From: Oscillospiraceae bacterium
GTDB lineage: Bacteria; Bacillota; Clostridia; Oscillospirales; Ruminococcaceae
Assembly: GCA_021199795.1 (NCBI GenBank)
Contig: JAJQHJ010000038.1
Coordinates: 1-64,000, forward strand
DNA length: 64,000 nucleotides
Reading direction: 5' to 3'
Notes under the pieces: generated by a model
Database searches by the model: none
The model's input: the letters and a program-made list of their open reading frames with translations, nothing else
What the model was told of the DNA's origin: nothing
Position numbers and translations under genes: made by a program
Part shown: positions 1-64,000 of the stretch, in pieces
How positions within the stretch are numbered: the first letter of the stretch is position 1
Layout: the number at the start of each line of letters is the position of its first letter

Positions 1-233
1 CCAGGAATTTCAAGGAAATCTATGGAACGAGTATCGGTTCGTATATTCAAATCGTAAGAATCAGCAAAGCAAAAGAGCTGCTGAGATTCAGCTCTAAGAC
101 AGTCGAAGCCATCGGCTCCGAATGTGGCTATGACGACAAAAACTACTTCTCAAGGGTGTTCAAGAAAGTAGAGGGTTGTAGCCCAAGTGAGTTTCGGAAG
201 AATTGGGTGAGCACTAACCCGAGGGGTCAGTAA
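1..233 (+). CDS. AraC-family transcriptional regulator, C-terminal part (cut by window edge)
   Basis: Reading from base 3 gives 76 residues ending at TAA 231-233. They form the second helix-turn-helix of an AraC/XylS DNA-binding domain: a GTSIGSYIQ-type linker, then [20 protein letters not shown] and the terminal SPSEFRK signature. The sensor domain lies outside the window, so the signal is unknown. The last 111 bases recur in decayed form at 4603-4713, so this gene has a damaged paralogue nearby. Family assignment is firm; target genes are unknown. Confidence 0.88.
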   Translation, partial: RNFKEIYGTSIGSYIQIVRISKAKELLRFSSKTVEAIGSECGYDDKNYFSRVFKKVEGCSPSEFRKNWVSTNPRGQ

Positions 234-309
234 AGCTTAATAAGTATCAATATATTGCAAAATTCTATAAGAAGTTAACGAATGTGCTCATATTTTGAAA
301 GATAATCTA

Positions 310-338
310 TTGAAAAGCAATCTCTTTTGTGCTACAAT
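310..338 (+). promoter_or_regulatory. Sigma-A type promoter upstream of the XRE fragment
   Basis: TTGAAA (310-315), 17-base spacer, TACAAT (333-338). It lies about 70 bases before the ATG at 409. Confidence 0.5.
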
Positions 339-408
339 ATTACCATAGCGATTGGGAGTTTATGCCGCAAGGCTAAGTTTTTTAAACAATTTGGTGTGGT
401 GATTTTGT

Positions 409-657
409 ATGCAGTTTGATGTCAACCGTCAATTTGGCGATACACTTCGTAAATTACGGGAAGGTCGATTCAAATCTCAGGAGGAGTTTGCGGAATTATG
501 TGGGATCAGTCGCGCTTACTACGGTAGACTCGAAAGAGGCGAACATTTCGATGAGTCGTGCTCTTGGAAACAATCTTCAATCCGTAGGCAAGCAGGCAAA
601 TCTCTGGAAGACGCTCTATATGACTGTCGCCTTTGCTGCAATCTCATGATTTTATAA
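409..657 (+). pseudogene. XRE-type helix-turn-helix protein, C-terminus degenerate
   Basis: Residues 8-45 form a recognisable XRE helix-turn-helix (FGDTLRKLREG, SQEEFAELCGISRAYYGRLE, RGEH). After RGEH the sequence stops resembling the family, where a short IA.AL..L..LF helix is expected, and gives a Cys-rich tail. This suggests one or more small indels near base 545. A promoter at 310-338 precedes it. It may be a decayed regulator or a short HTH protein with an unusual tail; I favour decay. Confidence 0.45.
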
Positions 658-660
658 TTC

Positions 661-731
661 AAAATAGCCTGACAACTGTTCCCTGCCCGAGAGATTTTCC
701 TGTGCAAGGTTCAGTTGCCGGGCTATTTTCG
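661..731 (+). terminator. Long-stem hairpin, possible terminator
   Basis: AAAATAGCC (661-669) pairs with GGCTATTTT, and inside it CAACTG pairs with CAGTTG, leaving a roughly 30-base loop. It sits just after the XRE fragment. The T-run is short, so termination is only probable. From here to 975 I see no gene. Confidence 0.45.
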
Positions 732-978
732 CTTAAAACAACTCTACATCTCCGAGAAGAAAATCAATAAGGTTGCAGTGGAAGAATCCGTTATCGTCAT
801 ATAATCATTGCAACATACCTCCTGCTTAGTACGCTTGCGCCCTGAGTTTAAGATAAATATATCACAGCGTTGCAAAGAGTCAGCACAAAATCGAAAACTT
901 AGGACGCATGTGTCCCAAGTATATTGTGTTTCAAAATGGAGAAAAGATAGCATTTCAGTTATCTATTATTATGACCAC

Positions 979-1015
979 AAACCGCACCTGGAATCAAATC
1001 CAAGTGCGGTTTTGT
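979..1015. terminator. Intergenic hairpin downstream of the minus-strand XRE gene
   Basis: AACCGCAC pairs with GTGCGGTT, with TGGA/TCCA inside. The better T-tract (TTTTGTCTT) is on the plus side, but the hairpin also lies 35 bases past the stop of the minus-strand regulator at 1050 and may serve it. Confidence 0.5.
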
Positions 1016-1049
1016 CTTATGCAGGATGTTGTTATATGTGCCTATGTAG

Positions 1050-1388
1050 TCAGATACCCTGTGCCGAAAGAATCTCTTTCAACACTTTTGCCATCTGCGT
1101 GAGAATGAACTCCTCGGTCTCATTGCAATCCAGTAGCAGCCGATGCAATTCACTGTCCGCTGTTGACGCCGAGTGCTCCAAACAATCCACAAGAATATCA
1201 TCAGCCGAAACTCCGAGCGAGTTTGCAATGTTCACGAGCGAATCTACCCCGAGTCTCGTCTTGTTATTTTCAATCATACTGATAAACTCTCGTGAGAGAT
1301 TTGCCCTTTCCGCAAGCTCCTCCTGCGAAAACCCTTTCTGCCTCCGCAAATACCCGATACGATGTCCAAATGCTATACAAGCTGTCAT
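1050..1388 (-). CDS. XRE-family transcriptional regulator (112 aa)
   Basis: Residues 7-65 are a canonical XRE/Cro-CI helix-turn-helix (FGHRIGYLRRQKGFSQEELA, SREFISMIENNKTRLGVDSL, NIANSLGVSADDILVD). The C-terminal 45 residues are an acidic helix (LHRLLLDCNETEEFIL...VLKEIL) that could dimerise. The start is the ATG at 1388, preceded on the minus strand by AAAGGAGGCAAAATT. A TATAAT lies about 35 bases upstream. An inverted repeat at 1472-1506 in the divergent intergenic region is a possible operator. Targets are unknown; the neighbour at 1548 is the obvious candidate. Confidence 0.85.
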   Translation of the reverse strand: MTACIAFGHRIGYLRRQKGFSQEELAERANLSREFISMIENNKTRLGVDSLVNIANSLGVSADDILVDCLEHSASTADSELHRLLLDCNETEEFILTQMAKVLKEILSAQGI

Positions 1389-1471
1389 AATTTTGCCTCC
1401 TTTAATTCATGCCCTGCATAAGCATTCTATTATAGCAAGCAGAAATGGTCTTACTGAATCTTTGCAAAGTT

Positions 1472-1506
1472 AAGTTCACAATTTTCGCCTCATGTGAAGT
1501 GAACTT
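1472..1506. promoter_or_regulatory. Inverted repeat between divergent genes, possible operator
   Basis: AAGTTCAC (1472-1479) and GTGAACTT (1499-1506) are perfect 8-base arms separated by 19 bases, between the divergent XRE gene and the Rpn-like gene. Location is the only functional hint. Confidence 0.35.
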
Positions 1507-1547
1507 CATAGCTAATTTGTCGAAAAAGCAGTAAAATAGGGTGAGAG

Positions 1548-2195
1548 GTGAGCGCAGTGGGTAGTTTAGATGATGCTATTAGAGATTATTTTGGACAGCC
1601 TGAGGTGATTGCGGAGCTTTTCAATCGCTTTGTATTAAATGTGGAATTGAATCCGTCAGAAATGACTCCAGTAGACGTTATACCTATCTTCAATAAGCTC
1701 AAAGATTACGGTAGTAAGCTGACCTTGGAGAAATTTCAACACATATACAGAAAGTTGTTTTTAATGAAGATCGAAAAGCTTTATTGCGCACTGTTGGTAG
1801 AAACGGAAATCAGTGATGCGTCGCCTATAAAGTTGTGTTTATTTGAAAACGGACTATATGCGACAGAGATAGAAACATGGGATTGCATAAATAATGGCGG
1901 GCTGTTGCCATGTTATACTGTTGCACTGTATCTAAGCCCAGAACATTGCCATCTTCGTGAGACGGCAAATGAGTCTCCATATGATTACAGTTTTTATATG
2001 ATAGAGCCTGCAGAAATCAGTGATGGCACGATAGCTGAGCTATCTAAAGACCTGGGTGGAATTTTGTACTTCGTAAAGATTAGCGATGATGTGAGGAAGA
2101 GGCAGGAGTTTCTTTCAAGCGAAGCATATGCTCGGATGGGAGATTCAGTGAAAAAGCTTATTCACTGCTTTTCAGACTGTATGATTACACAATAA
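1548..2195 (+). CDS. Divergent Rpn/PD-(D/E)XK-type protein (215 aa)
   Basis: The N-terminus (DYFGQPEVIAELFNRFVL) resembles the DPERFADLFN...LF opening of clostridial Rpn-like (PDDEXK_2) recombination-promoting nucleases. Further on, GGLLPCYTVALYLSPE matches the usual LKPVITLVVYWGPE segment and YDYSFYMIEPAEIS...LSKDLGGILYFVK matches the conserved C-terminal block. The central catalytic segment is poorly conserved, so nuclease activity is doubtful. Starts are GTG at 1548 or GTG at 1557; neither ribosome binding site is decisive. It is divergent from the XRE gene at 1050. Family membership is inference from pattern. Confidence 0.55.
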   Translation: MSAVGSLDDAIRDYFGQPEVIAELFNRFVLNVELNPSEMTPVDVIPIFNKLKDYGSKLTLEKFQHIYRKLFLMKIEKLYCALLVETEISDASPIKLCLFENGLYATEIETWDCINNGGLLPCYTVALYLSPEHCHLRETANESPYDYSFYMIEPAEISDGTIAELSKDLGGILYFVKISDDVRKRQEFLSSEAYARMGDSVKKLIHCFSDCMITQ

Positions 2196-2312
2196 TATTG
2201 TCTCTTGAAAAGTTCAGATGGTTCGATGCAAAAATTGAAAGCCACCCTTGATTATATCCCGAATTTGTGGTAAGCTAATAGTAGGTTATAAAACGCATCA
2301 GGAGGAATAGTC

Positions 2313-3808
2313 GTGAATCCCAAACTTCCAAGTGAACTTATGGACAAAATCACATCCGGCGAGTCGATAAATGTTGAATTCAAAAAGTCTGCAACAGACA
2401 TCACGAAAGATGTTTACGAGACTGTATGCTCATTTTCAAACAGGCTTGGTGGCGACATTTTTCTTGGCGTAAAGGACGATGGTTCTATCATTGGCGTTCA
2501 GTCTGATAAGATTGAGAACATGAAGAAGGACTTTGTCAACACGGTAAACAATGGCAATAAGATTAATCCGCCACTGTATCTGATTCCAGAGCCATATGAT
2601 ATTGACGGAAGGACAATTATCTATATTCACGTTCCAGAAAGCCTGAGCGTAATCAGGTGTGGAGGACGAATCTTCGACAGAAATAACGACTCGGATATTG
2701 ACATCACAGATAACCAGCACTTGGTGTACCAGCTTTATGCTCGCAAACAGAACACCTACTACGTGAACACAGTTTTTCCGGCACTTAAAGTTTCTGATTT
2801 GAGAAGAGATCTGATTGACCGTGCAAGACGGATGACGAGGGTGAGAACAGAGCATCATCCGTGGATGGACATGAACGATGAAGAGCTGTTGCGTAGTGCA
2901 AAGCTGATTCTTACAGACCCGGAGACGGGAAAAGAAGGATTAACTCTTGCATCAATTCTGCTTTTTGGCTCGGACAACCTGATTGTATCTACCCTTGCAC
3001 ACCATAAAACCGACGCCATTTTTCGTGTTTTCAACACTGACAGGTATGAGATCGAGATGTCATTGTGACTAACCTGTTAGATAGCTACGACAGGCTCATG
3101 GCTTTTGGGCGAAAGCACCTGAACGACATGTTCTCGATGGACGGCATAGTGAGCATAAGTGCAAGGGATAAAATCCTCAGAGAGATTGTCTCAAACCTGC
3201 TTGCACACCGTGACTATTCAAACGCGTATGTCGCAAAGTTCATAATTGAGAAAGACCGCATTTACACTGAAAACGCAAACCGTTCTCATGGGTTCGGTGC
3301 ACTGAATGTGAAGGCGTTTAGCCCTTATCCAAAGAATCCTGTTATATCAAGTGTTTTCCGTGAGATAGGCTTGGCTGATGAACTTGGTTCCGGCATGAAG
3401 AACACATACAAGTATACCGCACTTTATTCAGGCGGGGTCCCAGAGTTCATCGAAGGCGACGTTTTCCACATGATAATTCCTCTGAATGAAGCGGCAACAG
3501 CAACCGTGGGCGCAGAAAATCCCATTTCCAGTGACGGAGTTAGTGGCGGAGCTGGTGGCGGAGTTACAGGCGGAGCTAGTGGCGAAGTCTCGCCACTGAC
3601 AATCAAGCTTGATGCTGATAAAGCCAATGCGTTGATTGCGTTCTGCACAGAGGAAAGAACTAAGTCAGAGATGATGGAATTCTGTACCATCAGGTCTGAT
3701 TATTACTTCAGAGAGAATATTCTGAAGCCATTACTTCAGCAAGGCATACTAAGACGAACCGTGCCTGAGAAGCCAAACAGCCCTAAGCAGAAATATATAA
3801 AAGCATAA
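2313..3808 (+). pseudogene. AlbA_2 (Schlafen-like) ATP-binding regulator, frameshifted near 3049
   Basis: Two consecutive reading frames (2313-3068 and 3065-3808) form one protein of about 497 aa. The first has the AlbA_2 DNA-binding-type domain (NVEFKKS, FSNRLGGDIFLGVKDDGSIIGV). The second has the GHKL-like C-terminal half (REIVSNLLAHRDYSN, ENANRSHGFGAL, FREIGLADELGSGMKNTYKY). Around 3049 the expected RYxDRDVIVTNLLDSYDR can be read only by changing frame by one base (DRDVIV is encoded from the third base of the GAG at 3048). A Gly/Ala-rich linker and a winged-helix-like end follow. It is either a pseudogene, a sequencing indel, or a split protein joined by the ATGT/GTGA overlap. Confidence 0.75.
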
Positions 3809-3813
3809 CAGTA

Positions 3814-3876
3814 GCAGCCCAGTAGGTGTTTTCTATCTCAGCATATGGAAACAACTGACTGGGCTGTTTTTATTTT
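3814..3876 (+). terminator. Possible terminator after the AlbA-type gene
   Basis: CAGCCCAGT and ACTGGGCTG pair across a loop of about 35 bases and are followed by TTTTTATTTTTG. From here to 4142 (about 265 bases) I see no convincing gene, only a small CGAAAGGATC...CTCCTTTCG hairpin near 3940-3970. Confidence 0.45.
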
Positions 3877-4142
3877 TGTACAAAGTCAGAGAAAATACTA
3901 TGATTTCGTGCAAATTCAGAAACGGTCATTTCTAAATTTGCTCGAAAGGATCGGAAATACGCTCCTTTCGATGATTTTTAAAAACGAAGTTTTGCTGAAC
4001 ATCCCCACAATTCCTTGTCCTATTTTTCTCAAAATATTGTGTACCTTATTTCCCACAAATGACTGGCTATTTCTCCGCAGTGACGGTAATATGGTGATAC
4101 TCAAAGGGACAGAAGTCCCGTGGTGAAAGGGGATAGCGAGCA

Positions 4143-4400
4143 ATGTTTTATTATTTGGCAATGTACTCATTTAGCATAAGCAAGCCCGTGACTGGACCAT
4201 TTGCAACTAGAGATGAAGCGTGGACGGCGATGAGGAAGAATGTTGAGAACGAGCAAGCGGAATCAGAAGCACTTGGGTTGGAGACCGCTACCACATTTGA
4301 TGAGGATAGCGGAGAGATCATACTTACCGAGAGTAGCGAAATTGAAGACAAATCAACTACGTGGATTTTGTTTGAGATAAAGGAAAGGAGCAAGGCATGA
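4143..4400 (+). CDS. Small hypothetical protein (85 aa)
   Basis: Not recognised. It begins MFYYLAMYSFSISKPVTGPF and is mostly polar and acidic, with a DEAW helix and a Thr/Glu-rich end; a small soluble protein is likely. GAAAGGGGATAGCGAGCA before the ATG is an adequate ribosome binding site. Its TGA overlaps the next ATG (ATGA at 4397-4400), so the two genes are translationally coupled. Confidence 0.6.
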   Translation: MFYYLAMYSFSISKPVTGPFATRDEAWTAMRKNVENEQAESEALGLETATTFDEDSGEIILTESSEIEDKSTTWILFEIKERSKA

Positions 4401-4915
4401 ACAAGATAATATTCAACCCAAATGACTTGAAAGGGATGCGGATTCTCGTGAAGACCTGCGGAAATTCATCTGAACCGTTCTGTGGCGAAAACGGCGAGCC
4501 GGTAACAATTTCGGTTTTCTCAGATAGGATTATCGTTGTGACCACGCAAAGCAACGGGTGGAGCAGAATAAACACCTACTACAGCGATGGCACTGCGGAA
4601 GAAAGACAGTCGAAGCCATCGGCTCCGAGTGCGGCTACGATGACAAAAACTAATTCTCAAGGGTTTTCAAGAAAGTCGAGGGCTGCAGCCCAAGCGAATT
4701 CAGAAAACTCTGGACCAGCAAACAGTAAAATCAGCATTCCGAAAGATCTCCCTAAGCGTCTTTCTTTCGGAATGTTTTTTGCAAAAGTCAATATTGTGCT
4801 AATTTCAATCAACATAGTCCATCGAATCGGTGCCAGAATTAGTGTATCATACAATAATGTGTTGCTTGAAACACAACAGCAGCTGAAAAATGTGTGCAAA
4901 ATAAGAATAGTATAG
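4397..4915 (+). CDS. Hypothetical protein with chimeric, probably artefactual C-terminus
   Basis: The first ~69 residues ([17 protein letters not shown]...[16 protein letters not shown]) look like a genuine small beta-rich protein coupled to the gene before. From about base 4600 the frame runs out of phase through a decayed AraC tail (4603-4728) and its terminator, giving a Ser/Ala/Asn-rich stretch with no expected fold. The original 3' end seems to have been replaced by recombination with AraC-derived DNA, so the real protein is probably truncated near 4600. Confidence 0.45.
4603..4728 (+). pseudogene. Decayed second copy of the AraC-regulator C-terminus
   Basis: Bases 4603-4713 align without gaps to 96-206 (about 93 of 111 identical by hand count). 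Most differences are at third codon positions. The translation keeps [12 protein letters not shown], then has TAA where copy 1 has TAC (Tyr), then [20 protein letters not shown] and a stop at 4726. The synonymous pattern implies the copy diverged as a working gene before it broke. Only the last ~40 codons remain, fused out of frame to the gene at 4397. Confidence 0.8.
4735..4780 (+). terminator. Rho-independent terminator
   Basis: CATTCCGAAAG (4735-4745) pairs perfectly with CTTTCGGAATG (4764-4774), followed by six T. It probably came with the AraC remnant and now separates the accessory genes from the fucose operon. Confidence 0.85.
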
Positions 4916-4925
4916 GAGAATGCAA

Positions 4926-6014
4926 ATGAAAACCGCATTAATCACCGGAATCACTGGTCAGGACGGCTCATACTTAGCCGAGTTTCTTCTTGAAAAAGGC
5001 TACGATGTCCACGGCATAATCCGTCGTTCATCGGTTGACTACCGCGAGCGCATTGCTCATCTTGAGGGCAAGGAGCACTTCCACCTCCATTTCGGAGACT
5101 TGGGCGACTCGATGAGCCTTGTTTCCGTAATAGGAACAGCCCGTCCCGACGAAATATATAACTTAGCGGCTCAGAGCCATGTTCAGGTCAGTTTCGATGT
5201 TCCCGAATTCACAGCGGATGTCGATGCTACAGGCGTTTTAAGAGTTCTCGAGGCAGTTCGTCTTACAGGTCTTAAGGATACTTGTAGAATTTATCAGGCT
5301 TCGACTTCGGAACTTTATGGCAAGGTTGAGGAAGTTCCGCAAAGAGAAACAACACCTTTCCACCCCTACAGCCCTTATGCTGTTGCTAAGCAGTACGGCT
5401 TCTGGATCACAAAGGAATACAGAGAAGCCTACAACATGTTCTGCTGTTCGGGAATCCTTTTCAATCACGAGTCTGAGCGCAGAGGCGAGACCTTCGTCAC
5501 GAGAAAGATAACTCTTGCGGCTTCAAGAATCGCACAGGGCAAGCAGGACAAACTCTACCTCGGCAATCTTTCCTCCCTCCGTGACTGGGGCTACGCCAAG
5601 GACTATGTCGAGTGCATGTGGCTCATCCTCCAGCATGAGACTCCCGAGGACTTCGTAATCGCAACCGGCGTTCAGCACTCTGTAAGGGAGTTTGCAACTC
5701 TCGCGTTCCACTATGCCGGAATCGAGCTCGAATGGCAGGGCGAGGGAATGGACGAAAAGGGAATTGACAAGGCAACCGGCAAGGTTTTGGTCGAGGTCAG
5801 TCCCGATTTCTATCGTCCGACAGATGTTGTAAACCTCTGGGGCGACCCGACAAAGGCAAAGACTGAGCTCGGCTGGAATCCTGTAAAGACCAGCTTTGAG
5901 GACTTAGTCAGAATCATGGTTGAGCACGACATGAAGAAAGTCGCAGTCGAGCGTGCCGAGGAGCATATCAAAACTAACTTGGAAGAATATCTTGAAAAGG
6001 GTGTTATAAAGTAA
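4926..6014 (+). CDS. gmd: GDP-mannose 4,6-dehydratase
   Basis: Converts GDP-D-mannose to GDP-4-keto-6-deoxy-D-mannose, the first committed step of GDP-L-fucose synthesis. It is an extended short-chain dehydrogenase with the NADP-binding [16 protein letters not shown] at the N-terminus, the STSELYGK segment, the YAVAK (YxxxK) catalytic pair and the family-typical [12 protein letters not shown] and RPTDV motifs. Length (about 362 aa) is normal. I prefer ATG 4926 over ATG 4920 because the AGGAG just upstream is then about 7 bases away rather than 1-2. First gene of a tight operon; its TAATG stop overlaps the next start. Confidence 0.97.
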
Positions 6015-6958
6015 TGATGGAGAAAAACGCAAAAATATATGTAGCCGGTCATCGTGGAATGGTCGGCTCTGCAATAGTCCGTGAGCTTAACCGCCAGGGC
6101 TACAACAACATGATCACAAGAACCCATAAGGAACTGGATCTGACCCGTCAGGATGCCGTTGAGGCTTTCTTCGCAGAGGAAAAGCCGGAATACGTTTTCC
6201 TGGCAGCTGCCAAGGTCGGCGGAATCGTCGCAAATGAGAGCGCGCTTGCCGACTTTATGTATGACAACATGATTCTGGAAATGAATGTCGTCCACTCTGC
6301 TTGGGAGAACGGCTGCAAGAAGCTTGAGTTCTTAGGCTCATCCTGCATCTATCCGAGAATGGCTCCTCAGCCGATGCCGGAAAGCTGTCTTCTGACAGGC
6401 GAGCTCGAAAAGACCAATGAGGCATATGCTCTTGCCAAGATTTCCGGACTTAAATACTGCGAGTTCCTGAACCGTCAGTATGGCACCGACTATATTTCAG
6501 TCATGCCGACCAACCTTTATGGACCTAATGATAACTACCACCCGACCCACAGCCATGTTCTTCCTGCACTCATCCGCCGCTTCCATGAAGCAAAAGTCGA
6601 GGGCAAGGAATATGTCACATGTTGGGGCGACGGTAGCCCGTTAAGAGAATTCCTCTATGTTGACGACCTTGCAAACCTTTGCGTGTTCCTGATGAACAAC
6701 TACAGTGGCAACGAGACTGTCAATGCCGGAACCGGCAAGGAGCTCACCATCAAGGAGCTTACCGAGCTTGTCGCTAAAGTCATCGGTTATGAGGGCGAAA
6801 TCCGCTGGGATCCGTCGAAGCCGAACGGTACTCCGAGAAAGCTTCTCGATGTCTCCAAGGCAACCGCTCTCGGCTGGACATACAAGACCGAGCTTGAGGA
6901 TGGAATCAGACTGTCCTATGAGGACTTTCTCAACAACCCGATGAGGGCTGAAAGATGA
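6014..6958 (+). CDS. fcl: GDP-L-fucose synthase (epimerase/reductase)
   Basis: Also called wcaG. Epimerises and reduces the Gmd product to GDP-L-fucose using NADPH. It has the N-terminal GHRGMVGSAIVREL nucleotide-binding loop, the LGSSCIYPR segment with the catalytic Ser, YALAKISGLKYCE with YxxxK, and PTNLYGPNDNYHP, all diagnostic of Fcl. Length 314 aa is typical. The start overlaps the gmd stop and the end overlaps the manC start (ATGA), so the three are translationally coupled. Confidence 0.97.
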   Translation: MMEKNAKIYVAGHRGMVGSAIVRELNRQGYNNMITRTHKELDLTRQDAVEAFFAEEKPEYVFLAAAKVGGIVANESALADFMYDNMILEMNVVHSAWENGCKKLEFLGSSCIYPRMAPQPMPESCLLTGELEKTNEAYALAKISGLKYCEFLNRQYGTDYISVMPTNLYGPNDNYHPTHSHVLPALIRRFHEAKVEGKEYVTCWGDGSPLREFLYVDDLANLCVFLMNNYSGNETVNAGTGKELTIKELTELVAKVIGYEGEIRWDPSKPNGTPRKLLDVSKATALGWTYKTELEDGIRLSYEDFLNNPMRAER

Positions 6959-8265
6959 ATATAATCCTACTTTCAGGCGGATCAGGCAAACGTCTTTGGC
7001 CCCTGTCAAACGACATCCGCTCCAAGCAATTCATAAAGATTTTCAAAACCGACGATGGAAACTATGAATCGATGGTTCAGCGAGTATATCGCCAGATTAA
7101 ATCTGTAGACCCTGACGCCACCGTCACCATAGCCACCTCCAAAACTCAGGTCTCCGCAATCCATAACCAGTTAGGCGAGGATGTCGGAGTATCCGTCGAG
7201 CCCTGCCGCCGCGACACTTTCCCGGCAATAGCCCTGGCAACCGCCTATCTTCATGATGTCATGAGAGTACCCCAGGATGAATCAGTCGTGGTATGCCCTG
7301 TAGACCCGTATGTCGAGGAAGACTACTTTGAAGCCATAAAGAAGCTCTGCGACCAGGCATCAAAGGGCGAAGCAAACCTGGTTCTGATGGGCATCGAGCC
7401 CACCTATCCCAGCGAAAAGTACGGCTATATAATTCCTAAATCTGATGCTGAGACAAGCGAAGTTGAATCATTCAAGGAAAAGCCGGACGCTAAAACAGCA
7501 GAAGAATATATTGCTAAGGGCGCGCTCTGGAACGGCGGAGTTTTTGCATACAAGCTGAGCTATGTTCTAAACAAGGCACATGAGCTCATCGACTTCACCG
7601 ACTATCATGATCTTTTCTCGAAATATGAGACCCTTACGAAAATCAGCTTTGACTATGCCGTAGTCGAGAAAGAGCCGAAGATTCAGGTAATGCGCTTCTC
7701 AGGCGAATGGAAAGACCTCGGAACCTGGAATACCCTGACAGAGGCAATGGACGAGCCTACAATCGGCGATGCAATCCTGAACGACGCCTGCGAAAACGTG
7801 CATGTCTTGAATGAGCTGAACGTTCCCGTTATCTGCATGGGTTTAAAAGACGTTGTAGTTTCCACAAGCCCGGAGGGAATCCTGGTTTCAGACAAGGAGC
7901 AGTCGAGTTATATCAAGCCCTATGTCGACAAGATAGACCAGCAGATAATGTTCGCTGAGAAGTCGTGGGGAAGCTTCCGCGTTCTCGATGTTGAAGAACA
8001 GAGTCTAACTATCAAGGTGACCCTCAATCCCGGTCACGGAATGTACTACCACAGCCACCAGAGGCGAAATGAGATATGGAACGTTGTTTCCGGCGAGGGT
8101 GTTGTCACGATTGACGGTGAGAAGAGAACCGTCCGCACCGGCGACATCATAGAAATGAAAGCAGGAACCCGCCACACTGTCACCGCTGTAACCGAGCTCA
8201 AGATGATCGAGGTTCAGCTTGGCAGCGACATAAACGTGCACGACAAGCAAAAATTCGAGGAATAA
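6955..8265 (+). CDS. manC: Mannose-1-phosphate guanylyltransferase, ManC type
   Basis: Makes GDP-mannose, the substrate of Gmd. The N-terminal nucleotidyltransferase domain has LLSGGSGKRLWPLS and the FxEKP motif (ESFKEKPD). The C-terminal cupin (about residues 340-436; HGMYYHSHQRRNEIW, GDIIEMKAGTRHTV) is the phosphomannose-isomerase-like domain, so the protein may be bifunctional. The IPA-type His-Arg motif is only partly recognisable and I cannot settle isomerase activity. It overlaps fcl by 4 bases and sits 18 bases before fkp. Confidence 0.93.
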   Translation: MNIILLSGGSGKRLWPLSNDIRSKQFIKIFKTDDGNYESMVQRVYRQIKSVDPDATVTIATSKTQVSAIHNQLGEDVGVSVEPCRRDTFPAIALATAYLHDVMRVPQDESVVVCPVDPYVEEDYFEAIKKLCDQASKGEANLVLMGIEPTYPSEKYGYIIPKSDAETSEVESFKEKPDAKTAEEYIAKGALWNGGVFAYKLSYVLNKAHELIDFTDYHDLFSKYETLTKISFDYAVVEKEPKIQVMRFSGEWKDLGTWNTLTEAMDEPTIGDAILNDACENVHVLNELNVPVICMGLKDVVVSTSPEGILVSDKEQSSYIKPYVDKIDQQIMFAEKSWGSFRVLDVEEQSLTIKVTLNPGHGMYYHSHQRRNEIWNVVSGEGVVTIDGEKRTVRTGDIIEMKAGTRHTVTAVTELKMIEVQLGSDINVHDKQKFEE

Positions 8266-8283
8266 GTAATTAAGGAGCACTTC

Positions 8284-11208
8284 ATGACCCACTACACCAC
8301 CCTATTTGAACAGCAATCCTACCGCGACGCTCTCGCAAACTACCTTGAAACACTCGAAAACCCCAAGCTACAGACTTGGGATTACGTCATCCTGACCGCC
8401 AGCAACGAGGCACAGGCTAAGGCGTATGAAATGCAGATTGAGCATCGTTTGAAGAGAAATCAGCTTCCCTCTGGGACTCACTATGCCGTGATTCCTGATC
8501 TCGACGGCAAGCGTGTTGGCAGCGGCGGAGCGACTTTCTCGTGCATAAAGTATGTTGCCGAAGATGTGGGTGCCGGCTCCGAAAACCCGTTTTTGGGCAA
8601 GAAAATTCTTGTAATTCATTCCGGAGGAGACAGCAAGCGCGTGCCACAGTATTCGGCATGTGGAAAGCTCTTTTCTCCTGTGCCGAGGCTTCTTCCGGAC
8701 GGTCGCCGTTCAACGCTTTTTGATGAGTTCATGATTGGCATGAGCACCGTTGCAGGGAGAATTTCCGACGGTATGCTCGTCTGCTCCGGCGATGTTCTGC
8801 TTCTCTTTAACGCCTTGCAGATTGACTTCTATGGCGCAGGCGCGGCGGCTCTCTCAATAAAAGAGAATGTCGAAACAGGCAAGAATCATGGAGTTTACCT
8901 CAAGGACTCAGGCGGCAACGTGGGCAGATTCCTCCATAAGCAGACTGTAGAGACCCTGACAAACGTCGGTGCAGTCGATTCAAACGGCAAGGTCGACATC
9001 GACACCGGCGCAGTTATACTTACATCGGAAGTCCTGAGCGACTTGTATAGACTCATAGATACAGACGAAACCTATCACAAATTCGTGAACGAGGATGCCC
9101 GGCTCTCGTTCTATGCTGATTTCCTCTATCCGTTGGCTACAGGCTCAACTTTGGAGCAGTTCTATAAAGAAAAGCCCGAGGGCGATTTCACTGATGAACT
9201 GCATGAATGCAGAACTGTGCTTTGGAATACTCTCTCCTGCTATAATATGAAGCTCATCCGCCTTTCTCCTGCTTCGTTCATCCATTTCGGAACGACAAAG
9301 GAGCTTCGGCACCTTATGACCGATGGCATGGATGAGTATAGATTCCTGGATTGGTCTTCAACCATCAACAGTAACCTGTCTCCAAGAGATTTCGCTGTTT
9401 CAAATAGCTATGTCAGCAAGCGTGCAACAGTCAGCAAGGGTAGCTATATCGAGGACAGCCGTATTCACCGTTACTCAAAAGTAGGGGAGAAGTGCGTCAT
9501 TTCGGGCGTGACTCTCACGGGAGAGACAGTTCCCAGTGGCACAGTTTTGCATGGCTTGAAGCTCGACGACGGTCGCTTCGTCTGCCGTATGTACGGCATT
9601 GACGATAACCCGAAAGAGAATACACTTTTCGGAAACGACATCGGCGAGCCACTCTGGACTGCTCCCATCTATCCTGTATGCAATACTATTGAGGAAGCCG
9701 TAAAGGCAACGCTTTCGCTTGATTTGCAGAGCGGCTGGAAGCCGGGAACTGCTTCCGAAACCATAAGTCTCAAGGACAGCTTCAACCGCGCTGACGTCAC
9801 AGCGATTCTCCCGTGGCAGGAAAACCTCTATGAGCAGGTTGTCGCCGAAGCTATTCTTGAAAACATAGACAACGGCGTTTCAGCTGACGAGGTCAGAAAG
9901 TCCTACCCGAATATTGATAAGCACACTATAAAGTATCTCTTGGATAAGGCAAAAAAGCAGGACAACAGCGACCCAGCACAGTTCTCAAAGCTCATCCGGA
10001 TTTACGCCTACCTCTGGAAGCTCACCGGCGAAAGCAAGTACGCAGATATGTGCTTTGCAACCATTTCTGATACCGTTCTCACAACAGCTGTAAAAGATAC
10101 GTCATACAGAAGCAACGCAAAGATTGTTAAGGATGAGGTTCAGACCAGATTGCCCGTTCGCGTCAATTTCGGCGGAGGCTGGAGTGACACTCCGCCATAT
10201 TGCATGGAGCATGGCGGAACGGTTCTCAATGCAGCAGTAAGCCTGAATGGTGAGCTCCCGATTGAGGTCACCCTACGCAGGCTTGATGAGAAAAAGATTG
10301 TCCTCTGCTCAACAGATATTGGAGCATATAAAGAATTTACGGGAGATTTAAGCGAGCTCCAGAGTTGCCGCAACCCGCAGGACGCTTTTGCCCTGCACAA
10401 GGCTGCCCTCATCGCAAGCGGTCTCATACCGTATCAGGAAGAGGGAACTGTGGAAGAAATCTGCGACCACCTCGGCGGCGGTTTGTATTTCAACACAAGG
10501 GTTATAAACATCCCCAAAGGCTCCGGTCTCGGGACAAGTTCAATTCTGGCAGGTGCCTGCATAAAGGGGCTCTATGAGCTCACCGGCACTGAAATCACTC
10601 ATGATGAAATGTATAACAGAGTTCTCTGCATGGAACAGCTAATGTCGACAGGCGGAGGCTGGCAGGATCAGGTCGGAGGACTTGCGCCGGGCATAAAGAT
10701 GGTCACATCCCGCCCCGGTCTCAAGCAGGAGATAGTCTGCACGCCTCTCAATATAAGCGACGAAACCCTCAATGAGCTCAACTCCCGTTTTGCACTCATC
10801 TACACCGGTCAGCGCAGACTTGCAAGAAATCTTCTTCGTGATGTTGTCGGTCGCTACGTTACCAACGATTCGACTTCGCTTGAAGCCCACTACAGCATCC
10901 AACGCCTCGCCGTTCTCATGCGTTTCGAGCTTGAAAAGGGCAATGTAGATGGCTTTGCGAAGCTTATGAGCGAGCACTGGGAAGAGAGCAAACGCCTGGA
11001 TTCCGGCAGCACCAACACCTGCATAGACCAGATTTTCGCGTCGATTGACGACCTCATAGACGGCAGAATGATCTGCGGAGCCGGCGGAGGTGGCTTCCTG
11101 CAAGTGGTTCTCAAGAAGGGCGTAACAAAAGCCGACCTTTCGGAAAGACTCAACGAGGTATTCCAGGATAGCGGCGTTACAATTTATGGCTGCGAAATCC
11201 TGAAATAG
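8284..11208 (+). CDS. fkp: Bifunctional L-fucokinase / L-fucose-1-phosphate guanylyltransferase
   Basis: Salvages free L-fucose to GDP-L-fucose in two steps. The N-terminal half (about residues 50-450) is a nucleotidyltransferase with the GSGGATFSCIKY loop, followed by a left-handed beta-helix-like stretch (SYIEDSRIHRYSKVGEKCVI). The C-terminal half (about 620-974) is a GHMP kinase with LPVRVNFGGGWSDTPP, PKGSGLGTSSILAGA and the ending GAGGGGFLQVV motif. At 974 aa it is close to the ~950 aa of Bacteroides Fkp. AAGGAG precedes the ATG. It ends the operon before a strong terminator. Its presence beside gmd/fcl is unusual. Confidence 0.95.
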   Translation: MTHYTTLFEQQSYRDALANYLETLENPKLQTWDYVILTASNEAQAKAYEMQIEHRLKRNQLPSGTHYAVIPDLDGKRVGSGGATFSCIKYVAEDVGAGSENPFLGKKILVIHSGGDSKRVPQYSACGKLFSPVPRLLPDGRRSTLFDEFMIGMSTVAGRISDGMLVCSGDVLLLFNALQIDFYGAGAAALSIKENVETGKNHGVYLKDSGGNVGRFLHKQTVETLTNVGAVDSNGKVDIDTGAVILTSEVLSDLYRLIDTDETYHKFVNEDARLSFYADFLYPLATGSTLEQFYKEKPEGDFTDELHECRTVLWNTLSCYNMKLIRLSPASFIHFGTTKELRHLMTDGMDEYRFLDWSSTINSNLSPRDFAVSNSYVSKRATVSKGSYIEDSRIHRYSKVGEKCVISGVTLTGETVPSGTVLHGLKLDDGRFVCRMYGIDDNPKENTLFGNDIGEPLWTAPIYPVCNTIEEAVKATLSLDLQSGWKPGTASETISLKDSFNRADVTAILPWQENLYEQVVAEAILENIDNGVSADEVRKSYPNIDKHTIKYLLDKAKKQDNSDPAQFSKLIRIYAYLWKLTGESKYADMCFATISDTVLTTAVKDTSYRSNAKIVKDEVQTRLPVRVNFGGGWSDTPPYCMEHGGTVLNAAVSLNGELPIEVTLRRLDEKKIVLCSTDIGAYKEFTGDLSELQSCRNPQDAFALHKAALIASGLIPYQEEGTVEEICDHLGGGLYFNTRVINIPKGSGLGTSSILAGACIKGLYELTGTEITHDEMYNRVLCMEQLMSTGGGWQDQVGGLAPGIKMVTSRPGLKQEIVCTPLNISDETLNELNSRFALIYTGQRRLARNLLRDVVGRYVTNDSTSLEAHYSIQRLAVLMRFELEKGNVDGFAKLMSEHWEESKRLDSGSTNTCIDQIFASIDDLIDGRMICGAGGGGFLQVVLKKGVTKADLSERLNEVFQDSGVTIYGCEILK

Positions 11209-11248
11209 CCTGCAATTGCTTCTCAACGTCAGGAATATTGAATATCAG

Positions 11249-11276
11249 AAAGCCCGGATGAGAATTCCGGGCTTTT
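11249..11276 (+). terminator. Terminator of the GDP-fucose operon
   Basis: AAGCCCGGA pairs with TCCGGGCTT around a short loop, followed by TTTT. Confidence 0.9.
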
Positions 11277-11362
11277 TACGCATATCTTCGCTATCTGTCG
11301 CTTGCACCTCAGCCGAATTTGTACTATAATGGTATCAGTTTTTCTGAAAGCAAGGCGTTTTA

Positions 11363-11428
11363 ATGGAATACTTCTGGTATGTTATAGCCGCTTTGGGAAC
11401 GGCAAATTTACTTAAACTATTTCCATAA
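11363..11428 (+). CDS. Possible 21-residue hydrophobic peptide
   Basis: ATG at 11363 to TAA at 11426-11428 encodes MEYFWYVIAALGTANLLKLF plus a final Pro: one short membrane-spanning segment. CAAGG about 8 bases upstream is a weak ribosome binding site. It lies 10 bases before the glycosidase gene and could be a leader peptide or chance. Confidence 0.25.
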   Translation: MEYFWYVIAALGTANLLKLFP

Positions 11429-11438
11429 GGGTTAAGAT

Positions 11439-13421
11439 ATGAATTTTATTGGCAGCTGGATCACAACAAAAGACTTTATTTCAGAGAAGCCGGTCAACGT
11501 CTTCCACCGTGAACTGGATAACGTAGAAATCAGAAATTGCGGTCAAAAGGGCTACTATGCTCTTTTTCGTCGCAATTTTATGCTGGATTCGACCGAAAAC
11601 ACCGTTATCCGTATCTCCGCTGACGACTATTATAAGCTCTATATAAACGGCTCGTTCGTCTGCCAGGGACCGGCTCAGGCGTACTACTTCTCATATAATT
11701 ATAATGAGGTCGACATTTCTCACTTTCTGAGAAGCGGTGAGAATGAAATCTCAGTTCTCGTCTTCTACCAGGGCGGAATCAACCGCGAGTGGTGCAGTGG
11801 CGACAACCGCCAGGGAATGATTGTGGACATTTTGCAGGACGGAAAACCCATACTTTGCACCGATTCCACCTGGGAATACTCTGTACTCCACAACAGAACC
11901 CATCAGGAAAACTCCTACGGCACCGTCACCTCCGAAAACATCGATTTCCGCATCTGCGACACTGCTTTCGAGAACGCATTCGTGGACACCACCGACGACC
12001 ACATCTTCAAAGACACTCTTGCCGAGCTGATAGACATCTGTGAGCTCAAGCCAGCTGAAATCAGGAAGCTTGGGGCAGGGGAATACTTTATCGACATGGG
12101 AATCGAAGTTGCCGGCAGCCTTAAATTAACCGTTCAAGGCGAGCGAGGGCAGAAAGTCACTGTCATGTACGGCGAAGAAGCCGAAAACAATCAGGCGGCG
12201 TTTGACCTCCGCTGCAACTGCCGCTACCTCGATGAGCATATCCTTTCCGGAGGCATCGACACCCTCGACTACTTTACCTACAAGGCGTTTCGGTATATAA
12301 ATGTCAGTACTGACATCGGCAATCTTGACCCGGACACTTTCTGCATCGTCGCAAGAAATCATCGTTTTCAAGAAAAAATCGCCCTTGAGAGCGATATAAA
12401 ATCTCTTCCGGAGATATGGCGGATTTGCCGGAATGCCCTGAAAATCGGCATTCAGGAGGGCTTTCTTGACTGCCCGACCAGAGAAAAGGGTCAGTATCTC
12501 GGGGACTTCACCGTCAGCGGGCTATCGTATCTCTATTTGACAGGCGATGCCGGAATGTATCGCAAAACCCTCTTCGACTTCGCGGATTCGGCAAGAATTT
12601 GCCCCGGGCTCATGGCAGTAGCTCCATCAAGCTACATGCAGGAGATAGCCGACTTCTCGCTCCAGTATCCCTTGCAGGTTCTGAACTATTATAAGTACAC
12701 CGGCGATGTGGATACTGCCCGCAAGCTCCTCCCGACAGTCAGAGGAGTTCTTGATTTCTTCCGCCGATATGAACGCCCCGACGGTCTTATCGAGGGAGAA
12801 ATGGGGAAGTGGAACATAGTTGACTGGTCGCCCAATTTCCGCGACGGCTACACCCTCCCGAACGAGCGCGAGGGCTTCATCCCCTGCCACAATGTCATAA
12901 ATGCCTTTTACATCGGCGCAATGCAGACTGAAAACGACCTTGCCGGAATTGTCGGGGAGCCTCCCCGTCACAACGTCGAGCCATACAAAGCTGCCTACAT
13001 CAATGCTTTCTTTAGCCCCGAAACCGGTCTTTTCTGCGACCTTGAGGACAAAGCCCATTCCGCTCTCCATTCAAACGCTCTCCCCGCATTTTTCGGAATC
13101 CTCCCGGACGGCAACCGCATTGCGGAGTTCATCAAAGAAAAAGGGCTCGCCTGCGGCGTCCAGTTCTCCTATTTCGTCCTGAAAGCCCTTGCGAACCTCG
13201 GCGAGTATGAAGCCGAACTGAGCTTCCTGACAAACGAATCCGACCATTCCTGGGTCAATATGCTTAGGGATGGAGCCACCACCTGCTTTGAAGCCTGGGG
13301 CAAAGACCAGAAATGGAACACCAGCCTCTGCCACCCCTGGGCATCCGCCCCAATTATAGCCATAGTCGAAGACCTGGCACCGAGGTTTCCGGATAAGATC
13401 CGTATAGTGCCGCTTGACTGA
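11439..13421 (+). CDS. GH78-type alpha-L-rhamnosidase-like glycoside hydrolase (660 aa)
   Basis: The N-terminus (residues ~35-230) has the beta-sandwich carbohydrate-binding pattern of bacterial rhamnosidases (FRRNFMLDS, ISADDYYKLYING). The (alpha/alpha)6 barrel begins near residue 330 and carries EGFLDCPTREKGQYLGDF, equivalent to the DCPQRDERLGWTGD catalytic region of GH78, and later WGKDQKWNTSLCHPW. There is no signal peptide, so it is probably cytosolic and acts on imported oligosaccharides. It is its own transcription unit after the fkp terminator. Exact specificity (rhamnose or another deoxysugar) is not settled by sequence. Confidence 0.8.
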   Translation: MNFIGSWITTKDFISEKPVNVFHRELDNVEIRNCGQKGYYALFRRNFMLDSTENTVIRISADDYYKLYINGSFVCQGPAQAYYFSYNYNEVDISHFLRSGENEISVLVFYQGGINREWCSGDNRQGMIVDILQDGKPILCTDSTWEYSVLHNRTHQENSYGTVTSENIDFRICDTAFENAFVDTTDDHIFKDTLAELIDICELKPAEIRKLGAGEYFIDMGIEVAGSLKLTVQGERGQKVTVMYGEEAENNQAAFDLRCNCRYLDEHILSGGIDTLDYFTYKAFRYINVSTDIGNLDPDTFCIVARNHRFQEKIALESDIKSLPEIWRICRNALKIGIQEGFLDCPTREKGQYLGDFTVSGLSYLYLTGDAGMYRKTLFDFADSARICPGLMAVAPSSYMQEIADFSLQYPLQVLNYYKYTGDVDTARKLLPTVRGVLDFFRRYERPDGLIEGEMGKWNIVDWSPNFRDGYTLPNEREGFIPCHNVINAFYIGAMQTENDLAGIVGEPPRHNVEPYKAAYINAFFSPETGLFCDLEDKAHSALHSNALPAFFGILPDGNRIAEFIKEKGLACGVQFSYFVLKALANLGEYEAELSFLTNESDHSWVNMLRDGATTCFEAWGKDQKWNTSLCHPWASAPIIAIVEDLAPRFPDKIRIVPLD

Positions 13422-13437
13422 TATTTTTGCATAAGAA

Positions 13438-13477
13438 TTCCCGCCACCGGTTCAATCCAGTAGCGGGATTTTTTTGA
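13438..13477 (+). terminator. Terminator after the glycosidase gene
   Basis: TCCCGC and GCGGGA pair across a ~19-base loop followed by seven T. Confidence 0.75.
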
Positions 13478-13500
13478 CTAAAAATTATTCCCCACAATTC

Positions 13501-13827
13501 TCATGATTGGTTCTCCATCTTATTTTTCGTCTCTTCTGCTAATTGCTTTTTGCTTCTTTCAATCATTATTTGCCACGTTTCTTTCGGCATTACGTCTTCA
13601 TATTCACTGATACTACCCCAACCTTCTTTATTCTTAAAGTCGTCGTAGGTTAATTTGCCGCTCAAAATTTTTTTAACATCTTCCGAGCTTAGTCCAAGGA
13701 TGTCATCTTCAAATCTCCCCGAAAACCTTGATAAAAAGCATATCATTGTTTCTTTTATTCTTACAATACGTGTATTGTCTTTTTCATAGTACGTTTCCAA
13801 AAGATCCCTTAAATGCTTTTCTCCCAT
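13501..13827 (-). CDS. Hypothetical protein (108 aa)
   Basis: Not recognised. It is a highly charged, mostly helical soluble protein (DDILGLSSEDVKKILSGKLTYDDF, then a Lys/Glu-rich C-terminal helix). The ATG at 13827 is preceded by CGAGGGG on the minus strand, and a consensus promoter lies at 13897-13925. Codon use is AT-rich compared with the fucose operon. Confidence 0.7.
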   Translation of the reverse strand: MGEKHLRDLLETYYEKDNTRIVRIKETMICFLSRFSGRFEDDILGLSSEDVKKILSGKLTYDDFKNKEGWGSISEYEDVMPKETWQIMIERSKKQLAEETKNKMENQS

Positions 13828-13896
13828 TATATTGTTTCCCCTCGTATAATGTATTTACAGGTAATTTAAAGAGAACCCGTATGAAACCTCGTTAGT

Positions 13897-13925
13897 ATTA
13901 TACAACAGCTTTCGCCCAATGTCAA
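13897..13925 (-). promoter_or_regulatory. Consensus sigma-A promoter
   Basis: On the minus strand TTGACA (13925-13920), 17 bases, TATAAT (13902-13897), a perfect match, driving the hypothetical gene ending at 13501. Confidence 0.9.
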
Positions 13926-14068
13926 CCCATTCTTAATTATTAAGATTTCATTAAGATTCTTCGCAAACCATTGATATTTAACCACTTTTATGCTATACTT
14001 TCGTCGGAAAACTTTTAGCCCTCCGCACCATTCTCTCAGCAGTGAAAAAATAAAAAATTTTCCCCGGA

Positions 14069-14106
14069 TGCAATAATCCCGCCTCTCAATTTGTATTACT
14101 TATAGA
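14069..14106 (+). promoter_or_regulatory. Shared TGCAATAAT upstream element, copy A
   Basis: TGCAATAAT (14069-14077), preceded by AAAAATTTTC and followed by CGCCTCTCAATTTGTATTAC, resembles sequence before the genes at 47700 (element 47625) and 48679 (element 48616). All three encode exported proteins. The distance to the ATG is 63, 75 and 63 bases. Likely a common promoter or activator site. Confidence 0.5.
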
Positions 14107-14131
14107 AAACAATCCGAAAGGAGAAATCATC

Positions 14132-14524
14132 ATGAGAAAAATATTATCTTTGTTTTTAGCACTAACTTTAGCTGTACTCACAGCAACCCTTTGCTTCACC
14201 GCCTGCACCACCGGTGCCGTCGTCCATAAGATCTACTATAACGGCAACGAGTACTGGATTTGTGGAGCGGGAGATACGGGCGAGGGGAGTGTCCTCGAAG
14301 CCTGCGGTTTGCCCTCGGAGCTGACCGCCGACCTCTGCGGCGAATTTATCGGTTTTCTCGAATCTGCCGGCAACAGTGCTTATGAAGTTGTTGAATCAGA
14401 AACCGACATCCCTGTGTATAACTACGCCCCGCAGGAGACGGAGAATGTCTATATCGTAGAGATTGACGGCATCTACTACGCCGCTATCAGGCACGATGGC
14501 GAAATCTATGTGGGTATAAAGTAA
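14132..14524 (+). CDS. Small exported protein, probable lipoprotein (130 aa)
   Basis: Residues 1-24 form a signal peptide (MRKILSLFLALTLAVL) ending in FTAC, an acceptable lipobox, so the mature protein may be lipid-anchored at Cys. The rest is a small acidic beta-rich domain (KIYYNGNEYWICGAGD, IVEIDGIYYAAIRHDGEIYVGI). AAAGGAG lies 8-9 bases before the ATG. Function unknown. It shares an upstream element with two exported-protein genes near 47.7 and 48.7 kb. Confidence 0.8.
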   Translation: MRKILSLFLALTLAVLTATLCFTACTTGAVVHKIYYNGNEYWICGAGDTGEGSVLEACGLPSELTADLCGEFIGFLESAGNSAYEVVESETDIPVYNYAPQETENVYIVEIDGIYYAAIRHDGEIYVGIK

Positions 14525-14552
14525 ATAAGTATAACTACGAAATAGTATGAAT

Positions 14553-14588
14553 CAAGCCGCGGCAGGATATTGCCGCGGCTTGATTATT
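14553..14588 (+). terminator. Strong terminator hairpin
   Basis: CAAGCCGCGGCA and TGCCGCGGCTTG pair perfectly over 12 bases with a 6-base loop, then ATTATTT. Confidence 0.8.
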
Positions 14589-14633
14589 TGAAAGTGAGTA
14601 AAGAAACTATCTTCGTTATGCAGTTGAGTTATG

Positions 14634-14858
14634 TTACCTGTTACGTTGGTATACCGAATCATCGAGAGCCCATACAAATGTAGCTACCCAGCCGGCAAAA
14701 GTCCATCCTAGGAACACGTTTATAAGAATGATGGTAGTTTTACTTGAGTGGTTATTCTTTACGGCTATAATTGTGGGCGTAAAATACAGCGCAATGCAAG
14801 CTGCGATAAGTGCTATCAATATTATAATCAATATCAGAGTTCCTATGGCTTCTCCCAT
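14634..14858 (-). CDS. Superinfection-immunity-like small membrane protein, copy 2
   Basis: About 74 aa with two membrane segments: a long one at residues 8-30 (IGTLILIIILIALIAACIAL) followed by YFTPTIIAVKNNH, then FLGWTFAGWVATFVWAL. The YFxPTIxAxxxxH...NxFLGWxxxGWVAxxVWAL pattern is that of the Imm superinfection-immunity family named after phage T4 Imm. I prefer the ATG at 14858 (GAAAGGAG, 8-base spacing) to the GTG at 14867. Last gene of a three-gene minus-strand operon, 14 bases after the patatin gene. Confidence 0.8.
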   Translation of the reverse strand: MGEAIGTLILIIILIALIAACIALYFTPTIIAVKNNHSSKTTIILINVFLGWTFAGWVATFVWALDDSVYQRNR

Positions 14859-14872
14859 ATTTAACACTCCTT

Positions 14873-15721
14873 TCAGAACAATCTCGATATGTGGTTAATT
14901 CTTCTCATGAGGGCATCGCCACTCGGTCTTCCTTGCTTCATTCCACAGTTTATTTTTCCTGCGAGAGCATACAAATCATCAGGGTAAACTCCACAGTGGC
15001 TTTCAATGTATGAGATAATCATATTTGCGGATTCTTCGCCATAAATTATCATGTCGTCAATACTATCGGAATCCATTGAGAAGCTGTTAAGCCTTAAGTT
15101 GCTATGCTGCAGATTTGGATATATAATGGGACAAGTTAATTTACTTTCTGCCTTGAAATCGACATAATTATCAAATTGGATGACGATAATTATATCGAGT
15201 GGGAAATTTTCGAGCGGAGAAATCGGCACATTGTCTATAATCGCTCCATCACAATAGTATGAATTATTGATAGGTATAGGCGTCATGAGACATGGAACCG
15301 AAATTCCTGCTTTCAGAAGTGCTTTTCTTTCACAAAAGGGGAGGCAGTCCATTCTCAAGTAGTCAGTTGTGTCCGTGGATACGTTCCGAAGAACACAAAA
15401 AAGAGGAGCGGCAAGCTTATCATCTTCATGGCAGAAGTCATCTATGCTGTCGTAAATTCCACCTTTACACAGAATATTCCCGAAGAAATCTCTGTAGCTT
15501 CTGGCGTTGATAGATTTCCATAATCTCGCTGCAGAATCAAGCTTACCACTGAGCAGAGCATAGGCATTCAGCATACCGACTGAAGCAGCAGAGACTGCAC
15601 TTACCTCAAATCGTGGATGGGTCTTTATGGCTTTGCATACTCCAACCTGGTATGCGCCTTTAGCGAACCCGCCCGAAAAAACAATTCCTGTTTTTAGCCT
15701 CATTTTTTGTACCTGCGCCAT
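14873..15721 (-). CDS. Patatin-like phospholipase (282 aa)
   Basis: A lipid acyl hydrolase of the patatin family. The oxyanion loop GGFAKGAYQVGV is at residues 18-29. The nucleophile elbow appears as AASVGMLNA where GTSVGALNA is usual, keeping Ser but replacing the first Gly with Ala. The dyad Asp lies in DGAIIDNVP (DGG/DGA motif). There is no signal peptide, so it is likely cytosolic or peripheral on the inner membrane face. It is sandwiched between two Imm-like membrane proteins with 10- and 14-base gaps, implying joint action at the membrane. Activity is plausible but the altered elbow leaves some doubt. Confidence 0.88.
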   Translation of the reverse strand: MAQVQKMRLKTGIVFSGGFAKGAYQVGVCKAIKTHPRFEVSAVSAASVGMLNAYALLSGKLDSAARLWKSINARSYRDFFGNILCKGGIYDSIDDFCHEDDKLAAPLFCVLRNVSTDTTDYLRMDCLPFCERKALLKAGISVPCLMTPIPINNSYYCDGAIIDNVPISPLENFPLDIIIVIQFDNYVDFKAESKLTCPIIYPNLQHSNLRLNSFSMDSDSIDDMIIYGEESANMIISYIESHCGVYPDDLYALAGKINCGMKQGRPSGDALMRRINHISRLF

Positions 15722-15731
15722 TGTTAGCTAC

Positions 15732-15941
15732 TTACTCTGGATTTTTAAGTGCCCAGACCAGAGCGGCAACCCAGCCTAAGAAGGACCATCCAAGGAAGAT
15801 ATCCACGCAAATTATCGCGACCTTGTTCGGGTGATCCCTCTTGACGGCAACAATTGTGGGGATAAAATAGACCACCAATCCAATCAGTATCAGGATAATA
15901 CCAAAGATTCCAAGCCCTCCGAGAGCAGCTGCTTCTGACAT
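15732..15941 (-). CDS. Superinfection-immunity-like small membrane protein, copy 1
   Basis: 69 aa, paralogous to the gene at 14634: membrane segment at about 8-26, then YFIPTIVAVKRDHPNKVAII and IFLGWSFLGWVAALVWAL. First gene of the operon Imm-patatin-Imm. AAAGGAT lies about 11 bases upstream of the ATG. The promoter at 16020-16048 has a palindromic operator in its spacer. In phage T4 the family blocks DNA entry of a second phage; here the role is inferred only. Confidence 0.8.
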   Translation of the reverse strand: MSEAAALGGLGIFGIILILIGLVVYFIPTIVAVKRDHPNKVAIICVDIFLGWSFLGWVAALVWALKNPE

Positions 15942-15963
15942 ACAATCAGCATCCTTTCCTTAG

Positions 15964-15978
15964 TGCAAAATCCGCTAA
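15964..15978. promoter_or_regulatory. Second copy of the operator half-site
   Basis: AAAATCCGCTAA repeats one arm and centre of the palindrome at 16024-16040, in the untranslated leader between transcription start and the Imm gene. Confidence 0.5.
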
Positions 15979-16019
15979 GAGTCTGCAAAATTTCACTCGC
16001 CTACAACGAGTCTGAGTAC

Positions 16020-16048
16020 ATTATAGCGGAAAATCCGCTAAATGTCAA
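16020..16048 (-). promoter_or_regulatory. Consensus promoter with an operator palindrome in its spacer
   Basis: Minus strand: TTGACA (16048-16043), 17 bases, TATAAT (16025-16020). The 17-bp perfect palindrome TAGCGGAAAATCCGCTA (16024-16040) fills the spacer and touches the -10, an arrangement that would give tight repression. The divergent XRE gene starts 60 bases away. Confidence 0.85.
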
Positions 16049-16108
16049 TAGTAAAATCGAAGAAATTGTATAATGATTTCAGAAAGTTACGCGAGAGGAG
16101 GGCTGAAG

Positions 16109-16321
16109 GTGTACAGCCGGATAAGAAATTTAAGAGAGGACGCCGACATGACACAAACGGAAATTGCGAAAATCCTGAATTGCAGCCAGCGCGTGTACAG
16201 CAATTATGAACGTGGCGATCTGGATATTCCGACTGACATTCTGATCAAGCTCGCCGATTTTCATGGAGTCTCCACCGACTACATTCTTGGCAGGACGGAC
16301 ATCAAAGAGACCAACCGTTAA
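16109..16321 (+). CDS. Short XRE-family regulator, likely controls the patatin operon
   Basis: A 70-residue, single-domain Cro/CI-type repressor: VYSRIRNLREDADMTQTEIAKI, SQRVYSNYERGDLDIPTDIL, FHGVSTDYILGRT. I chose GTG 16109 because AGGAGG ends 6 bases before it and family members begin near MYxRIRxLRED. It is divergent from the Imm-patatin-Imm operon, with the palindrome at 16024-16040 between them, so it is the natural candidate for binding that site. Confidence 0.85.
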   Translation: MYSRIRNLREDADMTQTEIAKILNCSQRVYSNYERGDLDIPTDILIKLADFHGVSTDYILGRTDIKETNR

Positions 16322-16431
16322 TCGATATTCTATCATCCCAAGCAGTCCCGCCCGTCAGGACTGCTTTTTTCAAATCTTTCTGTAAGATTTAGCCCCAAAT
16401 CCATAGTGTATAAGTGAAAGGAGCTGATGCA

Positions 16432-16992
16432 ATGCTTGAGGACAGCGAGATAATTGAGCTATTCTTTTCCCGCTCGGAGCAGGCGATTTCTGAGACGAGG
16501 GAGAAGTACGGCTCGGCTTGCCTGGCTATCTCCCGGAACATCCTGGGGAACAGCCTTGACGCCGAGGAGTGCCTGAGCGACGCTCTCCTGGCGGCGTGGA
16601 ACAAGATCCCACCTGAGAAGCCGGAGCCGCTGAGGGCTTACATATTCCGAATTGTCCGGAATATCTCGATAGCGAAATATCACTCGAACACCGCCGGGAA
16701 GCGGAACAGCTTTTATGACGTGGCTCTTGACGAGCTTGAAGACTGCCTTGCGGGAATCTCGTCGGTCGAGCAGGAGATAACTGCGCGCGAGTTATCGATA
16801 CTGATTGACCGGTTCTTAGAGACCCTTGACGAGGATTCGAGAATGCTCTTCGTCCGCCGATACTGGTATTCCGACAGCCTGAAAGACCTCGCCGAACGAT
16901 TCGGGACAACCGAGAACAACCTGTCAGTCCGCCTTTCACGCACGCGGACAAAACTCCACAAATATCTACAGAAAGAAGGATATAAAGTATGA
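16432..16992 (+). CDS. ECF-type RNA polymerase sigma factor
   Basis: About 186 aa. Region 2 spans AISRNILGNSLDAEECLSDA...PLRAYIFRIVRN and region 4 is SRMLFVRRYWYSDSLKDLAE followed by NNLSVRLSRTRTKLHKYL. ATG 16432 with AAAGGAG upstream is better supported than the in-frame GTG at 16414. It overlaps the next gene (ATGA at 16989), a membrane protein, forming a sigma/anti-sigma pair. The regulon is unknown. Confidence 0.9.
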   Translation: MLEDSEIIELFFSRSEQAISETREKYGSACLAISRNILGNSLDAEECLSDALLAAWNKIPPEKPEPLRAYIFRIVRNISIAKYHSNTAGKRNSFYDVALDELEDCLAGISSVEQEITARELSILIDRFLETLDEDSRMLFVRRYWYSDSLKDLAERFGTTENNLSVRLSRTRTKLHKYLQKEGYKV

Positions 16993-17990
16993 AGAAAAAT
17001 TTGATTTCAGACGCAATTACAGACATCAACCCCGCCTATGTCGAGCAGGCATCGGATTACAAGCCAGTAGCACACAAGGCACGGCACACAAGGGTGCTTG
17101 CAATAGCAGTGGCGGCGATGGTCATGGTCCTCATGATGGGTGCAGGAGTTATCGTTGCAAACGGTGGAATTTCAGGTTGGTTCAGTGAAAGGTGGGAGAT
17201 GACAACAGGAGAAACAATAACAGAGGAGCATCTGGAATTGGTCGACAGCTTCAGTCAGGCACTTGGGTTGAGCGAAACCTACGAAGGCGTAACAGTAACG
17301 GTCGATTCTGCGGCAGTTTCGGAAGACAGAATCTATCTTTTGCTGAAAGTTGACGGCGACCTCGACAGCGTTGTTACCGACTATTTTTACTCTTATCTCA
17401 CATCAGATAGCATCGGCTTTACTGCCGGTGGATCCAGCTTTTACGGACAGGATGAAAGTGGAGCTACACGCTATCTGCTCGATTGTCATTATGATTATAT
17501 CGGCGAAGAGGGTGATGACGAAATGCTTTGCACTCTCCGGGTTGGCGACATGAATAATAATGGTGATGTAGATGTTATTTGGATGTTTGAATTCACCCTC
17601 ATCAGGAATGAAAACAGCCATATATCTCTGACCGAAGACGGAGAAATCATAACTGTTACAACGGAACAGCGGGACTATGACACCTATTATAATCCAATTT
17701 CAGTGGACGTAACCGTCGACATCACCGACATCGTACTCACCGAGTTCGGAGTGTCGTTCATCTGCGACAACACCACCGCTTCCGTTCCCTACGGAACATA
17801 TACTGACTTATGTGATGTCCATGTATACATGAATAGCGGAAGTGAAGTTCAGGCGAACTTATATATTGAAGAAATCAGCGACGACGAAAGCATTGTCACA
17901 ATGTACTACTATTGGACCGTTCCCGTCAATCTTGACGAGGTGGCTTCCATCAGAATCGGTGATACAACAATAGCAGTTTCGCAAGAATAA
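16989..17990 (+). CDS. Membrane-anchored anti-sigma-like protein (DUF4179-type)
   Basis: 333 aa: a short cytosolic N-terminus (~1-33), one membrane helix (VLAIAVAAMVMVLMMGAGVI, ~35-57), then a large extracytoplasmic beta-rich domain with the SQALGLSETYEGVTVTVDSAAVSEDRIYLLL pattern typical of DUF4179 proteins paired with ECF sigma factors (split here into its two halves: SQALGLSETYEGVTV and TVDSAAVSEDRIYLLL). Translational coupling to the sigma gene supports an anti-sigma or signal-sensing role. The signal is unknown. A terminator follows at 18001. Confidence 0.8.
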   Translation: MKKNLISDAITDINPAYVEQASDYKPVAHKARHTRVLAIAVAAMVMVLMMGAGVIVANGGISGWFSERWEMTTGETITEEHLELVDSFSQALGLSETYEGVTVTVDSAAVSEDRIYLLLKVDGDLDSVVTDYFYSYLTSDSIGFTAGGSSFYGQDESGATRYLLDCHYDYIGEEGDDEMLCTLRVGDMNNNGDVDVIWMFEFTLIRNENSHISLTEDGEIITVTTEQRDYDTYYNPISVDVTVDITDIVLTEFGVSFICDNTTASVPYGTYTDLCDVHVYMNSGSEVQANLYIEEISDDESIVTMYYYWTVPVNLDEVASIRIGDTTIAVSQE

Positions 17991-18000
17991 GAGACAAGCT

Positions 18001-18027
18001 AAAAAAGGCTCCCCGTGAGCCTTTTTT
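18001..18027 (+). terminator. Terminator of the sigma/anti-sigma operon
   Basis: AAAAAAGGCTC and GAGCCTTTTTT form a perfect stem with a 5-base loop. Confidence 0.9.
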
Positions 18028-18141
18028 ATACCTCAATTTGTGGTAGAGCCCACAAATACAACTACAAATAAACAATATTCAAAACAAATCAGATATAAGA
18101 AAAGCCCCGCAAACAAGCCAGTCTACGAGGTTTAAAAATAT

Positions 18142-18218
18142 TGGTCTGAGTGACGGGACTTGAACCCACGGCCTCTACCACCCCAAGGTAGCGCTCTACC
18201 AAGCTGAGCTACACCCAG
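18142..18218 (-). tRNA. tRNA-Pro (anticodon GGG)
   Basis: On the minus strand the 77-nt cloverleaf reads CTGGGTG/CACTCAG (acceptor stem with one G-U), GCTC/GAGC D-stem, CTACC/GGTAG anticodon stem with loop TTGGGGT (anticodon GGG), GTGGG/CCCGT T-stem around TTCAAGT, discriminator A, and an encoded CCA. It is isolated from other tRNAs. Confidence 0.93.
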
Positions 18219-18391
18219 ATTCACAACGCTTGATATTATATCACACCTGAACTGAAAAAGCAAGCCCTAATTTCAGTTTTTTGCGATTTTTTGGGAGAGG
18301 ATTTGCAGTCATCCGATTCATCTTGTCAAACTGCAAAAGTTATGCTATACTTTAAACATCCGTGAATTTTATCTGACAGGGGGGTTCTTGC

Positions 18392-19222
18392 ATGATAATA
18401 TACGATAGAATAGCAACAGATTATCTGAATGGTCGGGACATCAGCATTCATCGTGATGAGTGGTATTTTACAAAGACCGAAACATCAAAGTTTAATGAAG
18501 GTGAGTTTCTCACTTTGCCTGATACAGATGCAGGGCAGTTGGAAAAAGCTCGGACAGTTTATGACGCTATCAGTGCCACGGCGCATAACTTTAACCCTGT
18601 AAACAGACGATTATGGGATTTGCTTTTTCCCGATTGGCAAAACTTACTGAAGAATACCTGTGTTGATTTGATAGTAGGATTTCCTGAGCCGTATGATGCG
18701 ACAGTGGAACTTGACGAGCAGGGAGATTGCCACGTCATTTTTGACTTAATCTGCTGGACGAAATATGTTGGAAACTGCGATATTGGGGCAACTGCCCGAA
18801 ACTTATTGTCGCATGAGTTCACTCATGTTTTGTTACATCATTACCGTCCCGAACTGACGGAGATAACTGATGATACTGATTATCTTACCCACTTGGATGC
18901 GATAACTTTCGACGAGGGATTTGCCCATCTGCTATCATATGAAAGTACGGAAATAGATGCAGTAAACTGGCAAAGCGAAAAGCTTTTGAATGTGTACGAT
19001 CAGTGCAGAAAAAAGCTCGAAGATGCCATCGCTGAGAAAGACTCTGACAAACAGAATCGCCTTTTGTATGAGGCACTTTGCGGCAATTATTATGATAAGT
19101 TTGCCTGTATGTGTGGGATGCTGTATCTCGCAAATCTGTGGCTCAAAAGTGGAGATATGGCTCTCAAAGATGCGGTGGATTCTGGCTGTATTGGCTTTGC
19201 TAACAAGACAATAGGGAAATAA
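18392..19222 (+). CDS. Putative zinc-dependent protease (HExxH, 276 aa)
   Basis: LLSHEFTHVLLHH (residues ~143-155) is an HExxH zinc site and DEGFAHLLSYE, about 30 residues on, supplies the probable third ligand Glu, as in gluzincin-like DUF2268-type peptidases. No signal peptide, so cytosolic. The ATG at 18392 follows GACAGGGGGG. Substrate unknown. Single-gene unit ending at a hairpin at 19227. Confidence 0.7.
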   Translation: MIIYDRIATDYLNGRDISIHRDEWYFTKTETSKFNEGEFLTLPDTDAGQLEKARTVYDAISATAHNFNPVNRRLWDLLFPDWQNLLKNTCVDLIVGFPEPYDATVELDEQGDCHVIFDLICWTKYVGNCDIGATARNLLSHEFTHVLLHHYRPELTEITDDTDYLTHLDAITFDEGFAHLLSYESTEIDAVNWQSEKLLNVYDQCRKKLEDAIAEKDSDKQNRLLYEALCGNYYDKFACMCGMLYLANLWLKSGDMALKDAVDSGCIGFANKTIGK

Positions 19223-19226
19223 GATG

Positions 19227-19254
19227 AGAGCGACCGCTACAGTCGCTCTTTCTT
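19227..19254 (+). terminator. Terminator, AGAGCGAC hairpin family
   Basis: AGAGCGAC (19227-19234) pairs with GTCGCTCT (19242-19249), then TTCTTTTT. Similar hairpins occur at 57873, 58441 and 60788. It lies between convergent genes and can serve both. Confidence 0.8.
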
Positions 19255-19458
19255 TTTGAAAACAACCGCCAACCCCACGCAAGTGGCAATCCCAATTCCG
19301 TACGGAACAGCATATAGAAATGCTGTGCTTGGTGGTGCGCTATATCCTGCGTACTCCATTCCCCAGCGCATGGCACAGTAGTTATATGCCACAACAGCGC
19401 ACATGATGTCGGACAGGATAACAGCCAGAACCTGAAAGATAACAGACAATTTTTTCAT
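19237..19458 (-). CDS. Small membrane protein (73 aa)
   Basis: Two hydrophobic helices (residues ~5-28 and ~45-66) and a Lys-rich C-terminus (FKKKERL). Not recognised. AAAAGGAG precedes the ATG by about 8 bases. It follows the membrane-anchored XRE gene on the same strand by 14 bases and may be its partner. Confidence 0.65.
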   Translation of the reverse strand: MKKLSVIFQVLAVILSDIMCAVVAYNYCAMRWGMEYAGYSAPPSTAFLYAVPYGIGIATCVGLAVVFKKKERL

Positions 19459-19472
19459 ACGAATTACTCCTT

Positions 19473-19928
19473 TTATTTCCGCTTCGAGCCTTTAAGGAGC
19501 AGTATTGCGCCGACAACAATGGCAGCTATACAAGCGATCAGGAAAACACCATTCCCGTCTATGGAAATCGTTGACGATTCGCTGACCTGTTTTGATGCAG
19601 TCGGGCTGAGTATCGACAACAATCCCCATACAATCAGGCATATAACTCCACCTATGCAAGCGACAATTCCCAGAATCCATTGGGTACGGTTCACTGTCGG
19701 CGGAATTGGCTTTTCGTCTGTTGGCGACGGCTCATCGTCTTTCAACAAGTAATCCAACGAAACATTGAAGTAATTGCTGATTGCGACGAGCTTATCACTT
19801 TCGGGTATCGAGTTGCCCGACTCCCATTTTGAAATCGCTTGCCGGGACACATTAAGTTCCTCTGCAAGTTGCTCCTGTGAAAGACCACTCTTTTTACGAA
19901 GCGCATATAGTTTTTCTGATAAAGCCAT
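19473..19928 (-). CDS. XRE-family regulator with membrane segments
   Basis: N-terminal XRE domain (MALSEKLYALRKKSGLSQEQ, SRQAISKWESGNSIPESDKL, FNVSLDYLL), a Pro-rich linker, then two membrane helices (WILGIVACIGGVICLIVWGL and FLIACIAAIVVGAILLL). Such proteins are common in Clostridia and may couple an envelope signal to transcription. I place the start at ATG 19928, 6 bases after AAAGGAGG, not at the earlier in-frame ATG 19952. Co-directional with the small membrane protein at 19237. Confidence 0.85.
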   Translation of the reverse strand: MALSEKLYALRKKSGLSQEQLAEELNVSRQAISKWESGNSIPESDKLVAISNYFNVSLDYLLKDDEPSPTDEKPIPPTVNRTQWILGIVACIGGVICLIVWGLLSILSPTASKQVSESSTISIDGNGVFLIACIAAIVVGAILLLKGSKRK

Positions 19929-20022
19929 ACTTCCTCCTTTCACCCTAAGCATACCATCAAGCCGGGTAGAACTCTATACATCCTGATAAGCAATTCCGCA
20001 ACCGCCGGTTGCAAATGGGATT

Positions 20023-20688
20023 TTAATTGTATATCTCAACCTTACCAAGCACTTTTATATTCCCACTATCAACTACAATCGCTCCCTCACCTAGATGTGT
20101 GGCATACACTGTTTTGCCACGCTCTTTTATTACTCTACGGATAGAAGCATCCTGTATATCTGAGCTTTCATAGTGGACTTCCAGATAAAAGTCATCGAGA
20201 TAGCCAAGACCCTCGTGGTAGGAAAATTCGGGGTAATCATCATCGGGAGAAAGGTGATACTCCGAAAGCTGAATCAGAGCTCCGGCACTATATCCCATAA
20301 TGGTGCCTTTATGGTTCACAATCGTATCATATAAATCAAGTTCCTTGATTCGCTCAAACATTCTGTCCGGCAAACCGCCGAGGAAGTACAGAATATCGGC
20401 ATTTTCGATTTTTTGTTTTGCAGTTTCTTTACTGTCGGTAAAATAGTTTAAGAAATCGATGTTATCCTCGGAAATACCATATGCAGTCAAGCCACCAACG
20501 ATACCGTCGTAATATTTACCGTTGTACTTGCCGTAGAGAGCATTCCAATCCTCCGGGCTCTTCACACGGTTATCCCGGTATGCAAGAGCGATAACCGCAA
20601 TCTTGCAGCTCGGCTTGATATATGCTTTCAATTCATCAAACAACCACGGCGCACCAATGTCGTAGCCCTCAAGTAAAATGTTAATCAT
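20023..20688 (-). CDS. Peptidase S51 (dipeptidase E-like) family protein
   Basis: 221 aa with a class-I-glutaminase-like fold: YFLGGLPDRMFERI and the nucleophile elbow GYSAGALI (Ser of the S51 family), then YLEVHYESSD and GEGAIVVDSG. Peptidase E cleaves Asp-X dipeptides; specificity here is inferred. Cytosolic, single gene. Confidence 0.82.
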   Translation of the reverse strand: MINILLEGYDIGAPWLFDELKAYIKPSCKIAVIALAYRDNRVKSPEDWNALYGKYNGKYYDGIVGGLTAYGISEDNIDFLNYFTDSKETAKQKIENADILYFLGGLPDRMFERIKELDLYDTIVNHKGTIMGYSAGALIQLSEYHLSPDDDYPEFSYHEGLGYLDDFYLEVHYESSDIQDASIRRVIKERGKTVYATHLGEGAIVVDSGNIKVLGKVEIYN

Positions 20689-20750
20689 AGTATTTACGAA
20701 TCCTTTTCAGTTTTTTGCGATTATTTTGGAAAGAGATTTCCGGGGAAACC

Positions 20751-21563
20751 TCATAACCTCCCAATCATCCCCGTCACACAATTCTGCCCCTCAACTCTCT
20801 CAAATCCTACAGCCTCCAGAACCGCAATTTCCGCTTCATTGTCGGCATCCACGAGGCACATCATCTTGTTCGGCAGATTCTGCCTGAGTGCATAGGACAG
20901 TAAGTCCGCTTCAATCATTTCGTTTTCGTGAGATTCTTTCACTTTGAAATCATACGGCTCATTTTCAGCGAAGCAATATGTCACATCGAGGTATCCTATA
21001 ACCTCATCGCCCGAAAGCGCAACATATACCCGAAACCTGTCTTTCGCGGACAGCACCCTCTCCGCCGTCCAGTAAGTGTCCACAGTGTGCATCGAGCGGT
21101 ACTGTTCTTCGTATTTTTCAGACAGCAATTCCGCTCTGTGCCTCGCCTGATAGGGCGATGGAGCTGTTGCCATCATTCTGACCTGCTCGGGATAGAGCAA
21201 GGCGTTATTCTTTATGAGAACCTCTTTGATTGCCTGATTTGCCGGATTGAAAACGAAATCCATCGTAAAACCGGCATACCCCTCTTTCATCATTCCAATC
21301 AATTCGCAATAGGCTTTCTCCTCTCTCGAAAACCCTATCAGCATTTCGGCATAGTTGTCTTCGGAGAGAATGAGCAAAACGAACAGCCCAATAATACTGT
21401 CTTCATCAAAAACGGCGTAAACACTGCGATCGCTTCTCTCTAAAGCAGTGTACAAAGTATCAGGTGAATAGGTAAAATGCGGGTCAGAGTATTCCGAATC
21501 AGTTTTGAAAGACTCGCAAAATCCGAGATACTCATCCAACTCAAAAACCTGCTTTATCATCAA
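20751..21563 (-). CDS. GNAT acetyltransferase, probably two tandem domains (270 aa)
   Basis: Length is about twice a single GNAT domain. The C-terminal half (YVALSGDEVIGYLDVTYCF, ADLLSYALRQ, AVLEAVGFERVEG) is clearly GNAT; the N-terminal half (YAVFDEDSIIGLFVLLILSE) is a degenerate copy. Substrate unknown. It runs in the same direction as the short GNAT gene upstream (10-base gap). Confidence 0.72.
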   Translation of the reverse strand: MMIKQVFELDEYLGFCESFKTDSEYSDPHFTYSPDTLYTALERSDRSVYAVFDEDSIIGLFVLLILSEDNYAEMLIGFSREEKAYCELIGMMKEGYAGFTMDFVFNPANQAIKEVLIKNNALLYPEQVRMMATAPSPYQARHRAELLSEKYEEQYRSMHTVDTYWTAERVLSAKDRFRVYVALSGDEVIGYLDVTYCFAENEPYDFKVKESHENEMIEADLLSYALRQNLPNKMMCLVDADNEAEIAVLEAVGFERVEGQNCVTGMIGRL

Positions 21564-21573
21564 TCATCGCCCC

Positions 21574-21825
21574 TTATAACTCTTTCCCCACCATAACAAA
21601 CTCATCCGTCCTGTATTCTTCCTTAAACCCGCATTTTTCAAACAGCCTTACAGCGAGATTACCGATAGCGATGTTGTCATAGACTTTCGTAATTCCGTTC
21701 AGTTTAGCTTCTTTGCACAGTTCGTCCAAGGCATACCAGCCTCTCCACCTGTCGTCGCCGAACTCAATAGCTCCGCCCCATCTTAAGTTGAACGACATGG
21801 TCTCCTCATCCGCTCTTACAATCAC
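21574..21825 (-). CDS. Truncated GNAT acetyltransferase (83 aa)
   Basis: Starts with GTG at 21825, overlapping the restored stop of the YjbR-like gene (GTGA). Only the end of a GNAT domain is evident (GITKVYDNIAIGNLAVRLFE, then KCGFKEEYR). The usual beta1-4 and acetyl-CoA loop (R/QxxGxG/A) are missing, so it looks like an internal deletion product, probably inactive. Confidence 0.5.
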   Translation of the reverse strand: MIVRADEETMSFNLRWGGAIEFGDDRWRGWYALDELCKEAKLNGITKVYDNIAIGNLAVRLFEKCGFKEEYRTDEFVMVGKEL

Positions 21826-22485
21826 TTCCCCGCCAGCTCATGGCTCTCCCTGACACGCTGAAACAGCTCTTCGTCGGGGATTTCGTCATCTAAGATAACG
21901 GTGAACCAGCTTTTCTTGTTCATATGCCAGCCAGGGGTAGTAATGCTCACGACCGAGAAGCTCACCCATATTTTCCGACCGGACATGAAGGTCGATGATT
22001 TCAGCCATGTCCTCGGACGGCAGCCTGAGCTTGCTTTTCGGGATCGTCATGATAACAGCGTACCATTTTGCGGTGTCCTTTCTCCGCAATACTGCATAAT
22101 CGTCATACTTCTCCCAAAGAAACTCGGGCTCGTCTCCGTAGGTTTCCGTGACGTGACTTAAAAGCCTGAGCGTCTGAGCACTTTTGAAAACAGAGGGTCG
22201 GCAGCATTTCAGGGAAATATCCGTAAGGACATCCGAAATGGCGCACCTGACATCTCCGATATAGCTGCCTGCCGCATTGGTCTTGTAGAGGGTGAACTCC
22301 TCGCCGGTATCTGTTTCGGTAAGACACGTGTCCACGCTTCCGTTTTCGCCGATAGTGACCTGCAACGAGAATTCTCCGTCCATAATGCCGGTACAGTAGA
22401 GATAATCTCCGCCGTTATCCGCAAATCCATACTCAATGAGCCGTTCGGGAATTATTATCTTTTTCCGGAATATTTCTTCAAACAT
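21822..22485 (-). pseudogene. MmcQ/YjbR-family DNA-binding protein, frameshifted near 21940
   Basis: The frame from ATG 22485 (GGAGGTGTGCCT upstream) matches the YjbR family through KYDDYAVLRR, WYAVIMTIPKSKL and EIIDLHVRSENMGELL, but after YYP it leaves the family and stops at 21886. Removing one C from the CCCC run restores PGWHMNKKSWFTVILDDEIP followed by DEELFQRVRESHELAGK and a stop at 21822-21824, the family's usual C-terminus. It is a pseudogene or a homopolymer sequencing error. The restored stop overlaps the next GTG, which favours the longer frame being ancestral. Confidence 0.8.
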
Positions 22486-22650
22486 AGGCACACCTCCGAA
22501 AATCCTGATTCTCTTCTGATTATACACCATCCCTCACCGATTTACAACCCAATTCCGATCCGAGTATTCACCTAAGTTCCCGATTTCTCATATACTGCAA
22601 CAGGTACCAACCAAAGTAACAGCGTAGCTGTACGAAAGGACTGTTTTAGA

Positions 22651-23481
22651 TTGAACATTCTGATTTTAGGCGGGGATGCCCGCCAGATATATTGCGCCGG
22701 TCGGCTGGCTTTAGAGCCGGGAGTGAGTGTACGTCGGGTTGCTCTCGGAACTGATGCATTTTCAGGAGAAACCGCTCCGTGCGACGTTCTCCTCCTGCCG
22801 TATAAGCCGGAGCAGGGAAGTGCAATTGTCGGCTCTGCGGATGCAAACGGCGAGGAAGTCAATCTCTCAGATGCCCTGAATCTTGTGAAAGACGGCGGGG
22901 CGGTCTTTGCAGGAAAGATGGACGATGAAACTGTAAAATCTCTTGAGGCGAGAAAAATAGCCGTCCATAACTGGTTCTCGGATGAAGCCCTCACTCTTGC
23001 AAATGCAAAGTTCACCGCCGAGGGAGCCTCCCAGATTATAACGAAAAATGCCCCGGGCGGAGTGAGCGGTTCGAAAATCCTTATCCTTGGGTGGGGAAGA
23101 GTGGCGAAAGCCTGCGCTGAACTCTTCGGAAAGATGGGTGCGAGAGTCTTGGTTGCTGCAAGACGCCGTGAAACGCTCACTGACTGCATCTACAATTACG
23201 CCGGATTCATCGATCCAGCTAAAATCTCCGAAGCCGACGTTATAGTGAACACCATTCCGGCAAGAGTTTTCAGTGAAGAGGAGCTGAAGCATGTCAAAAG
23301 AGGTGCTTTCTTGCTTGAATTAGCATCAGCACCATATGGAATCGATTTTGACAAAGCCAGAGAGCTTGGAATCCCGGCCATTTTAGCCTCCGGAGTCCCC
23401 GGAAAATACACTCCCGAGGAAGCCGGAAGAGCACTTGCCGAGGCAGTTCTCAGGCATCTGAAAGTAGGCGAGGCTCCATGA
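22651..23481 (+). CDS. dpaA: Dipicolinate synthase subunit A
   Basis: Also spoVFA. With DpaB it makes dipicolinic acid from dihydrodipicolinate in the mother cell during sporulation. It shows MNILILGGDARQIYCAGRLA at the N-terminus and the Rossmann segment KILILGWGRVAKACAELFGK. A TTG start at 22651 follows GAAAGGAC. Length 276 aa is close to the usual ~295. It overlaps dpaB by 4 bases. A CATATACT element at about 22588 could be a late sporulation -10, but this is weak. Confidence 0.93.
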   Translation: MNILILGGDARQIYCAGRLALEPGVSVRRVALGTDAFSGETAPCDVLLLPYKPEQGSAIVGSADANGEEVNLSDALNLVKDGGAVFAGKMDDETVKSLEARKIAVHNWFSDEALTLANAKFTAEGASQIITKNAPGGVSGSKILILGWGRVAKACAELFGKMGARVLVAARRRETLTDCIYNYAGFIDPAKISEADVIVNTIPARVFSEEELKHVKRGAFLLELASAPYGIDFDKARELGIPAILASGVPGKYTPEEAGRALAEAVLRHLKVGEAP

Positions 23482-24068
23482 ACGATAAACCCCGAATCGG
23501 CTTCGCCATGACCGGCTCGTTCTGTACTTTCAGGCAAGCGTTTGAGACCGCAGAAGCACTTGTCCAGGCGGGCTACGACCTCACTCCGATAATGTCTTTC
23601 AATGCCTATAATCTCTCAACCCGTTTCGGAACTGCCGAGGAGAACAGAGCGAAGATAGAGAGTATCACCGGACGCGAAATCATCCACACGATCGAGGAAG
23701 CGGAGCCAATAGGACCGAAAAGGCTTTTTGATCTTATAGTCATCTGCCCCTGCACCTCAAATACCATCGCAAAGCTCGCAAACGGAGTAAACGACACCCC
23801 GGTCACAATGGCAGTCAAGAGCCACCTCCGTAATCAGAGACCGGTAGTGATAGCCGTCTCCACAAACGATGCCCTGTCAAACGCCGCCAGAAATATAGGG
23901 CTACTTGAGTCGATGAAGCACTACTACTTCGTCCCCTACCGCCAGGATGATTATATCCTGAAGCCGTTCTCAATGGTCGCCGACTTCTCGAAAATGCAGA
24001 GAACAATAGAACTAGCCCTCTCCGAAATCCAAGCCCAGCCGATGATTGAGAATAGAGTAGAGAAATGA
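23478..24068 (+). CDS. dpaB: Dipicolinate synthase subunit B
   Basis: Also spoVFB; flavoprotein-like partner of DpaA. GFAMTGSFCTFRQAFE, PCTSNTIAKLANGVNDTPVT and AVSTNDALSNAARN are typical. 196 aa, normal length. Overlaps dpaA (ATGA) and ends before a hairpin at 24070. Confidence 0.94.
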   Translation: MNDKPRIGFAMTGSFCTFRQAFETAEALVQAGYDLTPIMSFNAYNLSTRFGTAEENRAKIESITGREIIHTIEEAEPIGPKRLFDLIVICPCTSNTIAKLANGVNDTPVTMAVKSHLRNQRPVVIAVSTNDALSNAARNIGLLESMKHYYFVPYRQDDYILKPFSMVADFSKMQRTIELALSEIQAQPMIENRVEK

Positions 24069-24069
24069 G

Positions 24070-24108
24070 ACATATTCCCACTGACTTGGTGGGGATATGT
24101 TATTTTCT
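24070..24108 (+). terminator. Terminator after dpaAB
   Basis: ACATATTCCCAC pairs with GTGGGGATATGT (one G-U/mismatch), followed by TATTTTCTT. Confidence 0.75.
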
Positions 24109-24252
24109 TACCCAAAACACCTCAAGTTCTCACGGAAATTACATCTTATTTCTATTTACAAGAATGATAGCCATGTGGTAAAATAAACATAGCTCAAAGG
24201 CTCACAGGGAGTCTGAGAGCTTAATAACAATATAACATGGAGGTCATATATA

Positions 24253-25470
24253 ATGGCAAGATTTACTTTACCCCGTGATTTATATCACGGAAAAGGCTCA
24301 CTCGAAACCCTTAAGACCCTCAAGGGCAAAAAGGCAATCATTGTTGTCGGCGGCGGCGCAATGAAGAGAAACGGATTCTTGCAGAGAGCTGAGGATTACC
24401 TCAAGGAAGCAGGAATGGAAGTCAAGGTTCTCGAGGGTGTTGAGCCGGATCCCTCTGTCACCACCGTTATGAACGGCGCACAGGTTATGCTCGACTTCGA
24501 GCCTGACTGGATCGTAGCAATGGGCGGCGGTTCACCTATCGACGCTGCAAAGGCTATGTGGATCAAGTATGAGTACCCCGAGTGCACTTTCGAGGATATG
24601 TGCAAGGTCTTCGGCATTCCCGAACTCCGCAAGAAAGCTCACTTCTGCGCTATTCCCTCAACCTCTGGTACTGCTACCGAGGTCACCGCATTCTCCATCA
24701 TCACCGACTATGACAAGGGTATCAAGTATCCTATCGCTGACTTCGAGATCACTCCCGATGTCGCTATCGTAGACCCCGACCTGGCTGAGACCATGCCCAA
24801 GAAGCTTGTTGCTCACACTGGTATGGACGCTATGACCCACGCTATTGAGGCTTATGTCTCCACCGCTAACTGCGACTACACTGATCCGCTTGCTATCCAT
24901 GCAATCGAAATGATCATGAAAGAACTCATCCCGTCCTACAACGGCGATATGGATTCCCGTGCTAAGATGCACAACGCTCAGTGCCTCGCTGGTATGGCAT
25001 TCTCGAATGCACTCTTGGGTATCGTACATTCAATGGCTCATAAGACCGGAGCTGCTTTCGCTGACTACGGCGCACATATCATCCACGGTGCTGCAAACGC
25101 TATGTATCTTCCCAAGGTCATCGCTTACAATGCTAAGGATCCCACCGCTAAGAAGCGTTACGGCGTAATCGTTGACTACATGGGCTTGGGCGGCTCCAAC
25201 GATGACGAAAAGGTCAAGCTCCTCATCGACTACCTCCGCGGAATGAATGATGAGCTCAACATTCCTCACTGCATCAAGAACTACGGTGCTGACAGCTATC
25301 CTTGCGAGCAGGGCTTCGTTCCCGAGGAAGTATTCCTTGAGAGACTTCCTGAAATCGCCAAGAACGCTATAGGCGACGCTTGCACCGGCTCCAATCCTCG
25401 TATTCCTACTCAGGAAGAGATGGAGAAGCTCCTCAAGTGCTGCTACTACGACACCGAAGTCGATTTCTGA
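24253..25470 (+). CDS. Iron-containing alcohol dehydrogenase
   Basis: 405 aa group III alcohol dehydrogenase. NAD-binding GGGSPIDAAKAM, PSTSGTATEVT, DPDLAETMPKKL, and the metal site in HTGMDAMTHAIEAY plus HSMAHKTGA and GAANA. Acts on butanol/ethanol-type or similar aldehydes in fermentation; substrate uncertain. Strong codon bias and ATGGAGG before the ATG suggest high expression. A promoter-like TTTACA/TAAAAT pair lies about 70 bases upstream. Confidence 0.92.
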   Translation: MARFTLPRDLYHGKGSLETLKTLKGKKAIIVVGGGAMKRNGFLQRAEDYLKEAGMEVKVLEGVEPDPSVTTVMNGAQVMLDFEPDWIVAMGGGSPIDAAKAMWIKYEYPECTFEDMCKVFGIPELRKKAHFCAIPSTSGTATEVTAFSIITDYDKGIKYPIADFEITPDVAIVDPDLAETMPKKLVAHTGMDAMTHAIEAYVSTANCDYTDPLAIHAIEMIMKELIPSYNGDMDSRAKMHNAQCLAGMAFSNALLGIVHSMAHKTGAAFADYGAHIIHGAANAMYLPKVIAYNAKDPTAKKRYGVIVDYMGLGGSNDDEKVKLLIDYLRGMNDELNIPHCIKNYGADSYPCEQGFVPEEVFLERLPEIAKNAIGDACTGSNPRIPTQEEMEKLLKCCYYDTEVDF

Positions 25471-25498
25471 TCCAAGCTAATTCCATTTGACTCCTTTA

Positions 25499-25532
25499 GG
25501 TTCAACACAGGCTCCGGCTTGTGTTGAGCCAT
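25499..25532 (+). terminator. Hairpin between the dehydrogenase and Nudix genes
   Basis: GGTTCAACACA and TGTGTTGAGCC pair over 10 of 11 bases around a 10-base loop. No T-run follows, so it may be an mRNA-stabilising or partial-readthrough element, not a terminator. Confidence 0.5.
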
Positions 25533-25567
25533 ATATGGAGATTTTAAAGAAAAAAGGGGAATCCACT

Positions 25568-26152
25568 ATGGAACTAAGAGATAAAAACGGTCTTACAGAA
25601 GCTGAATTTCTTGCAAGCTACAGCCCGAAAGACTATCCTCGCCCGTCTCTGACCGCAGATGCAGTAATCTTCACAGGCTCAAAGGATGCACTCAGGCTTC
25701 TTCTAATAAAGAGGGGAGGGCATCCGTATCTTGGCTGCTGCGCTCTTCCCGGCGGATTTGTCAACCCTGATGAAACGGTAGAGCAGGCTGCAAGGCGTGA
25801 ACTGAATGAGGAAACCGGTCTTAATGAACCCAAGATGTCATTAGTAGGCGTCTACAGCAAGCCCGGTAGAGACCCTCGTACCTGGGTGGTCTCCACTGCA
25901 TTCTACGCTAATTTGGAGAACGGAGTAAACCCCACCGCCGGCGATGATGCCTCCGATGCAAAGCTATTTTCTCTTGAATATAATCTTGAATCCGACACAT
26001 GCGCATTTACACTCACAAACGGCGAAGATAAGCTCTCGGGAAAAGCAAAGTATTCTCCCGACGGTATGCCGACCGAAATCATAGAATCCCATGGTCTTGC
26101 TTTCGACCACGTCGCAATCATAGCGGACGCAATCAAAAAACTCGTGGCATAA
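25568..26152 (+). CDS. Nudix hydrolase (194 aa)
   Basis: A complete Nudix box: GGFVNPDETVEQAARRELNE followed by ETGL, matching Gx5Ex7REUxEExGU. LRLLLIKRGGHPYLGCCALP precedes it, as in ADP-ribose/NAD-type Nudix enzymes. ATG 25568 with AAAAAGGGG upstream is preferred over an in-frame ATG (or alternative start) at 25487, which lies in the hairpin leader. Substrate uncertain. Confidence 0.9.
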   Translation: MELRDKNGLTEAEFLASYSPKDYPRPSLTADAVIFTGSKDALRLLLIKRGGHPYLGCCALPGGFVNPDETVEQAARRELNEETGLNEPKMSLVGVYSKPGRDPRTWVVSTAFYANLENGVNPTAGDDASDAKLFSLEYNLESDTCAFTLTNGEDKLSGKAKYSPDGMPTEIIESHGLAFDHVAIIADAIKKLVA

Positions 26153-26186
26153 AAAATCCCGTAGAAATCTCTACGGGATTTTTTTA
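26153..26186. terminator. Bidirectional terminator
   Basis: AAAAAATCCCGTAGA and TCTACGGGATTTTTTT form a long perfect stem between convergent genes. Confidence 0.92.
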
Positions 26187-27092
26187 ATCGAGATGCTTCG
26201 GCGCAGCGGAAACCTGCTTGCCGATGTGCTCTTTTTCTTCAAGATAGATTCTGTCGGCGTATTCTCTGACCTTGTTGCAGATCCACATATAAGCGGTCGT
26301 GCCCTCCGAATAGTCCGCCTCGGCGTACATGTTTATCCTGCCGTCGTGGCGCATCTTTTCGACCTGGTTGAAAGCAGTGATGTTGCCTTTCGGATAGATT
26401 GCGAATGTTGAGCCGCCGTTTTTGTTTACAAGCGAGAATGCCGGAATGTCGCTCGGACCGTCGGCGATGTAAATCATGTTCTTGAACTTGACCCGGCGGT
26501 ATTCTTCTGCAAGCGTACTGTTGACCTCAACTCCGTCCTGCTTCCCGACGCCCTTGTTAATCTCGAACAATGCTCTGGTCTTGGATGTGTTGTCTAAAGC
26601 ACAGATAACCTCGCTGATGGCCGGCTTCCCCTCGGCGTTAGGAGCTTCAAGGAGCTCGCAGCCCCAGATGTCCTCGACATAGTCGTTCACAACCGAGCCA
26701 CGGATCGTCTCGGCAGTTCCGGTGCTGACGATGTAGTGTTCAACCTTGATTCCGTATTCCTGATATTTCGGCTCTTTGGCAACCACATTTTTGATGCTGT
26801 CGAAAATCTCCGGCACACCGTTGTAGAACCTGAGCCTCTGCCCGTATTCGCGGAGCTTGGCGTTGGAAAGGTCTTTGAATCTCCCGTCTCGGGCATACTT
26901 TATAAGAAAGTTCAAGTAGCAAGTGTCCGCATTGACCCTGACTCCAGTTTTTTTTATATTCTCGGCGAACGCGTCTACCTCTTTCCAGAACTCGCTTCCA
27001 TCCACTCCATTGTCCTCAAAAATCGGCGTCTGCATATACTCGCTTACGAGCGTCTTGTCAAAATCCCATATAACCGCAATAATATTAGCCAT
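26184..27092 (-). CDS. HAD-superfamily phosphatase (302 aa)
   Basis: Motif I is WDFDKTLV (DxDxT, residues 9-16), motif II a VSTGT Ser/Thr, and motif III/IV YIADGPSDIPAFSLV, as in phosphoserine-phosphatase-like HADs. The insertion between motifs I and II is large (cap domain). Substrate unknown. Single gene; its stop sits inside the bidirectional terminator. Confidence 0.85.
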   Translation of the reverse strand: MANIIAVIWDFDKTLVSEYMQTPIFEDNGVDGSEFWKEVDAFAENIKKTGVRVNADTCYLNFLIKYARDGRFKDLSNAKLREYGQRLRFYNGVPEIFDSIKNVVAKEPKYQEYGIKVEHYIVSTGTAETIRGSVVNDYVEDIWGCELLEAPNAEGKPAISEVICALDNTSKTRALFEINKGVGKQDGVEVNSTLAEEYRRVKFKNMIYIADGPSDIPAFSLVNKNGGSTFAIYPKGNITAFNQVEKMRHDGRINMYAEADYSEGTTAYMWICNKVREYADRIYLEEKEHIGKQVSAAPKHLD

Positions 27093-27196
27093 CTTAGTGT
27101 CTCCTGAATCTTAATAATGTACATCTTATAATATCACTTTTCGGAGGGAACTGCAAGACCCAACTTTTGCTCCCCATCAAAATCCAGCCACTCTCA

Positions 27197-27562
27197 TTAT
27201 TCGCAAAGTTCCGCCAGCCGGGACAGGGCAATCACAAACCAATGATAATCCTTTTCCTCCATCGGTGCCATCGACCAATGATTGAAGTATCGCCATTGAG
27301 AATAGATAGCGTTTCCAAGAGTCTGAATGTCAAATTGGTCTATCACACTTTGCAGTGCCTCGTTGTCGTTGAGTATGCCAACGCCCGGAAACGCTTCTTC
27401 AGCTGATTCCCCGCAATCCATGATAAAGCCCAGTTCAGAAAGACTTTCACCCATAAACTCAATGTTTTCAAAGAAATATCCTGGAATAGTAGAATGATGC
27501 TTATACATTTCGCACCACACCAAAGCAAAACGACATATTTTCTTCTTATCAGCAATGTCCAT
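27197..27562 (-). CDS. Hypothetical protein (121 aa)
   Basis: Not recognised. A soluble helical protein with many aromatic residues (FALVWCEMYKHH, YSQWRYFNHWSM). The ATG at 27562 with AAAAGGAG 7-8 bases upstream is clearly better than the longer upstream frame, which runs into the rpsI terminator. Such short solitary proteins are sometimes immunity proteins, but I see no toxin neighbour. Confidence 0.65.
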   Translation of the reverse strand: MDIADKKKICRFALVWCEMYKHHSTIPGYFFENIEFMGESLSELGFIMDCGESAEEAFPGVGILNDNEALQSVIDQFDIQTLGNAIYSQWRYFNHWSMAPMEEKDYHWFVIALSRLAELCE

Positions 27563-27614
27563 GCTGTCAACTCCTTTTAAGTTCATTATATACTGCCAGC
27601 AACGAATGGTCAAG

Positions 27615-27652
27615 ACAAAAATAAACCTCAAGCCAGAAAGCCTGAGGTTTAA
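27615..27652 (-). terminator. Terminator of the rplM-rpsI operon
   Basis: AAACCTCA...TGAGGTTT stem; on the minus strand it is followed by ATTTTTGTC. Confidence 0.85.
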
Positions 27653-27666
27653 GTCTTTGGGGAAGA

Positions 27667-28068
27667 TTATCTCTTCGAGAACTGCGGTGCTCTTCTTGCA
27701 GCCTTGAGACCGTACTTCTTTCTTTCCTTCATACGAGGATCTCTCGTGAGGAAGCCGGCTGCCTTGAGCTGGGGACGAAGCTCGGGGTTGTACTGGAGCA
27801 AAGCTCTTGAAATACCATGTCTGATGGCACCAGCCTGACCGGTAACTCCACCGCCGGAAACGGTGCATACAACGTCGAAGTTAGCTTCAGCTCCGACGAG
27901 CTTGAGAGGCTGACGGACGATGAGCTTGAGTGTCTCAAGACCGAAGTAATCGTCGATGTCTCTATCGTTGATGGTGACCTTGCCGGTACCCTGATAAAGT
28001 CTTACTCTTGCAACAGAACTCTTTCTTCTGCCAGTTCCATAGAAATAAGCTGATTTAGATTCGTACAT
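27667..28068 (-). CDS. rpsI: 30S ribosomal protein S9
   Basis: 133 aa, ending in the invariant [12 protein letters not shown] tail that reaches the ribosomal P site. [20 protein letters not shown] and [20 protein letters not shown] are diagnostic. It follows rplM by 14 bases in the conserved L13-S9 operon. Confidence 0.99.
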
Positions 28069-28082
28069 GATTCATCCTCCTT

Positions 28083-28511
28083 TTAAAGCTCGATGGTTTC
28101 GGGCTGCTGAGCTGCATGAGGATGCTCCGAACCCTTGTAAACGCGAAGTCTCTTGGCGGAGTTGGCACCGATGGTGTTGTGGGGAAGCATACCCTCAACA
28201 GCTATCTTCATAGCTCTCTCCGGCTCTTTCTCCATCATGTCGGAATACTTGTATTCCTTGAGGTGTCCGATCCAACCGGTGTGCCATCTTAAGACTTTCT
28301 TGTTGACCTTGTTTCCAGTGAGAACTGCCTGTGCGCAGTTGATGATGATAACGTGGTCTCCGCAATCAACGTGAGGAGTGTAGGTGGGCTTATGCTTGCC
28401 ATTAAGAATGGTAGCAGCTTTGGCAGCGACTCTTCCGAGGGGCTTGCCAGCAGCATCTATAACATACCACTTGCGCTCAACATTCTGCGGCTTTTCCATA
28501 AATGTTGACAT
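28083..28511 (-). CDS. rplM: 50S ribosomal protein L13
   Basis: 142 aa. [33 protein letters not shown] and [18 protein letters not shown] are diagnostic. First gene of the L13-S9 operon, with a strong promoter at 28592-28620 and a structured leader. GGAGGAAAT precedes the start. Confidence 0.99.
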
Positions 28512-28529
28512 TTAATTTCCTCCTATTGG

Positions 28530-28586
28530 AATTAATAAACCTTGCGCCTTGAAATGGGGCACAAAGCCTTGCTTTTCAAGCGACGT
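28530..28586 (-). promoter_or_regulatory. Structured 5' leader of rplM (candidate L13 autoregulatory leader)
   Basis: In the transcript CGCTTGAAA pairs with TTTCAAGGCG (one bulged G), enclosing a GC-rich loop with AGGCTTTGTGCC. Firmicute rplM genes often carry an L13-binding leader in this position; the match to that family is not verified here. Confidence 0.5.
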
Positions 28587-28591
28587 TCGCT

Positions 28592-28620
28592 ATTATATTA
28601 CTCTTTTTTTCGGTTGTCAA
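28592..28620 (-). promoter_or_regulatory. Consensus promoter of rplM-rpsI
   Basis: Minus strand: TTGACA (28620-28615), 17 bases, TATAAT (28597-28592). Between here and the next gene (28826) is an AT-rich stretch with no gene visible. Confidence 0.92.
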
Positions 28621-28825
28621 GCCCTTTTGAAAACTTTTTTTAAATATATCCCGTTTTCTTTCGATTTCTCTTGATTTCTTTCGATATTTCTTCGATTCTC
28701 GATTTTCATTTCAATTTTTGCAAGCCCTGTTTAAACCAGTTGATTTTTCCTCTCACTTGTGGTAAAATATCTTTCGGATAATAACCGCCACCCGGCGAGA
28801 ATGATAATTTTAGGAGGAAAACACC

Positions 28826-30628
28826 ATGGCAGAAGTAAGAACTGTGCCGAAAAGAAGCGAGGTTCCGGAGGAATTTACATGGAATCTCTGTGATTTATAC
28901 GAAACCGACGACAAGTGGCTTGAAGCTTTGGAGGAGGCAAAATCCATCCCCGAAAAGCTAGCTTCATATGAGGGCAAAATTTCTCAGAGTGCTGAAACGT
29001 TGCTTGAGTATTTTAAGCTTGACGACGAAATCACTCTCAAGCTCAATCAGCTTGCCAATTACGCAATGCGCAAGTATGACCAGGACACCGCCGAGCCGAA
29101 GTATCAGGACTTCTACTCCAAAGTAATGATGCTCCTCCAGGATATCGGAGCCTCCTGCGCATATGCAGTTCCTGAGATTATCTCGATTCCGGATGAGACC
29201 CTTGAGGGCTTTTATAAGGCAACTCCTGATTTGGAACTCTACAGAATCTCGATTAACCGTATCAGAATTGAGAAAGACCATGTTCTCTCAGCAGCTGAAG
29301 AGGCAATCCTCGCCATGAGTCAGCAGGTAAGGGGCGTCCCAGACGATGTCTATGGCACTCTCGAAAGCACCGACCTGAAGTTCCCGTCGGCAGTTGACAG
29401 TGAGGGCAATGAGCATCCTCTCACAAACGGCACCTATGTCTCACTTGTCGAGAATCCCGACAGAGAGCTCCGTAAAGACGCATTCAAGAAGCTCTACGGT
29501 ACCTATGAGCAGTTCAAGAACACATTCTCGTCCCTCTACTTCGGCGAAGTCAAGCAGTCGATGTTCATGGCAAGAGCCAAGAAGTACAATTCGACACTCG
29601 AGATGGCTTTAGCTGGCAACGAGGTTCCGACCTCCGTCTACCATAACTTGATAGATGCCGTCCACTCCAACATGGGATATATGCACAAGTACATGAGCCT
29701 CCGCAAGAAGCTTATGGGCGTAGACGAACTCCATATGTACGATTTATATACAACTCTTGTCCCCGATGCCGATTCAAAAGTCACCTATGAGGACTCGAAG
29801 AGAGATATTCTCGATGCAATGCAGATTTTAGGCGACGATTATGTCTCTATGCTCAAGGAGGGCTTCGACAACCGTTGGGTTGACGTCTATGAGAACGAGG
29901 GCAAGCGTTCCGGAGCATATTCCGCTGGTGCAAGACCTCATCCCTATGTCCTCATGAACCATAAGGATAATCTCGACAGCGAGTTCACCCTCGTCCACGA
30001 AATGGGTCACTCCCTCCACTCCTATCTCTCCCAGAAGAACCAGCCTGTCTGCTACAGCGACTATGTCATATTTGTAGCCGAGGTCGCCTCTACCTGCAAT
30101 GAGGCTCTCCTCATGCAGTATCTTCTCTCGAAGACCACCGACAAGAAAGAGCGTGCATACCTTATAAACTACTTCCTTGAGCAGTTCAGAACGACACTCT
30201 ATCGCCAGACAATGTTCGCTGAGTTTGAACTTCTCACAAAGGAAGCAGCCGAGAGGGGAGAGACCCTCAACGCCGACTACCTCTGCGATCTCTACTATAA
30301 GCTCAACAAGCAGTACTATGGCGACGACATCACCGTCGATCCGGAAATCGCTTTCGAGTGGGAGAGAATCCCTCACTTCTACTATAATTATTACGTTTAT
30401 CAGTACGCAACCGGCTTCTCCGCCGCAATCGCTCTTTCACAGAAGATAATCCATGAGGGCGAGCCGGCAGTGAAGAACTACCTCAAGTTCCTCTCAAGCG
30501 GATCAATTACCGACCCAATTTCACTTCTCAAGATTGCCGGAGTCGACATGAATTCACCTGAACCGATCAATGAGGCTTTGAAGATGTTTGGCGACCTGAT
30601 TGACGAACTCGACGAGCTTCTCGGATAA
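28826..30628 (+). CDS. pepF: Oligoendopeptidase F (M3B)
   Basis: 600 aa. The zinc site TLVHEMGHSLHSYLS (HExxH) is at about residue 388, with the distal Glu in FVAEVASTCNEALL. N-terminal PKRSEVPEEFTWNLCDLYET is typical. Degrades oligopeptides in the cytosol. TAGGAGG lies 8 bases before the ATG. TTGATT/TAAAAT elements with a 16-base spacer precede it. Followed by a ROK kinase gene 39 bases on. Confidence 0.95.
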   Translation: MAEVRTVPKRSEVPEEFTWNLCDLYETDDKWLEALEEAKSIPEKLASYEGKISQSAETLLEYFKLDDEITLKLNQLANYAMRKYDQDTAEPKYQDFYSKVMMLLQDIGASCAYAVPEIISIPDETLEGFYKATPDLELYRISINRIRIEKDHVLSAAEEAILAMSQQVRGVPDDVYGTLESTDLKFPSAVDSEGNEHPLTNGTYVSLVENPDRELRKDAFKKLYGTYEQFKNTFSSLYFGEVKQSMFMARAKKYNSTLEMALAGNEVPTSVYHNLIDAVHSNMGYMHKYMSLRKKLMGVDELHMYDLYTTLVPDADSKVTYEDSKRDILDAMQILGDDYVSMLKEGFDNRWVDVYENEGKRSGAYSAGARPHPYVLMNHKDNLDSEFTLVHEMGHSLHSYLSQKNQPVCYSDYVIFVAEVASTCNEALLMQYLLSKTTDKKERAYLINYFLEQFRTTLYRQTMFAEFELLTKEAAERGETLNADYLCDLYYKLNKQYYGDDITVDPEIAFEWERIPHFYYNYYVYQYATGFSAAIALSQKIIHEGEPAVKNYLKFLSSGSITDPISLLKIAGVDMNSPEPINEALKMFGDLIDELDELLG

Positions 30629-30667
30629 GACAGTAAACATACGCATTTGAATAGGAGTAACCTAAGA

Positions 30668-31618
30668 ATGAAATATTATATTGGAATTGATCTCGGCGGC
30701 ACCAACATTGTCGCTGGAGTCGTGAATGAAAACTACGAAATAATCGCAAGAGCCACCACGAGAACCAACTGCCCTCGTCCTGCCGAGGAAATCATCATGG
30801 ATATGGCAAAGGTCTCCCGTGAAGCGGTCGAAAATGCCGGTCTTAGCTGGGACGATATCGAGTCGGTCGGCTTGGGCTCTCCCGGAACAATAGACAGCGA
30901 CAGGGGAGTAATCGAGTATTCAAACAACCTCGATTTCTACGATATCCCTGTAGGTGATCTTCTTTATAAAGAACTCGGAAAGCCTATCTATGCCGAAAAT
31001 GACGCCAACGCTGCGGCATACGGCGAATACGTCGCCGGAAGCGCGAAGAACGCTAACAGCGCAGTCTGCATCACTCTTGGAACCGGTGTCGGTGGAGGAG
31101 TAGTTATCGACGGCAAGATATATTCCGGCTTCAATTATGCCGGTGCCGAACTCGGTCACGCTGTCATCGAGGTCGATGGACCCTTGTGCACCTGCGGCAG
31201 ACACGGCTGCTTTGAAGTATACTCATCCGCTACCGGTCTTATCCGCATGACCAAGGAAGCAATGGCGGCTCATCCTGAATCCAAAATGTATGAAATGATG
31301 GGCGACCACGTCTCCGGACGCCTTGCTTTCAACGCCATGAGAGCAGGCGACGAAGCGGCAAAAGAGGTTGTCGACAAATATATCAAGTACCTCGCAACCG
31401 GCATCGCAAATGTCATCAACATCTTCCAGCCGGAGGTTCTCTGCATCGGGGGAGGCGTCTGCAATGAGGGCGACGCACTTCTCATCCCTCTTAAAGAGCA
31501 GGTAGCGAACGAGGTCTACACCAAGCGCGGCTCTAAGAACACCCAGATAGTCCGTGCCACTCTCGGAAATGATGCCGGAATCATCGGTGCGGCATTCTTA
31601 GGCAGAAGCAGAAAGTAG
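30668..31618 (+). CDS. ROK-family sugar kinase, probable glucokinase
   Basis: 316 aa. Phosphate loop IGIDLGGTNIVAGV, catalytic ENDANAAAYGEY, and the ROK zinc motif CTCGRHGCFE. These fit glucokinases of Firmicutes, though N-acetylmannosamine or fructose kinases share them. ATG 30668 with AATAGGAG upstream is the sensible start. Co-directional with pepF and ruvX (11-base gap). Confidence 0.9.
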   Translation: MKYYIGIDLGGTNIVAGVVNENYEIIARATTRTNCPRPAEEIIMDMAKVSREAVENAGLSWDDIESVGLGSPGTIDSDRGVIEYSNNLDFYDIPVGDLLYKELGKPIYAENDANAAAYGEYVAGSAKNANSAVCITLGTGVGGGVVIDGKIYSGFNYAGAELGHAVIEVDGPLCTCGRHGCFEVYSSATGLIRMTKEAMAAHPESKMYEMMGDHVSGRLAFNAMRAGDEAAKEVVDKYIKYLATGIANVINIFQPEVLCIGGGVCNEGDALLIPLKEQVANEVYTKRGSKNTQIVRATLGNDAGIIGAAFLGRSRK

Positions 31619-31629
31619 GACTTAAGGAC

Positions 31630-32058
31630 ATGAAAATTCTCGCCGTTGACTATGGAGACTCAAGAACCGGTCTTGCCTCCTGCGACAAAAGCGAATCGAT
31701 CGCCTCTCCCGTCGGGACTATCACTGAATGGAACCGTGAGCGGCTGCTTCAGAAGATTTCCGACAAGGCGCATGAACTAGGCACCGAGCTCATAGTCGTC
31801 GGTCTCCCTAAAAACATGAACGGCTCAGAGGGTGAACGTGCAGAAAAGTGCCGTGAATTCGCATTGGAGCTTTCGGAAGCCTCCGGCATCGAAACCACTC
31901 TCTGGGACGAACGCATCACGACGGTTGAAGCTATCGGCATCTTAAACGAAACCAACGTCCGTGGCAAAAAGCGCAAAGCCGTCATCGACACCGTCGCCGC
32001 CACCCTGATTCTTGAGAACTATCTTGAGTATAGGAAGAAAAAGGGGATGGCGAAATGA
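31630..32058 (+). CDS. ruvX: Putative pre-16S rRNA nuclease / Holliday-junction resolvase YqgF
   Basis: 142 aa. ILAVDYGDSRTGLASCD with the catalytic Asp, VVGLPKNMNGSEGERA, LWDERITTVEA and DTVAATLILENYL are the four conserved blocks of YqgF. AAGGAC precedes the start. The stop overlaps the next frame by 4 bases. Confidence 0.95.
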   Translation: MKILAVDYGDSRTGLASCDKSESIASPVGTITEWNRERLLQKISDKAHELGTELIVVGLPKNMNGSEGERAEKCREFALELSEASGIETTLWDERITTVEAIGILNETNVRGKKRKAVIDTVAATLILENYLEYRKKKGMAK

Positions 32059-32843
32059 TGGTTTACTATACAATGAATAAGTGGGGGTGTAATGAAATGC
32101 TTTTTAACTGGATAAAGAAGAAAAAAGCAATGCAACAAAATGCACGTCTTGCAGAACAGAAATATTTATATCAATTATATAATAAAGCAAAGAGCAAAGA
32201 GTCTGAGGGCGAATTCAATGAAATAAGAAAGCAATATCAACAAATTTACAGTGATTACATTCGGAACGAGAAAAGAACAGTATTAGAATTCACACTTTTT
32301 TATATTGGAAAACCGTTAGTTGGGGCAATGCCTTGGGAAACATTCGAAAATGAATCTAACGAAGTGTCTGAATTGTCTGCTGAATTTAACTTTCATCCTA
32401 ACAGTTTGGACATAAATAAAGGTGCAGATGCGATGATTGCTACTGCAAAATTGTATGATAATGCCAACTTCAACATTGCGATGCAGAATAACCGCAGTGT
32501 ATTAACCTTTTCGTATGTAAACAAACATTTTCATCAAATAAAAGAATCTTTAGAAACAGCTATAAAATGCGGAAATATTGATGCAGTTTGCGGTATGGGT
32601 TGGTATTATGAAAGATTGGGTTCGCATTACGGTCATGCCAAGTGTGCCGAGTGTATAGAAGAACCTAATCCGGAAGAAAAAATCATTTGCGAACAGTACA
32701 GCGAACTTGCTTTACCATATTATAAATTTGCGGCACGATTGGGTCACACATATGCATTATTCAAAGTCGCAATATATTATAGTGGTAGAAATAAAGAGAT
32801 ATATCATCAATGTTTAGCCAAGCTTGAAGAAATGGTTTTATAG
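32055..32843 (+). CDS. Hypothetical protein with Sel1/TPR-like repeats (AT-rich)
   Basis: The in-frame ATG at 32097 (GGGGGTG upstream) may be the real start, though ATG 32055 overlaps the ruvX stop. The N-terminal third is Lys/Gln-rich and helical (FNWIKKKKAMQQNARLAEQK). The C-terminal part has repeats like AIKCGNIDAVCGMGWYYERL and ALPYYKFAARLGHTYALFKV, suggesting Sel1-like repeats for protein binding. Base composition is far more AT-rich than pepF-ruvX, suggesting separate acquisition. Confidence 0.6.
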   Translation: MMVYYTMNKWGCNEMLFNWIKKKKAMQQNARLAEQKYLYQLYNKAKSKESEGEFNEIRKQYQQIYSDYIRNEKRTVLEFTLFYIGKPLVGAMPWETFENESNEVSELSAEFNFHPNSLDINKGADAMIATAKLYDNANFNIAMQNNRSVLTFSYVNKHFHQIKESLETAIKCGNIDAVCGMGWYYERLGSHYGHAKCAECIEEPNPEEKIICEQYSELALPYYKFAARLGHTYALFKVAIYYSGRNKEIYHQCLAKLEEMVL

Positions 32844-33151
32844 TGATTGAAAAATAAATCTACTGAAAAATTCAAGTCCCATGAAGTGTTATCTGTTTGA
32901 ATTGTGATAGAACTTCTTGAATTATTTTTGGAATCCAATAATACAAAACAGTAATACTAAGTGCCCATCGTTTTGACCCGCCCCATCAAGTAGACAGTAC
33001 AAAAGAAAGTTTCGGTTTGTTTCCTACCTGCTGTGCATGGTCAAATATCCCATCAGCCCGAAACGCCATACGAAGTGGCTTCGTCCCGTCATGGGTCGAA
33101 ATGACCGCAAAACCGGCAGAAATAGTAGACAACATGAATAAGGAGTAACCC

Positions 33152-33940
33152 TTGAACAAACATATATTGATTGCCATCGACGGCAGATGTTCTTCCGGCA
33201 AAACCACTCTTGCCGAAAAGCTCCGTGAGAAGCTGGGTTGCACCGTCATCCACATGGACGACTTCTTTCTCCACCCGGAGCAAAGGACGTCAGAGCGTTA
33301 TCTCGTGCCTGGCGGAAATGTGGATTATGAGCGATTTCTGACGGAGGTCATGGAACCTCTGAAAGCAGGGAAGCCCTTTTCCTATCGCCCATACAGTTGC
33401 AAGCTGCAAGCACTCACCGAACCTATATCTGTAGAGCCAACCGAAGTTACTGTCATCGAGGGCTCCTACAGCTGCCATCCAGCTATCTGGGATTTCTATG
33501 ACCTCCGGGTTTTCCTTGACATCGAGAAAAATGAGCAAATCAGGCGCATTGCCCTAAGAAACGGTGAGCAGGCTTTGACTACTTTCAATGAAAAGTGGAT
33601 TCCACTTGAAGAACTCTATTTTGAAACATATAACATCTCGCAAAGATGCGATTTTTACTTTAAGACAGGAGTAATCACCAATGACAAAATACCGCCAAAA
33701 CCTCATCAATCTCACCTTATCCGCAATGTTCTTAGCAATCGGACTCGTATTGCCGTTTCTGACCGGGCAGATTCCGCAGATAGGAAGTATGCTTCTCCCG
33801 ATGCATATTCCAGTGCTTCTCTGTGGACTTATCTGCGGCTGGCAGTACGGACTTACAGTTGGCTTCATAACTCCACTTCTTCGGAGTCTTCTCTTTGGTA
33901 TGCCTGTGCTCTATCCCGGAGCCATTGCAATGGCTTTTGA
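33152..33940 (+). CDS. Uridine kinase-like P-loop kinase with lost stop codon
   Basis: Residues 1-173 are a complete kinase: Walker A DGRCSSGKTT, HMDDFFLHPEQRT, GGNVDYERFLTEV, SYRPYSC, VIEGSYSCHPAIW and a lid with RRIALRNG. Relatives end soon after the equivalent of QRCDFYFKT (base ~33664). Here the frame continues for 88 residues of nonsense through the start of the S-component gene, overlapping it by 260 bases. A one-base shift would meet TAA in GGAGTAATC. It starts with TTG after AAGGAG. Substrate unknown; pairing with a vitamin-type transporter suggests trapping of an imported metabolite by phosphorylation. Confidence 0.8.
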   Translation: MNKHILIAIDGRCSSGKTTLAEKLREKLGCTVIHMDDFFLHPEQRTSERYLVPGGNVDYERFLTEVMEPLKAGKPFSYRPYSCKLQALTEPISVEPTEVTVIEGSYSCHPAIWDFYDLRVFLDIEKNEQIRRIALRNGEQALTTFNEKWIPLEELYFETYNISQRCDFYFKTGVITNDKIPPKPHQSHLIRNVLSNRTRIAVSDRADSADRKYASPDAYSSASLWTYLRLAVRTYSWLHNSTSSESSLWYACALSRSHCNGF

Positions 33941-34253
33941 ACTTGCAACCTATGGTGCGGTAATCGGCTTCCTCTATAATCATTCCAAGTGGAAGTGCAT
34001 AATTTCACTTTATCGCAGCATGATAGCTGCCATGATTGCCGGCAGACTCGTCTGGGGAGTAGCTGAAATAATCCTCCTTGGCATCAAGGGTAACACATTC
34101 ACCTGGACCGCCTTTATCTCTGGAGCATTTCTCAATGCCATCCCCGGCATCATCATCCAGCTCATCCTCATCCCCGCCATCATGGTCGCCCTGAACAAGA
34201 CAGGACTTGTAAAGTTCACTAAAAAGGCGAACAAGACCCAACCGGCAGATTAA
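33681..34253 (+). CDS. ECF transporter substrate-binding (S) component
   Basis: 190 aa, about six membrane helices, with the ECF-S pattern LTLSAMFLAIGLVLPFLTGQ, GSMLLPMHIPVLLCGLICGW, TPLLRSLLFGMPVLYPGAIA and a Lys-rich C-terminus. It would recruit the shared EcfAAT energising module, not encoded here. ACAGGAG lies 8 bases before the ATG. It overlaps the long form of the kinase gene. The ligand is not identifiable from sequence. Confidence 0.85.
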   Translation: MTKYRQNLINLTLSAMFLAIGLVLPFLTGQIPQIGSMLLPMHIPVLLCGLICGWQYGLTVGFITPLLRSLLFGMPVLYPGAIAMAFELATYGAVIGFLYNHSKWKCIISLYRSMIAAMIAGRLVWGVAEIILLGIKGNTFTWTAFISGAFLNAIPGIIIQLILIPAIMVALNKTGLVKFTKKANKTQPAD

Positions 34254-34267
34254 CAGACACTAAAAAT

Positions 34268-34316
34268 CATAAATAGCACGGCATTTCTCGCTTTATGTCG
34301 TGTTATTTTTCTGCCC
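34268..34316 (+). terminator. Possible terminator after the S-component gene
   Basis: AAATAGCACG pairs imperfectly with CGTGTTATTT, followed by TTTCTG. Confidence 0.5.
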
Positions 34317-34353
34317 GAAGTGCTATTCTTAGGGTCAGGAAAGGAGGGAAAAC

Positions 34354-34932
34354 ATGAATCAGAAGAAAATTGGCGAATTTTTAAAAGAGCTCCGAAAAGA
34401 AAAGGAGCTCACTCAAGAACAGCTTGCCGAGAAGTTCTATGTATCAAACAGGACGGTTTCGCGTTGGGAGACGGGAAGCAACCTGCCGGATATAAGTACA
34501 CTTATCGAGCTTGCGGACTTTTATGACTGCGACATCCGTGAAATCATCAACGGAGAAAGGAAAAGCGAGAACATGAATGAAGAAGAGAAAAAGACATTAA
34601 AGGCAGTTGCCGAATATGCCGAAGAGGACAAGGCGACACTCTTAAAACGTGTCAGAACAACGAGTATAGTGGGCATTATTGCGGTTGTTCTGTGCTTTAT
34701 AGTTATGGTGACTGACGACTCAGACCATCTTCCGGTCGTAGACTTCCTTATGGGAGCTTCGATGGGCTTGGCGTTCAGTGCTCTGCTGGTATCGCTTCTC
34801 TACACGATCGGGGTACTTCTGAAAGTAAAAGAGAGCAAGAAGCTTTCAAAGAAGATGGCGGCAATTATCATCACAATCTGTGCTATTATTGTCCTAGGAT
34901 GCTTCATAGCGGCGATATTTGCTTCTATCTAA
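34354..34932 (+). CDS. Membrane-bound XRE-family regulator
   Basis: 192 aa: XRE domain (IGEFLKELRKEKELTQEQLA, SNRTVSRWETGSNLPDISTL, FYDCDIREIINGER), an acidic linker, then three hydrophobic helices (IVGIIAVVLCFIVMV, FLMGASMGLAFSALLVSLLY, AAIIITICAIIVLGCFIAAI). AAAGGAGGG before the start. Similar in design to the gene at 19473. Single gene with a terminator at 34950. Confidence 0.85.
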   Translation: MNQKKIGEFLKELRKEKELTQEQLAEKFYVSNRTVSRWETGSNLPDISTLIELADFYDCDIREIINGERKSENMNEEEKKTLKAVAEYAEEDKATLLKRVRTTSIVGIIAVVLCFIVMVTDDSDHLPVVDFLMGASMGLAFSALLVSLLYTIGVLLKVKESKKLSKKMAAIIITICAIIVLGCFIAAIFASI

Positions 34933-34949
34933 ATTAAAATAAGTATAAC

Positions 34950-34990
34950 AAAGCGGCTGGTACTATTTAAGTATCAGCCGTTTAATTTTT
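34950..34990 (+). terminator. Terminator after the XRE membrane regulator
   Basis: AAGCGGCTGGTAC and GTATCAGCCG pair, followed by TTTAATTTTT. Confidence 0.8.
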
Positions 34991-34992
34991 GG

Positions 34993-35190
34993 GGGCTTCC
35001 GCCTTGTCGCCACATGACGTATAAAACCCGCACGAAGCAGGTGGGTATCAGCCCGAGCGTTTCGTGCTCCCTTCGTCCTCAGCACTTGAACAGGGAAGCT
35101 GCCGAGGCAGCGACCGTGCGTACCTTGGGAGGTCTGCATCCCCGCGTCCGGAGCGAGATTCCCGAATTATATGTGTTGGATTATAAAAAC
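34993..35190. repeat. GC-rich structured intergenic segment
   Basis: About 200 bases much richer in GC than their surroundings, with several perfect short stems: GCACGAA/TTCGTGC, GCTGCC/GGCAGC, ACCT/AGGT and ACCC/GGGT pairs. A 61-codon frame (35014-35199) runs through it but has no ribosome binding site or recognisable fold. It may be a dispersed intergenic repeat or RNA element; only one copy is in this window. Confidence 0.3.
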
Positions 35191-35257
35191 CATGCTTAAT
35201 CGAGCAAGGCAGAATGAATTTTGATTTCAGAGAGTAGTATAACTCAGATGAGCTATA

Positions 35258-35614
35258 TTATTCCTCATGATGATGACAGCAGCAATCTTCGTCATCGCAG
35301 TCGCAGTCGTCATCGTCGCAGTCGCACTCTTCGTCCCAGTTGTCGAATCTGTCGATGAAGATCTGTCCGAGTCTGTCATACTCCTCTTCGCTCTCAATGG
35401 AAACAAGAGTGATTTCGTCGCCAGTGTCCTCAACTTTAAGAATGATGAACTCGCCGTTGTCATTGACCAGGTCTTCAGGATTCTCGTAGTAGGGAGCAAG
35501 TGCATAGTAGGTGTTGTCACCCTCATCATAAATGTCTATAAGCTCATAATTGCCAACGTTGCCCTCTTCGTCCTCAAGGGTATAGATTTCAGGCATATAT
35601 TCGTTTTCATCCAT
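35258..35614 (-). CDS. DUF1292-family protein with Asp/Cys/His-rich tail
   Basis: 118 aa from ATG 35614 (AAAGGAG, 7-8 base spacing). Residues ~10-85 have the DUF1292 pattern (YTLEDEEGNVGNYELIDIYD, YYALAPY, EFIILKVED). Many family members are ~90 aa; here about 27 residues are added, ending in DCDDDDCDCDDEDCCCHHHE, which could bind metal. The stop is at 35258. A perfect promoter lies at 35649-35677. Confidence 0.85.
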   Translation of the reverse strand: MDENEYMPEIYTLEDEEGNVGNYELIDIYDEGDNTYYALAPYYENPEDLVNDNGEFIILKVEDTGDEITLVSIESEEEYDRLGQIFIDRFDNWDEECDCDDDDCDCDDEDCCCHHHEE

Positions 35615-35648
35615 TTGAGTTATCTCCTTTATAAATAGGTATGCTTCT

Positions 35649-35677
35649 ATTATAGTGAAAACAATCCGTTTTGTCAA
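35649..35677 (-). promoter_or_regulatory. Consensus promoter of the DUF1292 gene
   Basis: Minus strand: TTGACA (35677-35672), 17 bases, TATAAT (35654-35649). Confidence 0.9.
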
Positions 35678-35779
35678 TGGTACTTTTGTGTAGAAACCGC
35701 TCAAATTCATATTCAAAAGATAACACTTGGCATTCATAAAAATTCCACAAAAAAATTTGAAAAAAGTTTGAAAAACCTA

Positions 35780-35808
35780 TTGACATTTCAATCCGGGTGT
35801 GTTATAAT
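35780..35808 (+). promoter_or_regulatory. Consensus promoter of the large structured RNA
   Basis: TTGACA (35780-35785), 17 bases, TATAAT (35803-35808). Transcription should start near 35815. No ribosome binding site or protein frame follows. Confidence 0.9.
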
Positions 35809-36566
35809 ACAATCACAGAAGAGAGATAAATAAAAAAAGTCACTGAAAACTAAAAGGGAGAGGGTTCCGATGAAGAGGTAAGAAAGCCTCAGGATAACTT
35901 CGACAGCGAAGACTTGCCGCATAGTTAGCAAGCCGCTACAGCATAAAAGCTGGAAAAGAACTGAGGAGCTATCAGAAACCAATGACAAGCAAATAACACC
36001 GCGTCTTAAAAGCAAAGGAGCGATTGTTATGAAAGTATTAGCAAAGGCAAGAAACGGAACTTGCGAATAAAATAAACTGAAAGAGGTGAGTCCAGCAATC
36101 TATGCATAATTCTACCGACTCACAGAATCTGAGACGAAGCTAATCTTTAAACTTGACACATTACGAGATGTTCTCTTAGGTACGAAACCAATTTCTCAAG
36201 ATAAAAGATATAAGCTATGAAATTGATTCTGTAACAGCAAGAAAATATCTTGCCCAACATAAATCAAGAAAATCCGAATCAAAAGGTTTAAAGCCCGAAA
36301 GGATTTGATGCACCATGAAACTGTTTCACAAGAAAGAAATCAAAATCTAGCAGTGAGAGGGTGAGTCCAACAAAGACTTTAAATTGGCTGTAGTCGCATC
36401 AGTGATACATAGTATCTGAAATGATACCAAGCTTTGACGATAACATAGTTCATACGTAAGGTTAATTTTAAGATCAGACCGTGATGAAGTAAGCTAAGTT
36501 AAAACCTGATACCAAGCGACAACGCGTCGAAGATACGTCGTAGATGCACAGCATATGGTGATAAAT

Positions 36567-36575
36567 TGATATAAT
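36567..36575 (+). promoter_or_regulatory. Possible extended -10 promoter for the second RNA
   Basis: TGATATAAT (36567-36575) is a full extended -10 element. No good -35 is present. It could start a separate transcript just before the hairpin at 36578. Confidence 0.35.
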
Positions 36576-36577
36576 GA

Positions 36578-36602
36578 GGGAGCGGTTATCCGCTCCCTTT
36601 TT
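36578..36602 (+). terminator. Terminator of the large RNA
   Basis: GGGAGCGG and CCGCTCCC pair perfectly around TTAT, followed by five T. Confidence 0.92.
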
Positions 36603-36603
36603 G

Positions 36604-36760
36604 GTGTGAAGAAATCTGCACACATAGGACGACTCCCGAATAATATAGACTAACGGCAGGACGGCTCACAAGTCAGTTTTAAAAGGGGAGAGAAGAGCCG
36701 AACCCCTGCCGATTAATATAACAGCCGCCGGAAATGGCGGCTTTTCGGGTTCGGCAATTT
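36604..36760 (+). ncRNA. Second structured RNA with mutually exclusive pairings (possibly raiA-motif-like)
   Basis: CGGCAG (36654) pairs with CTGCCG (36706) and, inside, CGGCTC (36662) with GAGCCG (36695). A terminator-like hairpin AGCCGCC/GGCGGCT (36723-36742) follows. GCCGAACCC (36697-36705) is also perfectly complementary to GGGTTCGGC (36747-36755), so the two folds compete. The conserved-looking GGGGAGAGAAGAGCCGAACC core reminds me of the raiA-motif RNA of Firmicutes; that identity is recollection, not a search result. Confidence 0.5.
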
Positions 36761-36830
36761 CAACGAGAGTGCCCTAAAAATAGTCGGTAATATTTTGCTT
36801 TTTAGTAACCGTTTTGTAACCAAAGATTGT

Positions 36831-36860
36831 TTGACAACTGGAGTGCAGTTGCTGTATAAT
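36831..36860 (+). promoter_or_regulatory. rpe promoter with inverted repeat in its spacer
   Basis: TTGACA (36831-36836), 18 bases, TATAAT (36855-36860). CAACTGGAGTGCAGTTG (36835-36851), a 6-5-6 inverted repeat, lies within the spacer, a possible operator. Confidence 0.75.
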
Positions 36861-36897
36861 GATGGTGGATAGATAGGTAGTATTTCGGAGGGAAGAA

Positions 36898-37551
36898 ATG
36901 GAAACTAAGATTTCAGCATCAATTCTTTCGGCAGACTTCGGTCATCTTTCGGACGAGCTCTCAAGGGCGGAAAAATCCGGTTGTGACATGATACATTTCG
37001 ACGTCATGGACGGTCACTTTGTCCCGAATATCAGCTACGGAGTCCCGGTTCTCAAATCGATCAGGAAATATTCAGGGCTCCCGTTCGATGTTCATCTGAT
37101 GATAAGCGATCCGAATTCATATATAGAGCCATTCGCCAATGCCGGTGCAGACGGAATCACATTCCACCTCGAAGCCACAGCCAATCCGGTCGGAATTATA
37201 GACAAGATCCATTCTCTCGGGCTCAGGGCAGGCGTTTCAGTCAAGCCTAAAACCGACGTGAGCTTACTTTATCCTCTAGTCGGAATCATGGACATGGCAC
37301 TTATAATGACAGTTGAACCCGGCTTCGGCGGTCAGGGCTTCATCCCGGAAACTCTTGGAAAGATAAAAGCACTGAGAGAATACGCTAAAGCCGCTAAAGC
37401 CGCCAAAGCCTTAGATATCGAGGTCGACGGCGGAATCTCCGACATAACAGCTCCACTCGTAAGAGAAGCGGGAGCCAATGTCCTGGTTTCCGGATCATAC
37501 CTCTTCAAAGCCACAGACATGGCTTATAATTGCAAGCTTCTAAAAGATTAA
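36898..37551 (+). CDS. rpe: Ribulose-phosphate 3-epimerase
   Basis: 217 aa TIM barrel interconverting ribulose-5-P and xylulose-5-P. ASILSADFGHL, HFDVMDGHFVPNISYG, DVHLMI, TVEPGFGGQGFIP and EVDGGIS carry the metal and catalytic residues. An Ala-Lys repeat (AKAAKAAKA, about residues 162-170) looks like a small in-frame expansion. GGAGGGAAGAA precedes the ATG. It is followed by the Rnf-like genes on the same strand. Confidence 0.96.
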   Translation: METKISASILSADFGHLSDELSRAEKSGCDMIHFDVMDGHFVPNISYGVPVLKSIRKYSGLPFDVHLMISDPNSYIEPFANAGADGITFHLEATANPVGIIDKIHSLGLRAGVSVKPKTDVSLLYPLVGIMDMALIMTVEPGFGGQGFIPETLGKIKALREYAKAAKAAKALDIEVDGGISDITAPLVREAGANVLVSGSYLFKATDMAYNCKLLKD

Positions 37552-37570
37552 TTAAGGACGGTACACCACC

Positions 37571-38656
37571 ATTTCAGACACAGCTATAGCATCAATCGGA
37601 AAAACTGAACGGCACAGATATGGTCGCCTCTGTTGCTTCTTGCTCGCTCTTTGCATATTGCCATATTACTACTATGGGCTCAGGGCTTGGTTTGTTGTTG
37701 CCATTTCTGTTGCCGCAAGCGTCCTCAGTGAATATATCTGCACCTCTCTTATACGCAGAAAGTACGACTGGCGCGATCCATCTCCCGTTGCAAACGGAAT
37801 CATGCTGGCACTTCTCATGCCTGCGTCAGTTCCATATGGAGTCATGATTTTTGCAAGCGCATTCATGGGCTCAGTCATGAAATACCCGTTCGGTGGGCAT
37901 CACAACAGAATCTTCCATCCGGTAGCGACAGCTTACCTATTCTCGGCACTCTGCTGGCCATCAAGTGTCTTGAGATATCCGACGCCGTCAATATTCGGCA
38001 GCCTTTCTCTTTCGTCGAGCATCGGTGACGCACTTGACCGTTCATTTACCCACTATGTCGACGTTTCAGTCAGCTCATCGAGCTGGCTTGATATCCTTTG
38101 GGGAAGACTTTCGGGACCGATGGGCACCAGCTGTGTCATACTTATTTTAATTTGCACCATTGCACTCTATTGCTTCCGGGACATCCCGGCACCGGTTCTT
38201 TTCTCTTCGGTTGCAACTGAGGTTTTACTCTTCACCTGCTTCCCGATTTCGGCAACCGGCTGGCAAGCGGCACTCTACTCAATAGCCACCGGCTCGTTCA
38301 TGTATGTTCTCGCATTTATGGTCTGCGACCCGTGCTTCACCCCGTCAAACGGCTTCGGACAGACGCTCTATGGCATTGCATATGCGCTGACAGCATTTCT
38401 CTTAAGAAAATTCTCCGGCTATGAAGACAGCTCCGTTCTGGCACTCATGATAGTCTCAATATTCCCGACCGAGTTCGACAGATTCGCAATATTTGTTATC
38501 GATAGCTTAAGCAGGTTCGGAGACTACTTAGTAACAACAATACGTGAACGTCAGATATACCGCAGATTCAGAAAATATGAGAATCTTCCGGACAGCACTG
38601 AACCGGAATCTGTGGAAGAGCCTCAGGAAAAGGACGGTGACCAGGATGAAACTTAA
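37571..38656 (+). CDS. RnfD/NqrB-like membrane protein lacking the flavin site
   Basis: About 361 aa with 8-10 membrane helices. DPSPVANGIMLALLMPASVP and YPFGGHHNRIFHPVATAYLF correspond to the DGSAVVTGLLLALNLPP and FGGLGxNPFNPA blocks of RnfD. The covalent-flavin motif (S/D)GAT is not present in the expected loop. No ATG/GTG exists at the N-terminus: the TTG at 37640 would cut into the first helix, while open frame runs back to 37556, with ATT 37571 the best non-standard candidate after AAGGACGG. The C-terminus is cytosolic and acidic and overlaps the next gene by 11 bases. Confidence 0.75.
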   Translation: MSDTAIASIGKTERHRYGRLCCFLLALCILPYYYYGLRAWFVVAISVAASVLSEYICTSLIRRKYDWRDPSPVANGIMLALLMPASVPYGVMIFASAFMGSVMKYPFGGHHNRIFHPVATAYLFSALCWPSSVLRYPTPSIFGSLSLSSSIGDALDRSFTHYVDVSVSSSSWLDILWGRLSGPMGTSCVILILICTIALYCFRDIPAPVLFSSVATEVLLFTCFPISATGWQAALYSIATGSFMYVLAFMVCDPCFTPSNGFGQTLYGIAYALTAFLLRKFSGYEDSSVLALMIVSIFPTEFDRFAIFVIDSLSRFGDYLVTTIRERQIYRRFRKYENLPDSTEPESVEEPQEKDGDQDET

Positions 38657-39323
38657 AGGCTTCAAGTTCCCGGAGCGCAAGCCTGCAACCGTCTCCGACA
38701 TAAGCGAGATCTCCAGTCTGATTTCATCCCAGGCGAGCACTGCAAGCAGGGAAGCGGTCTTAACGTCAAATGCACTACTCTCAAGTGGCTCGATAATAGC
38801 CCCGGCAGTAGTGGTTGCAACCAGCTTTCAGAGTGCACTTGCACTTTGCATAGTATTCAGCCTTGTGACTTTCATAACGGTTTTCATCTGCTCATTTGTC
38901 CCGAGAAAGCTTGTGTATACCGTCAGAATAATAGTCTACACTCTTGTGGCTTCCCTGGTGTATGTGCCTGTGGCAATACTGATGGAAAACATTATGCCGG
39001 TGCAGTTTTCAGCACTTGGAATTTACGCGCCGCTACTGATAACAAACTCATTTATAACAATGAAGACAGAATCCAAGTTCTATCGCCTCAAGCGCGGCTA
39101 TATGACCGAGCTTTGCGGATTCTATATCATCGGCTATGACCTGGCACTTCTATTCTTCGGCTTCATGCGTGAGCTGCTTACAAACGGCGGTCTCTTCGGA
39201 AACCAGTTCCTGCCACTGAGTATTCCATCAACAGGAACGGTCTATGGCGGATTCATACTCTTAGCATTAACGGCGGCAACATTCCGCTGGCTCTTAAGCT
39301 TCTCAACGAGAAAAAAGACCTGA
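38646..39323 (+). CDS. RnfE/NqrD-like membrane protein, iron-sulfur cysteines missing
   Basis: 225 aa from ATG 38646. After a ~50-residue cytosolic N-terminus come six helices. LGIYAPLLITNSFITMKTES aligns with GIFIPLIVVNCAILGRAE of RnfE, with Ser in place of the Cys ligand; DLALLFFGFMRELLTNGGLF matches the GAIREFLGTG block. The N-terminal LCPxLAVT Cys is also absent (SIIAPAVVVATSF). It overlaps the RnfD-like gene and is 32 bases before the RnfA-like gene. Confidence 0.78.
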   Translation: MKLKGFKFPERKPATVSDISEISSLISSQASTASREAVLTSNALLSSGSIIAPAVVVATSFQSALALCIVFSLVTFITVFICSFVPRKLVYTVRIIVYTLVASLVYVPVAILMENIMPVQFSALGIYAPLLITNSFITMKTESKFYRLKRGYMTELCGFYIIGYDLALLFFGFMRELLTNGGLFGNQFLPLSIPSTGTVYGGFILLALTAATFRWLLSFSTRKKT

Positions 39324-39355
39324 ATTCATAAATCACAGGGAAAGGATGTGTAGTA

Positions 39356-39934
39356 ATGGCAGTATTTTTCGAGACAATCGGAGCCGCGATGCTCGCCATT
39401 ATCGTTGAAAACGTAATATTTACAACTGCGTTCGGAACGAGCACTCTCATCAGCCTTTCCAAGCGCGACGGTCAGATTTTCTTCTGCGGACTTTTTATAA
39501 CTGAATTCTCCGTTCTTTCAAGCATGATTGCATATGCCTTTGAGGGACTTATGCTCAGCAACACTGTTTCGGCAAGATTCATGCCAACTTTGTATATAAT
39601 ATCTCTTGGGCTGGTTTATATCGCGACACTCTTGATCATCTGGTTCGCCTCAAAAAAGGCGTTCAAGAGATTCAAGAAATACATTCACCTTTCAGCATTC
39701 AATTGCACCGTTTTAAGTGTACTTTTCAATAACACACTCACCGGCGGCACTTTAGGCGAGAGAGTTTTATTCGGACTCGAAGTGGGTTTAGGCTTCACAC
39801 TCGCCGCATACATTCTTTCTGTCAATTACGAAAAGCTCAATTCGGATGAGGTTCCCGCCTCGTTCTCAGGCTTTCCGATATACGTACTCTATATAGGTAT
39901 CGTCTCCATGGTGGTCTATGCACTGGGAAGATAG
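39356..39934 (+). CDS. RnfA/NqrE-like membrane protein, one iron-sulfur cysteine retained
   Basis: 192 aa, six helices. FNCTVLS (Cys117) corresponds to TTNCAVLG of RnfA and GLEVGLGFTLAAYILSVNYE to the GxGFTLALVLFAGIRE block; VPASFSGFPIYVLYIGIVSM is the typical RnfA end. The N-terminal GICPFLG Cys is replaced (FGTSTLI). AAAGGATG precedes the ATG. Third gene of the D-E-A module; followed 9 bases later by a membrane-anchored protein. Confidence 0.8.
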   Translation: MAVFFETIGAAMLAIIVENVIFTTAFGTSTLISLSKRDGQIFFCGLFITEFSVLSSMIAYAFEGLMLSNTVSARFMPTLYIISLGLVYIATLLIIWFASKKAFKRFKKYIHLSAFNCTVLSVLFNNTLTGGTLGERVLFGLEVGLGFTLAAYILSVNYEKLNSDEVPASFSGFPIYVLYIGIVSMVVYALGR

Positions 39935-39943
39935 GAGAAACTC

Positions 39944-41185
39944 ATGGCAAACCAGAGAAAATACAAGGTAAAACATAAATCCAAGCCGATGTTCAAGCAA
40001 AAGCGCAAAAAGGGCAATTCGGTCTTGGGAATAATATTCATGATAATACTTCTTGCGGCACTCGTCTTTGTTGGATACAGCGTCGGCAAGCCGATTGTTG
40101 AGTTCTTCTCGGGAGAAAGAAGCTCCCCGACAGCTACTACAGACGCTTCAACCGGCAGTTCTGATTCAGCCGGAACGGAAGCAACGACAACTGCCCTGGC
40201 ATCCGAAACAACCGAAGCCACAACTTCTGAGCCGGAGCCAACAGTAGCCGTCGGCACCAACATCTACTATATATCATATAGCAGCGACACTGCCGACTAT
40301 GAGACCTATGTCTATTCAGGTGTCAACTATGCCGCCGAAAACGGCTATGTCGGAGTCTGCGTCGAGCTCATAGCCGAGGGCGGAGCCATAACCTATTCCT
40401 CCGCCAACACCACTGCCACCGAGTCGGGAGCAGTCATATCAGGAAGCATTTCAGACCTGGGCGACCTTGTCTCAACCATAAATGATCTGGGGCTTACTGC
40501 ATATGCCAGAATCTCGACACTGTCCGACAATATAGCCTCAACCTACGACAAAACCCTCGCCTATATGATTTCCGGCACCGACACCCGTTGGTATGATGAC
40601 AACACCGCAAACGGCGGCAAGCCGTGGATTTCTCCCTACAGCTCGACAGCCACCGAGTATATCACAGACCTTGTCTCCGAGATTTCCGACGCAGGCTTCG
40701 TAGGTCTGATAGCCGGCGAGATAGAATTCCCGCCGTTCAGGAGCTCCGATATCCGAAACTACTTTGCAGACACAGATGTCGCATCTTCAACCAGATATGA
40801 AACCCTTATCTCATTTGCTGAGACGGTCTACAATAGCTTCGGCTCTGCAAAGGAATTCTATATCGAGGTCAACGCTGAGGATATAATCTCAGGCGACGCC
40901 GAAATCCTAACAGATGCGGATTCTCTCTGCACAAGTGTAATCTACGTAAACTTCAATCCCGACAATATCGGAACCAGAGTATCAAGAGCCGACGGCACGG
41001 AGGTATCTTTTGAGGGACTCAACACCGCCTATCTTTTCAGAACCGTTTTCAATCTGGTTGAAGAGTCCTTGGAGGGAACGGGAGTGACGATAATCCCGAA
41101 GATAACCGGCTGTGAGATAACCGATGATCTTCTCTCAGCAATCGAGCTTATGGGCTACGATTCAAGCGTGATAATAGAGGAATAA
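39944..41185 (+). CDS. Membrane-anchored DUF4015-like putative glycosidase
   Basis: 413 aa. A basic N-terminus and one membrane helix (SVLGIIFMIILLAALVFVGY, ~27-47), a ~55-residue Thr/Ser/Glu/Ala linker, then a TIM-barrel-like domain: TAYARISTLSDNIAST, GKPWISPYSSTATEYITDLV and DAGFVGLIAGEIEFPPF match the DUF4015 (putative glycosyl hydrolase) blocks. The barrel would face outside and could act on cell-wall or extracellular glycans. Tight spacing makes it part of the Rnf-like operon. Confidence 0.72.
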   Translation: MANQRKYKVKHKSKPMFKQKRKKGNSVLGIIFMIILLAALVFVGYSVGKPIVEFFSGERSSPTATTDASTGSSDSAGTEATTTALASETTEATTSEPEPTVAVGTNIYYISYSSDTADYETYVYSGVNYAAENGYVGVCVELIAEGGAITYSSANTTATESGAVISGSISDLGDLVSTINDLGLTAYARISTLSDNIASTYDKTLAYMISGTDTRWYDDNTANGGKPWISPYSSTATEYITDLVSEISDAGFVGLIAGEIEFPPFRSSDIRNYFADTDVASSTRYETLISFAETVYNSFGSAKEFYIEVNAEDIISGDAEILTDADSLCTSVIYVNFNPDNIGTRVSRADGTEVSFEGLNTAYLFRTVFNLVEESLEGTGVTIIPKITGCEITDDLLSAIELMGYDSSVIIEE

Positions 41186-41189
41186 AACA

Positions 41190-41222
41190 AAACCCACCGA
41201 TTTAAATTCGGTGGGTATTTTT
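41190..41222. terminator. Bidirectional terminator
   Basis: ACCCACCGA and TCGGTGGGT pair, followed by ATTTTT; it lies between the convergent DUF4015-like gene and spoIVA. Confidence 0.88.
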
Positions 41223-41225
41223 GCG

Positions 41226-42707
41226 TCATACCAGCAAGCAGATAAGCCCTGAGCATCCCTCATTTACTATCCGCTCGACAGCTTCCCTCAGCTTCTCTCT
41301 TGCATCGTCAGGAAGCCTTGCAAGCTTCTGCTCAAGTCCCTCCTCAACAAGCTCAGAAACCGACTTTCCAAAAATATTCGTCTCCCATATCTTGAGCGGG
41401 GCTGTTTCGTAGTCGCTCATGAGATACTGTATCAGCTCCTCCGACTGCTTCTCCGTCCCGACAATTGGAGCCACCTCCGCGGCGATGTCCGCCTTGATAA
41501 GGTGAATCGACGGCGCACTCGCCGTGAACCGGACGCCATACTTTCCTCCCTGCCTGATTATCTCCGGCTCAAAGGCTGTCAGTTCACTTTCGGTCGGCAT
41601 CACGATTCCATAGCCTGTCTGCTCGACCTCAGTCAATGCCTCCGAGAACTTTTCGAGCCGATTTTTAAAGTTCACAAGCTCCAGGATTTTAGGCATCAGT
41701 TCGTCCTCGGAGCTGAGCTCCAAGCCTGTCTCTTCACTTAGAATCCTATAGAACAGCCGGTTATCAAGCGTCACCCCAAGCCTGGCAGTGCCGTTTCCAA
41801 GATCCACTTTCGTAATCTCAGAGCTCAATACGTCGTCGCAGCACCCGACCGCTTCCGAAAGCTTCTTTATATCCCTGATATACCTAAGCTCCGGGGCGGC
41901 TTTTCTTATTGAGTCGTAGAGCTCAGTCTTGAGCCAGTGACCCTTTTTGAGGGAGCTGACCCACTTCGGCATGACGACATTAATCTCCTTGACCGGAAAA
42001 GCATACAAAAGCTCGGTGAGAATGCTCTCGATGTCTTCTTTGGTCATCGTCAGAACATTGATGGGCATAACCGGCACGCCATACTTCTCGCTCATTTCAG
42101 AGCAGAGTGAAACTGCCTCCTCGCTCACTTCGTTCTGAGTATTCATAAGAACTACAAACGACTTCCCAAGGTCACATAGCTCGCTTATGACCCTTTCCTC
42201 GCACTCCTCATATTCATCCCTCGGAAGATCAGATACGCTGCCGTCGGAGGTTATGACAATCCCGACAGTTGAATGTTCGGTGATTACTTTCTGCGTCCCG
42301 ATTTCCGCCGCCATATTAAATGGTATCTCCGACTCAAACCAAGGTGTTCTGACCATCCTTGGCGAGTCGTTTTCAATATACCCAAGCGCGCTTGGAATCA
42401 CATATCCGACGCAGTCAATCATCCTAAGACTCACACTGGCAACGTCTCCGAGAGTTACCTGCACAGCCTCCTCCGGGATGAATTTCGGCTCGGTGGTCAT
42501 TATCATCTTTCCTTGGGATGCCTGCGGAAGCTCGTCAATAGTTCTGTCTTTTAAGTACCCCTCCTTTATGTTCGGGATAACCAGGCTCTCCATAAATCTG
42601 CGGATAAATGTGGATTTTCCACTTCTCACCGGCCCGACGACACCGATGTAGATGTCGCCGTTCGTTCTTTCTGCCATACTTTGATAAAGTTTATCGGTAG
42701 TCATCAT
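41226..42707 (-). CDS. spoIVA: Stage IV sporulation protein A (coat morphogenetic ATPase)
   Basis: 493 aa. GVVGPVRSGKSTFIRRFMES is the Walker A P-loop; TMTKEDIESILTELLYAFP and MPKWVSSLKKGHWLKTEL are SpoIVA-specific. It polymerises on the forespore and anchors the spore coat. The C-terminus (EGCSGLICLLV) keeps a Cys-containing hydrophobic end. It follows the SPOCS/LysM gene by 6 bases. Confidence 0.97.
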   Translation of the reverse strand: MMTTDKLYQSMAERTNGDIYIGVVGPVRSGKSTFIRRFMESLVIPNIKEGYLKDRTIDELPQASQGKMIMTTEPKFIPEEAVQVTLGDVASVSLRMIDCVGYVIPSALGYIENDSPRMVRTPWFESEIPFNMAAEIGTQKVITEHSTVGIVITSDGSVSDLPRDEYEECEERVISELCDLGKSFVVLMNTQNEVSEEAVSLCSEMSEKYGVPVMPINVLTMTKEDIESILTELLYAFPVKEINVVMPKWVSSLKKGHWLKTELYDSIRKAAPELRYIRDIKKLSEAVGCCDDVLSSEITKVDLGNGTARLGVTLDNRLFYRILSEETGLELSSEDELMPKILELVNFKNRLEKFSEALTEVEQTGYGIVMPTESELTAFEPEIIRQGGKYGVRFTASAPSIHLIKADIAAEVAPIVGTEKQSEELIQYLMSDYETAPLKIWETNIFGKSVSELVEEGLEQKLARLPDDAREKLREAVERIVNEGCSGLICLLV

Positions 42708-42713
42708 ATTCTC

Positions 42714-44246
42714 CTAATCTACAATCGGTATGAGTATCATCTTGGGTTCACTCAACGTCTCCTCGCCCAGGTCGTTTTCATCTGTAATCGCCGTGAGAGT
42801 TGTGTGCGTTCTCTTGGCAATGTCCCATGGCTCTTCGCCCTTTTCGGCATAGTAGAGCTTCATCGCGATGTCGCAGTCCCGGTCAAGTGGGCTTGCCTCG
42901 TCAACCGTGATACCGCTTATGAACCTATGGGATTTGCAGCCGAAGAGATATCCCGAAAGCCTTATGTCGGCGGAAATCTCCATGGCATTTGATGAAGTCA
43001 GTTTATAAGCCGTCTGCGCAACCGTCGCATGGGCGTCAATTGAACAGCTTGAAGCTGTTTCGGGCAGCTTCTTTTCAAATTCGTCCGTTCCCTCAAGGTA
43101 AATGGGCTTCCCGGATTCGTTCTCAGCATATGCAAAATAGGTTATCCTGCCTCTTACCGAAACGCTTCCGTCTGATCCTGTCACAGCATCCAGCTTCCCG
43201 ACCTCCGCACCTGCACACATAACGGAAACAATCTCGCCGTCATAGTAGGTGAGCGATGCCTTTGTCTTGCAGCTCTCCGAAATCTCCTGCGGCACACACT
43301 CGATATCCTCTTCGCACATTTCAAGGCTCGATTCAAACATTGTCGAGTAGGCATCGGTGACGATAAGAACGCTCTCGAACCTCATCGCCAGGCAGTTTAT
43401 CTCTATATTCAGCTCGCAGCTGACCGAATTGTTGCCGCTCTTCCCGGACGGCTTTATCTCGCAATCTGAGACACTCGCTGAAATCATCACATCGTATCTT
43501 TCATCCAAGCCCTCAACATCCGAAATCTGCGAGAACGGCACCGCAAACCGAATGCTTTCCGCCTTGTTTGAGCTGTCCTCCGGGACATAGAGCAGCGAAA
43601 CCTCAGCCTCTCCCTTTGTCAGGAGCTTTCCGGAAAGTATCTTCTTATCAGCCGTGATAACTGCGGCATCCGCCCGGATAACAGTCTTCACCGCCGGCTT
43701 GGAAGCCCCGAGCTCAACATCATCCACAACCGTGATTCGTTTTGTAACAGCAATTCTCTTTGACGGATATGTGATGAGCGATTTCCTGAGCTGCAATCCG
43801 TCTCCCGCAGCTTCAGAAACCGCCTGTCGAGCCTCATCCGCAGTAGCCGTGACCGAAACGGAAACGATTCCTCTTATGTCTGCTCTTCTCTTTCCCGAAA
43901 CCCGGCAGCTTGCACTCTCGGTATATGGCATAATGCTTATTTTCGGCGACTTTGCCGATGCCGTCAGCTCCGCCGAGCGATTATAAGTCAACACCTGTTC
44001 CGCCGCACACATTTCTCCCGATTCGGAAACATAGGTGAGCCGTATTTTTGCTGAGAGTTCATAGTCAAGTCTGGTGCCCGAAAGCGTCCTTGACGGAATG
44101 CTTGGCAGTATTCTGACATTCAAAACCCTGAAAATTTCGGGATAGTAGTCCGGCAGTATGTAGTCAAGCTCCACCGACTGCTGCGTAACTCCTCCGCCTA
44201 AGCGACTCGGCACGGTGAAGTTTTCTTTTGTAACTTTGTAATCCAT
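42714..44246 (-). CDS. SPOCS (DUF3794) and LysM domain protein, spore-coat related
   Basis: About 510 aa from ATG 44246 (CAGGAGGAG upstream). Repeated SPOCS-type domains are seen in the N-terminal half (VELDYILPDYYPEIFRVLNV...YELSAKIRLTYVS) and again near the C-terminus (AMEISADIRLSGYLF). The last ~50 residues are a LysM-like module (YYAEKGEEPWDIAKR...MILIPIV). The arrangement resembles SpoVID/SafA-type coat morphogenetic proteins. Operon with spoIVA supports a spore-surface role. Confidence 0.85.
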   Translation of the reverse strand: MDYKVTKENFTVPSRLGGGVTQQSVELDYILPDYYPEIFRVLNVRILPSIPSRTLSGTRLDYELSAKIRLTYVSESGEMCAAEQVLTYNRSAELTASAKSPKISIMPYTESASCRVSGKRRADIRGIVSVSVTATADEARQAVSEAAGDGLQLRKSLITYPSKRIAVTKRITVVDDVELGASKPAVKTVIRADAAVITADKKILSGKLLTKGEAEVSLLYVPEDSSNKAESIRFAVPFSQISDVEGLDERYDVMISASVSDCEIKPSGKSGNNSVSCELNIEINCLAMRFESVLIVTDAYSTMFESSLEMCEEDIECVPQEISESCKTKASLTYYDGEIVSVMCAGAEVGKLDAVTGSDGSVSVRGRITYFAYAENESGKPIYLEGTDEFEKKLPETASSCSIDAHATVAQTAYKLTSSNAMEISADIRLSGYLFGCKSHRFISGITVDEASPLDRDCDIAMKLYYAEKGEEPWDIAKRTHTTLTAITDENDLGEETLSEPKMILIPIVD

Positions 44247-44302
44247 AATCTCCTCCTGAGCGGGCACCGATTCCCCCGAAAGTCCCCGCATATTGAAATG
44301 CT

Positions 44303-44317
44303 ACGTACCTTGTACGT
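44303..44317. promoter_or_regulatory. Perfect 6-3-6 palindrome
   Basis: ACGTAC CTT GTACGT in the divergent region between the spore-coat gene and the RRNPP-type regulator. It resembles in architecture, not in sequence, the palindromes at 45629 and 55985. It does not sit at the same offset from a promoter. Confidence 0.4.
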
Positions 44318-44354
44318 TCGCTATATCATATTCAGCTTGTTCCGGTTTCATGCC

Positions 44355-44383
44355 TTGCGGGTGGATTTTTGGTGTGGTATAAT
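44355..44383 (+). promoter_or_regulatory. Promoter of the XRE-TPR regulator
   Basis: TTGCGG (44355-44360), 17 bases, TATAAT (44378-44383). Confidence 0.75.
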
Positions 44384-44412
44384 ATAAGAAAACGAAGTCA
44401 GGAGGTTTTGTT

Positions 44413-45324
44413 ATGAACAGGAAAACAGTTGGAAAAATAATAAGTTCACAACGTCAAAAGTGCAAAATGTCACTCAGTGATTTGTGTGCAGGAATTTGTA
44501 ATAAATCCACACTTATGAGAATAGAAGCAGGCGAAATGAACGCTAATACTGATATTCTTTCACGCTTGCTTGAACGGCTCGGAACTCATGTTGATTTTGA
44601 TGATGAGAGTAATTTTGACGATGTTCTTGTAAGGCAAATAATAAGAAATGCAAATCAAGCCGACGTAACCGGATGCCGTGAAGAAGCGCATAGGCTCCTT
44701 GACACGATAGCTGGCAGTTACGACAGCTTTTCATTGCAAAACAGGCAGAGATATGATGTTTTAGACACTATGTTGCTTTACAAAGATGGTCGCATAAGTG
44801 CAGAAACTAGGCTTCGTAATCTCGAAATGTCAATGCGATTGACACAGCCAAATTATAGCCGTGAAAATTTGCCACTTGTTATGACTGATATGGAAGCCCA
44901 AATACTCAGGTATATTGCAACCACTTACGGCATATTGGAAGACTATGAAAGTGCGATAATGTTCTATTCTCATTTGAAGAACTATATAGAAAATGATTTG
45001 GATAAGGTTGGATCAGCAAAGAAATTAGCGAGTATATGCTATAATCTTTCAAAAAGCCTTGGGCTTGTAGGGAGATACGATGAGAGCATAGCAATTGCAG
45101 AAGAAAGCATAAAATATAGTGAGTTTATTAACGATATTCGTGTGCTTCCTAGTTGCATCTATAATTGTGCCAGAGTCCTGGCATATCGAAACAATAATGG
45201 AGACAAGAGCAAAGCTAAAGAACTAGTCGAAGAAGCCCTATCCTTGCGTACACCGAGAACTTGGAATATTGAAGAATTATCAGAGCTTCTCGAAAAATTG
45301 AGAGATGAATTAAACAATCAATAA
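44413..45324 (+). CDS. XRE-TPR regulator of RRNPP/Rgg type, likely peptide-responsive
   Basis: 303 aa. Residues 5-60 are an XRE domain (VGKIISSQRQKCKMSLSDLC, NKSTLMRIEAGEMNANTDIL). The rest is helical TPR-like repeat: QILRYIATTYGILEDYESAI, ASICYNLSKSLGLVGRYDES, IYNCARVLAYRNNNGDKSKA. This is the build of RRNPP receptors, which bind short secreted peptides. A small secreted peptide gene (45318-45524) is convergent, overlapping its 3' end by 7 bases. GTCAGGAGG precedes the ATG. AT-rich compared with spoIVA, hinting at transfer. Paralogue at 55071. Confidence 0.85.
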   Translation: MNRKTVGKIISSQRQKCKMSLSDLCAGICNKSTLMRIEAGEMNANTDILSRLLERLGTHVDFDDESNFDDVLVRQIIRNANQADVTGCREEAHRLLDTIAGSYDSFSLQNRQRYDVLDTMLLYKDGRISAETRLRNLEMSMRLTQPNYSRENLPLVMTDMEAQILRYIATTYGILEDYESAIMFYSHLKNYIENDLDKVGSAKKLASICYNLSKSLGLVGRYDESIAIAEESIKYSEFINDIRVLPSCIYNCARVLAYRNNNGDKSKAKELVEEALSLRTPRTWNIEELSELLEKLRDELNNQ

Positions 45325-45524
45325 TCTCCATCTAACTCATCTAACCACGACTCATCACAATTCGGACTACAATCGGGTTCTTTTTCCTCATCCCTGCGTT
45401 CGGTAATTTCCGTATTGTTATCTGGAGGAAAATCCAGAGTATCAGCGATGCCGCTGGCGACAATCGAAGCTGTCATCACAAGTGACAATAATACTGCTAA
45501 GATGCTGTTCAATGTTTTTTTCAT
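45318..45524 (-). CDS. Small secreted protein, candidate signalling-peptide precursor
   Basis: 68 aa from ATG 45524 with GAAAGAGG upstream; an in-frame upstream start at 45581 has none. Residues 1-27 form a signal peptide (KKTLNSILAVLLSLVM...VASGIA). The exported part is acidic and ends DCSPNCDESWLDELDGDY, with two Cys that could form a loop. Genes like this next to RRNPP regulators commonly encode pro-peptides. Its own promoter is at 45591-45619, with the shared palindrome upstream. Confidence 0.65.
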   Translation of the reverse strand: MKKTLNSILAVLLSLVMTASIVASGIADTLDFPPDNNTEITERRDEEKEPDCSPNCDESWLDELDGDY

Positions 45525-45590
45525 GAGTAAAACCTCTTTCGGTATAGGATTTCGTATTATTTGCAATTTGCAAACAATCACGATTACTTT

Positions 45591-45619
45591 ACTATATCAT
45601 ATTCCATCAATTTTGTCTA
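45591..45619 (-). promoter_or_regulatory. Promoter of the peptide-precursor gene
   Basis: Minus strand: TAGACA (45619-45614), 17 bases, TATAGT (45596-45591). The palindrome centre (45638) is 19 bases upstream of the -35. Confidence 0.75.
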
Positions 45620-45628
45620 CCTTTCAAG

Positions 45629-45647
45629 CGTTGCGTCCCACGCAACG
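45629..45647. promoter_or_regulatory. Perfect 8-3-8 palindrome between divergent promoters, likely activator site
   Basis: CGTTGCGT CCC ACGCAACG, centre 45638. It lies 17 bases from the start of the -35 of the plus-strand promoter and 19 from that of the minus-strand promoter, i.e. near -52/-54 of both. It could let one regulator control both genes. Confidence 0.75.
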
Positions 45648-45654
45648 ACCTTGG

Positions 45655-45683
45655 TTGACAATTTAAAAGGAATTTGATACGAT
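45655..45683 (+). promoter_or_regulatory. Promoter of the M23 peptidase operon
   Basis: TTGACA (45655-45660), 17 bases, TACGAT (45678-45683). Confidence 0.75.
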
Positions 45684-45783
45684 ATTCTTACAGACCATCA
45701 ACGAGACTTTCCGCTGTCGGTGCACAGATTAGCGGGATGGGGCGGGGTGGCTGAAAAATAGTATGAAAGGGTGTTTATAAATA

Positions 45784-46734
45784 ATGAACAAAAAGAGAAT
45801 ATGTCAAATTTTTACCTCATTGCTGATGGCAATATCATTTTTCGTAACATATTCAACATCATTGCCAGTGACCTATGCAACAGAATATTCTGAGTCCGAG
45901 ACATGGTCTATAGAGACAGATGTGGATATTTCAGAAGATATAATTGGTGAAGTTGTTACGGTAGAAAGCGACGCCATTAACGCTGCGAATAGCCCAGAGA
46001 TTGTATGGACGATTCCCAGCGGTTCAGCAATGGTGTTGGATGAAAAATATTTCATGTCAGAGGGTGATACCGTCAATTTTAATCTGTCTTACACATTAGC
46101 TTCGGTGTCGATCAGAGTAGGAATGTACAGTGCGACTTCTGGTTACGAATACAAAGTAGCTTCAAACGGAATATTTACCGAAACCTTAACAATTGACAAA
46201 GCAGGTGTTAAATACCTGCGAATTTTAAATACATCCAGTACTGATGTACAGGTTATCGGCACATATACGGTTAATACGACTTCGCCATTCGTTTATATGT
46301 TTAAATCGCCTTATTATGCGTCTTATCTATCAAGTTTATACGGTGAATCACGTTCTGGCGGTAATCACTATGCGATAGATATAACAACTGGTGTACCCGG
46401 TCAAATAAAAGGATACCCCGTTTATAATACGTGTGAGGGCACTGTAATTTTCGCAAATGTATTTTCTGATGAAGAAACAACATGTGTGGCTGTGAAACAT
46501 AGCAATGGTTTTACTAGTAGATTCCTACATATGGATATTTCGAGTAGTATTTCATCTAAAATGGAACTTGATCCAGGAGAGCTGATAGGGACAGTTAGCG
46601 ATAACGGAAGTACTAATGCATACCACTTGCATTATGACTTAAACACGCTAAATAATTATTATGGTACATTTAATACATCTAATACGATTGACCCAACATA
46701 TGTTTTTCCTGATGTAACTTTTACATCTTCGTGA
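45784..46734 (+). CDS. Secreted M23 (LytM-type) peptidase domain protein
   Basis: 316 aa. Signal peptide at ~1-32 (FTSLLMAISFFVTYS...TYA). A central beta-sandwich (~60-165) resembling a carbohydrate-binding or PPC-like domain precedes the M23 domain: HYAIDI gives the HxxxD zinc ligands and YHLHYDL the HxH pair. It would cut peptide cross-links in cell walls, its own or a competitor's. GAAAGGGTG upstream of the ATG. Operon with the lipoprotein 13 bases downstream; AT-rich like the regulator. Confidence 0.85.
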   Translation: MNKKRICQIFTSLLMAISFFVTYSTSLPVTYATEYSESETWSIETDVDISEDIIGEVVTVESDAINAANSPEIVWTIPSGSAMVLDEKYFMSEGDTVNFNLSYTLASVSIRVGMYSATSGYEYKVASNGIFTETLTIDKAGVKYLRILNTSSTDVQVIGTYTVNTTSPFVYMFKSPYYASYLSSLYGESRSGGNHYAIDITTGVPGQIKGYPVYNTCEGTVIFANVFSDEETTCVAVKHSNGFTSRFLHMDISSSISSKMELDPGELIGTVSDNGSTNAYHLHYDLNTLNNYYGTFNTSNTIDPTYVFPDVTFTSS

Positions 46735-46747
46735 GGAGGTTCTTGCA

Positions 46748-47545
46748 ATGAAAAAAGCACTTGTATTACTGTTATCTGTGGTATTAGTTATAAACATATT
46801 TGCTGCCTGCGGCAGCACATTAAATAGTAGTGATGATATTTCAACGTCCGGTGAAATCGTTGTGGACAATGATATTCAGGCAGTAGAAGATGATGAACCA
46901 ATTAAAAAAGAGGTTGAATCTGAATCTATAGAAGAATCGCTTGAAATTGCCGAAGATGAAGAATGGAACGGTACTTACAATGTTATGCCCGAACCTTTTG
47001 GAAATACTTCTGGTGGTGAACATTATCAGTTCTATTCAACGACTAATATAAAAATTGGAGCTATAGACGTTGAATTTTATAATTTGGAGTATATTGGTTG
47101 GGATGTTTTCAAGGAATGGCTTCATAGTCACTCCTCCAAAAATTCAGATTACACATCAATTTCTGAAGCAGCGAATTTGTATTCGATGATTAAGTATTTT
47201 GACATTCCCGAGGAGACAGTTAGAGAGATACTTGCAAAAGTGCGCACAGGTCGTGAAGATGAACTGTCTGAGGATGAAATCAAAATGTTATTTAGCGACG
47301 ATTATGAAGCGGTAGCCGAGTGTTTTGCTTCTGACACTGCAATTCGCAAGGAAGACAATCTTTATTCTTTGTATTGGGTATATGAGCATTCCATTGAGGA
47401 TTACATCGAAGCAGGAATTACCACCGATGATATTTCCGGAGTTTTAGCGGCATATGACGAAGTTGGACTTACTTCTGCCGCAAAATCAGCCATAACCGCT
47501 AAGCTTAACGACTATATCAACGGCAACTATGAGGTTGCTGAATAG
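46748..47545 (+). CDS. Lipoprotein of unknown function (265 aa)
   Basis: Lipobox IFAAC at residues 17-21 after a hydrophobic signal (LVLLLSVVLVINIF). An acidic linker (residues ~30-80) leads to a helical C-terminal domain (IPEETVREILAKVRTGREDE, TTDDISGVLAAYDEVGLTSA). Not recognised. GAGGAGG precedes the start. As partner of the M23 gene it could be an immunity or adaptor protein; this is only inferred. Confidence 0.75.
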   Translation: MKKALVLLLSVVLVINIFAACGSTLNSSDDISTSGEIVVDNDIQAVEDDEPIKKEVESESIEESLEIAEDEEWNGTYNVMPEPFGNTSGGEHYQFYSTTNIKIGAIDVEFYNLEYIGWDVFKEWLHSHSSKNSDYTSISEAANLYSMIKYFDIPEETVREILAKVRTGREDELSEDEIKMLFSDDYEAVAECFASDTAIRKEDNLYSLYWVYEHSIEDYIEAGITTDDISGVLAAYDEVGLTSAAKSAITAKLNDYINGNYEVAE

Positions 47546-47568
47546 TCAGAACAAGGGAGAAATACTTT

Positions 47569-47633
47569 CCCTCCGGAATCTATTACCCCGGAGGGCAAAA
47601 AATATCAAAAATTTTTTGCAAGAGTGCAATAAT
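47569..47633 (+). repeat. Direct repeat with terminator hairpin, copy 1
   Basis: CCCTCCGG/CCGGAGGG hairpin followed by an A-rich run and the TGCAATAAT element (47625-47633). Copy 2 at 48560-48624 matches about 59 of 65 bases. It ends the M23 operon and also leads into the next promoter region. Confidence 0.85.
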
Positions 47634-47699
47634 CCGTCATCCTGAAGTGTGTTACTAGTATCAAGCAATTTTTTATTGCAAAATTAAGGAGGAAATCAC

Positions 47700-48542
47700 A
47701 TGAAAAAATTATTGGCAACTGTTTTGTGCGTGGTTTTGTTGGCTGGGCTGTGCGTGATTCCTGTGTTTGCTTACGGTAGCGATGCGACAACTCTGGGAGA
47801 ATTTCTTTCAGAGTATGACTATACTGCTGAAGAACTGAGCTATGAAATTAGCACCTGGTTCTATCAGAACACCAACAGCAGCTTTTATGACCTGAGAAGC
47901 GACAATGCCGAGGCTCAGCTTGAGGGAACCTATTATGCCGTTTCGGATATTTCCGGGGTTATAGAGATACTTCTTGAGGATTCGGAATCCGAGTTTGAGG
48001 ATGTCTACCATCGCGACGATAACGGTGATGTAACCGTTGTCGAGCAGTCTGAGGATTACTACTCCTGGGGAAGCGAACGCATTCTCATAAGAACCACTGA
48101 TGGCTCTCTGCCAAGGCTCATAATTTTCCTTGATTCCTCCGGCGGTTCATACCTTTTCTGCTGGGAGACCGGTAAGGGGTGTAAGCTTTCCGATAGTGCA
48201 TATTATAGCATAAAAGAGGTCTTAGGCATAGATAATTTGTCTGGAGAAGACGCCATGACCTATTCTTATTATCCTCTTCCCGAGGGCTCTGATGATTATG
48301 TTGATGTAGAAAGTGAGGGCATAGATATTGATACGACCGAAAACGAAGATTGGTTTTCAGGAGACAATGACGAGAATGGCGAATTATTAGATATTGACAC
48401 TTCGATTTATGATGAAGACACGGATGTGGCTGTCTGGGATGAAAGCGAAGAGAATTCCAATCCTGAAACTGGTATAATTCTTCCTGCACTCTATATAACT
48501 TTAGCTATAGGTTCGCTTGCTTTTTCTAAAAAGCGCAATTAA
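47700..48542 (+). CDS. Exported protein with NPETG sortase-type anchor
   Basis: 280 aa. Signal peptide at 1-24 (KKLLATVLCVVLLAGLCVIP). The C-terminus has NPETG, a hydrophobic stretch (IILPALYITLAIGSLAF) and SKKRN: a cell-wall sorting signal of the NPxTG type. The body is acidic with a beta-rich domain (residues ~40-190) and an Asp/Glu-rich linker (~200-255). No sortase gene is in the window. AAGGAGGAAATCAC precedes the ATG. Function unknown. Confidence 0.8.
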   Translation: MKKLLATVLCVVLLAGLCVIPVFAYGSDATTLGEFLSEYDYTAEELSYEISTWFYQNTNSSFYDLRSDNAEAQLEGTYYAVSDISGVIEILLEDSESEFEDVYHRDDNGDVTVVEQSEDYYSWGSERILIRTTDGSLPRLIIFLDSSGGSYLFCWETGKGCKLSDSAYYSIKEVLGIDNLSGEDAMTYSYYPLPEGSDDYVDVESEGIDIDTTENEDWFSGDNDENGELLDIDTSIYDEDTDVAVWDESEENSNPETGIILPALYITLAIGSLAFSKKRN

Positions 48543-48559
48543 AAAAATAATAGACCTTG

Positions 48560-48624
48560 CCCTCCGGAATCTATTACCCTGGAGGGCAAAAAATATCAAA
48601 AAATTTTTGCCATGATGCAATAAT
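48560..48624 (+). repeat. Direct repeat with terminator hairpin, copy 2
   Basis: Same 65-base unit as 47569-47633, with the hairpin CCCTCCGG/CTGGAGGG and TGCAATAAT at 48616-48624. Confidence 0.85.
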
Positions 48625-48678
48625 ATGCCCTCTCAATGTGTTTTATAGGTATAGAATATATTTCGAGGAGGAATTCAC

Positions 48679-49803
48679 ATGAAAAAATTACTCGCAATGC
48701 TTTTAGTAGGACTTATGCTTATTTCTATGATGTCAACGGCAGCTTTCGCACTTGATCTGCCCGACATTTCGGAATACGCCCCCGAGGACGGCGTCACATT
48801 CTATGCACTCGTCATTGATACAACCATAGGCAAGACCGGCAACTACGGTCTCCAGCTATGTGCCCTGAACATCAACGATATCAACCATCGTGGTCTTTAC
48901 ACTGCCACGGTAAAGTCTGACACAGAGCTTCTCAACGCCGATGGTGAAATCACAGCGGAAGACATATCCATGGGAGACATAATCGCTCTGACGTACTCAG
49001 GCGAGGTTGAGGAGAGCTATCCGGGCAATGTTCTGGGTGTCACAAGAGTTTATGTTGTAGATCATGTCGAAACTTTGGGCGAGATTGAATCTCTCATTCC
49101 CGATTGGTGCGATGACAACGGCGATTACTTCCCGTCATGGAACGTCTTTGCCAGCATCCCCGAAAGCCTCGATTATTCCGTTTCCGACGGCAAGGTAACT
49201 CTTTCCTGGCGTAATACCTCTGACGAAACCTACACCGTCTACTGGAAACGTTCGTCTTCCGATGAATGGAAAGTCGCCGGCACAACTTCCAAGCACAAAG
49301 TCAATATCACTGGGCTTAAGAATGGCATCAGCTATGATTTCAAGGTCGAAATTCTGGGTCAGGATTCTGAGATTGTGACAGCCACACCGACTGATGATAT
49401 TGACTTCATGGCTCTCCCAGCTGTCGATTGCTTCGGAAACGGCATCGCTTATGACAACAGGGGAGTTGTAGCTGTAAGTGCTTCCGATATTACAAATACG
49501 CAGCTCACGGTAACGCTGACAAATAACGGTGATGTGGATGTCAATTTCGATGGAACCTATCTCCTCCAGGAGTATAAAGACGGCGAGTGGAGCTTTGTCC
49601 ACACCGATTATACTTCGCTTGACAGCACTTTAGAGCTTTTCACTGCCACAGCAAATGGCGGCTCTACTTCAACTTTGGACAGATGGACCACTCTCTATGG
49701 TGAGCTCCCTGCTGGTCACTACCGCTTGATACAGTATTACTACTATGAAACCGCCGACGGTAAAGCCAATGCCTATGGCGTCTGCGGCTTCGATATTCAA
49801 TAA
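48679..49803 (+). CDS. Secreted protein with a fibronectin type III domain
   Basis: 374 aa. Signal peptide to about residue 24 (LLVGLMLISMMSTAAFA). Residues ~30-140 form a DUF3221-like beta-barrel (VIDTTIGKTGNYGLQL, ISMGDIIALTYSGEVEESYP). Residues ~165-235 are FN3 (GKVTLSWRNTSDETYTVYWK, ITGLKNGISYDFKVEI). The C-terminus is an Ig-like domain (TQLTVTLTNNGDVDVNFDGT, ELPAGHYRLIQYYYYE). Role unknown, likely envelope-associated. It shares the upstream TGCAATAAT element with two other exported-protein genes. Confidence 0.8.
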   Translation: MKKLLAMLLVGLMLISMMSTAAFALDLPDISEYAPEDGVTFYALVIDTTIGKTGNYGLQLCALNINDINHRGLYTATVKSDTELLNADGEITAEDISMGDIIALTYSGEVEESYPGNVLGVTRVYVVDHVETLGEIESLIPDWCDDNGDYFPSWNVFASIPESLDYSVSDGKVTLSWRNTSDETYTVYWKRSSSDEWKVAGTTSKHKVNITGLKNGISYDFKVEILGQDSEIVTATPTDDIDFMALPAVDCFGNGIAYDNRGVVAVSASDITNTQLTVTLTNNGDVDVNFDGTYLLQEYKDGEWSFVHTDYTSLDSTLELFTATANGGSTSTLDRWTTLYGELPAGHYRLIQYYYYETADGKANAYGVCGFDIQ

Positions 49804-49833
49804 AGTCAGACAAAAGGAGAAATATCTATACAT

Positions 49834-49873
49834 ATTTGTCCTCCGTGCTCTCGTAGTACGGAGGACAAGCTTT
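49834..49873 (+). terminator. Hairpin after the FN3 protein gene
   Basis: TTGTCCTCCGT and ACGGAGGACAA pair perfectly across a ~9-base loop; only a weak T-tract (GCTTTCT) follows. Confidence 0.65.
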
Positions 49874-49896
49874 CTACAAATGTGGACTAATGAGTA

Positions 49897-49925
49897 TTGA
49901 CAGAAACCTAGGTTAAGGGTATAAT
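49897..49925 (+). promoter_or_regulatory. Consensus promoter
   Basis: TTGACA (49897-49902), 17 bases, TATAAT (49920-49925), ahead of the zinc-ribbon gene at 49980. Confidence 0.92.
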
Positions 49926-49979
49926 AATCATATAAGCAATATTTGTATCTTGATTTCACCAAAAAGGAGATTTGATCAT

Positions 49980-50408
49980 ATGAAATGTACAAATTGTGGA
50001 AACGAAATCCCCGAGGGCGCATCTTTCTGCTCGTCTTGCGGAGAAAAGGTTCATAATGAATATGTAGTTCAGGACGAAGAGTCAAATAATAATCGGGGCA
50101 ATAACGGCGGCTATCGCCAGAATCCTCCGGTGAACGACATGCTCGGCTCGGGCAACGGCTTGGCTATCGCCTCAATGGTGACCGGTATCTGTTCGCTCGT
50201 GTTCTCATGCTGCGCCAGCACCCTTTCTCTTATCCTGGCACTGGTGAGCGTTGTTCTCGGAATCTACGTCCTTGTCAAGAATAAAGGAAGCAAGGGAATG
50301 GCAATCGCCGGAATCGCATGTTCAGCAGTTGCGATCTTCGCTTCTGTCATTATATCCATTCTCTACGGGCTATTTTCATTCTATGAATACGGCTACGGCT
50401 GGTACTGA
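49980..50408 (+). CDS. Zinc-ribbon and DUF4190-type membrane protein
   Basis: 142 aa. CTNCGNEIPEGASFCSSCGEK is here given in parts: CTNCG and FCSSCG are the two Cys pairs of a zinc ribbon at residues 3-22. After a Asn/Gly-rich linker come two membrane helices (MVTGICSLVFSCCASTLSLI and GMAIAGIACSAVAIFASVII) in the DUF4190 pattern. AAAAGGAG precedes ATG 49980. It overlaps the DUF2752 gene by one base, a pairing often seen in Clostridia. Confidence 0.85.
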   Translation: MKCTNCGNEIPEGASFCSSCGEKVHNEYVVQDEESNNNRGNNGGYRQNPPVNDMLGSGNGLAIASMVTGICSLVFSCCASTLSLILALVSVVLGIYVLVKNKGSKGMAIAGIACSAVAIFASVIISILYGLFSFYEYGYGWY

Positions 50409-50833
50409 TGATGACTCCATTTGCGCATAAATATCAGAGGATATTTTACATTCTGTCGCTGGCAGCACTCCTGCTGTCGGCGACAGTCTGTTTAGTGTGC
50501 TATTTTCTGGGAGTCAACCCCTTGGATTACGTTCATCCCTGCCTTTTCAACCAGCTCACCGGCTACTATTGCCCCGGCTGTGGAGGCACAAGGGCAGTCC
50601 TGAGCCTCTTACACCTGAACCTCATCCAGAGCTTCATCTACCACCCGTTCGTCCCCTATGTAGCAATAATCGCCGCAATATTCATAGTGAGCTACACAGT
50701 CTCGCTCATATCAAAAGGCAGACTAAGCTACTTCAAGCTCCGCCCGATATACTTCTATATCTCAATAGTCCTGATACTCGGAAACTTCGTCGTGAAGAAC
50801 ATACTCATTTACAACGGAATTTGGATAGAATAA
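50408..50833 (+). CDS. DUF2752 membrane protein
   Basis: 141 aa with three to four membrane helices and the family signature CPGCGGTRAV (residues ~56-65) followed by HLNLIQSF. Function unknown; commonly co-encoded with DUF4190/zinc-ribbon membrane proteins, as here. Starts within TGATGATGA at the previous stop. Confidence 0.88.
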   Translation: MMTPFAHKYQRIFYILSLAALLLSATVCLVCYFLGVNPLDYVHPCLFNQLTGYYCPGCGGTRAVLSLLHLNLIQSFIYHPFVPYVAIIAAIFIVSYTVSLISKGRLSYFKLRPIYFYISIVLILGNFVVKNILIYNGIWIE

Positions 50834-50868
50834 AAAATGTCGGCACAAAGCCGACATTTTTTATTCCC
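50833..50868. terminator. Bidirectional terminator
   Basis: AAAAAATGTCGGC and GCCGACATTTTTT form a perfect stem between convergent genes. Confidence 0.92.
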
Positions 50869-51202
50869 ATTTAGCCCAAACATCCGGGCAATACCCAACC
50901 GTCGCAAGCTTCCCATTTCTCACAACGGGACTTTTTATGAGGCTTGGATTCTCAAGTAGCTTATCAATCTTGTCTTCATCCCGGGCAAGATACTTCAGCA
51001 AAACCGCATCCTGCGACTTGTTCTTGTCGTCGATAAGAGCATCCAGCGACCCGACAGCCTTGAGCACATTTGTGAGCTCGCCTCTGCTCATGCCTTTCTG
51101 ATTGAGGTCAATCATCTGCGCCTTGATGCCGCGTTCCTTGAACCATCTTTCGGCTTTTTTGGAATCAAAGCACTTGGATTTATAGAAAATCTGAATATTC
51201 AT
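50861..51202 (-). CDS. ArsC-family (Spx/arsenate-reductase-like) protein
   Basis: 113 aa thioredoxin-fold protein: IFYKSKCFDSKKAERWFKER with a single N-terminal Cys (CxxS), and SLIKSPVVRNGK with the cis-Pro region. Relatives include arsenate reductase and the Spx/MgsR regulators; the role here is undecided. Its start lies 12 bases after the dtd stop. Confidence 0.85.
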   Translation of the reverse strand: MNIQIFYKSKCFDSKKAERWFKERGIKAQMIDLNQKGMSRGELTNVLKAVGSLDALIDDKNKSQDAVLLKYLARDEDKIDKLLENPSLIKSPVVRNGKLATVGYCPDVWAKWE

Positions 51203-51214
51203 CCGGAAGCCTCC

Positions 51215-51646
51215 CTATAAAACAATCGTGAACGGTCCGTCATTTTCGAGATTCACGGTCATGTGCGCCCCGAATACTCCCGTCTCAACTTTGATTCCTC
51301 TCAAACGCAGCTCTTCATTGAACTTCTCGTAAAGCCGGTTCGCCTCATCCGGCTTTGCCGCCCCGATAAAGCTCGGTCTGTTCCCGTGGGAGCAATCCGC
51401 AAGAAGCGTAAACTGCGACACCGAGAGAATATCTCCTCTGACATCTTTGATGGAAAGATTCGTCTTCCCGTTCTCATCCTCAAAAATCCGAAGCTTCGAG
51501 ATTTTCTCAGCGAGCTTCACGCAATCATCGTCAGTATCTGTGGGCTCCGCGCCGAAAAGCACAAGAAACCCTCTTTCAATCTTCCCAACAACGTTCCCGT
51601 CAACCGTAACCGAAGCCCGGTTGACTCTCTGAATAACCGTTTTCAT
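51215..51646 (-). CDS. dtd: D-aminoacyl-tRNA deacylase
   Basis: 143 aa. [19 protein letters not shown] and the C-terminal [15 protein letters not shown] (NxGPxT) are the two active-site motifs. Removes D-amino acids from mischarged tRNA. Minus-strand pair with the ArsC-like gene. Confidence 0.96.
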
Positions 51647-51700
51647 AATACTTCCTCGCCTTTACATATCAGTGCAATATAGTGCATATATTTTACAAAA

Positions 51701-51931
51701 TTATTTATGTATGTATTTGTTCAACCAGCTTGGCATATTCGGGTCGTTAATATCCCATGAATCTACGATTTCTTTGCTTTCATTCCATTCACTCTCGTCA
51801 CCATTAAAAGTCTTTTGCCTGTGACATTTGTATTTCTCGACTGTGCTATCTTCTAGCCAATACTCATTACTGTAGTAGTTCTGCTTACCGTAGCCTTTCC
51901 GTTCATTTGTTGCGTAAATTTTAGCTTTCAT
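51701..51931 (-). CDS. Small hypothetical protein (76 aa)
   Basis: Not recognised. Polar, rich in Lys, Tyr, Asn and Trp (YYSNEYWLEDSTVEKYKCHR, DINDPNMPSWLNKYI). AAGTGAGGATT lies upstream of the ATG. AT-rich. No clear neighbours in operon. Confidence 0.6.
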   Translation of the reverse strand: MKAKIYATNERKGYGKQNYYSNEYWLEDSTVEKYKCHRQKTFNGDESEWNESKEIVDSWDINDPNMPSWLNKYIHK

Positions 51932-52208
51932 ATTAAAATCCTCACTTTCCTTGTTTGTACGTAATATGAGACATGTATTATGATAGCATAAAACATTTGA
52001 ATTTGCAATACTAAAAAGAATTTATACTGTTTCGAGGGTGCAACGCTACCAAGAATATTTGAAGTAAGTATTGAATTGGAGACTGTTTTGTGATATAATG
52101 TAGGTATAACAAAATTGTTAATTCAAGCCAGGTTGTATATTTGAAATAATTTGTACTCTTGTAGATAGGGTCAGGTATTTCAAAGAATCAGAAGGAGGTA
52201 TCACTCAG

Positions 52209-52376
52209 ATGTGCAAGTTAATGGAGGATATGAGAAATGAGGCGACAATTTTAGGAGCCGTTGAGACTTTGAGAGACCTTGCGTTTTCCGAAACCGAAAT
52301 CAAGAATAGAATAATGGTAAAATATAACCTCACCGAGTCCGAGGCTAATAATTATCTGCTCAAAAAATCCGCATAA
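52209..52376 (+). CDS. Small protein (55 aa), Rpn-tail-like helical peptide
   Basis: ATG 52209 after AGAAGGAGG. Encodes MCKLMEDMRNEATILGAVET, then helical LRDLAFSETEIKNRIMVKYN and a short end. The MCxxMEDMRxEA opening resembles the C-terminal or stand-alone small proteins found widely in Lachnospiraceae/Oscillospiraceae beside Rpn-like genes. Terminators at 52381 and 52414 follow. Confidence 0.7.
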   Translation: MCKLMEDMRNEATILGAVETLRDLAFSETEIKNRIMVKYNLTESEANNYLLKKSA

Positions 52377-52380
52377 TCTA

Positions 52381-52447
52381 CTAAAAGCATCCCACGGGAT
52401 GCTTTTTTGCGTAAAAAGGCAGTCCCACTCCGGAACTGCCTTTTCGT
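52381..52447. terminator. Two adjacent terminator hairpins
   Basis: AAAAGCATCCC/GGGATGCTTTTTT (52381-52407), then AAAAAGGCAGT/ACTGCCTTTT (about 52413-52445), which also faces the minus strand gene ending at 52496. Confidence 0.88.
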
Positions 52448-52495
52448 ATTCTATGCTTCAACAATTATTCTCAAACTGACTGCATAAGGGAGTAA

Positions 52496-53335
52496 TCACT
52501 TGTTTGCTGCAGCTTGCTTTGCCATCATTTCCTCAAAAGCACAGATCGCTCCTCCATCATAGAGGATGTCCACGCCATCAAGATAACTGCACTCATCGCT
52601 AACCATGAAAGCCATCATCTTTGCAATTTCTTCCGGCTCGCCGAGTCTTCCCATAGCTCCGGCTTTTGCAAACGAAGCGACTTCTTCTCCCTCAACATCT
52701 CCCATGGGAGTTTTGAAAGTTCCGGGAGAGATGGAGACGACACGGATTCCTTTCTTTCCGTAGCGGAGAGCCATTTTCTTTGTGTACCACTGTACAAAAT
52801 TCTTTGAGACGGTATAGCCCATTCCGGTCTGCTGTTCTGCCGGGATAGAATCTATCATCTGATTTGCAGCAGCCTTGAAAGCATCCTCGTTTGAAAGACT
52901 CAGCTGGTAGAGCTGATAAGGAGCTTTGTCTGCAGGGAGCATGTAACCAGACATGGAGGATACATTCAGAATGCAGCTTCCTGCCTCCATAACCTCAGCC
53001 ATTTCTTCATCGATATTGATTGTGCCGCAGGCGTTGATTTCAAAAATCTTCTTGCCGTCAGCCATATGAGGAGATACTCCCGCGGAGTGAATAACAGCTT
53101 TTACAGTACCCAATGTTTTTGCGTATTCTGCCAATGCCTTTACCGATTCGCGATTTCCTGCATCAGCCGGATATGCTTCAGCGTCGATTCCCAAAGTCTT
53201 AAGTTCCTGAATTGCATTCTCAAGCTTGGAGACTGTGCGTCCAACAAGAATCACTTTTCCGTTTTTGCCGACAATCTTTGCAGCTTCCAGACCCATTCCA
53301 CTACCGCCGCCGGTGATTACATAAACATTGCTCAT
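52496..53335 (-). CDS. Short-chain dehydrogenase/reductase
   Basis: 279 aa from ATG 53335 (GAGGTG upstream). The nucleotide loop TGGGSGMG is at residues 8-15, the catalytic Ser in LNVSSMSGYM, and YTVSKNFV gives YxxxK; SPGTFKTPM follows. The enlarged region between Ser and Tyr (about 45 residues) resembles 3-alpha-hydroxysteroid dehydrogenases of gut Clostridia, but the substrate cannot be assigned by sequence alone. Confidence 0.85.
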   Translation of the reverse strand: MSNVYVITGGGSGMGLEAAKIVGKNGKVILVGRTVSKLENAIQELKTLGIDAEAYPADAGNRESVKALAEYAKTLGTVKAVIHSAGVSPHMADGKKIFEINACGTINIDEEMAEVMEAGSCILNVSSMSGYMLPADKAPYQLYQLSLSNEDAFKAAANQMIDSIPAEQQTGMGYTVSKNFVQWYTKKMALRYGKKGIRVVSISPGTFKTPMGDVEGEEVASFAKAGAMGRLGEPEEIAKMMAFMVSDECSYLDGVDILYDGGAICAFEEMMAKQAAANK

Positions 53336-53423
53336 AAGAGACACCTCTTTCTATTTTTCGATAGCCAAAGCTAACGTGACGCACCCATTATAGCATTAAG
53401 CAATAGGTAAGTCAACAACAGAA

Positions 53424-53458
53424 AAAGGCGGTTTTGTATCAAAACCGCCTTTTATTAT
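53424..53458 (-). terminator. Terminator of gdhA
   Basis: AAAAGGCGGTTTTG and CAAAACCGCCTTTT form a perfect long stem, symmetrical and usable from either strand. Confidence 0.9.
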
Positions 53459-53475
53459 ATCTTTTTCAGCCTAAA

Positions 53476-54906
<1,431 letters not shown>

Positions 54907-55005
54907 TCAGAAATTTCAAAATAAATCATCATCACCCCGATTTTTGAGGAATCTTTTATAGATTTTGACTAAAGCGGAGGGGTTGAAGCGTCAGGATTGC
55001 CAAGC

Positions 55006-55034
55006 TTGAAAAACAGCCCCGACTATGTTATAAT
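55006..55034 (+). promoter_or_regulatory. Promoter of the second XRE-TPR regulator
   Basis: TTGAAA (55006-55011), 17 bases, TATAAT (55029-55034). Confidence 0.85.
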
Positions 55035-55070
55035 ATCAGAAATTAATTCATATGGAAAAAGGAGCTTAAA

Positions 55071-55976
55071 ATGACCATAGGAGAAATAATCAGAAACCGC
55101 AGAGAGGAGCTTTCGGCAAGCCGGAAGGATATCTGCCAAGGAATTTGCACCGAATCTATGCTCTACAAAGTTGAGGGAGGTACAAAGTCGTTCAAACCCG
55201 AAACCCTTGCACTTATTTTGGAGAGACTCGGAATGCACAACGTCTTTGACGGAGAACTGATAACCACTAACGATTATCGCTATGTTCAGACTATCAGGCA
55301 GGTGAACGTACTCAGAATCAGCGGGGATACGGACAAAGCCGCAGAGTTACTCTCAACAATCGAGGAATATTATGAGGAATTCTCTGTGTCAACAAAACAG
55401 CGTTTTGACATGTGCGAAACATTGCTTACTGAAAAGACAGTCGGCATGAGCCGTGAGCAAAAGCTCGATAGCTTTGAACAGATAATCCGATATACCATAA
55501 AGGATTTCAGCCCAATGAAATTGCCACTATACTTTACCCATGTGGAGCGTTTAGTTATAAATGTGATAGCTAATTGCTACTATTTCATAGGCGATTTCGA
55601 GACTGCAATACATATTCATAGTCACATAAAAAAGTGTTTGGAAGATGTAATGTTGGACAAAACAGCAGCAGCTCGAAGTTTGTTATTGACTTGCAATAAC
55701 TTAGCAGAAGTATTAGTTGCTTGCGGTGAATACAAAGAAGCCCTAAAGACTGCACGAGAGGGTCTTGAGTGGGCAAAATATATGAATGTTATTAATGAAA
55801 CAGCTTCAAGCTGTATGTATAACGTTGCTGTTTGCTTGCTGAAGATAGGCAACAAAGAGGACTACGAAGAGGCAAAGCAAATGGCGTATGATGCATACAA
55901 CACGAGTAGAGTGTTTAATGTGCGTTCGGAATTTACGAAGCTGTATAAAGAATTCCTTAACGAGAATTTTAATTAG
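55071..55976 (+). CDS. Second XRE-TPR regulator of RRNPP/Rgg type
   Basis: 301 aa, paralogous to 44413: XRE domain (IGEIIRNRREELSASRKDIC, TESMLYKVEGGTKSFKPETL, ILERLGMH) and TPR-like helices (VINVIANCYYFIGDFETAIH, LLTCNNLAEVLVACGEYKEA, SCMYNVAVCLLKIGNKEDYE). AAAAAGGAG precedes the ATG. It lies just upstream of an ABC exporter whose promoter has a 7-3-7 palindrome. No peptide gene is visible next to it. Confidence 0.85.
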   Translation: MTIGEIIRNRREELSASRKDICQGICTESMLYKVEGGTKSFKPETLALILERLGMHNVFDGELITTNDYRYVQTIRQVNVLRISGDTDKAAELLSTIEEYYEEFSVSTKQRFDMCETLLTEKTVGMSREQKLDSFEQIIRYTIKDFSPMKLPLYFTHVERLVINVIANCYYFIGDFETAIHIHSHIKKCLEDVMLDKTAAARSLLLTCNNLAEVLVACGEYKEALKTAREGLEWAKYMNVINETASSCMYNVAVCLLKIGNKEDYEEAKQMAYDAYNTSRVFNVRSEFTKLYKEFLNENFN

Positions 55977-55984
55977 TATTTTAA

Positions 55985-56001
55985 TAGGACCGTTGGTCCT
56001 A
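55985..56001. promoter_or_regulatory. Perfect 7-3-7 palindrome upstream of the ABC exporter promoter
   Basis: TAGGACC GTT GGTCCTA, centre 55993, exactly 17 bases upstream of the -35 start at 56010. The same offset is seen for the palindrome at 45629. It could also act as a hairpin at the end of the regulator gene. Confidence 0.7.
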
Positions 56002-56009
56002 CCGACGAT

Positions 56010-56038
56010 TTGCTTTTCTTTTGGGGCGATGCTATAAT
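56010..56038 (+). promoter_or_regulatory. Promoter of the ABC exporter gene
   Basis: TTGCTT (56010-56015), 17 bases, TATAAT (56033-56038). Confidence 0.8.
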
Positions 56039-56073
56039 GGGAGTGACTAAAAAAGAAATAAGGTGAAATCAAA

Positions 56074-57855
56074 ATGAAAAATCTAAAATCCACCCTCGGA
56101 AACATCGTCTGGATCTGCAAGCCGTTCTGGAAGTATGGGAAGCTCTATATCATCCTTTCGGTCTGCATTTCCGCTATCTACACGCCGATTGACGACTTGA
56201 TTTATGTTAAGTTCCCGGAGATTATCATCAATATGCTGAACGCCGGGCGGGCATTTTCGGCTATTGCGGTTGTTGCCGCTCTAATCTGCGGAGCATCATT
56301 TCTAAATAATGCCGTCAGGAAGCTTGCAAGGGCTTATTTCAACAAGAGAAAAGCCGGAGTCGAGGTTCAGGCAAATCGGGAAATCTATCGCAAGGCGATG
56401 AAGCTTGACTACCGCTATATCGACTCTCCTGAGTATTACGACAACTACGCTTGGGCGGTCGATGAGTATTCAAACCAGATGGAATCCGCACGTCAGCTTC
56501 TTATCGACTTTTTCCAGTGTGTCCTCAGCCTTGTAGTTCTCGTTTCGATAATCGCAACGCTTGGACCGTGGATTCTCCTTGCCGAAATTTTGGAAATGTT
56601 CCTTATCTCAAGAATCAATGTCCTGGCAAACAAGATGCAGATTCGTGAGAAAGACGAACTTATCCCCATTGAGCGAAGACTCGGTTATTTCCACAGGCTT
56701 TTCTATATGAAAGACTATGCCGCCGATGTCAAGTCAACACCTCTTGGAGAAAAAGTTCTCGCCGAGCACCGCAAAACTGGCGGGAATAAAGTCAGTATCG
56801 TCGGCTCCTACGCCTGGAAAATAGAAATGCTCTATAACTGTCAGGAGCTGGTTTTCTCCGTCACCGAGCTTATAGTCGTTCTGTACATCGTTAAAAGTAT
56901 CATTTCCGGCAGAATCGCCGAGGTCGGCATGTACATGACCCTGATGCTCTCGTTCTACCGTCTTGATACCCGAATCCACAACCTCACATTCGTTCTGAGC
57001 GATGCCAACGTCCTCTCGATGAACGTAGAGAAAATCCGCAACTTCTTCAATATGAAGTCGGAAATAGAAGTTCAGGACGAGGAAAAGTCAAAGCCCGAAA
57101 CCGGCATTTTCTCTGTCGAACTTAAAGATGTCGGCTTCTCTTATGAAAATTCGGAGTTTGCGCTTTCCGGCTTGAATCTTAAGATCAATCCCGGCGAAAA
57201 GATAGCCATAGTCGGCGAAAACGGAGCGGGGAAGTCCACCTTTGTCAAGCTTCTTCTGAGGCTCTATGACGTTAAGAACGGCGAAATCCTCATAAACGGC
57301 AAGCCGATCAAGGATTATGACATCCATGCCCTCCGGCAACAGATAGGCGTTGCATTCCAGAACACCAATATCTATGCCATGAGCCTTGCCGACAATATCT
57401 CGCTTTACGGGAATATTTCCGGGAAGTCGATGATAGAGACCGCCGAAAAGCTTGGGCTTGATGAAGTAACAAAGAAGAACAAGACCGACTATAACGCCGA
57501 GCTCACCCGTGAGTTTTATGAGGACGGAATCCTCCTCTCCGGTGGTGAAGCCCAGAAAGTCGCCCTTGCCAGAGTTATGAGCCGTGATTTCAGCCTGCTT
57601 CTTCTGGATGAGCCATCCTCCGCCCTTGGCCCGATTGCCGAGTACAGGATGAGCGAAGCCATCCTCAGTGCCGCCAACAAGTCGACCACAGTCATCATTG
57701 CCCACCGCCTCTCGACCATCCGTGATGCCGACAGGATATACGTCTTTGACCACGGTAAAATAGTAGAATCCGGCACCCATGACGAGCTGATGGCAAAGAA
57801 CGGTCACTACCACGAAATGTTCACCAAACAGGCGGAGAATTACGTCAGAGAATGA
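56074..57855 (+). CDS. ABC exporter, fused permease and ATPase
   Basis: 593 aa half-transporter. Six membrane helices in the first ~330 residues, then the ATPase: Walker A GENGAGKST, signature LSGGEAQKVALARVM, Walker B LLLLDEPSSALGP and the H-loop IIAHRLSTIRDADRI. No N-terminal C39 peptidase, so it does not mature leader peptides itself. It is encoded as a single half-molecule, so a homodimer is likely. Cargo unknown; its control region suggests regulation by the adjacent RRNPP-type protein. Confidence 0.92.
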   Translation: MKNLKSTLGNIVWICKPFWKYGKLYIILSVCISAIYTPIDDLIYVKFPEIIINMLNAGRAFSAIAVVAALICGASFLNNAVRKLARAYFNKRKAGVEVQANREIYRKAMKLDYRYIDSPEYYDNYAWAVDEYSNQMESARQLLIDFFQCVLSLVVLVSIIATLGPWILLAEILEMFLISRINVLANKMQIREKDELIPIERRLGYFHRLFYMKDYAADVKSTPLGEKVLAEHRKTGGNKVSIVGSYAWKIEMLYNCQELVFSVTELIVVLYIVKSIISGRIAEVGMYMTLMLSFYRLDTRIHNLTFVLSDANVLSMNVEKIRNFFNMKSEIEVQDEEKSKPETGIFSVELKDVGFSYENSEFALSGLNLKINPGEKIAIVGENGAGKSTFVKLLLRLYDVKNGEILINGKPIKDYDIHALRQQIGVAFQNTNIYAMSLADNISLYGNISGKSMIETAEKLGLDEVTKKNKTDYNAELTREFYEDGILLSGGEAQKVALARVMSRDFSLLLLDEPSSALGPIAEYRMSEAILSAANKSTTVIIAHRLSTIRDADRIYVFDHGKIVESGTHDELMAKNGHYHEMFTKQAENYVRE

Positions 57856-57872
57856 TTTACATACAATAACAA

Positions 57873-57897
57873 AGAGCGACCCTCACCCGGTCGCTCT
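57873..57897. terminator. AGAGCGACC hairpin terminator, copy 2
   Basis: AGAGCGACC and GGTCGCTCT around CTCACCC, between convergent genes. The 25-base unit is identical to 60788-60812. Confidence 0.8.
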
Positions 57898-57911
57898 CGG
57901 ATATTACTATG

Positions 57912-58367
57912 TTAAGCTCGACGTTCCATTCTCAGTAGACGCTCCGTTGTTCCTTCCTCGAACTGCCAGATGTCTGTAAGTTCAAAGCCGTGACGACTGT
58001 AGAAAGCAATCGCTCGCATATTTTTCTCCAAGACCCACAAATATCGGACATCAAATTTTTCTATTGCAAAATCTAAAAGCTTTCCGCCTATTCCCTCATT
58101 TGTGAAGAAGCTGTCTACATATAGTTTTTTAACCTCTTGACCGCAGATTTGGATAAGCCCTTTAACAAAGCCATCCTCATACACCCACGTTTCTTCAAGA
58201 GGATTTTTATTTGCAAGATATTCATTTGCAACAGATAACACTTGCAATTCGCCAAACGAGTAGCTGTCATCCTGAAAAATTGGGCGGTAATTCAATCTAT
58301 TGGAATAAACAAGGATTTCTGCAATTCTTGATACATCCTCTTTCTTTGCCTGTCTTATTTCAGCCAT
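57912..58367 (-). CDS. GNAT-family N-acetyltransferase
   Basis: 151 aa. EIRQAKKEDVSRIAEILVYS at the start, then VKKLYVDSFFTNEGIGGKLL with the acetyl-CoA loop (usual RxxGxG/A is NEGIGG), and NMRAIAFYSRHGFEL. Substrate unknown. A hairpin terminator lies just after it. Confidence 0.88.
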   Translation of the reverse strand: MAEIRQAKKEDVSRIAEILVYSNRLNYRPIFQDDSYSFGELQVLSVANEYLANKNPLEETWVYEDGFVKGLIQICGQEVKKLYVDSFFTNEGIGGKLLDFAIEKFDVRYLWVLEKNMRAIAFYSRHGFELTDIWQFEEGTTERLLRMERRA

Positions 58368-58440
58368 TGCAACTCTTCACGCCCTTTCAAGAGACAGTAT
58401 ATCATTTCAGAACAAGAAAAGCAAGCACCCAGCCACAAAA

Positions 58441-58466
58441 AGAGCGACCCTTGGAAAGGTCGCTCT
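58441..58466. terminator. AGAGCGACC hairpin terminator, copy 3
   Basis: AGAGCGACC (58441-58449) and GGTCGCTCT (58458-58466), 9-base stem, downstream of the minus-strand GNAT gene ending at 58472. Confidence 0.8.
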
Positions 58467-58471
58467 TAACA

Positions 58472-58915
58472 TTATTTCTTCATTTCGAGGTAAGGCAGCT
58501 CCCCATATCCCATTTTCCTATACAGATGCACAGCCGCCTCATTCTCCCTTTCAACTTCCAGCCGGAAGATGACGTCCTGGTCTGCATACTGCTCTTCAAG
58601 ATAGTCAAAAAATCGGCTGCCGATGCCCAAGCCTCTCTCAGCTTCTTTCAGGTACAAATCCTCCACCCAGATGCAAGGCTTCCCGAATTCAGTTGAAAAG
58701 CTCTTTGCAATCATGGAATACCCGCATACTTCTCCGTCCGACAAAAAGATGTATCCCTCTAAGAAAGGGCAGTCGCTGACGCAGTTGTCGAAATCGCTCG
58801 CGAAAATCTCCTCCGACCCATCCGTATACACCGCCGCCGACCGGTAAAATACCCGCATCATCCCGAGCACTTCGTCCCTGTCGCTATATTCCATTTTTCT
58901 GAAAAGAATGTTCAT
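58472..58915 (-). CDS. GNAT-family N-acetyltransferase
   Basis: 147 aa. IWVEDLYLKEAERGLGIGSR has the RGLGIG acetyl-CoA loop, followed by LEVERENEAAVHLYRKMGYG. ATG 58915 (or Met at 58894). A different subfamily from its neighbour at 57912; substrate unknown. Confidence 0.9.
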   Translation of the reverse strand: MNILFRKMEYSDRDEVLGMMRVFYRSAAVYTDGSEEIFASDFDNCVSDCPFLEGYIFLSDGEVCGYSMIAKSFSTEFGKPCIWVEDLYLKEAERGLGIGSRFFDYLEEQYADQDVIFRLEVERENEAAVHLYRKMGYGELPYLEMKK

Positions 58916-58998
58916 ACACGTTTCCTCCGCTGTATATATCGAGCAAAATCGGGTTCTGTGCTAGTATACCACATAAGGATAACGAAATCAAGCTGACA

Positions 58999-59040
58999 GG
59001 CAGAAAAAGAGTGATCCCATAGGAGTCACTCTTTTTTGCA
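58999..59040. terminator. Terminator after the WG-repeat lipoprotein gene
   Basis: AAAAGAGTGA...TCACTCTTTTTT stem around a short loop. Confidence 0.8.
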
Positions 59041-59053
59041 AGCTTAATTTAGC

Positions 59054-60538
59054 TTAAAAGACGATTTCACCATCAGTGTTGATGTAATGATGATTAGAAT
59101 CTGCTGTTGTAACGTATGCCATGCCCTCGCTGAAATCTTCGCCATCCTTAAGAACAAGGTCAAAAGCTTCTTCACCATAGATGTTTAGATACCCGACGTC
59201 TTTTACCCAATAATAACCGCATTTTAATTCACCATGGTCTACGCCTCTTTTTGGTGAAAACATTTCATTTCCGCTTGTGTCAATTACTACATAGTATCCT
59301 GAGCCTTGATCGTTTGTTATGTCAATTAGTGAATAACCGTCATTGAACTGTTGAATGTCCCAAATGCAGACATCAGGTATATTATATTTGGATAGGTCTA
59401 TTACTAGTTGTCCGTCTATATCATAGTATCCGTTTTTGGTGTCACTGTAGTAAACGCCATGTTCAATATAGTACTCGCAATAGTCACCGACCTGATATAT
59501 CAGACCATTATGTCTCTCTGTGATGTATTCTCTAGCCCAATAGTCAACGCTGATATCATAATAAAGCGGAACTTCCATTTCTTCATTTGTAAGTATGTTA
59601 TACAAGCGATATTTTGAAGAAGTGTATATGCAATACTCATAATATCCTATGTTAGGCATTACTCCAGGTTCACTCCACCAGTTACCCTCACTATCGATAA
59701 TCCCATAGTAAGTACCCGTCTGTTCAAAAGTGTCAATACTTATAGATACTCTGGTATATCCAAAGTAATCCTCATCTTCACCTAAGCCGATAATTTTTAC
59801 CGAGGTAACACTATCAGAGCCCCAACGTGCTTCGCCATATTCATACCCATCTTCCGGCGACCAGACTACATTTCCAGCTTTGTCAACAACGGCGGTGATT
59901 TCGCCCAGTAACGTGCCAACAATAGCTACTTCATTTGCAAAGTATGACATTGGAACCTGGTTATTGTCTAAAACGAACAATATATTGCCTTCCTTGTCAC
60001 AACAACTCCATTCCAGGTTCCCTGTTCTCACCCAAGCAACTCCGTCGTGATAGTCCTGACCTTCAATAATTCTTATAAGATCATCAACTTCAAATTCATG
60101 AGAGGTTTCAATTACTTCATATCCATTTTGGGCAAAGAAGTTCTCGTCATACTGTGCCGTAACTACAACAGTATCTCCGTTTTGCAATTCGCTATAGCTA
60201 GTTTCAAGAGAAAAGACAACATTGTCTTGTACAAAGGCAGAACATTCAGACGTTGATATTTCTGTAACTTTACCGAACCCATTCCAACCATCGCAAACCA
60301 CTTCCACTGATTCAAAGACATTTATTGGTTCTAAATCAGCAATAATTTCTTGTTCGTCTTCTTCCGCTGATTCTGTAGAGACGCTATATTCCTCTTTAGC
60401 TTCCGTGGAAGTATCGTATTTACGCTCGCTTTCAGTTGTAGAGCTTGTGATGTTGCTTGTTTCGCTTGCTTTTCCACAGCCAACAAAGAGCGATACGACC
60501 ACTAATACCGAAAGTACTAATGCCAATAACTTTTTCAT
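59054..60538 (-). CDS. Lipoprotein with WG-repeat-like beta-propeller domain (494 aa)
   Basis: ATG 60538 with AAAAGGATG upstream; earlier in-frame starts lie in the structured leader. Signal peptide ending SLFVGC (lipobox VGC), Ser/Thr/Glu-rich linker (~22-70), then a domain at ~75-145 (DGWNGFGKVTEISTSECSAF) and repeats of the WG type from ~150 on: GVAWVRTGNLEWSCCDKEGN, YYGIIDSEGNWWSEPG, GYYDIDGQLVIDLSKY, EGMAYVTTADSNHHYINTDG. Surface protein, function unknown. A three-stem leader RNA ends in a terminator 30 bases before the gene. Confidence 0.8.
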   Translation of the reverse strand: MKKLLALVLSVLVVVSLFVGCGKASETSNITSSTTESERKYDTSTEAKEEYSVSTESAEEDEQEIIADLEPINVFESVEVVCDGWNGFGKVTEISTSECSAFVQDNVVFSLETSYSELQNGDTVVVTAQYDENFFAQNGYEVIETSHEFEVDDLIRIIEGQDYHDGVAWVRTGNLEWSCCDKEGNILFVLDNNQVPMSYFANEVAIVGTLLGEITAVVDKAGNVVWSPEDGYEYGEARWGSDSVTSVKIIGLGEDEDYFGYTRVSISIDTFEQTGTYYGIIDSEGNWWSEPGVMPNIGYYEYCIYTSSKYRLYNILTNEEMEVPLYYDISVDYWAREYITERHNGLIYQVGDYCEYYIEHGVYYSDTKNGYYDIDGQLVIDLSKYNIPDVCIWDIQQFNDGYSLIDITNDQGSGYYVVIDTSGNEMFSPKRGVDHGELKCGYYWVKDVGYLNIYGEEAFDLVLKDGEDFSEGMAYVTTADSNHHYINTDGEIVF

Positions 60539-60554
60539 AAACATCATCCTTTTA

Positions 60555-60732
60555 AATATATTTTTACGCAATAAAAAATGCGTCCCAATAAGAGACGCAC
60601 GAAAAAGTGAATCCCTCATTGTTGCCACACAATCTCATAGCGTATAAACTGGAATGAGTAAAGAGAGACATCACCTTTTGCCAAAGGTGGCATCCCAATT
60701 TATACGCAGACTATTAGATTATGTGGCACTTC
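60555..60732 (-). promoter_or_regulatory. Structured leader RNA ending in a terminator, upstream of the WG-repeat gene
   Basis: Read on the minus strand: TGCCACATAATCT pairs with AGATTGTGTGGCA (outer stem, one G-U), inside it GCGTATAAA pairs with TTTATACGC, and inside that CACCTTT pairs with AAAGGTG around GGCA. About 20 bases later TGCGTCTC/GGGACGCA plus TTTTTT forms a terminator. A long nested stem then a terminator before an ORF is the build of an attenuator or riboswitch. No known class recognised. Confidence 0.6.
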
Positions 60733-60787
60733 CATCATATCATAAAGAATTGTTTTTGTAAAGGCTTTTTGGAAAAATCACATAAAA

Positions 60788-60820
60788 AGAGCGACCCTCA
60801 CCCGGTCGCTCTGTTTTTTA
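60788..60820. terminator. AGAGCGACC hairpin terminator, copy 4
   Basis: AGAGCGACC (60788-60796) and GGTCGCTCT (60804-60812), then GTTTTTTA. It follows the cardiolipin synthase gene on the minus strand (stop at 60818) and the WG-repeat leader on the other side. Confidence 0.8.
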
Positions 60821-62344
60821 CATTAGTGGAGAAAACACCTTCAGCACCGCCTGTAGTAGTTTATACGGTGCACCACGTTTATTGAGCCATTCAACAGTGA
60901 CCTCTTCGCTCTTGTTCATAGTCTCAATAAAGTCCGCCTCGGCATCCTTGACACAGCTCGATTTATAGGTCAAAACGCAGTTCTCAAAGTGGAGGTAGAA
61001 ACTTCTGAAGTCGAAGTTGGCAGTGCCTACAACACACATTTTACCATCTGCACAGACGGTTTTCGCGTGGATGAAGCCGGGGGTGTATTCGTAGATTCTG
61101 ACTCCGGAATCAAGAAGCGTGCGGTAGTTGGAACGGGTGACCGCAAATACAAGCTTCTTGTCGGGAATCTTCGGAGTGATGATTCTGACGTCGACACCGC
61201 TCTTTGCGGCATGGCACAAAGCCGTCGTCATTTCGCCGTCCAGGATGAGATAAGGCGTCATGACATAGAGGTTCTTTGTGGCGCAGTTTATCATGCCCAT
61301 GTAGCAGAGTTCAACCGTCAGGTCATCAGAAGACGGTCCGTCCGCAAACGGCTGGACATAGCCATCCGATTCGCATTTTTCGGTGCTCTGATAGTCAGCA
61401 TAGTCGACAGCCGATTCGCCACGTGAGTAGTGCCAGAGCTGCAGGAACGTCTCGGTCATCTTGGTGACAGCGTCGCCCTTTATCATGATTCCGGTGTCTT
61501 TCCAGTGTCCGAACCGCTGCACCTCGTTGATGTATTCGTCGGCAAGGTTGATGCCGCCCGTGAAAGCCGTGTTCCCGTCGATTACGACAATTTTTCTGTG
61601 ATCACGGTAGTTTAAAAACGTGTCCGGAGACGGTCTTATACGATTGAAGACCGAAACGCTGAACCCGAGCGACTGGAGATACTTCTCATAGTCCTTGGGA
61701 ATCTTTGAAGCCGCCCCGAAATCGTCATACATGAATCTGACCTCAACACCCTCGGAAACCTTTTCTTTCAGGATGTCGATGACCGAATTCAGCATCTTTC
61801 CCGGCTCGATGATGAAATACTCGATAAATATGAACCTCTCCGCCTTGTTGAGCTCGCGGAGAAGCTGGGTATAGTACTCTTCACCTACTGAAAAGTATTT
61901 CGTGGATGTATTTTTATAGACCGGCGCAAAAGCCGTTTTCTCGATGTATCTGAGATTTTTTGCAATCTCCGGGTCTTCTTCGGCGATTTCGGCGATGTTG
62001 TCTTCCTCGGATGGCATCGCGTATCTCATCATTTCCCGGTAGTTCTTGAACCGTTTTCCGATTCGCCGGCTGTTTCTTGACTTTGAGAATATGAGATACA
62101 AAGGAGTTCCAATGATAGGAAAGATGAGCACCGTTATCATCCACGCCAGTTTGAATGACGTATTCATATTCGAGTTTGTAATGTCAAGAGCCGCTATGGC
62201 TGCAATCACAATCGACAGCGCGTAGTACCAGACAAACTTATTCGCAAGGTAGTTGACAAAGAACAGAATGACAGCCAGCTGCAAAAGAACCAACAGCCCG
62301 GCAACAACTATCTTGGATTGAAAGAATTTTGCGAACTTCTTCAA
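60818..62344 (-). CDS. cls: Cardiolipin synthase
   Basis: About 508 aa from TTG 62344 (AAAGGGGTG, 6-base spacing); GTG 62353 overlaps the ribosome binding site. Two N-terminal membrane helices, then two phospholipase-D HKD motifs: HRKIVVIDGNTAFTGG and HAKTVCADGKMCVVGTANFD. Joins two phosphatidylglycerols into cardiolipin in the membrane. Confidence 0.95.
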   Translation of the reverse strand: MKKFAKFFQSKIVVAGLLVLLQLAVILFFVNYLANKFVWYYALSIVIAAIAALDITNSNMNTSFKLAWMITVLIFPIIGTPLYLIFSKSRNSRRIGKRFKNYREMMRYAMPSEEDNIAEIAEEDPEIAKNLRYIEKTAFAPVYKNTSTKYFSVGEEYYTQLLRELNKAERFIFIEYFIIEPGKMLNSVIDILKEKVSEGVEVRFMYDDFGAASKIPKDYEKYLQSLGFSVSVFNRIRPSPDTFLNYRDHRKIVVIDGNTAFTGGINLADEYINEVQRFGHWKDTGIMIKGDAVTKMTETFLQLWHYSRGESAVDYADYQSTEKCESDGYVQPFADGPSSDDLTVELCYMGMINCATKNLYVMTPYLILDGEMTTALCHAAKSGVDVRIITPKIPDKKLVFAVTRSNYRTLLDSGVRIYEYTPGFIHAKTVCADGKMCVVGTANFDFRSFYLHFENCVLTYKSSCVKDAEADFIETMNKSEEVTVEWLNKRGAPYKLLQAVLKVFSPLM

Positions 62345-62491
62345 TGAGTTCACCCCTTTGTAAAAAAGCTTATCGATTATTATACACCATAATATTATAA
62401 ATTTCAACCCCTGCGGGTGGGACAATAATCCTGAGCTGTGTTCAAATAGTTACAAGTCGGTTACAACTGAGTGACAGTTTTAAAAACCTCA

Positions 62492-62520
62492 TTGACAAGA
62501 AGAGTTTCTGTTGGTAAAAT
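62492..62520 (+). promoter_or_regulatory. Promoter of the PASTA pseudokinase gene
   Basis: TTGACA (62492-62497), 17 bases, TAAAAT (62515-62520). Confidence 0.85.
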
Positions 62521-62575
62521 AATATCATGTATCATGATGGACTCGTATAAGAGCCTGAAAGGAACGAATCAATTA

Positions 62576-64000
62576 ATGAGTGAGTATAAAACACTGTGCA
62601 TGGGCTGTATGGAGCCTTTGATGGAGGGTCAGGATGTCTGTCCGAATTGCGGACTGAGCGTCAATGCTGGAAATCTGCCCTCATATCTTCAGCCCAAGAC
62701 AGTTTTGGATTCGAGATATATTGTAGGAAAGCTCATCAGGAGCAACGGTGAGTCCGCCGTTTATATTGGCTATGACAACACCGAGTCGGCTAAGGTCACT
62801 ATAAAGGAATACATGCCTGACGTTCTTTGCAGTCGTGCAAAGGGCAGTTCTGAGCTTATTGTCGACCAGAATTATGTCGTTCAGTATAAGAACTATATGT
62901 CCGAGTTTGCCGAGCTGAATAAGTCCTTGGCAAGGCTCAGAACCATGTCCCATATCGTCGCGCCGACGGATATGTTCACCGCTAATAACACCGTTTATGC
63001 CGTCTTCCCGGATATTGAGGGGATAACGCTCAGGCAGTATCTTCAGGATAATGCAGGTGAGCTCACCTGGGATCAGGTCAAAAAGCTCTTCCCACCGCTC
63101 TTAACAACTTTGGCGTGCATACATAACGCCGGAATTCTCCACAGAGGAATCTGCCTCGATAACATCATCGTCACCGACCGGAATGAGCTGATGCTCACTG
63201 GCTTTGCCATCCCCGAGATACGTACCGTTAACACCGACCTGGCACCAGAGCTCTATGATGGCTTCTCCGCGCCTGAGCAGTACTCTGCAAGCGAGTGGGA
63301 GGGAACATGGACGGATGTGTATGCAGTTGCCGCAGTGATGTACAGAATCCTGACCGGCTGTATGCCTCCCGAGCCGATGTCCCGAATCGGCAACGACTCC
63401 CTGATGGAGCCAAACAAGATCAATCCTCACGTTCCTGCCAATGTTTCAAAGGTCATAACCCAGGCTATGCGCCTTTCCTGCGAGCAGAGAATACAGACCA
63501 TAACCGATTTCGTGACAAAGCTCTTCGACCAGCCGAGCTATATGACCCAGCTTCCGAGAGGTGCCACCCAGACTATCCCGATTTCCGAAACTTCAAAGGA
63601 GAACCGTTCCACTAAGACCGGCTCCAAAAAGAAGAAGAAAAAGGGTAACGGCGGAAATGTTGCGATGATAATCGGTGCAGTATTTCTTGTGGCGATTGTA
63701 GTTGTGACTTTCCTGGCTCTTATTTCCATGCTTCTTCCCAAAAGCTCGGACGACACTGAGACGACAACTGCATCCACTACAACCGCAGCTCCCATAACAA
63801 CAGCTGCTACAACTGAAGCAACAACCGAGTCAACCGAGACGACAACCGTCTCGTCAGATGAAACCGAAACCACAACGGCAACAAGCGGAACACTCTTCGT
63901 AATGCCCAATCTCGTTGGCAAGAAATACACATCCGTTGCCGAGAGCGACACATGGAAAGGCAGACTCGAATTCGAGGTAATCTATGACTACTCCGATGAA
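62576..64000 (+). CDS. Zinc-ribbon, kinase-like and PASTA membrane protein (3' end outside window)
   Basis: 475 codons are visible and the frame is open at the edge. CMGCMEPLMEGQDVCPNCGL gives a zinc ribbon at residues 8-26. The kinase fold follows (~40-320): the beta3 Lys is kept in TIKEYMP, but HRD reads HRG (HRGICLDNI) and DFG reads TGF (LTGFAIPEI), so both catalytic Asp are lost. A Lys-rich stretch, one membrane helix (VAMIIGAVFLVAIVVVTFLA), a Thr/Glu-rich linker, and a PASTA repeat (VMPNLVGKKYTSVAESD) come next. It looks like a pseudokinase relative of PrkC-type sensors that bind peptidoglycan fragments. Confidence 0.88.
   Translation, partial: MSEYKTLCMGCMEPLMEGQDVCPNCGLSVNAGNLPSYLQPKTVLDSRYIVGKLIRSNGESAVYIGYDNTESAKVTIKEYMPDVLCSRAKGSSELIVDQNYVVQYKNYMSEFAELNKSLARLRTMSHIVAPTDMFTANNTVYAVFPDIEGITLRQYLQDNAGELTWDQVKKLFPPLLTTLACIHNAGILHRGICLDNIIVTDRNELMLTGFAIPEIRTVNTDLAPELYDGFSAPEQYSASEWEGTWTDVYAVAAVMYRILTGCMPPEPMSRIGNDSLMEPNKINPHVPANVSKVITQAMRLSCEQRIQTITDFVTKLFDQPSYMTQLPRGATQTIPISETSKENRSTKTGSKKKKKKGNGGNVAMIIGAVFLVAIVVVTFLALISMLLPKSSDDTETTTASTTTAAPITTAATTEATTESTETTTVSSDETETTTATSGTLFVMPNLVGKKYTSVAESDTWKGRLEFEVIYDYSDE

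Follow-up and report, generated by a model that had tools for sequence, protein, structure and literature searches.

A predicted RNA at a DUF1292/6S RNA locus carries an array of very short, Shine-Dalgarno-led reading frames

To our knowledge, two-codon minigenes are known only as single cis elements. In the part of PMC8708949 used here, such minigenes (axe-txe mg2 and the ler leader) stand singly before a gene and consist of a Shine-Dalgarno (SD) sequence, an AUG, one sense codon and a stop codon. According to the same part of that source, ribosomes need not dissociate after a minigene before reinitiating if its SD is strong, ORFs of two codons are the most toxic, UAA increases toxicity, and the authors' own two-codon minigene, acting in cis, did not inhibit growth. 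The RNA described here shares with them the order of SD, AUG, codon and stop, the strong SD and the frequent UAA; unlike them, it has many units in a stand-alone transcript. Like ROOL, GOLLD and OLE, as presented in the part of PMC12286853 considered, it is a large bacterial RNA of unknown function, whereas its start-site arrays, its chromosomal locus by 6S RNA and the lack of a covariance-model match set it apart. Peptide-coding or dual-function small RNAs, in the portion of PMC5521070 drawn on here, likewise have short ORFs in apparently non-coding RNA, but the ORFs of the present RNAs, of 1–27 codons, form arrays whose register to a GUGAGUCC-like element is nearly constant. Attenuator leader peptides are similar in having short ORFs with a strong SD, and differ in that the array RNA is stand-alone, with no conserved downstream gene. 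With 6S RNA (RF00013), from which it is usually separated by the DUF1292 gene, it shares a proposed decoy logic; 6S RNA mimics a promoter for RNA polymerase, whereas the array RNA has ribosome-start sites and no RF00013 match. Our search of the open-access literature returned single minigenes and peptide-coding small RNAs and no description of stand-alone minimal-ORF arrays; most of the subscription literature was outside its scope.

The RNA was predicted in a window of 64,000 nucleotides, the whole stretch of DNA analyzed, and its features are summarized in Table 1. The earlier note had proposed an independent transcript of ~790 nt, driven by a perfect TTGACA-17-TATAAT promoter, ending at a strong terminator and containing two duplicated motifs. 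The promoter and a terminator hairpin with a T-run are present, GGTGAGTCC(A) and TGATACCAAGC both occur twice, and the transcription signals support the proposed transcript. In the relatives G002 and G005 (genomes and loci are cited by our G and L numbers), the promoter was recognized only with a relaxed −10 box. In the homologous loci that we read, the stretch upstream of the promoter was likewise A/T-rich. No clear terminator was found in G018, and several T-runs were short. The region had also been described as having no protein frame. This holds for long frames, as the sole listed frame of ≥ 60 amino acids that overlaps the RNA has 75 amino acids and lies on the minus strand, but the wording is misleading because the RNA carries several short SD-led ORFs. 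Downstream of the terminator, a second intergenic stretch (36603–36775) precedes an rpe-like gene; it contains a GC hairpin and T-run at about 36722–36746 and may possibly encode another small RNA.

Table 1. Features of the predicted RNA and its neighborhood, in window coordinates.
Feature	Position	Strand	Remarks
6S RNA	34992..35218	−	RF00013, 41.7 bits (gathering 46.4), E 3.5e-07; beyond the DUF1292 gene
DUF1292 (PF06949) gene	35258..35737	−	Divergent neighbor of the RNA
A/T-tract stretch resembling an UP element	35740..35779	+	Upstream of the promoter; putative function, from sequence
Sigma-A type promoter, TTGACA-17-TATAAT	35780..35808	+	TG before −10; strict pattern in 28/30 genomes (window and 29 relatives)
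Whole predicted RNA, ~790 nt	35815..36602	+	Span from promoter to terminator
Start site 1, GGGAGAGGGTTCCG + ATG AAG AGG TAA (MKR-stop)	35856..35881	+	ORF 35870-35881
Mini-ORF MKVLAKARNGTCE-stop of type II unit	36029..36070	+	SD AAAGGAG upstream
First GGTGAGTCC site	36085..36109	+	15 nt after the MKVLAKARNGTCE stop
Candidate GTG mini-ORF VSPAIYA-stop	36086-36109	+	In first GGTGAGTCC site; GTG start putative
Nearly invariant block with GAGATGTTCTC	36151..36180	+	AUG lost in window
Mini-ORF MKLFHKKEIKI-stop of type II unit	36315..36350	+	SD AAAGGATTTGATG upstream
Second GGTGAGTCC site	36360..36393	+	10 nt after the MKLFHKKEIKI stop
Candidate GTG mini-ORF VSPTKTLNWL-stop	36361-36393	+	In second GGTGAGTCC site; GTG start putative
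3'-domain helix, 5' strand GCUGUAGUCGCAUCAG	36387..36402	+	Both-side changes at 4 pairs
3'-domain helix, 3' strands	36506..36552	+	CUGAU 36506-36510, GCGAC 36516-36520, ACAGC 36548-36552
Intrinsic terminator AGGGAGCGG-TTAT-CCGCTCCCT + T-run	36577..36602	+	Stem pairs kept in 11/11 closest RNAs

The ORFs of the window RNA have 3 to 13 codons, and this copy has no strict two-codon unit. Start site 1, with an SD duplex of −12.6 kcal/mol, is invariant in all 11 closest RNAs, and the same 11 RNAs keep the 13-codon frame of MKVLAKARNGTCE together with its 15-nt spacer to GGTGAGTCC. The second pair of elements is less uniform: the stop of the MKLFHKKEIKI-type ORF is in the window's place in 5 of the 11 and two codons later in 6, and the spacer to GGTGAGTCC measures 10 nt in 5 RNAs but 4 nt in the other 6. 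Judged by eye, the block that has lost its AUG in the window appears to correspond to the start site of ORFs reading MNVNKHKIL-stop or MW..-stop in relatives. Both window copies of GGTGAGTCC are type II sites as defined below. It had been suggested that the repeats are loops that pair between copies; this finds no support. GGTGAGTCC forms the center of a ribosome-start unit that recurs family-wide, with nearly constant distances to AUGs and stops. One of the strands of a helix is overlapped by the second TGATACC copy.

We located the RNA in the window and in 29 of 30 same-genus genomes, with predicted lengths of 391–2504 nt, some of the ends being set by eye; the named relatives are mostly metagenome-assembled genomes. 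In the 30th, G007, the RNA was not found and the DUF1292 match was only sub-threshold. A motif pattern searched over 84,980 species returned 26 stretches, all 26 of them in the same-genus genomes. One start-site pattern gave no match in viral contigs, and the 3 and 2 short matches in phage and plasmid records (E 0.2–0.8) were taken as chance. The shorter RNAs of the genus carry MKR-stop or MKRxxxx-stop, MKLARSWI-stop, VSPAY..-stop, MNVNKHKIL-stop and MNRxxxx-stop, and all of these elements except VSPAY have an ATG behind a strong SD stretch. To count such sites, we required an ATG, 2–20 codons and an SD duplex of ≤ −9 kcal/mol with the 16S tail GGAUCACCUCCUUUCU, as seen in G002 and G020. The 30 RNAs (23.4 kb) contained 111 sites, four of them in the window RNA, compared with one on the antisense strand and a mean of 14.85 (range 5–21) in 20 dinucleotide shuffles. 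The excess was small in G012 and G013 (4 sites each, vs 2.85 and 2.9 in shuffles) and in G022 and G026 (1 site each, little above their own shuffles). SD strength alone is not special, because 24 of 48 long window frames also reach −10 or lower at some start; TGANTCC precedes a start in 3 of the 48. Tandem duplication raises the number of units in G015, G028 and L162, with the first two ORFs present three times in G015 and twice in G028. In several genomes with short RNAs, the last mini-ORF stop lies in the loop of a hairpin ACCGC-NTA-GCGG (A2 columns ~374–388), and the G010 version, ACCTT-TAAT-AAGGT, hints at covariation.

The DUF1292 gene (match G000:C37:35342-35569, 48.2 bits, over the cut-off) is the divergent neighbor in 28 of 30 genus genomes. 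The exceptions are G024, which starts at a contig end, and G021, which has no DUF1292 in the 1361 bases examined. In G021 (L022 / L045), the RNA adjoins a ruvX-like gene, and this is the only same-genus locus with enough flank that has neither a DUF1292 nor a 6S match. Beyond DUF1292, 6S RNA was found at 15 of 17 same-genus loci at E ≤ 1, with 13 over the gathering score, and at 15 of 18 and 9 of 14 family loci at the gathering score (L106 is in both sets). Directly downstream of the array RNA of L122, on the same strand, there is an RNase P RNA (1–320, minus), forming an RNA-gene cluster.

We surveyed the family through the DUF1292 gene, which was found in 109 of 119 family genomes. The survey covered 90 loci from 90 other genera (30 + 60); the remaining 19 DUF1292 genomes were G000 and G023 of the genus set and 17 from further genera. 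Some of the 90 loci stop early at contig ends (L140 and L149 have < 1 kb), and the end of DUF1292 was placed by a rough composition score. Beyond DUF1292, TGA[AGT]TCC occurred 124 times on the RNA strand and 22 times on the opposite strand (TGAGTCC, 88 vs 3; TGATTCC, 25 vs 12; TGAATCC, 11 vs 7). The unbulged TGATCC, which lacks the extra base and complements the 16S tail exactly, was not enriched (33 vs 27), and because of this, longer uninterrupted pairing with the 16S tail was rejected as an explanation of GUGANUCC. By eye, a possible 3-bp GGA..UCC hairpin in the motif was inconsistent among the variants. An ATG follows 67 of the 124 sites, in 66 cases exactly 1 nt after TCC. None of these 66 motif-linked ORFs exceeds 27 codons, 37 end in TAA, 28 have two codons (MK-stop, MY-stop, MA-stop and others), and 2 are AUG-stop; two-codon ORFs follow 140 of 2310 other ATGs (Fisher 2e-16). 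The 28 ORFs have the minigene form of SD, AUG, one sense codon and stop.

Of 79 GTGAGTCC sites, 41 have an ATG and 38 do not, and 27 of these 38 have an SD-led ORF ending 0–30 nt upstream; for random places in these loci, the figure was 95 of 760. A GTG frame of ≤ 10 codons opens in 27 of the 38, but control frames are also often short (21/38 and 14/37). We defined two strict units: type I is TGA[AGT]TCC-N-ATG followed by no more than two codons, and type II is an ORF of 6–16 codons (ATG or GTG start, SD not required) whose stop precedes GTGA[GT]TCC by an allowed spacer of 4–19 nt. At the DUF1292 loci, there were 40 type I and 28 type II units on the RNA strand and none of either on the opposite strand. 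Strict units occur at 34 of the 90 loci, each from another genus, vs 0 of 90 for the opposite strand, and no strict unit was found at the other 56. A looser count (≥ 2 TGA[AGT]TCC sites) gave 34 of 90 loci vs 5. Among the 30 type II units listed, the spacer was 9–10 nt in 17 and 14–16 nt in 9, and 15 of the ORFs end in Asn-, Lys- or Asp-Ile-stop.

We propose, with about even confidence, that the locus is an independently transcribed array of ribosome-entry units that may occupy ribosomes, rather than a ROOL-like structured RNA. One kind of unit is a strong SD, a start codon and a very short frame, often fMet-X-stop in other genera; the other is an ORF of 6–16 codons with its stop mostly 9–10 or 14–16 nt before a GUGAGUCC-like element. 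The DNA itself establishes this anatomy: the transcription signals, the arrays and their excess over chance and over the other strand, the preferred spacings, the conserved frames of several ORFs, and the presence at one locus in many genera. The function is inferred from it. On this proposal, the RNA would be abundant, and ribosomes would start at every unit, reach its stop almost immediately and then engage again; the RNA would therefore hold or idle initiating ribosomes and perhaps release short peptidyl-tRNAs. Translation might in this way be lowered or buffered, as the neighboring 6S RNA occupies RNA polymerase. Judging from the sequence, a strong-looking promoter feeding many start sites suggests an RNA that occupies ribosomes, and two-codon ORFs are too short to yield a folded product. 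Somewhat more tentatively, at a little under even confidence, these RNAs may constitute a new class: a stand-alone array of minimal frames that is the ribosome counterpart of 6S RNA, acts through start-stop cycles and has its strength set by the number of units. The array model does not explain the role of the AUG-less GUGAGUCC-like and GTGAGTCC elements. If it is correct, bacteria manage ribosomes with an RNA of dead-end start sites beside an RNA that manages RNA polymerase, RNAs labeled non-coding for want of a long frame can be translated throughout, and two-codon minigenes gain a use in arrays.

Readings in which the RNA itself does the work were weighed against this proposal. The size of the RNA and its own promoter and terminator fit the suggestion, made in the earlier note, that it is a member or relative of a large ornate class, possibly ROOL. 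However, none of these classes matched at any threshold tried: when the window was compared with 4227 Rfam families, only tRNA reached the gathering score, and the ten matches over 35700–36900 at E ≤ 10 were all sub-threshold, with none to ROOL, GOLLD, OLE or raiA. The best of them lies on the terminator and is to Termite-leu, at 25.6 bits (gathering 51) and E 0.0054. The window scan gave no covariance-model match to OLE, HEARO, raiA or GOLLD, whose models were presumably among the families scanned. ROOL (RF03087, gathering 99.1 bits) was not found in the RNA's own genome, a search that was positive in no control genome and is weak alone, and Rfam scans of the loci returned only 6S, RNase P, tRNA, sub-threshold or chance matches. 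Anatomy and context also differ. ROOL and GOLLD sit in phages and prophages, often near tRNAs (PMC12286853, in the part considered), whereas the single tRNA of the window is at 18142–18218 and the RNA is at a chromosomal DUF1292/6S locus. We consider it scarcely credible that the RNA is a member or relative of ROOL, GOLLD, OLE, HEARO or raiA RNA. It is also rather improbable, to a much lesser degree, that it is some other structured or protein-binding RNA, in which the regions between units do the work and the mini-ORFs serve only to bring in ribosomes that protect or remodel the RNA, for stability or to avoid Rho. Its single-strand fold is better than that of shuffles (z −3.65; none of the 20 equaled it), long invariant blocks without obvious ORFs are conserved in the 11 closest RNAs, and the best-supported helix, in the 3' domain, has compensatory changes in G020, G029 and G009; stabilization by ribosome binding at a strong SD is mentioned in the part of PMC8708949 used. 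Covariation in homologues, which had been named as a check, was found by RNAalifold at 8 of 153 pairs with changes on both sides among the 11 closest RNAs; pairs of this kind exist, but their support is thin. The closed multi-branch loop reported at 35887–35966 was not confirmed; from 35893 on, it lies inside a stretch (A1 columns 79–177) that is missing in 5 of the 11 (G014, G030, G006, G025 and G009). Moreover, the RNA itself has no Rfam match, and by eye, the inter-unit regions look unrelated among genera while the units persist. Part of the structure seems to be real, but conservation does not appear to center on it.

The RNA could also be a polycistronic messenger for functional nanopeptides, with 7–13-residue peptides acting in the cell and two-codon ORFs as spacers or remnants; this reading, which also takes in the longer first peptide of many other genera, is unlikely. 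MKLARSWI-stop occurs in 16 copies in 13 short-RNA genomes, including duplicates within G028, and in this list, picked by peptide, all variant codons are synonymous (CTC/CTG/CTT, AGA/AGG, TCC/TCT/TCA/TCG and ATT/ATC). A nucleotide-based list of 18 rows, which adds the diverged MKLARSGT.. and MKVARSGI, gave 8 synonymous and 7 non-synonymous change types, with 1:12 and 2:12 in the other frames. In three species of the genus g87, frames of 17, 12 and 15 codons are free of indels and have both synonymous and non-synonymous changes; all GTGAGTCC elements and the MY-stop, MR-stop and MT-stop units are kept as well, with indels in other stretches. MKLARSWI-stop and the Asn/Lys-Ile-stop ends, which with Asp-Ile-stop recur across genera, suggest that peptides matter. 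On the other hand, when distant rows were included, MNVNKHKIL-stop had a ratio of synonymous to non-synonymous change types of 7:20 (other frames, 3:22 and 3:23), ORF1 and ORF5 encode peptides that are free to vary beyond residue 3, and the motif ORFs include the 28 two-codon and 2 AUG-stop forms. Short ORFs upstream of a terminator are also the usual anatomy of an attenuator. Here, however, the terminator ends the unit, and no conserved regulated gene was found in the same transcript: the gene after the RNA is an rpe-like frame in the window and close relatives and other frames in more distant ones, and in the window it has its own promoter-like site at 36831. A leader-peptide attenuator of the downstream gene is accordingly very improbable.

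The distribution of the ribosome-start arrays beyond the family was analyzed with the strict pattern RGTGAGTCCVATGNNNTAR, which was found in 14 of 295 genomes of the order, 6 of the 14 being in the window's family; a reversed-pattern control was found in 1 genome. True-looking cases in two other families are L171, which has a promoter, an array and a terminator, and L173, L174 and L176. The latter three have a promoter-to-terminator RNA of ~350 nt (~1430–1860) with one MY-stop unit near its 5' end, and the frame upstream of it in L173 and L174 is one that we take to be rlmH-like. L175 was a further match to the same pattern. In a class sample of 341 genomes (326 outside the order), the one outside match, L189, had no array and reads as chance. 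By eye, L040 (in a presumably FtsW-like frame), L041, L042, L043, L172, L177 and L178 were coding or lone sites and not arrays. In L039 (G031:C19, 630–760), a promoter-like site followed by ATGAAAGAGGTGAGACCAGCAGGTTAG precedes a secreted-protein-like frame, and this may be a lone leader mini-ORF. The array RNA of L103 (minus strand, ~2800–2890) contains a short tandem repeat, TAGCTTTATGG. Finally, the start-site array is present twice in L120 (G034), at oriented positions 1132–1185 and 4093–4146, ~3 kb apart, and the G034 genome has two DUF1292 matches as well.
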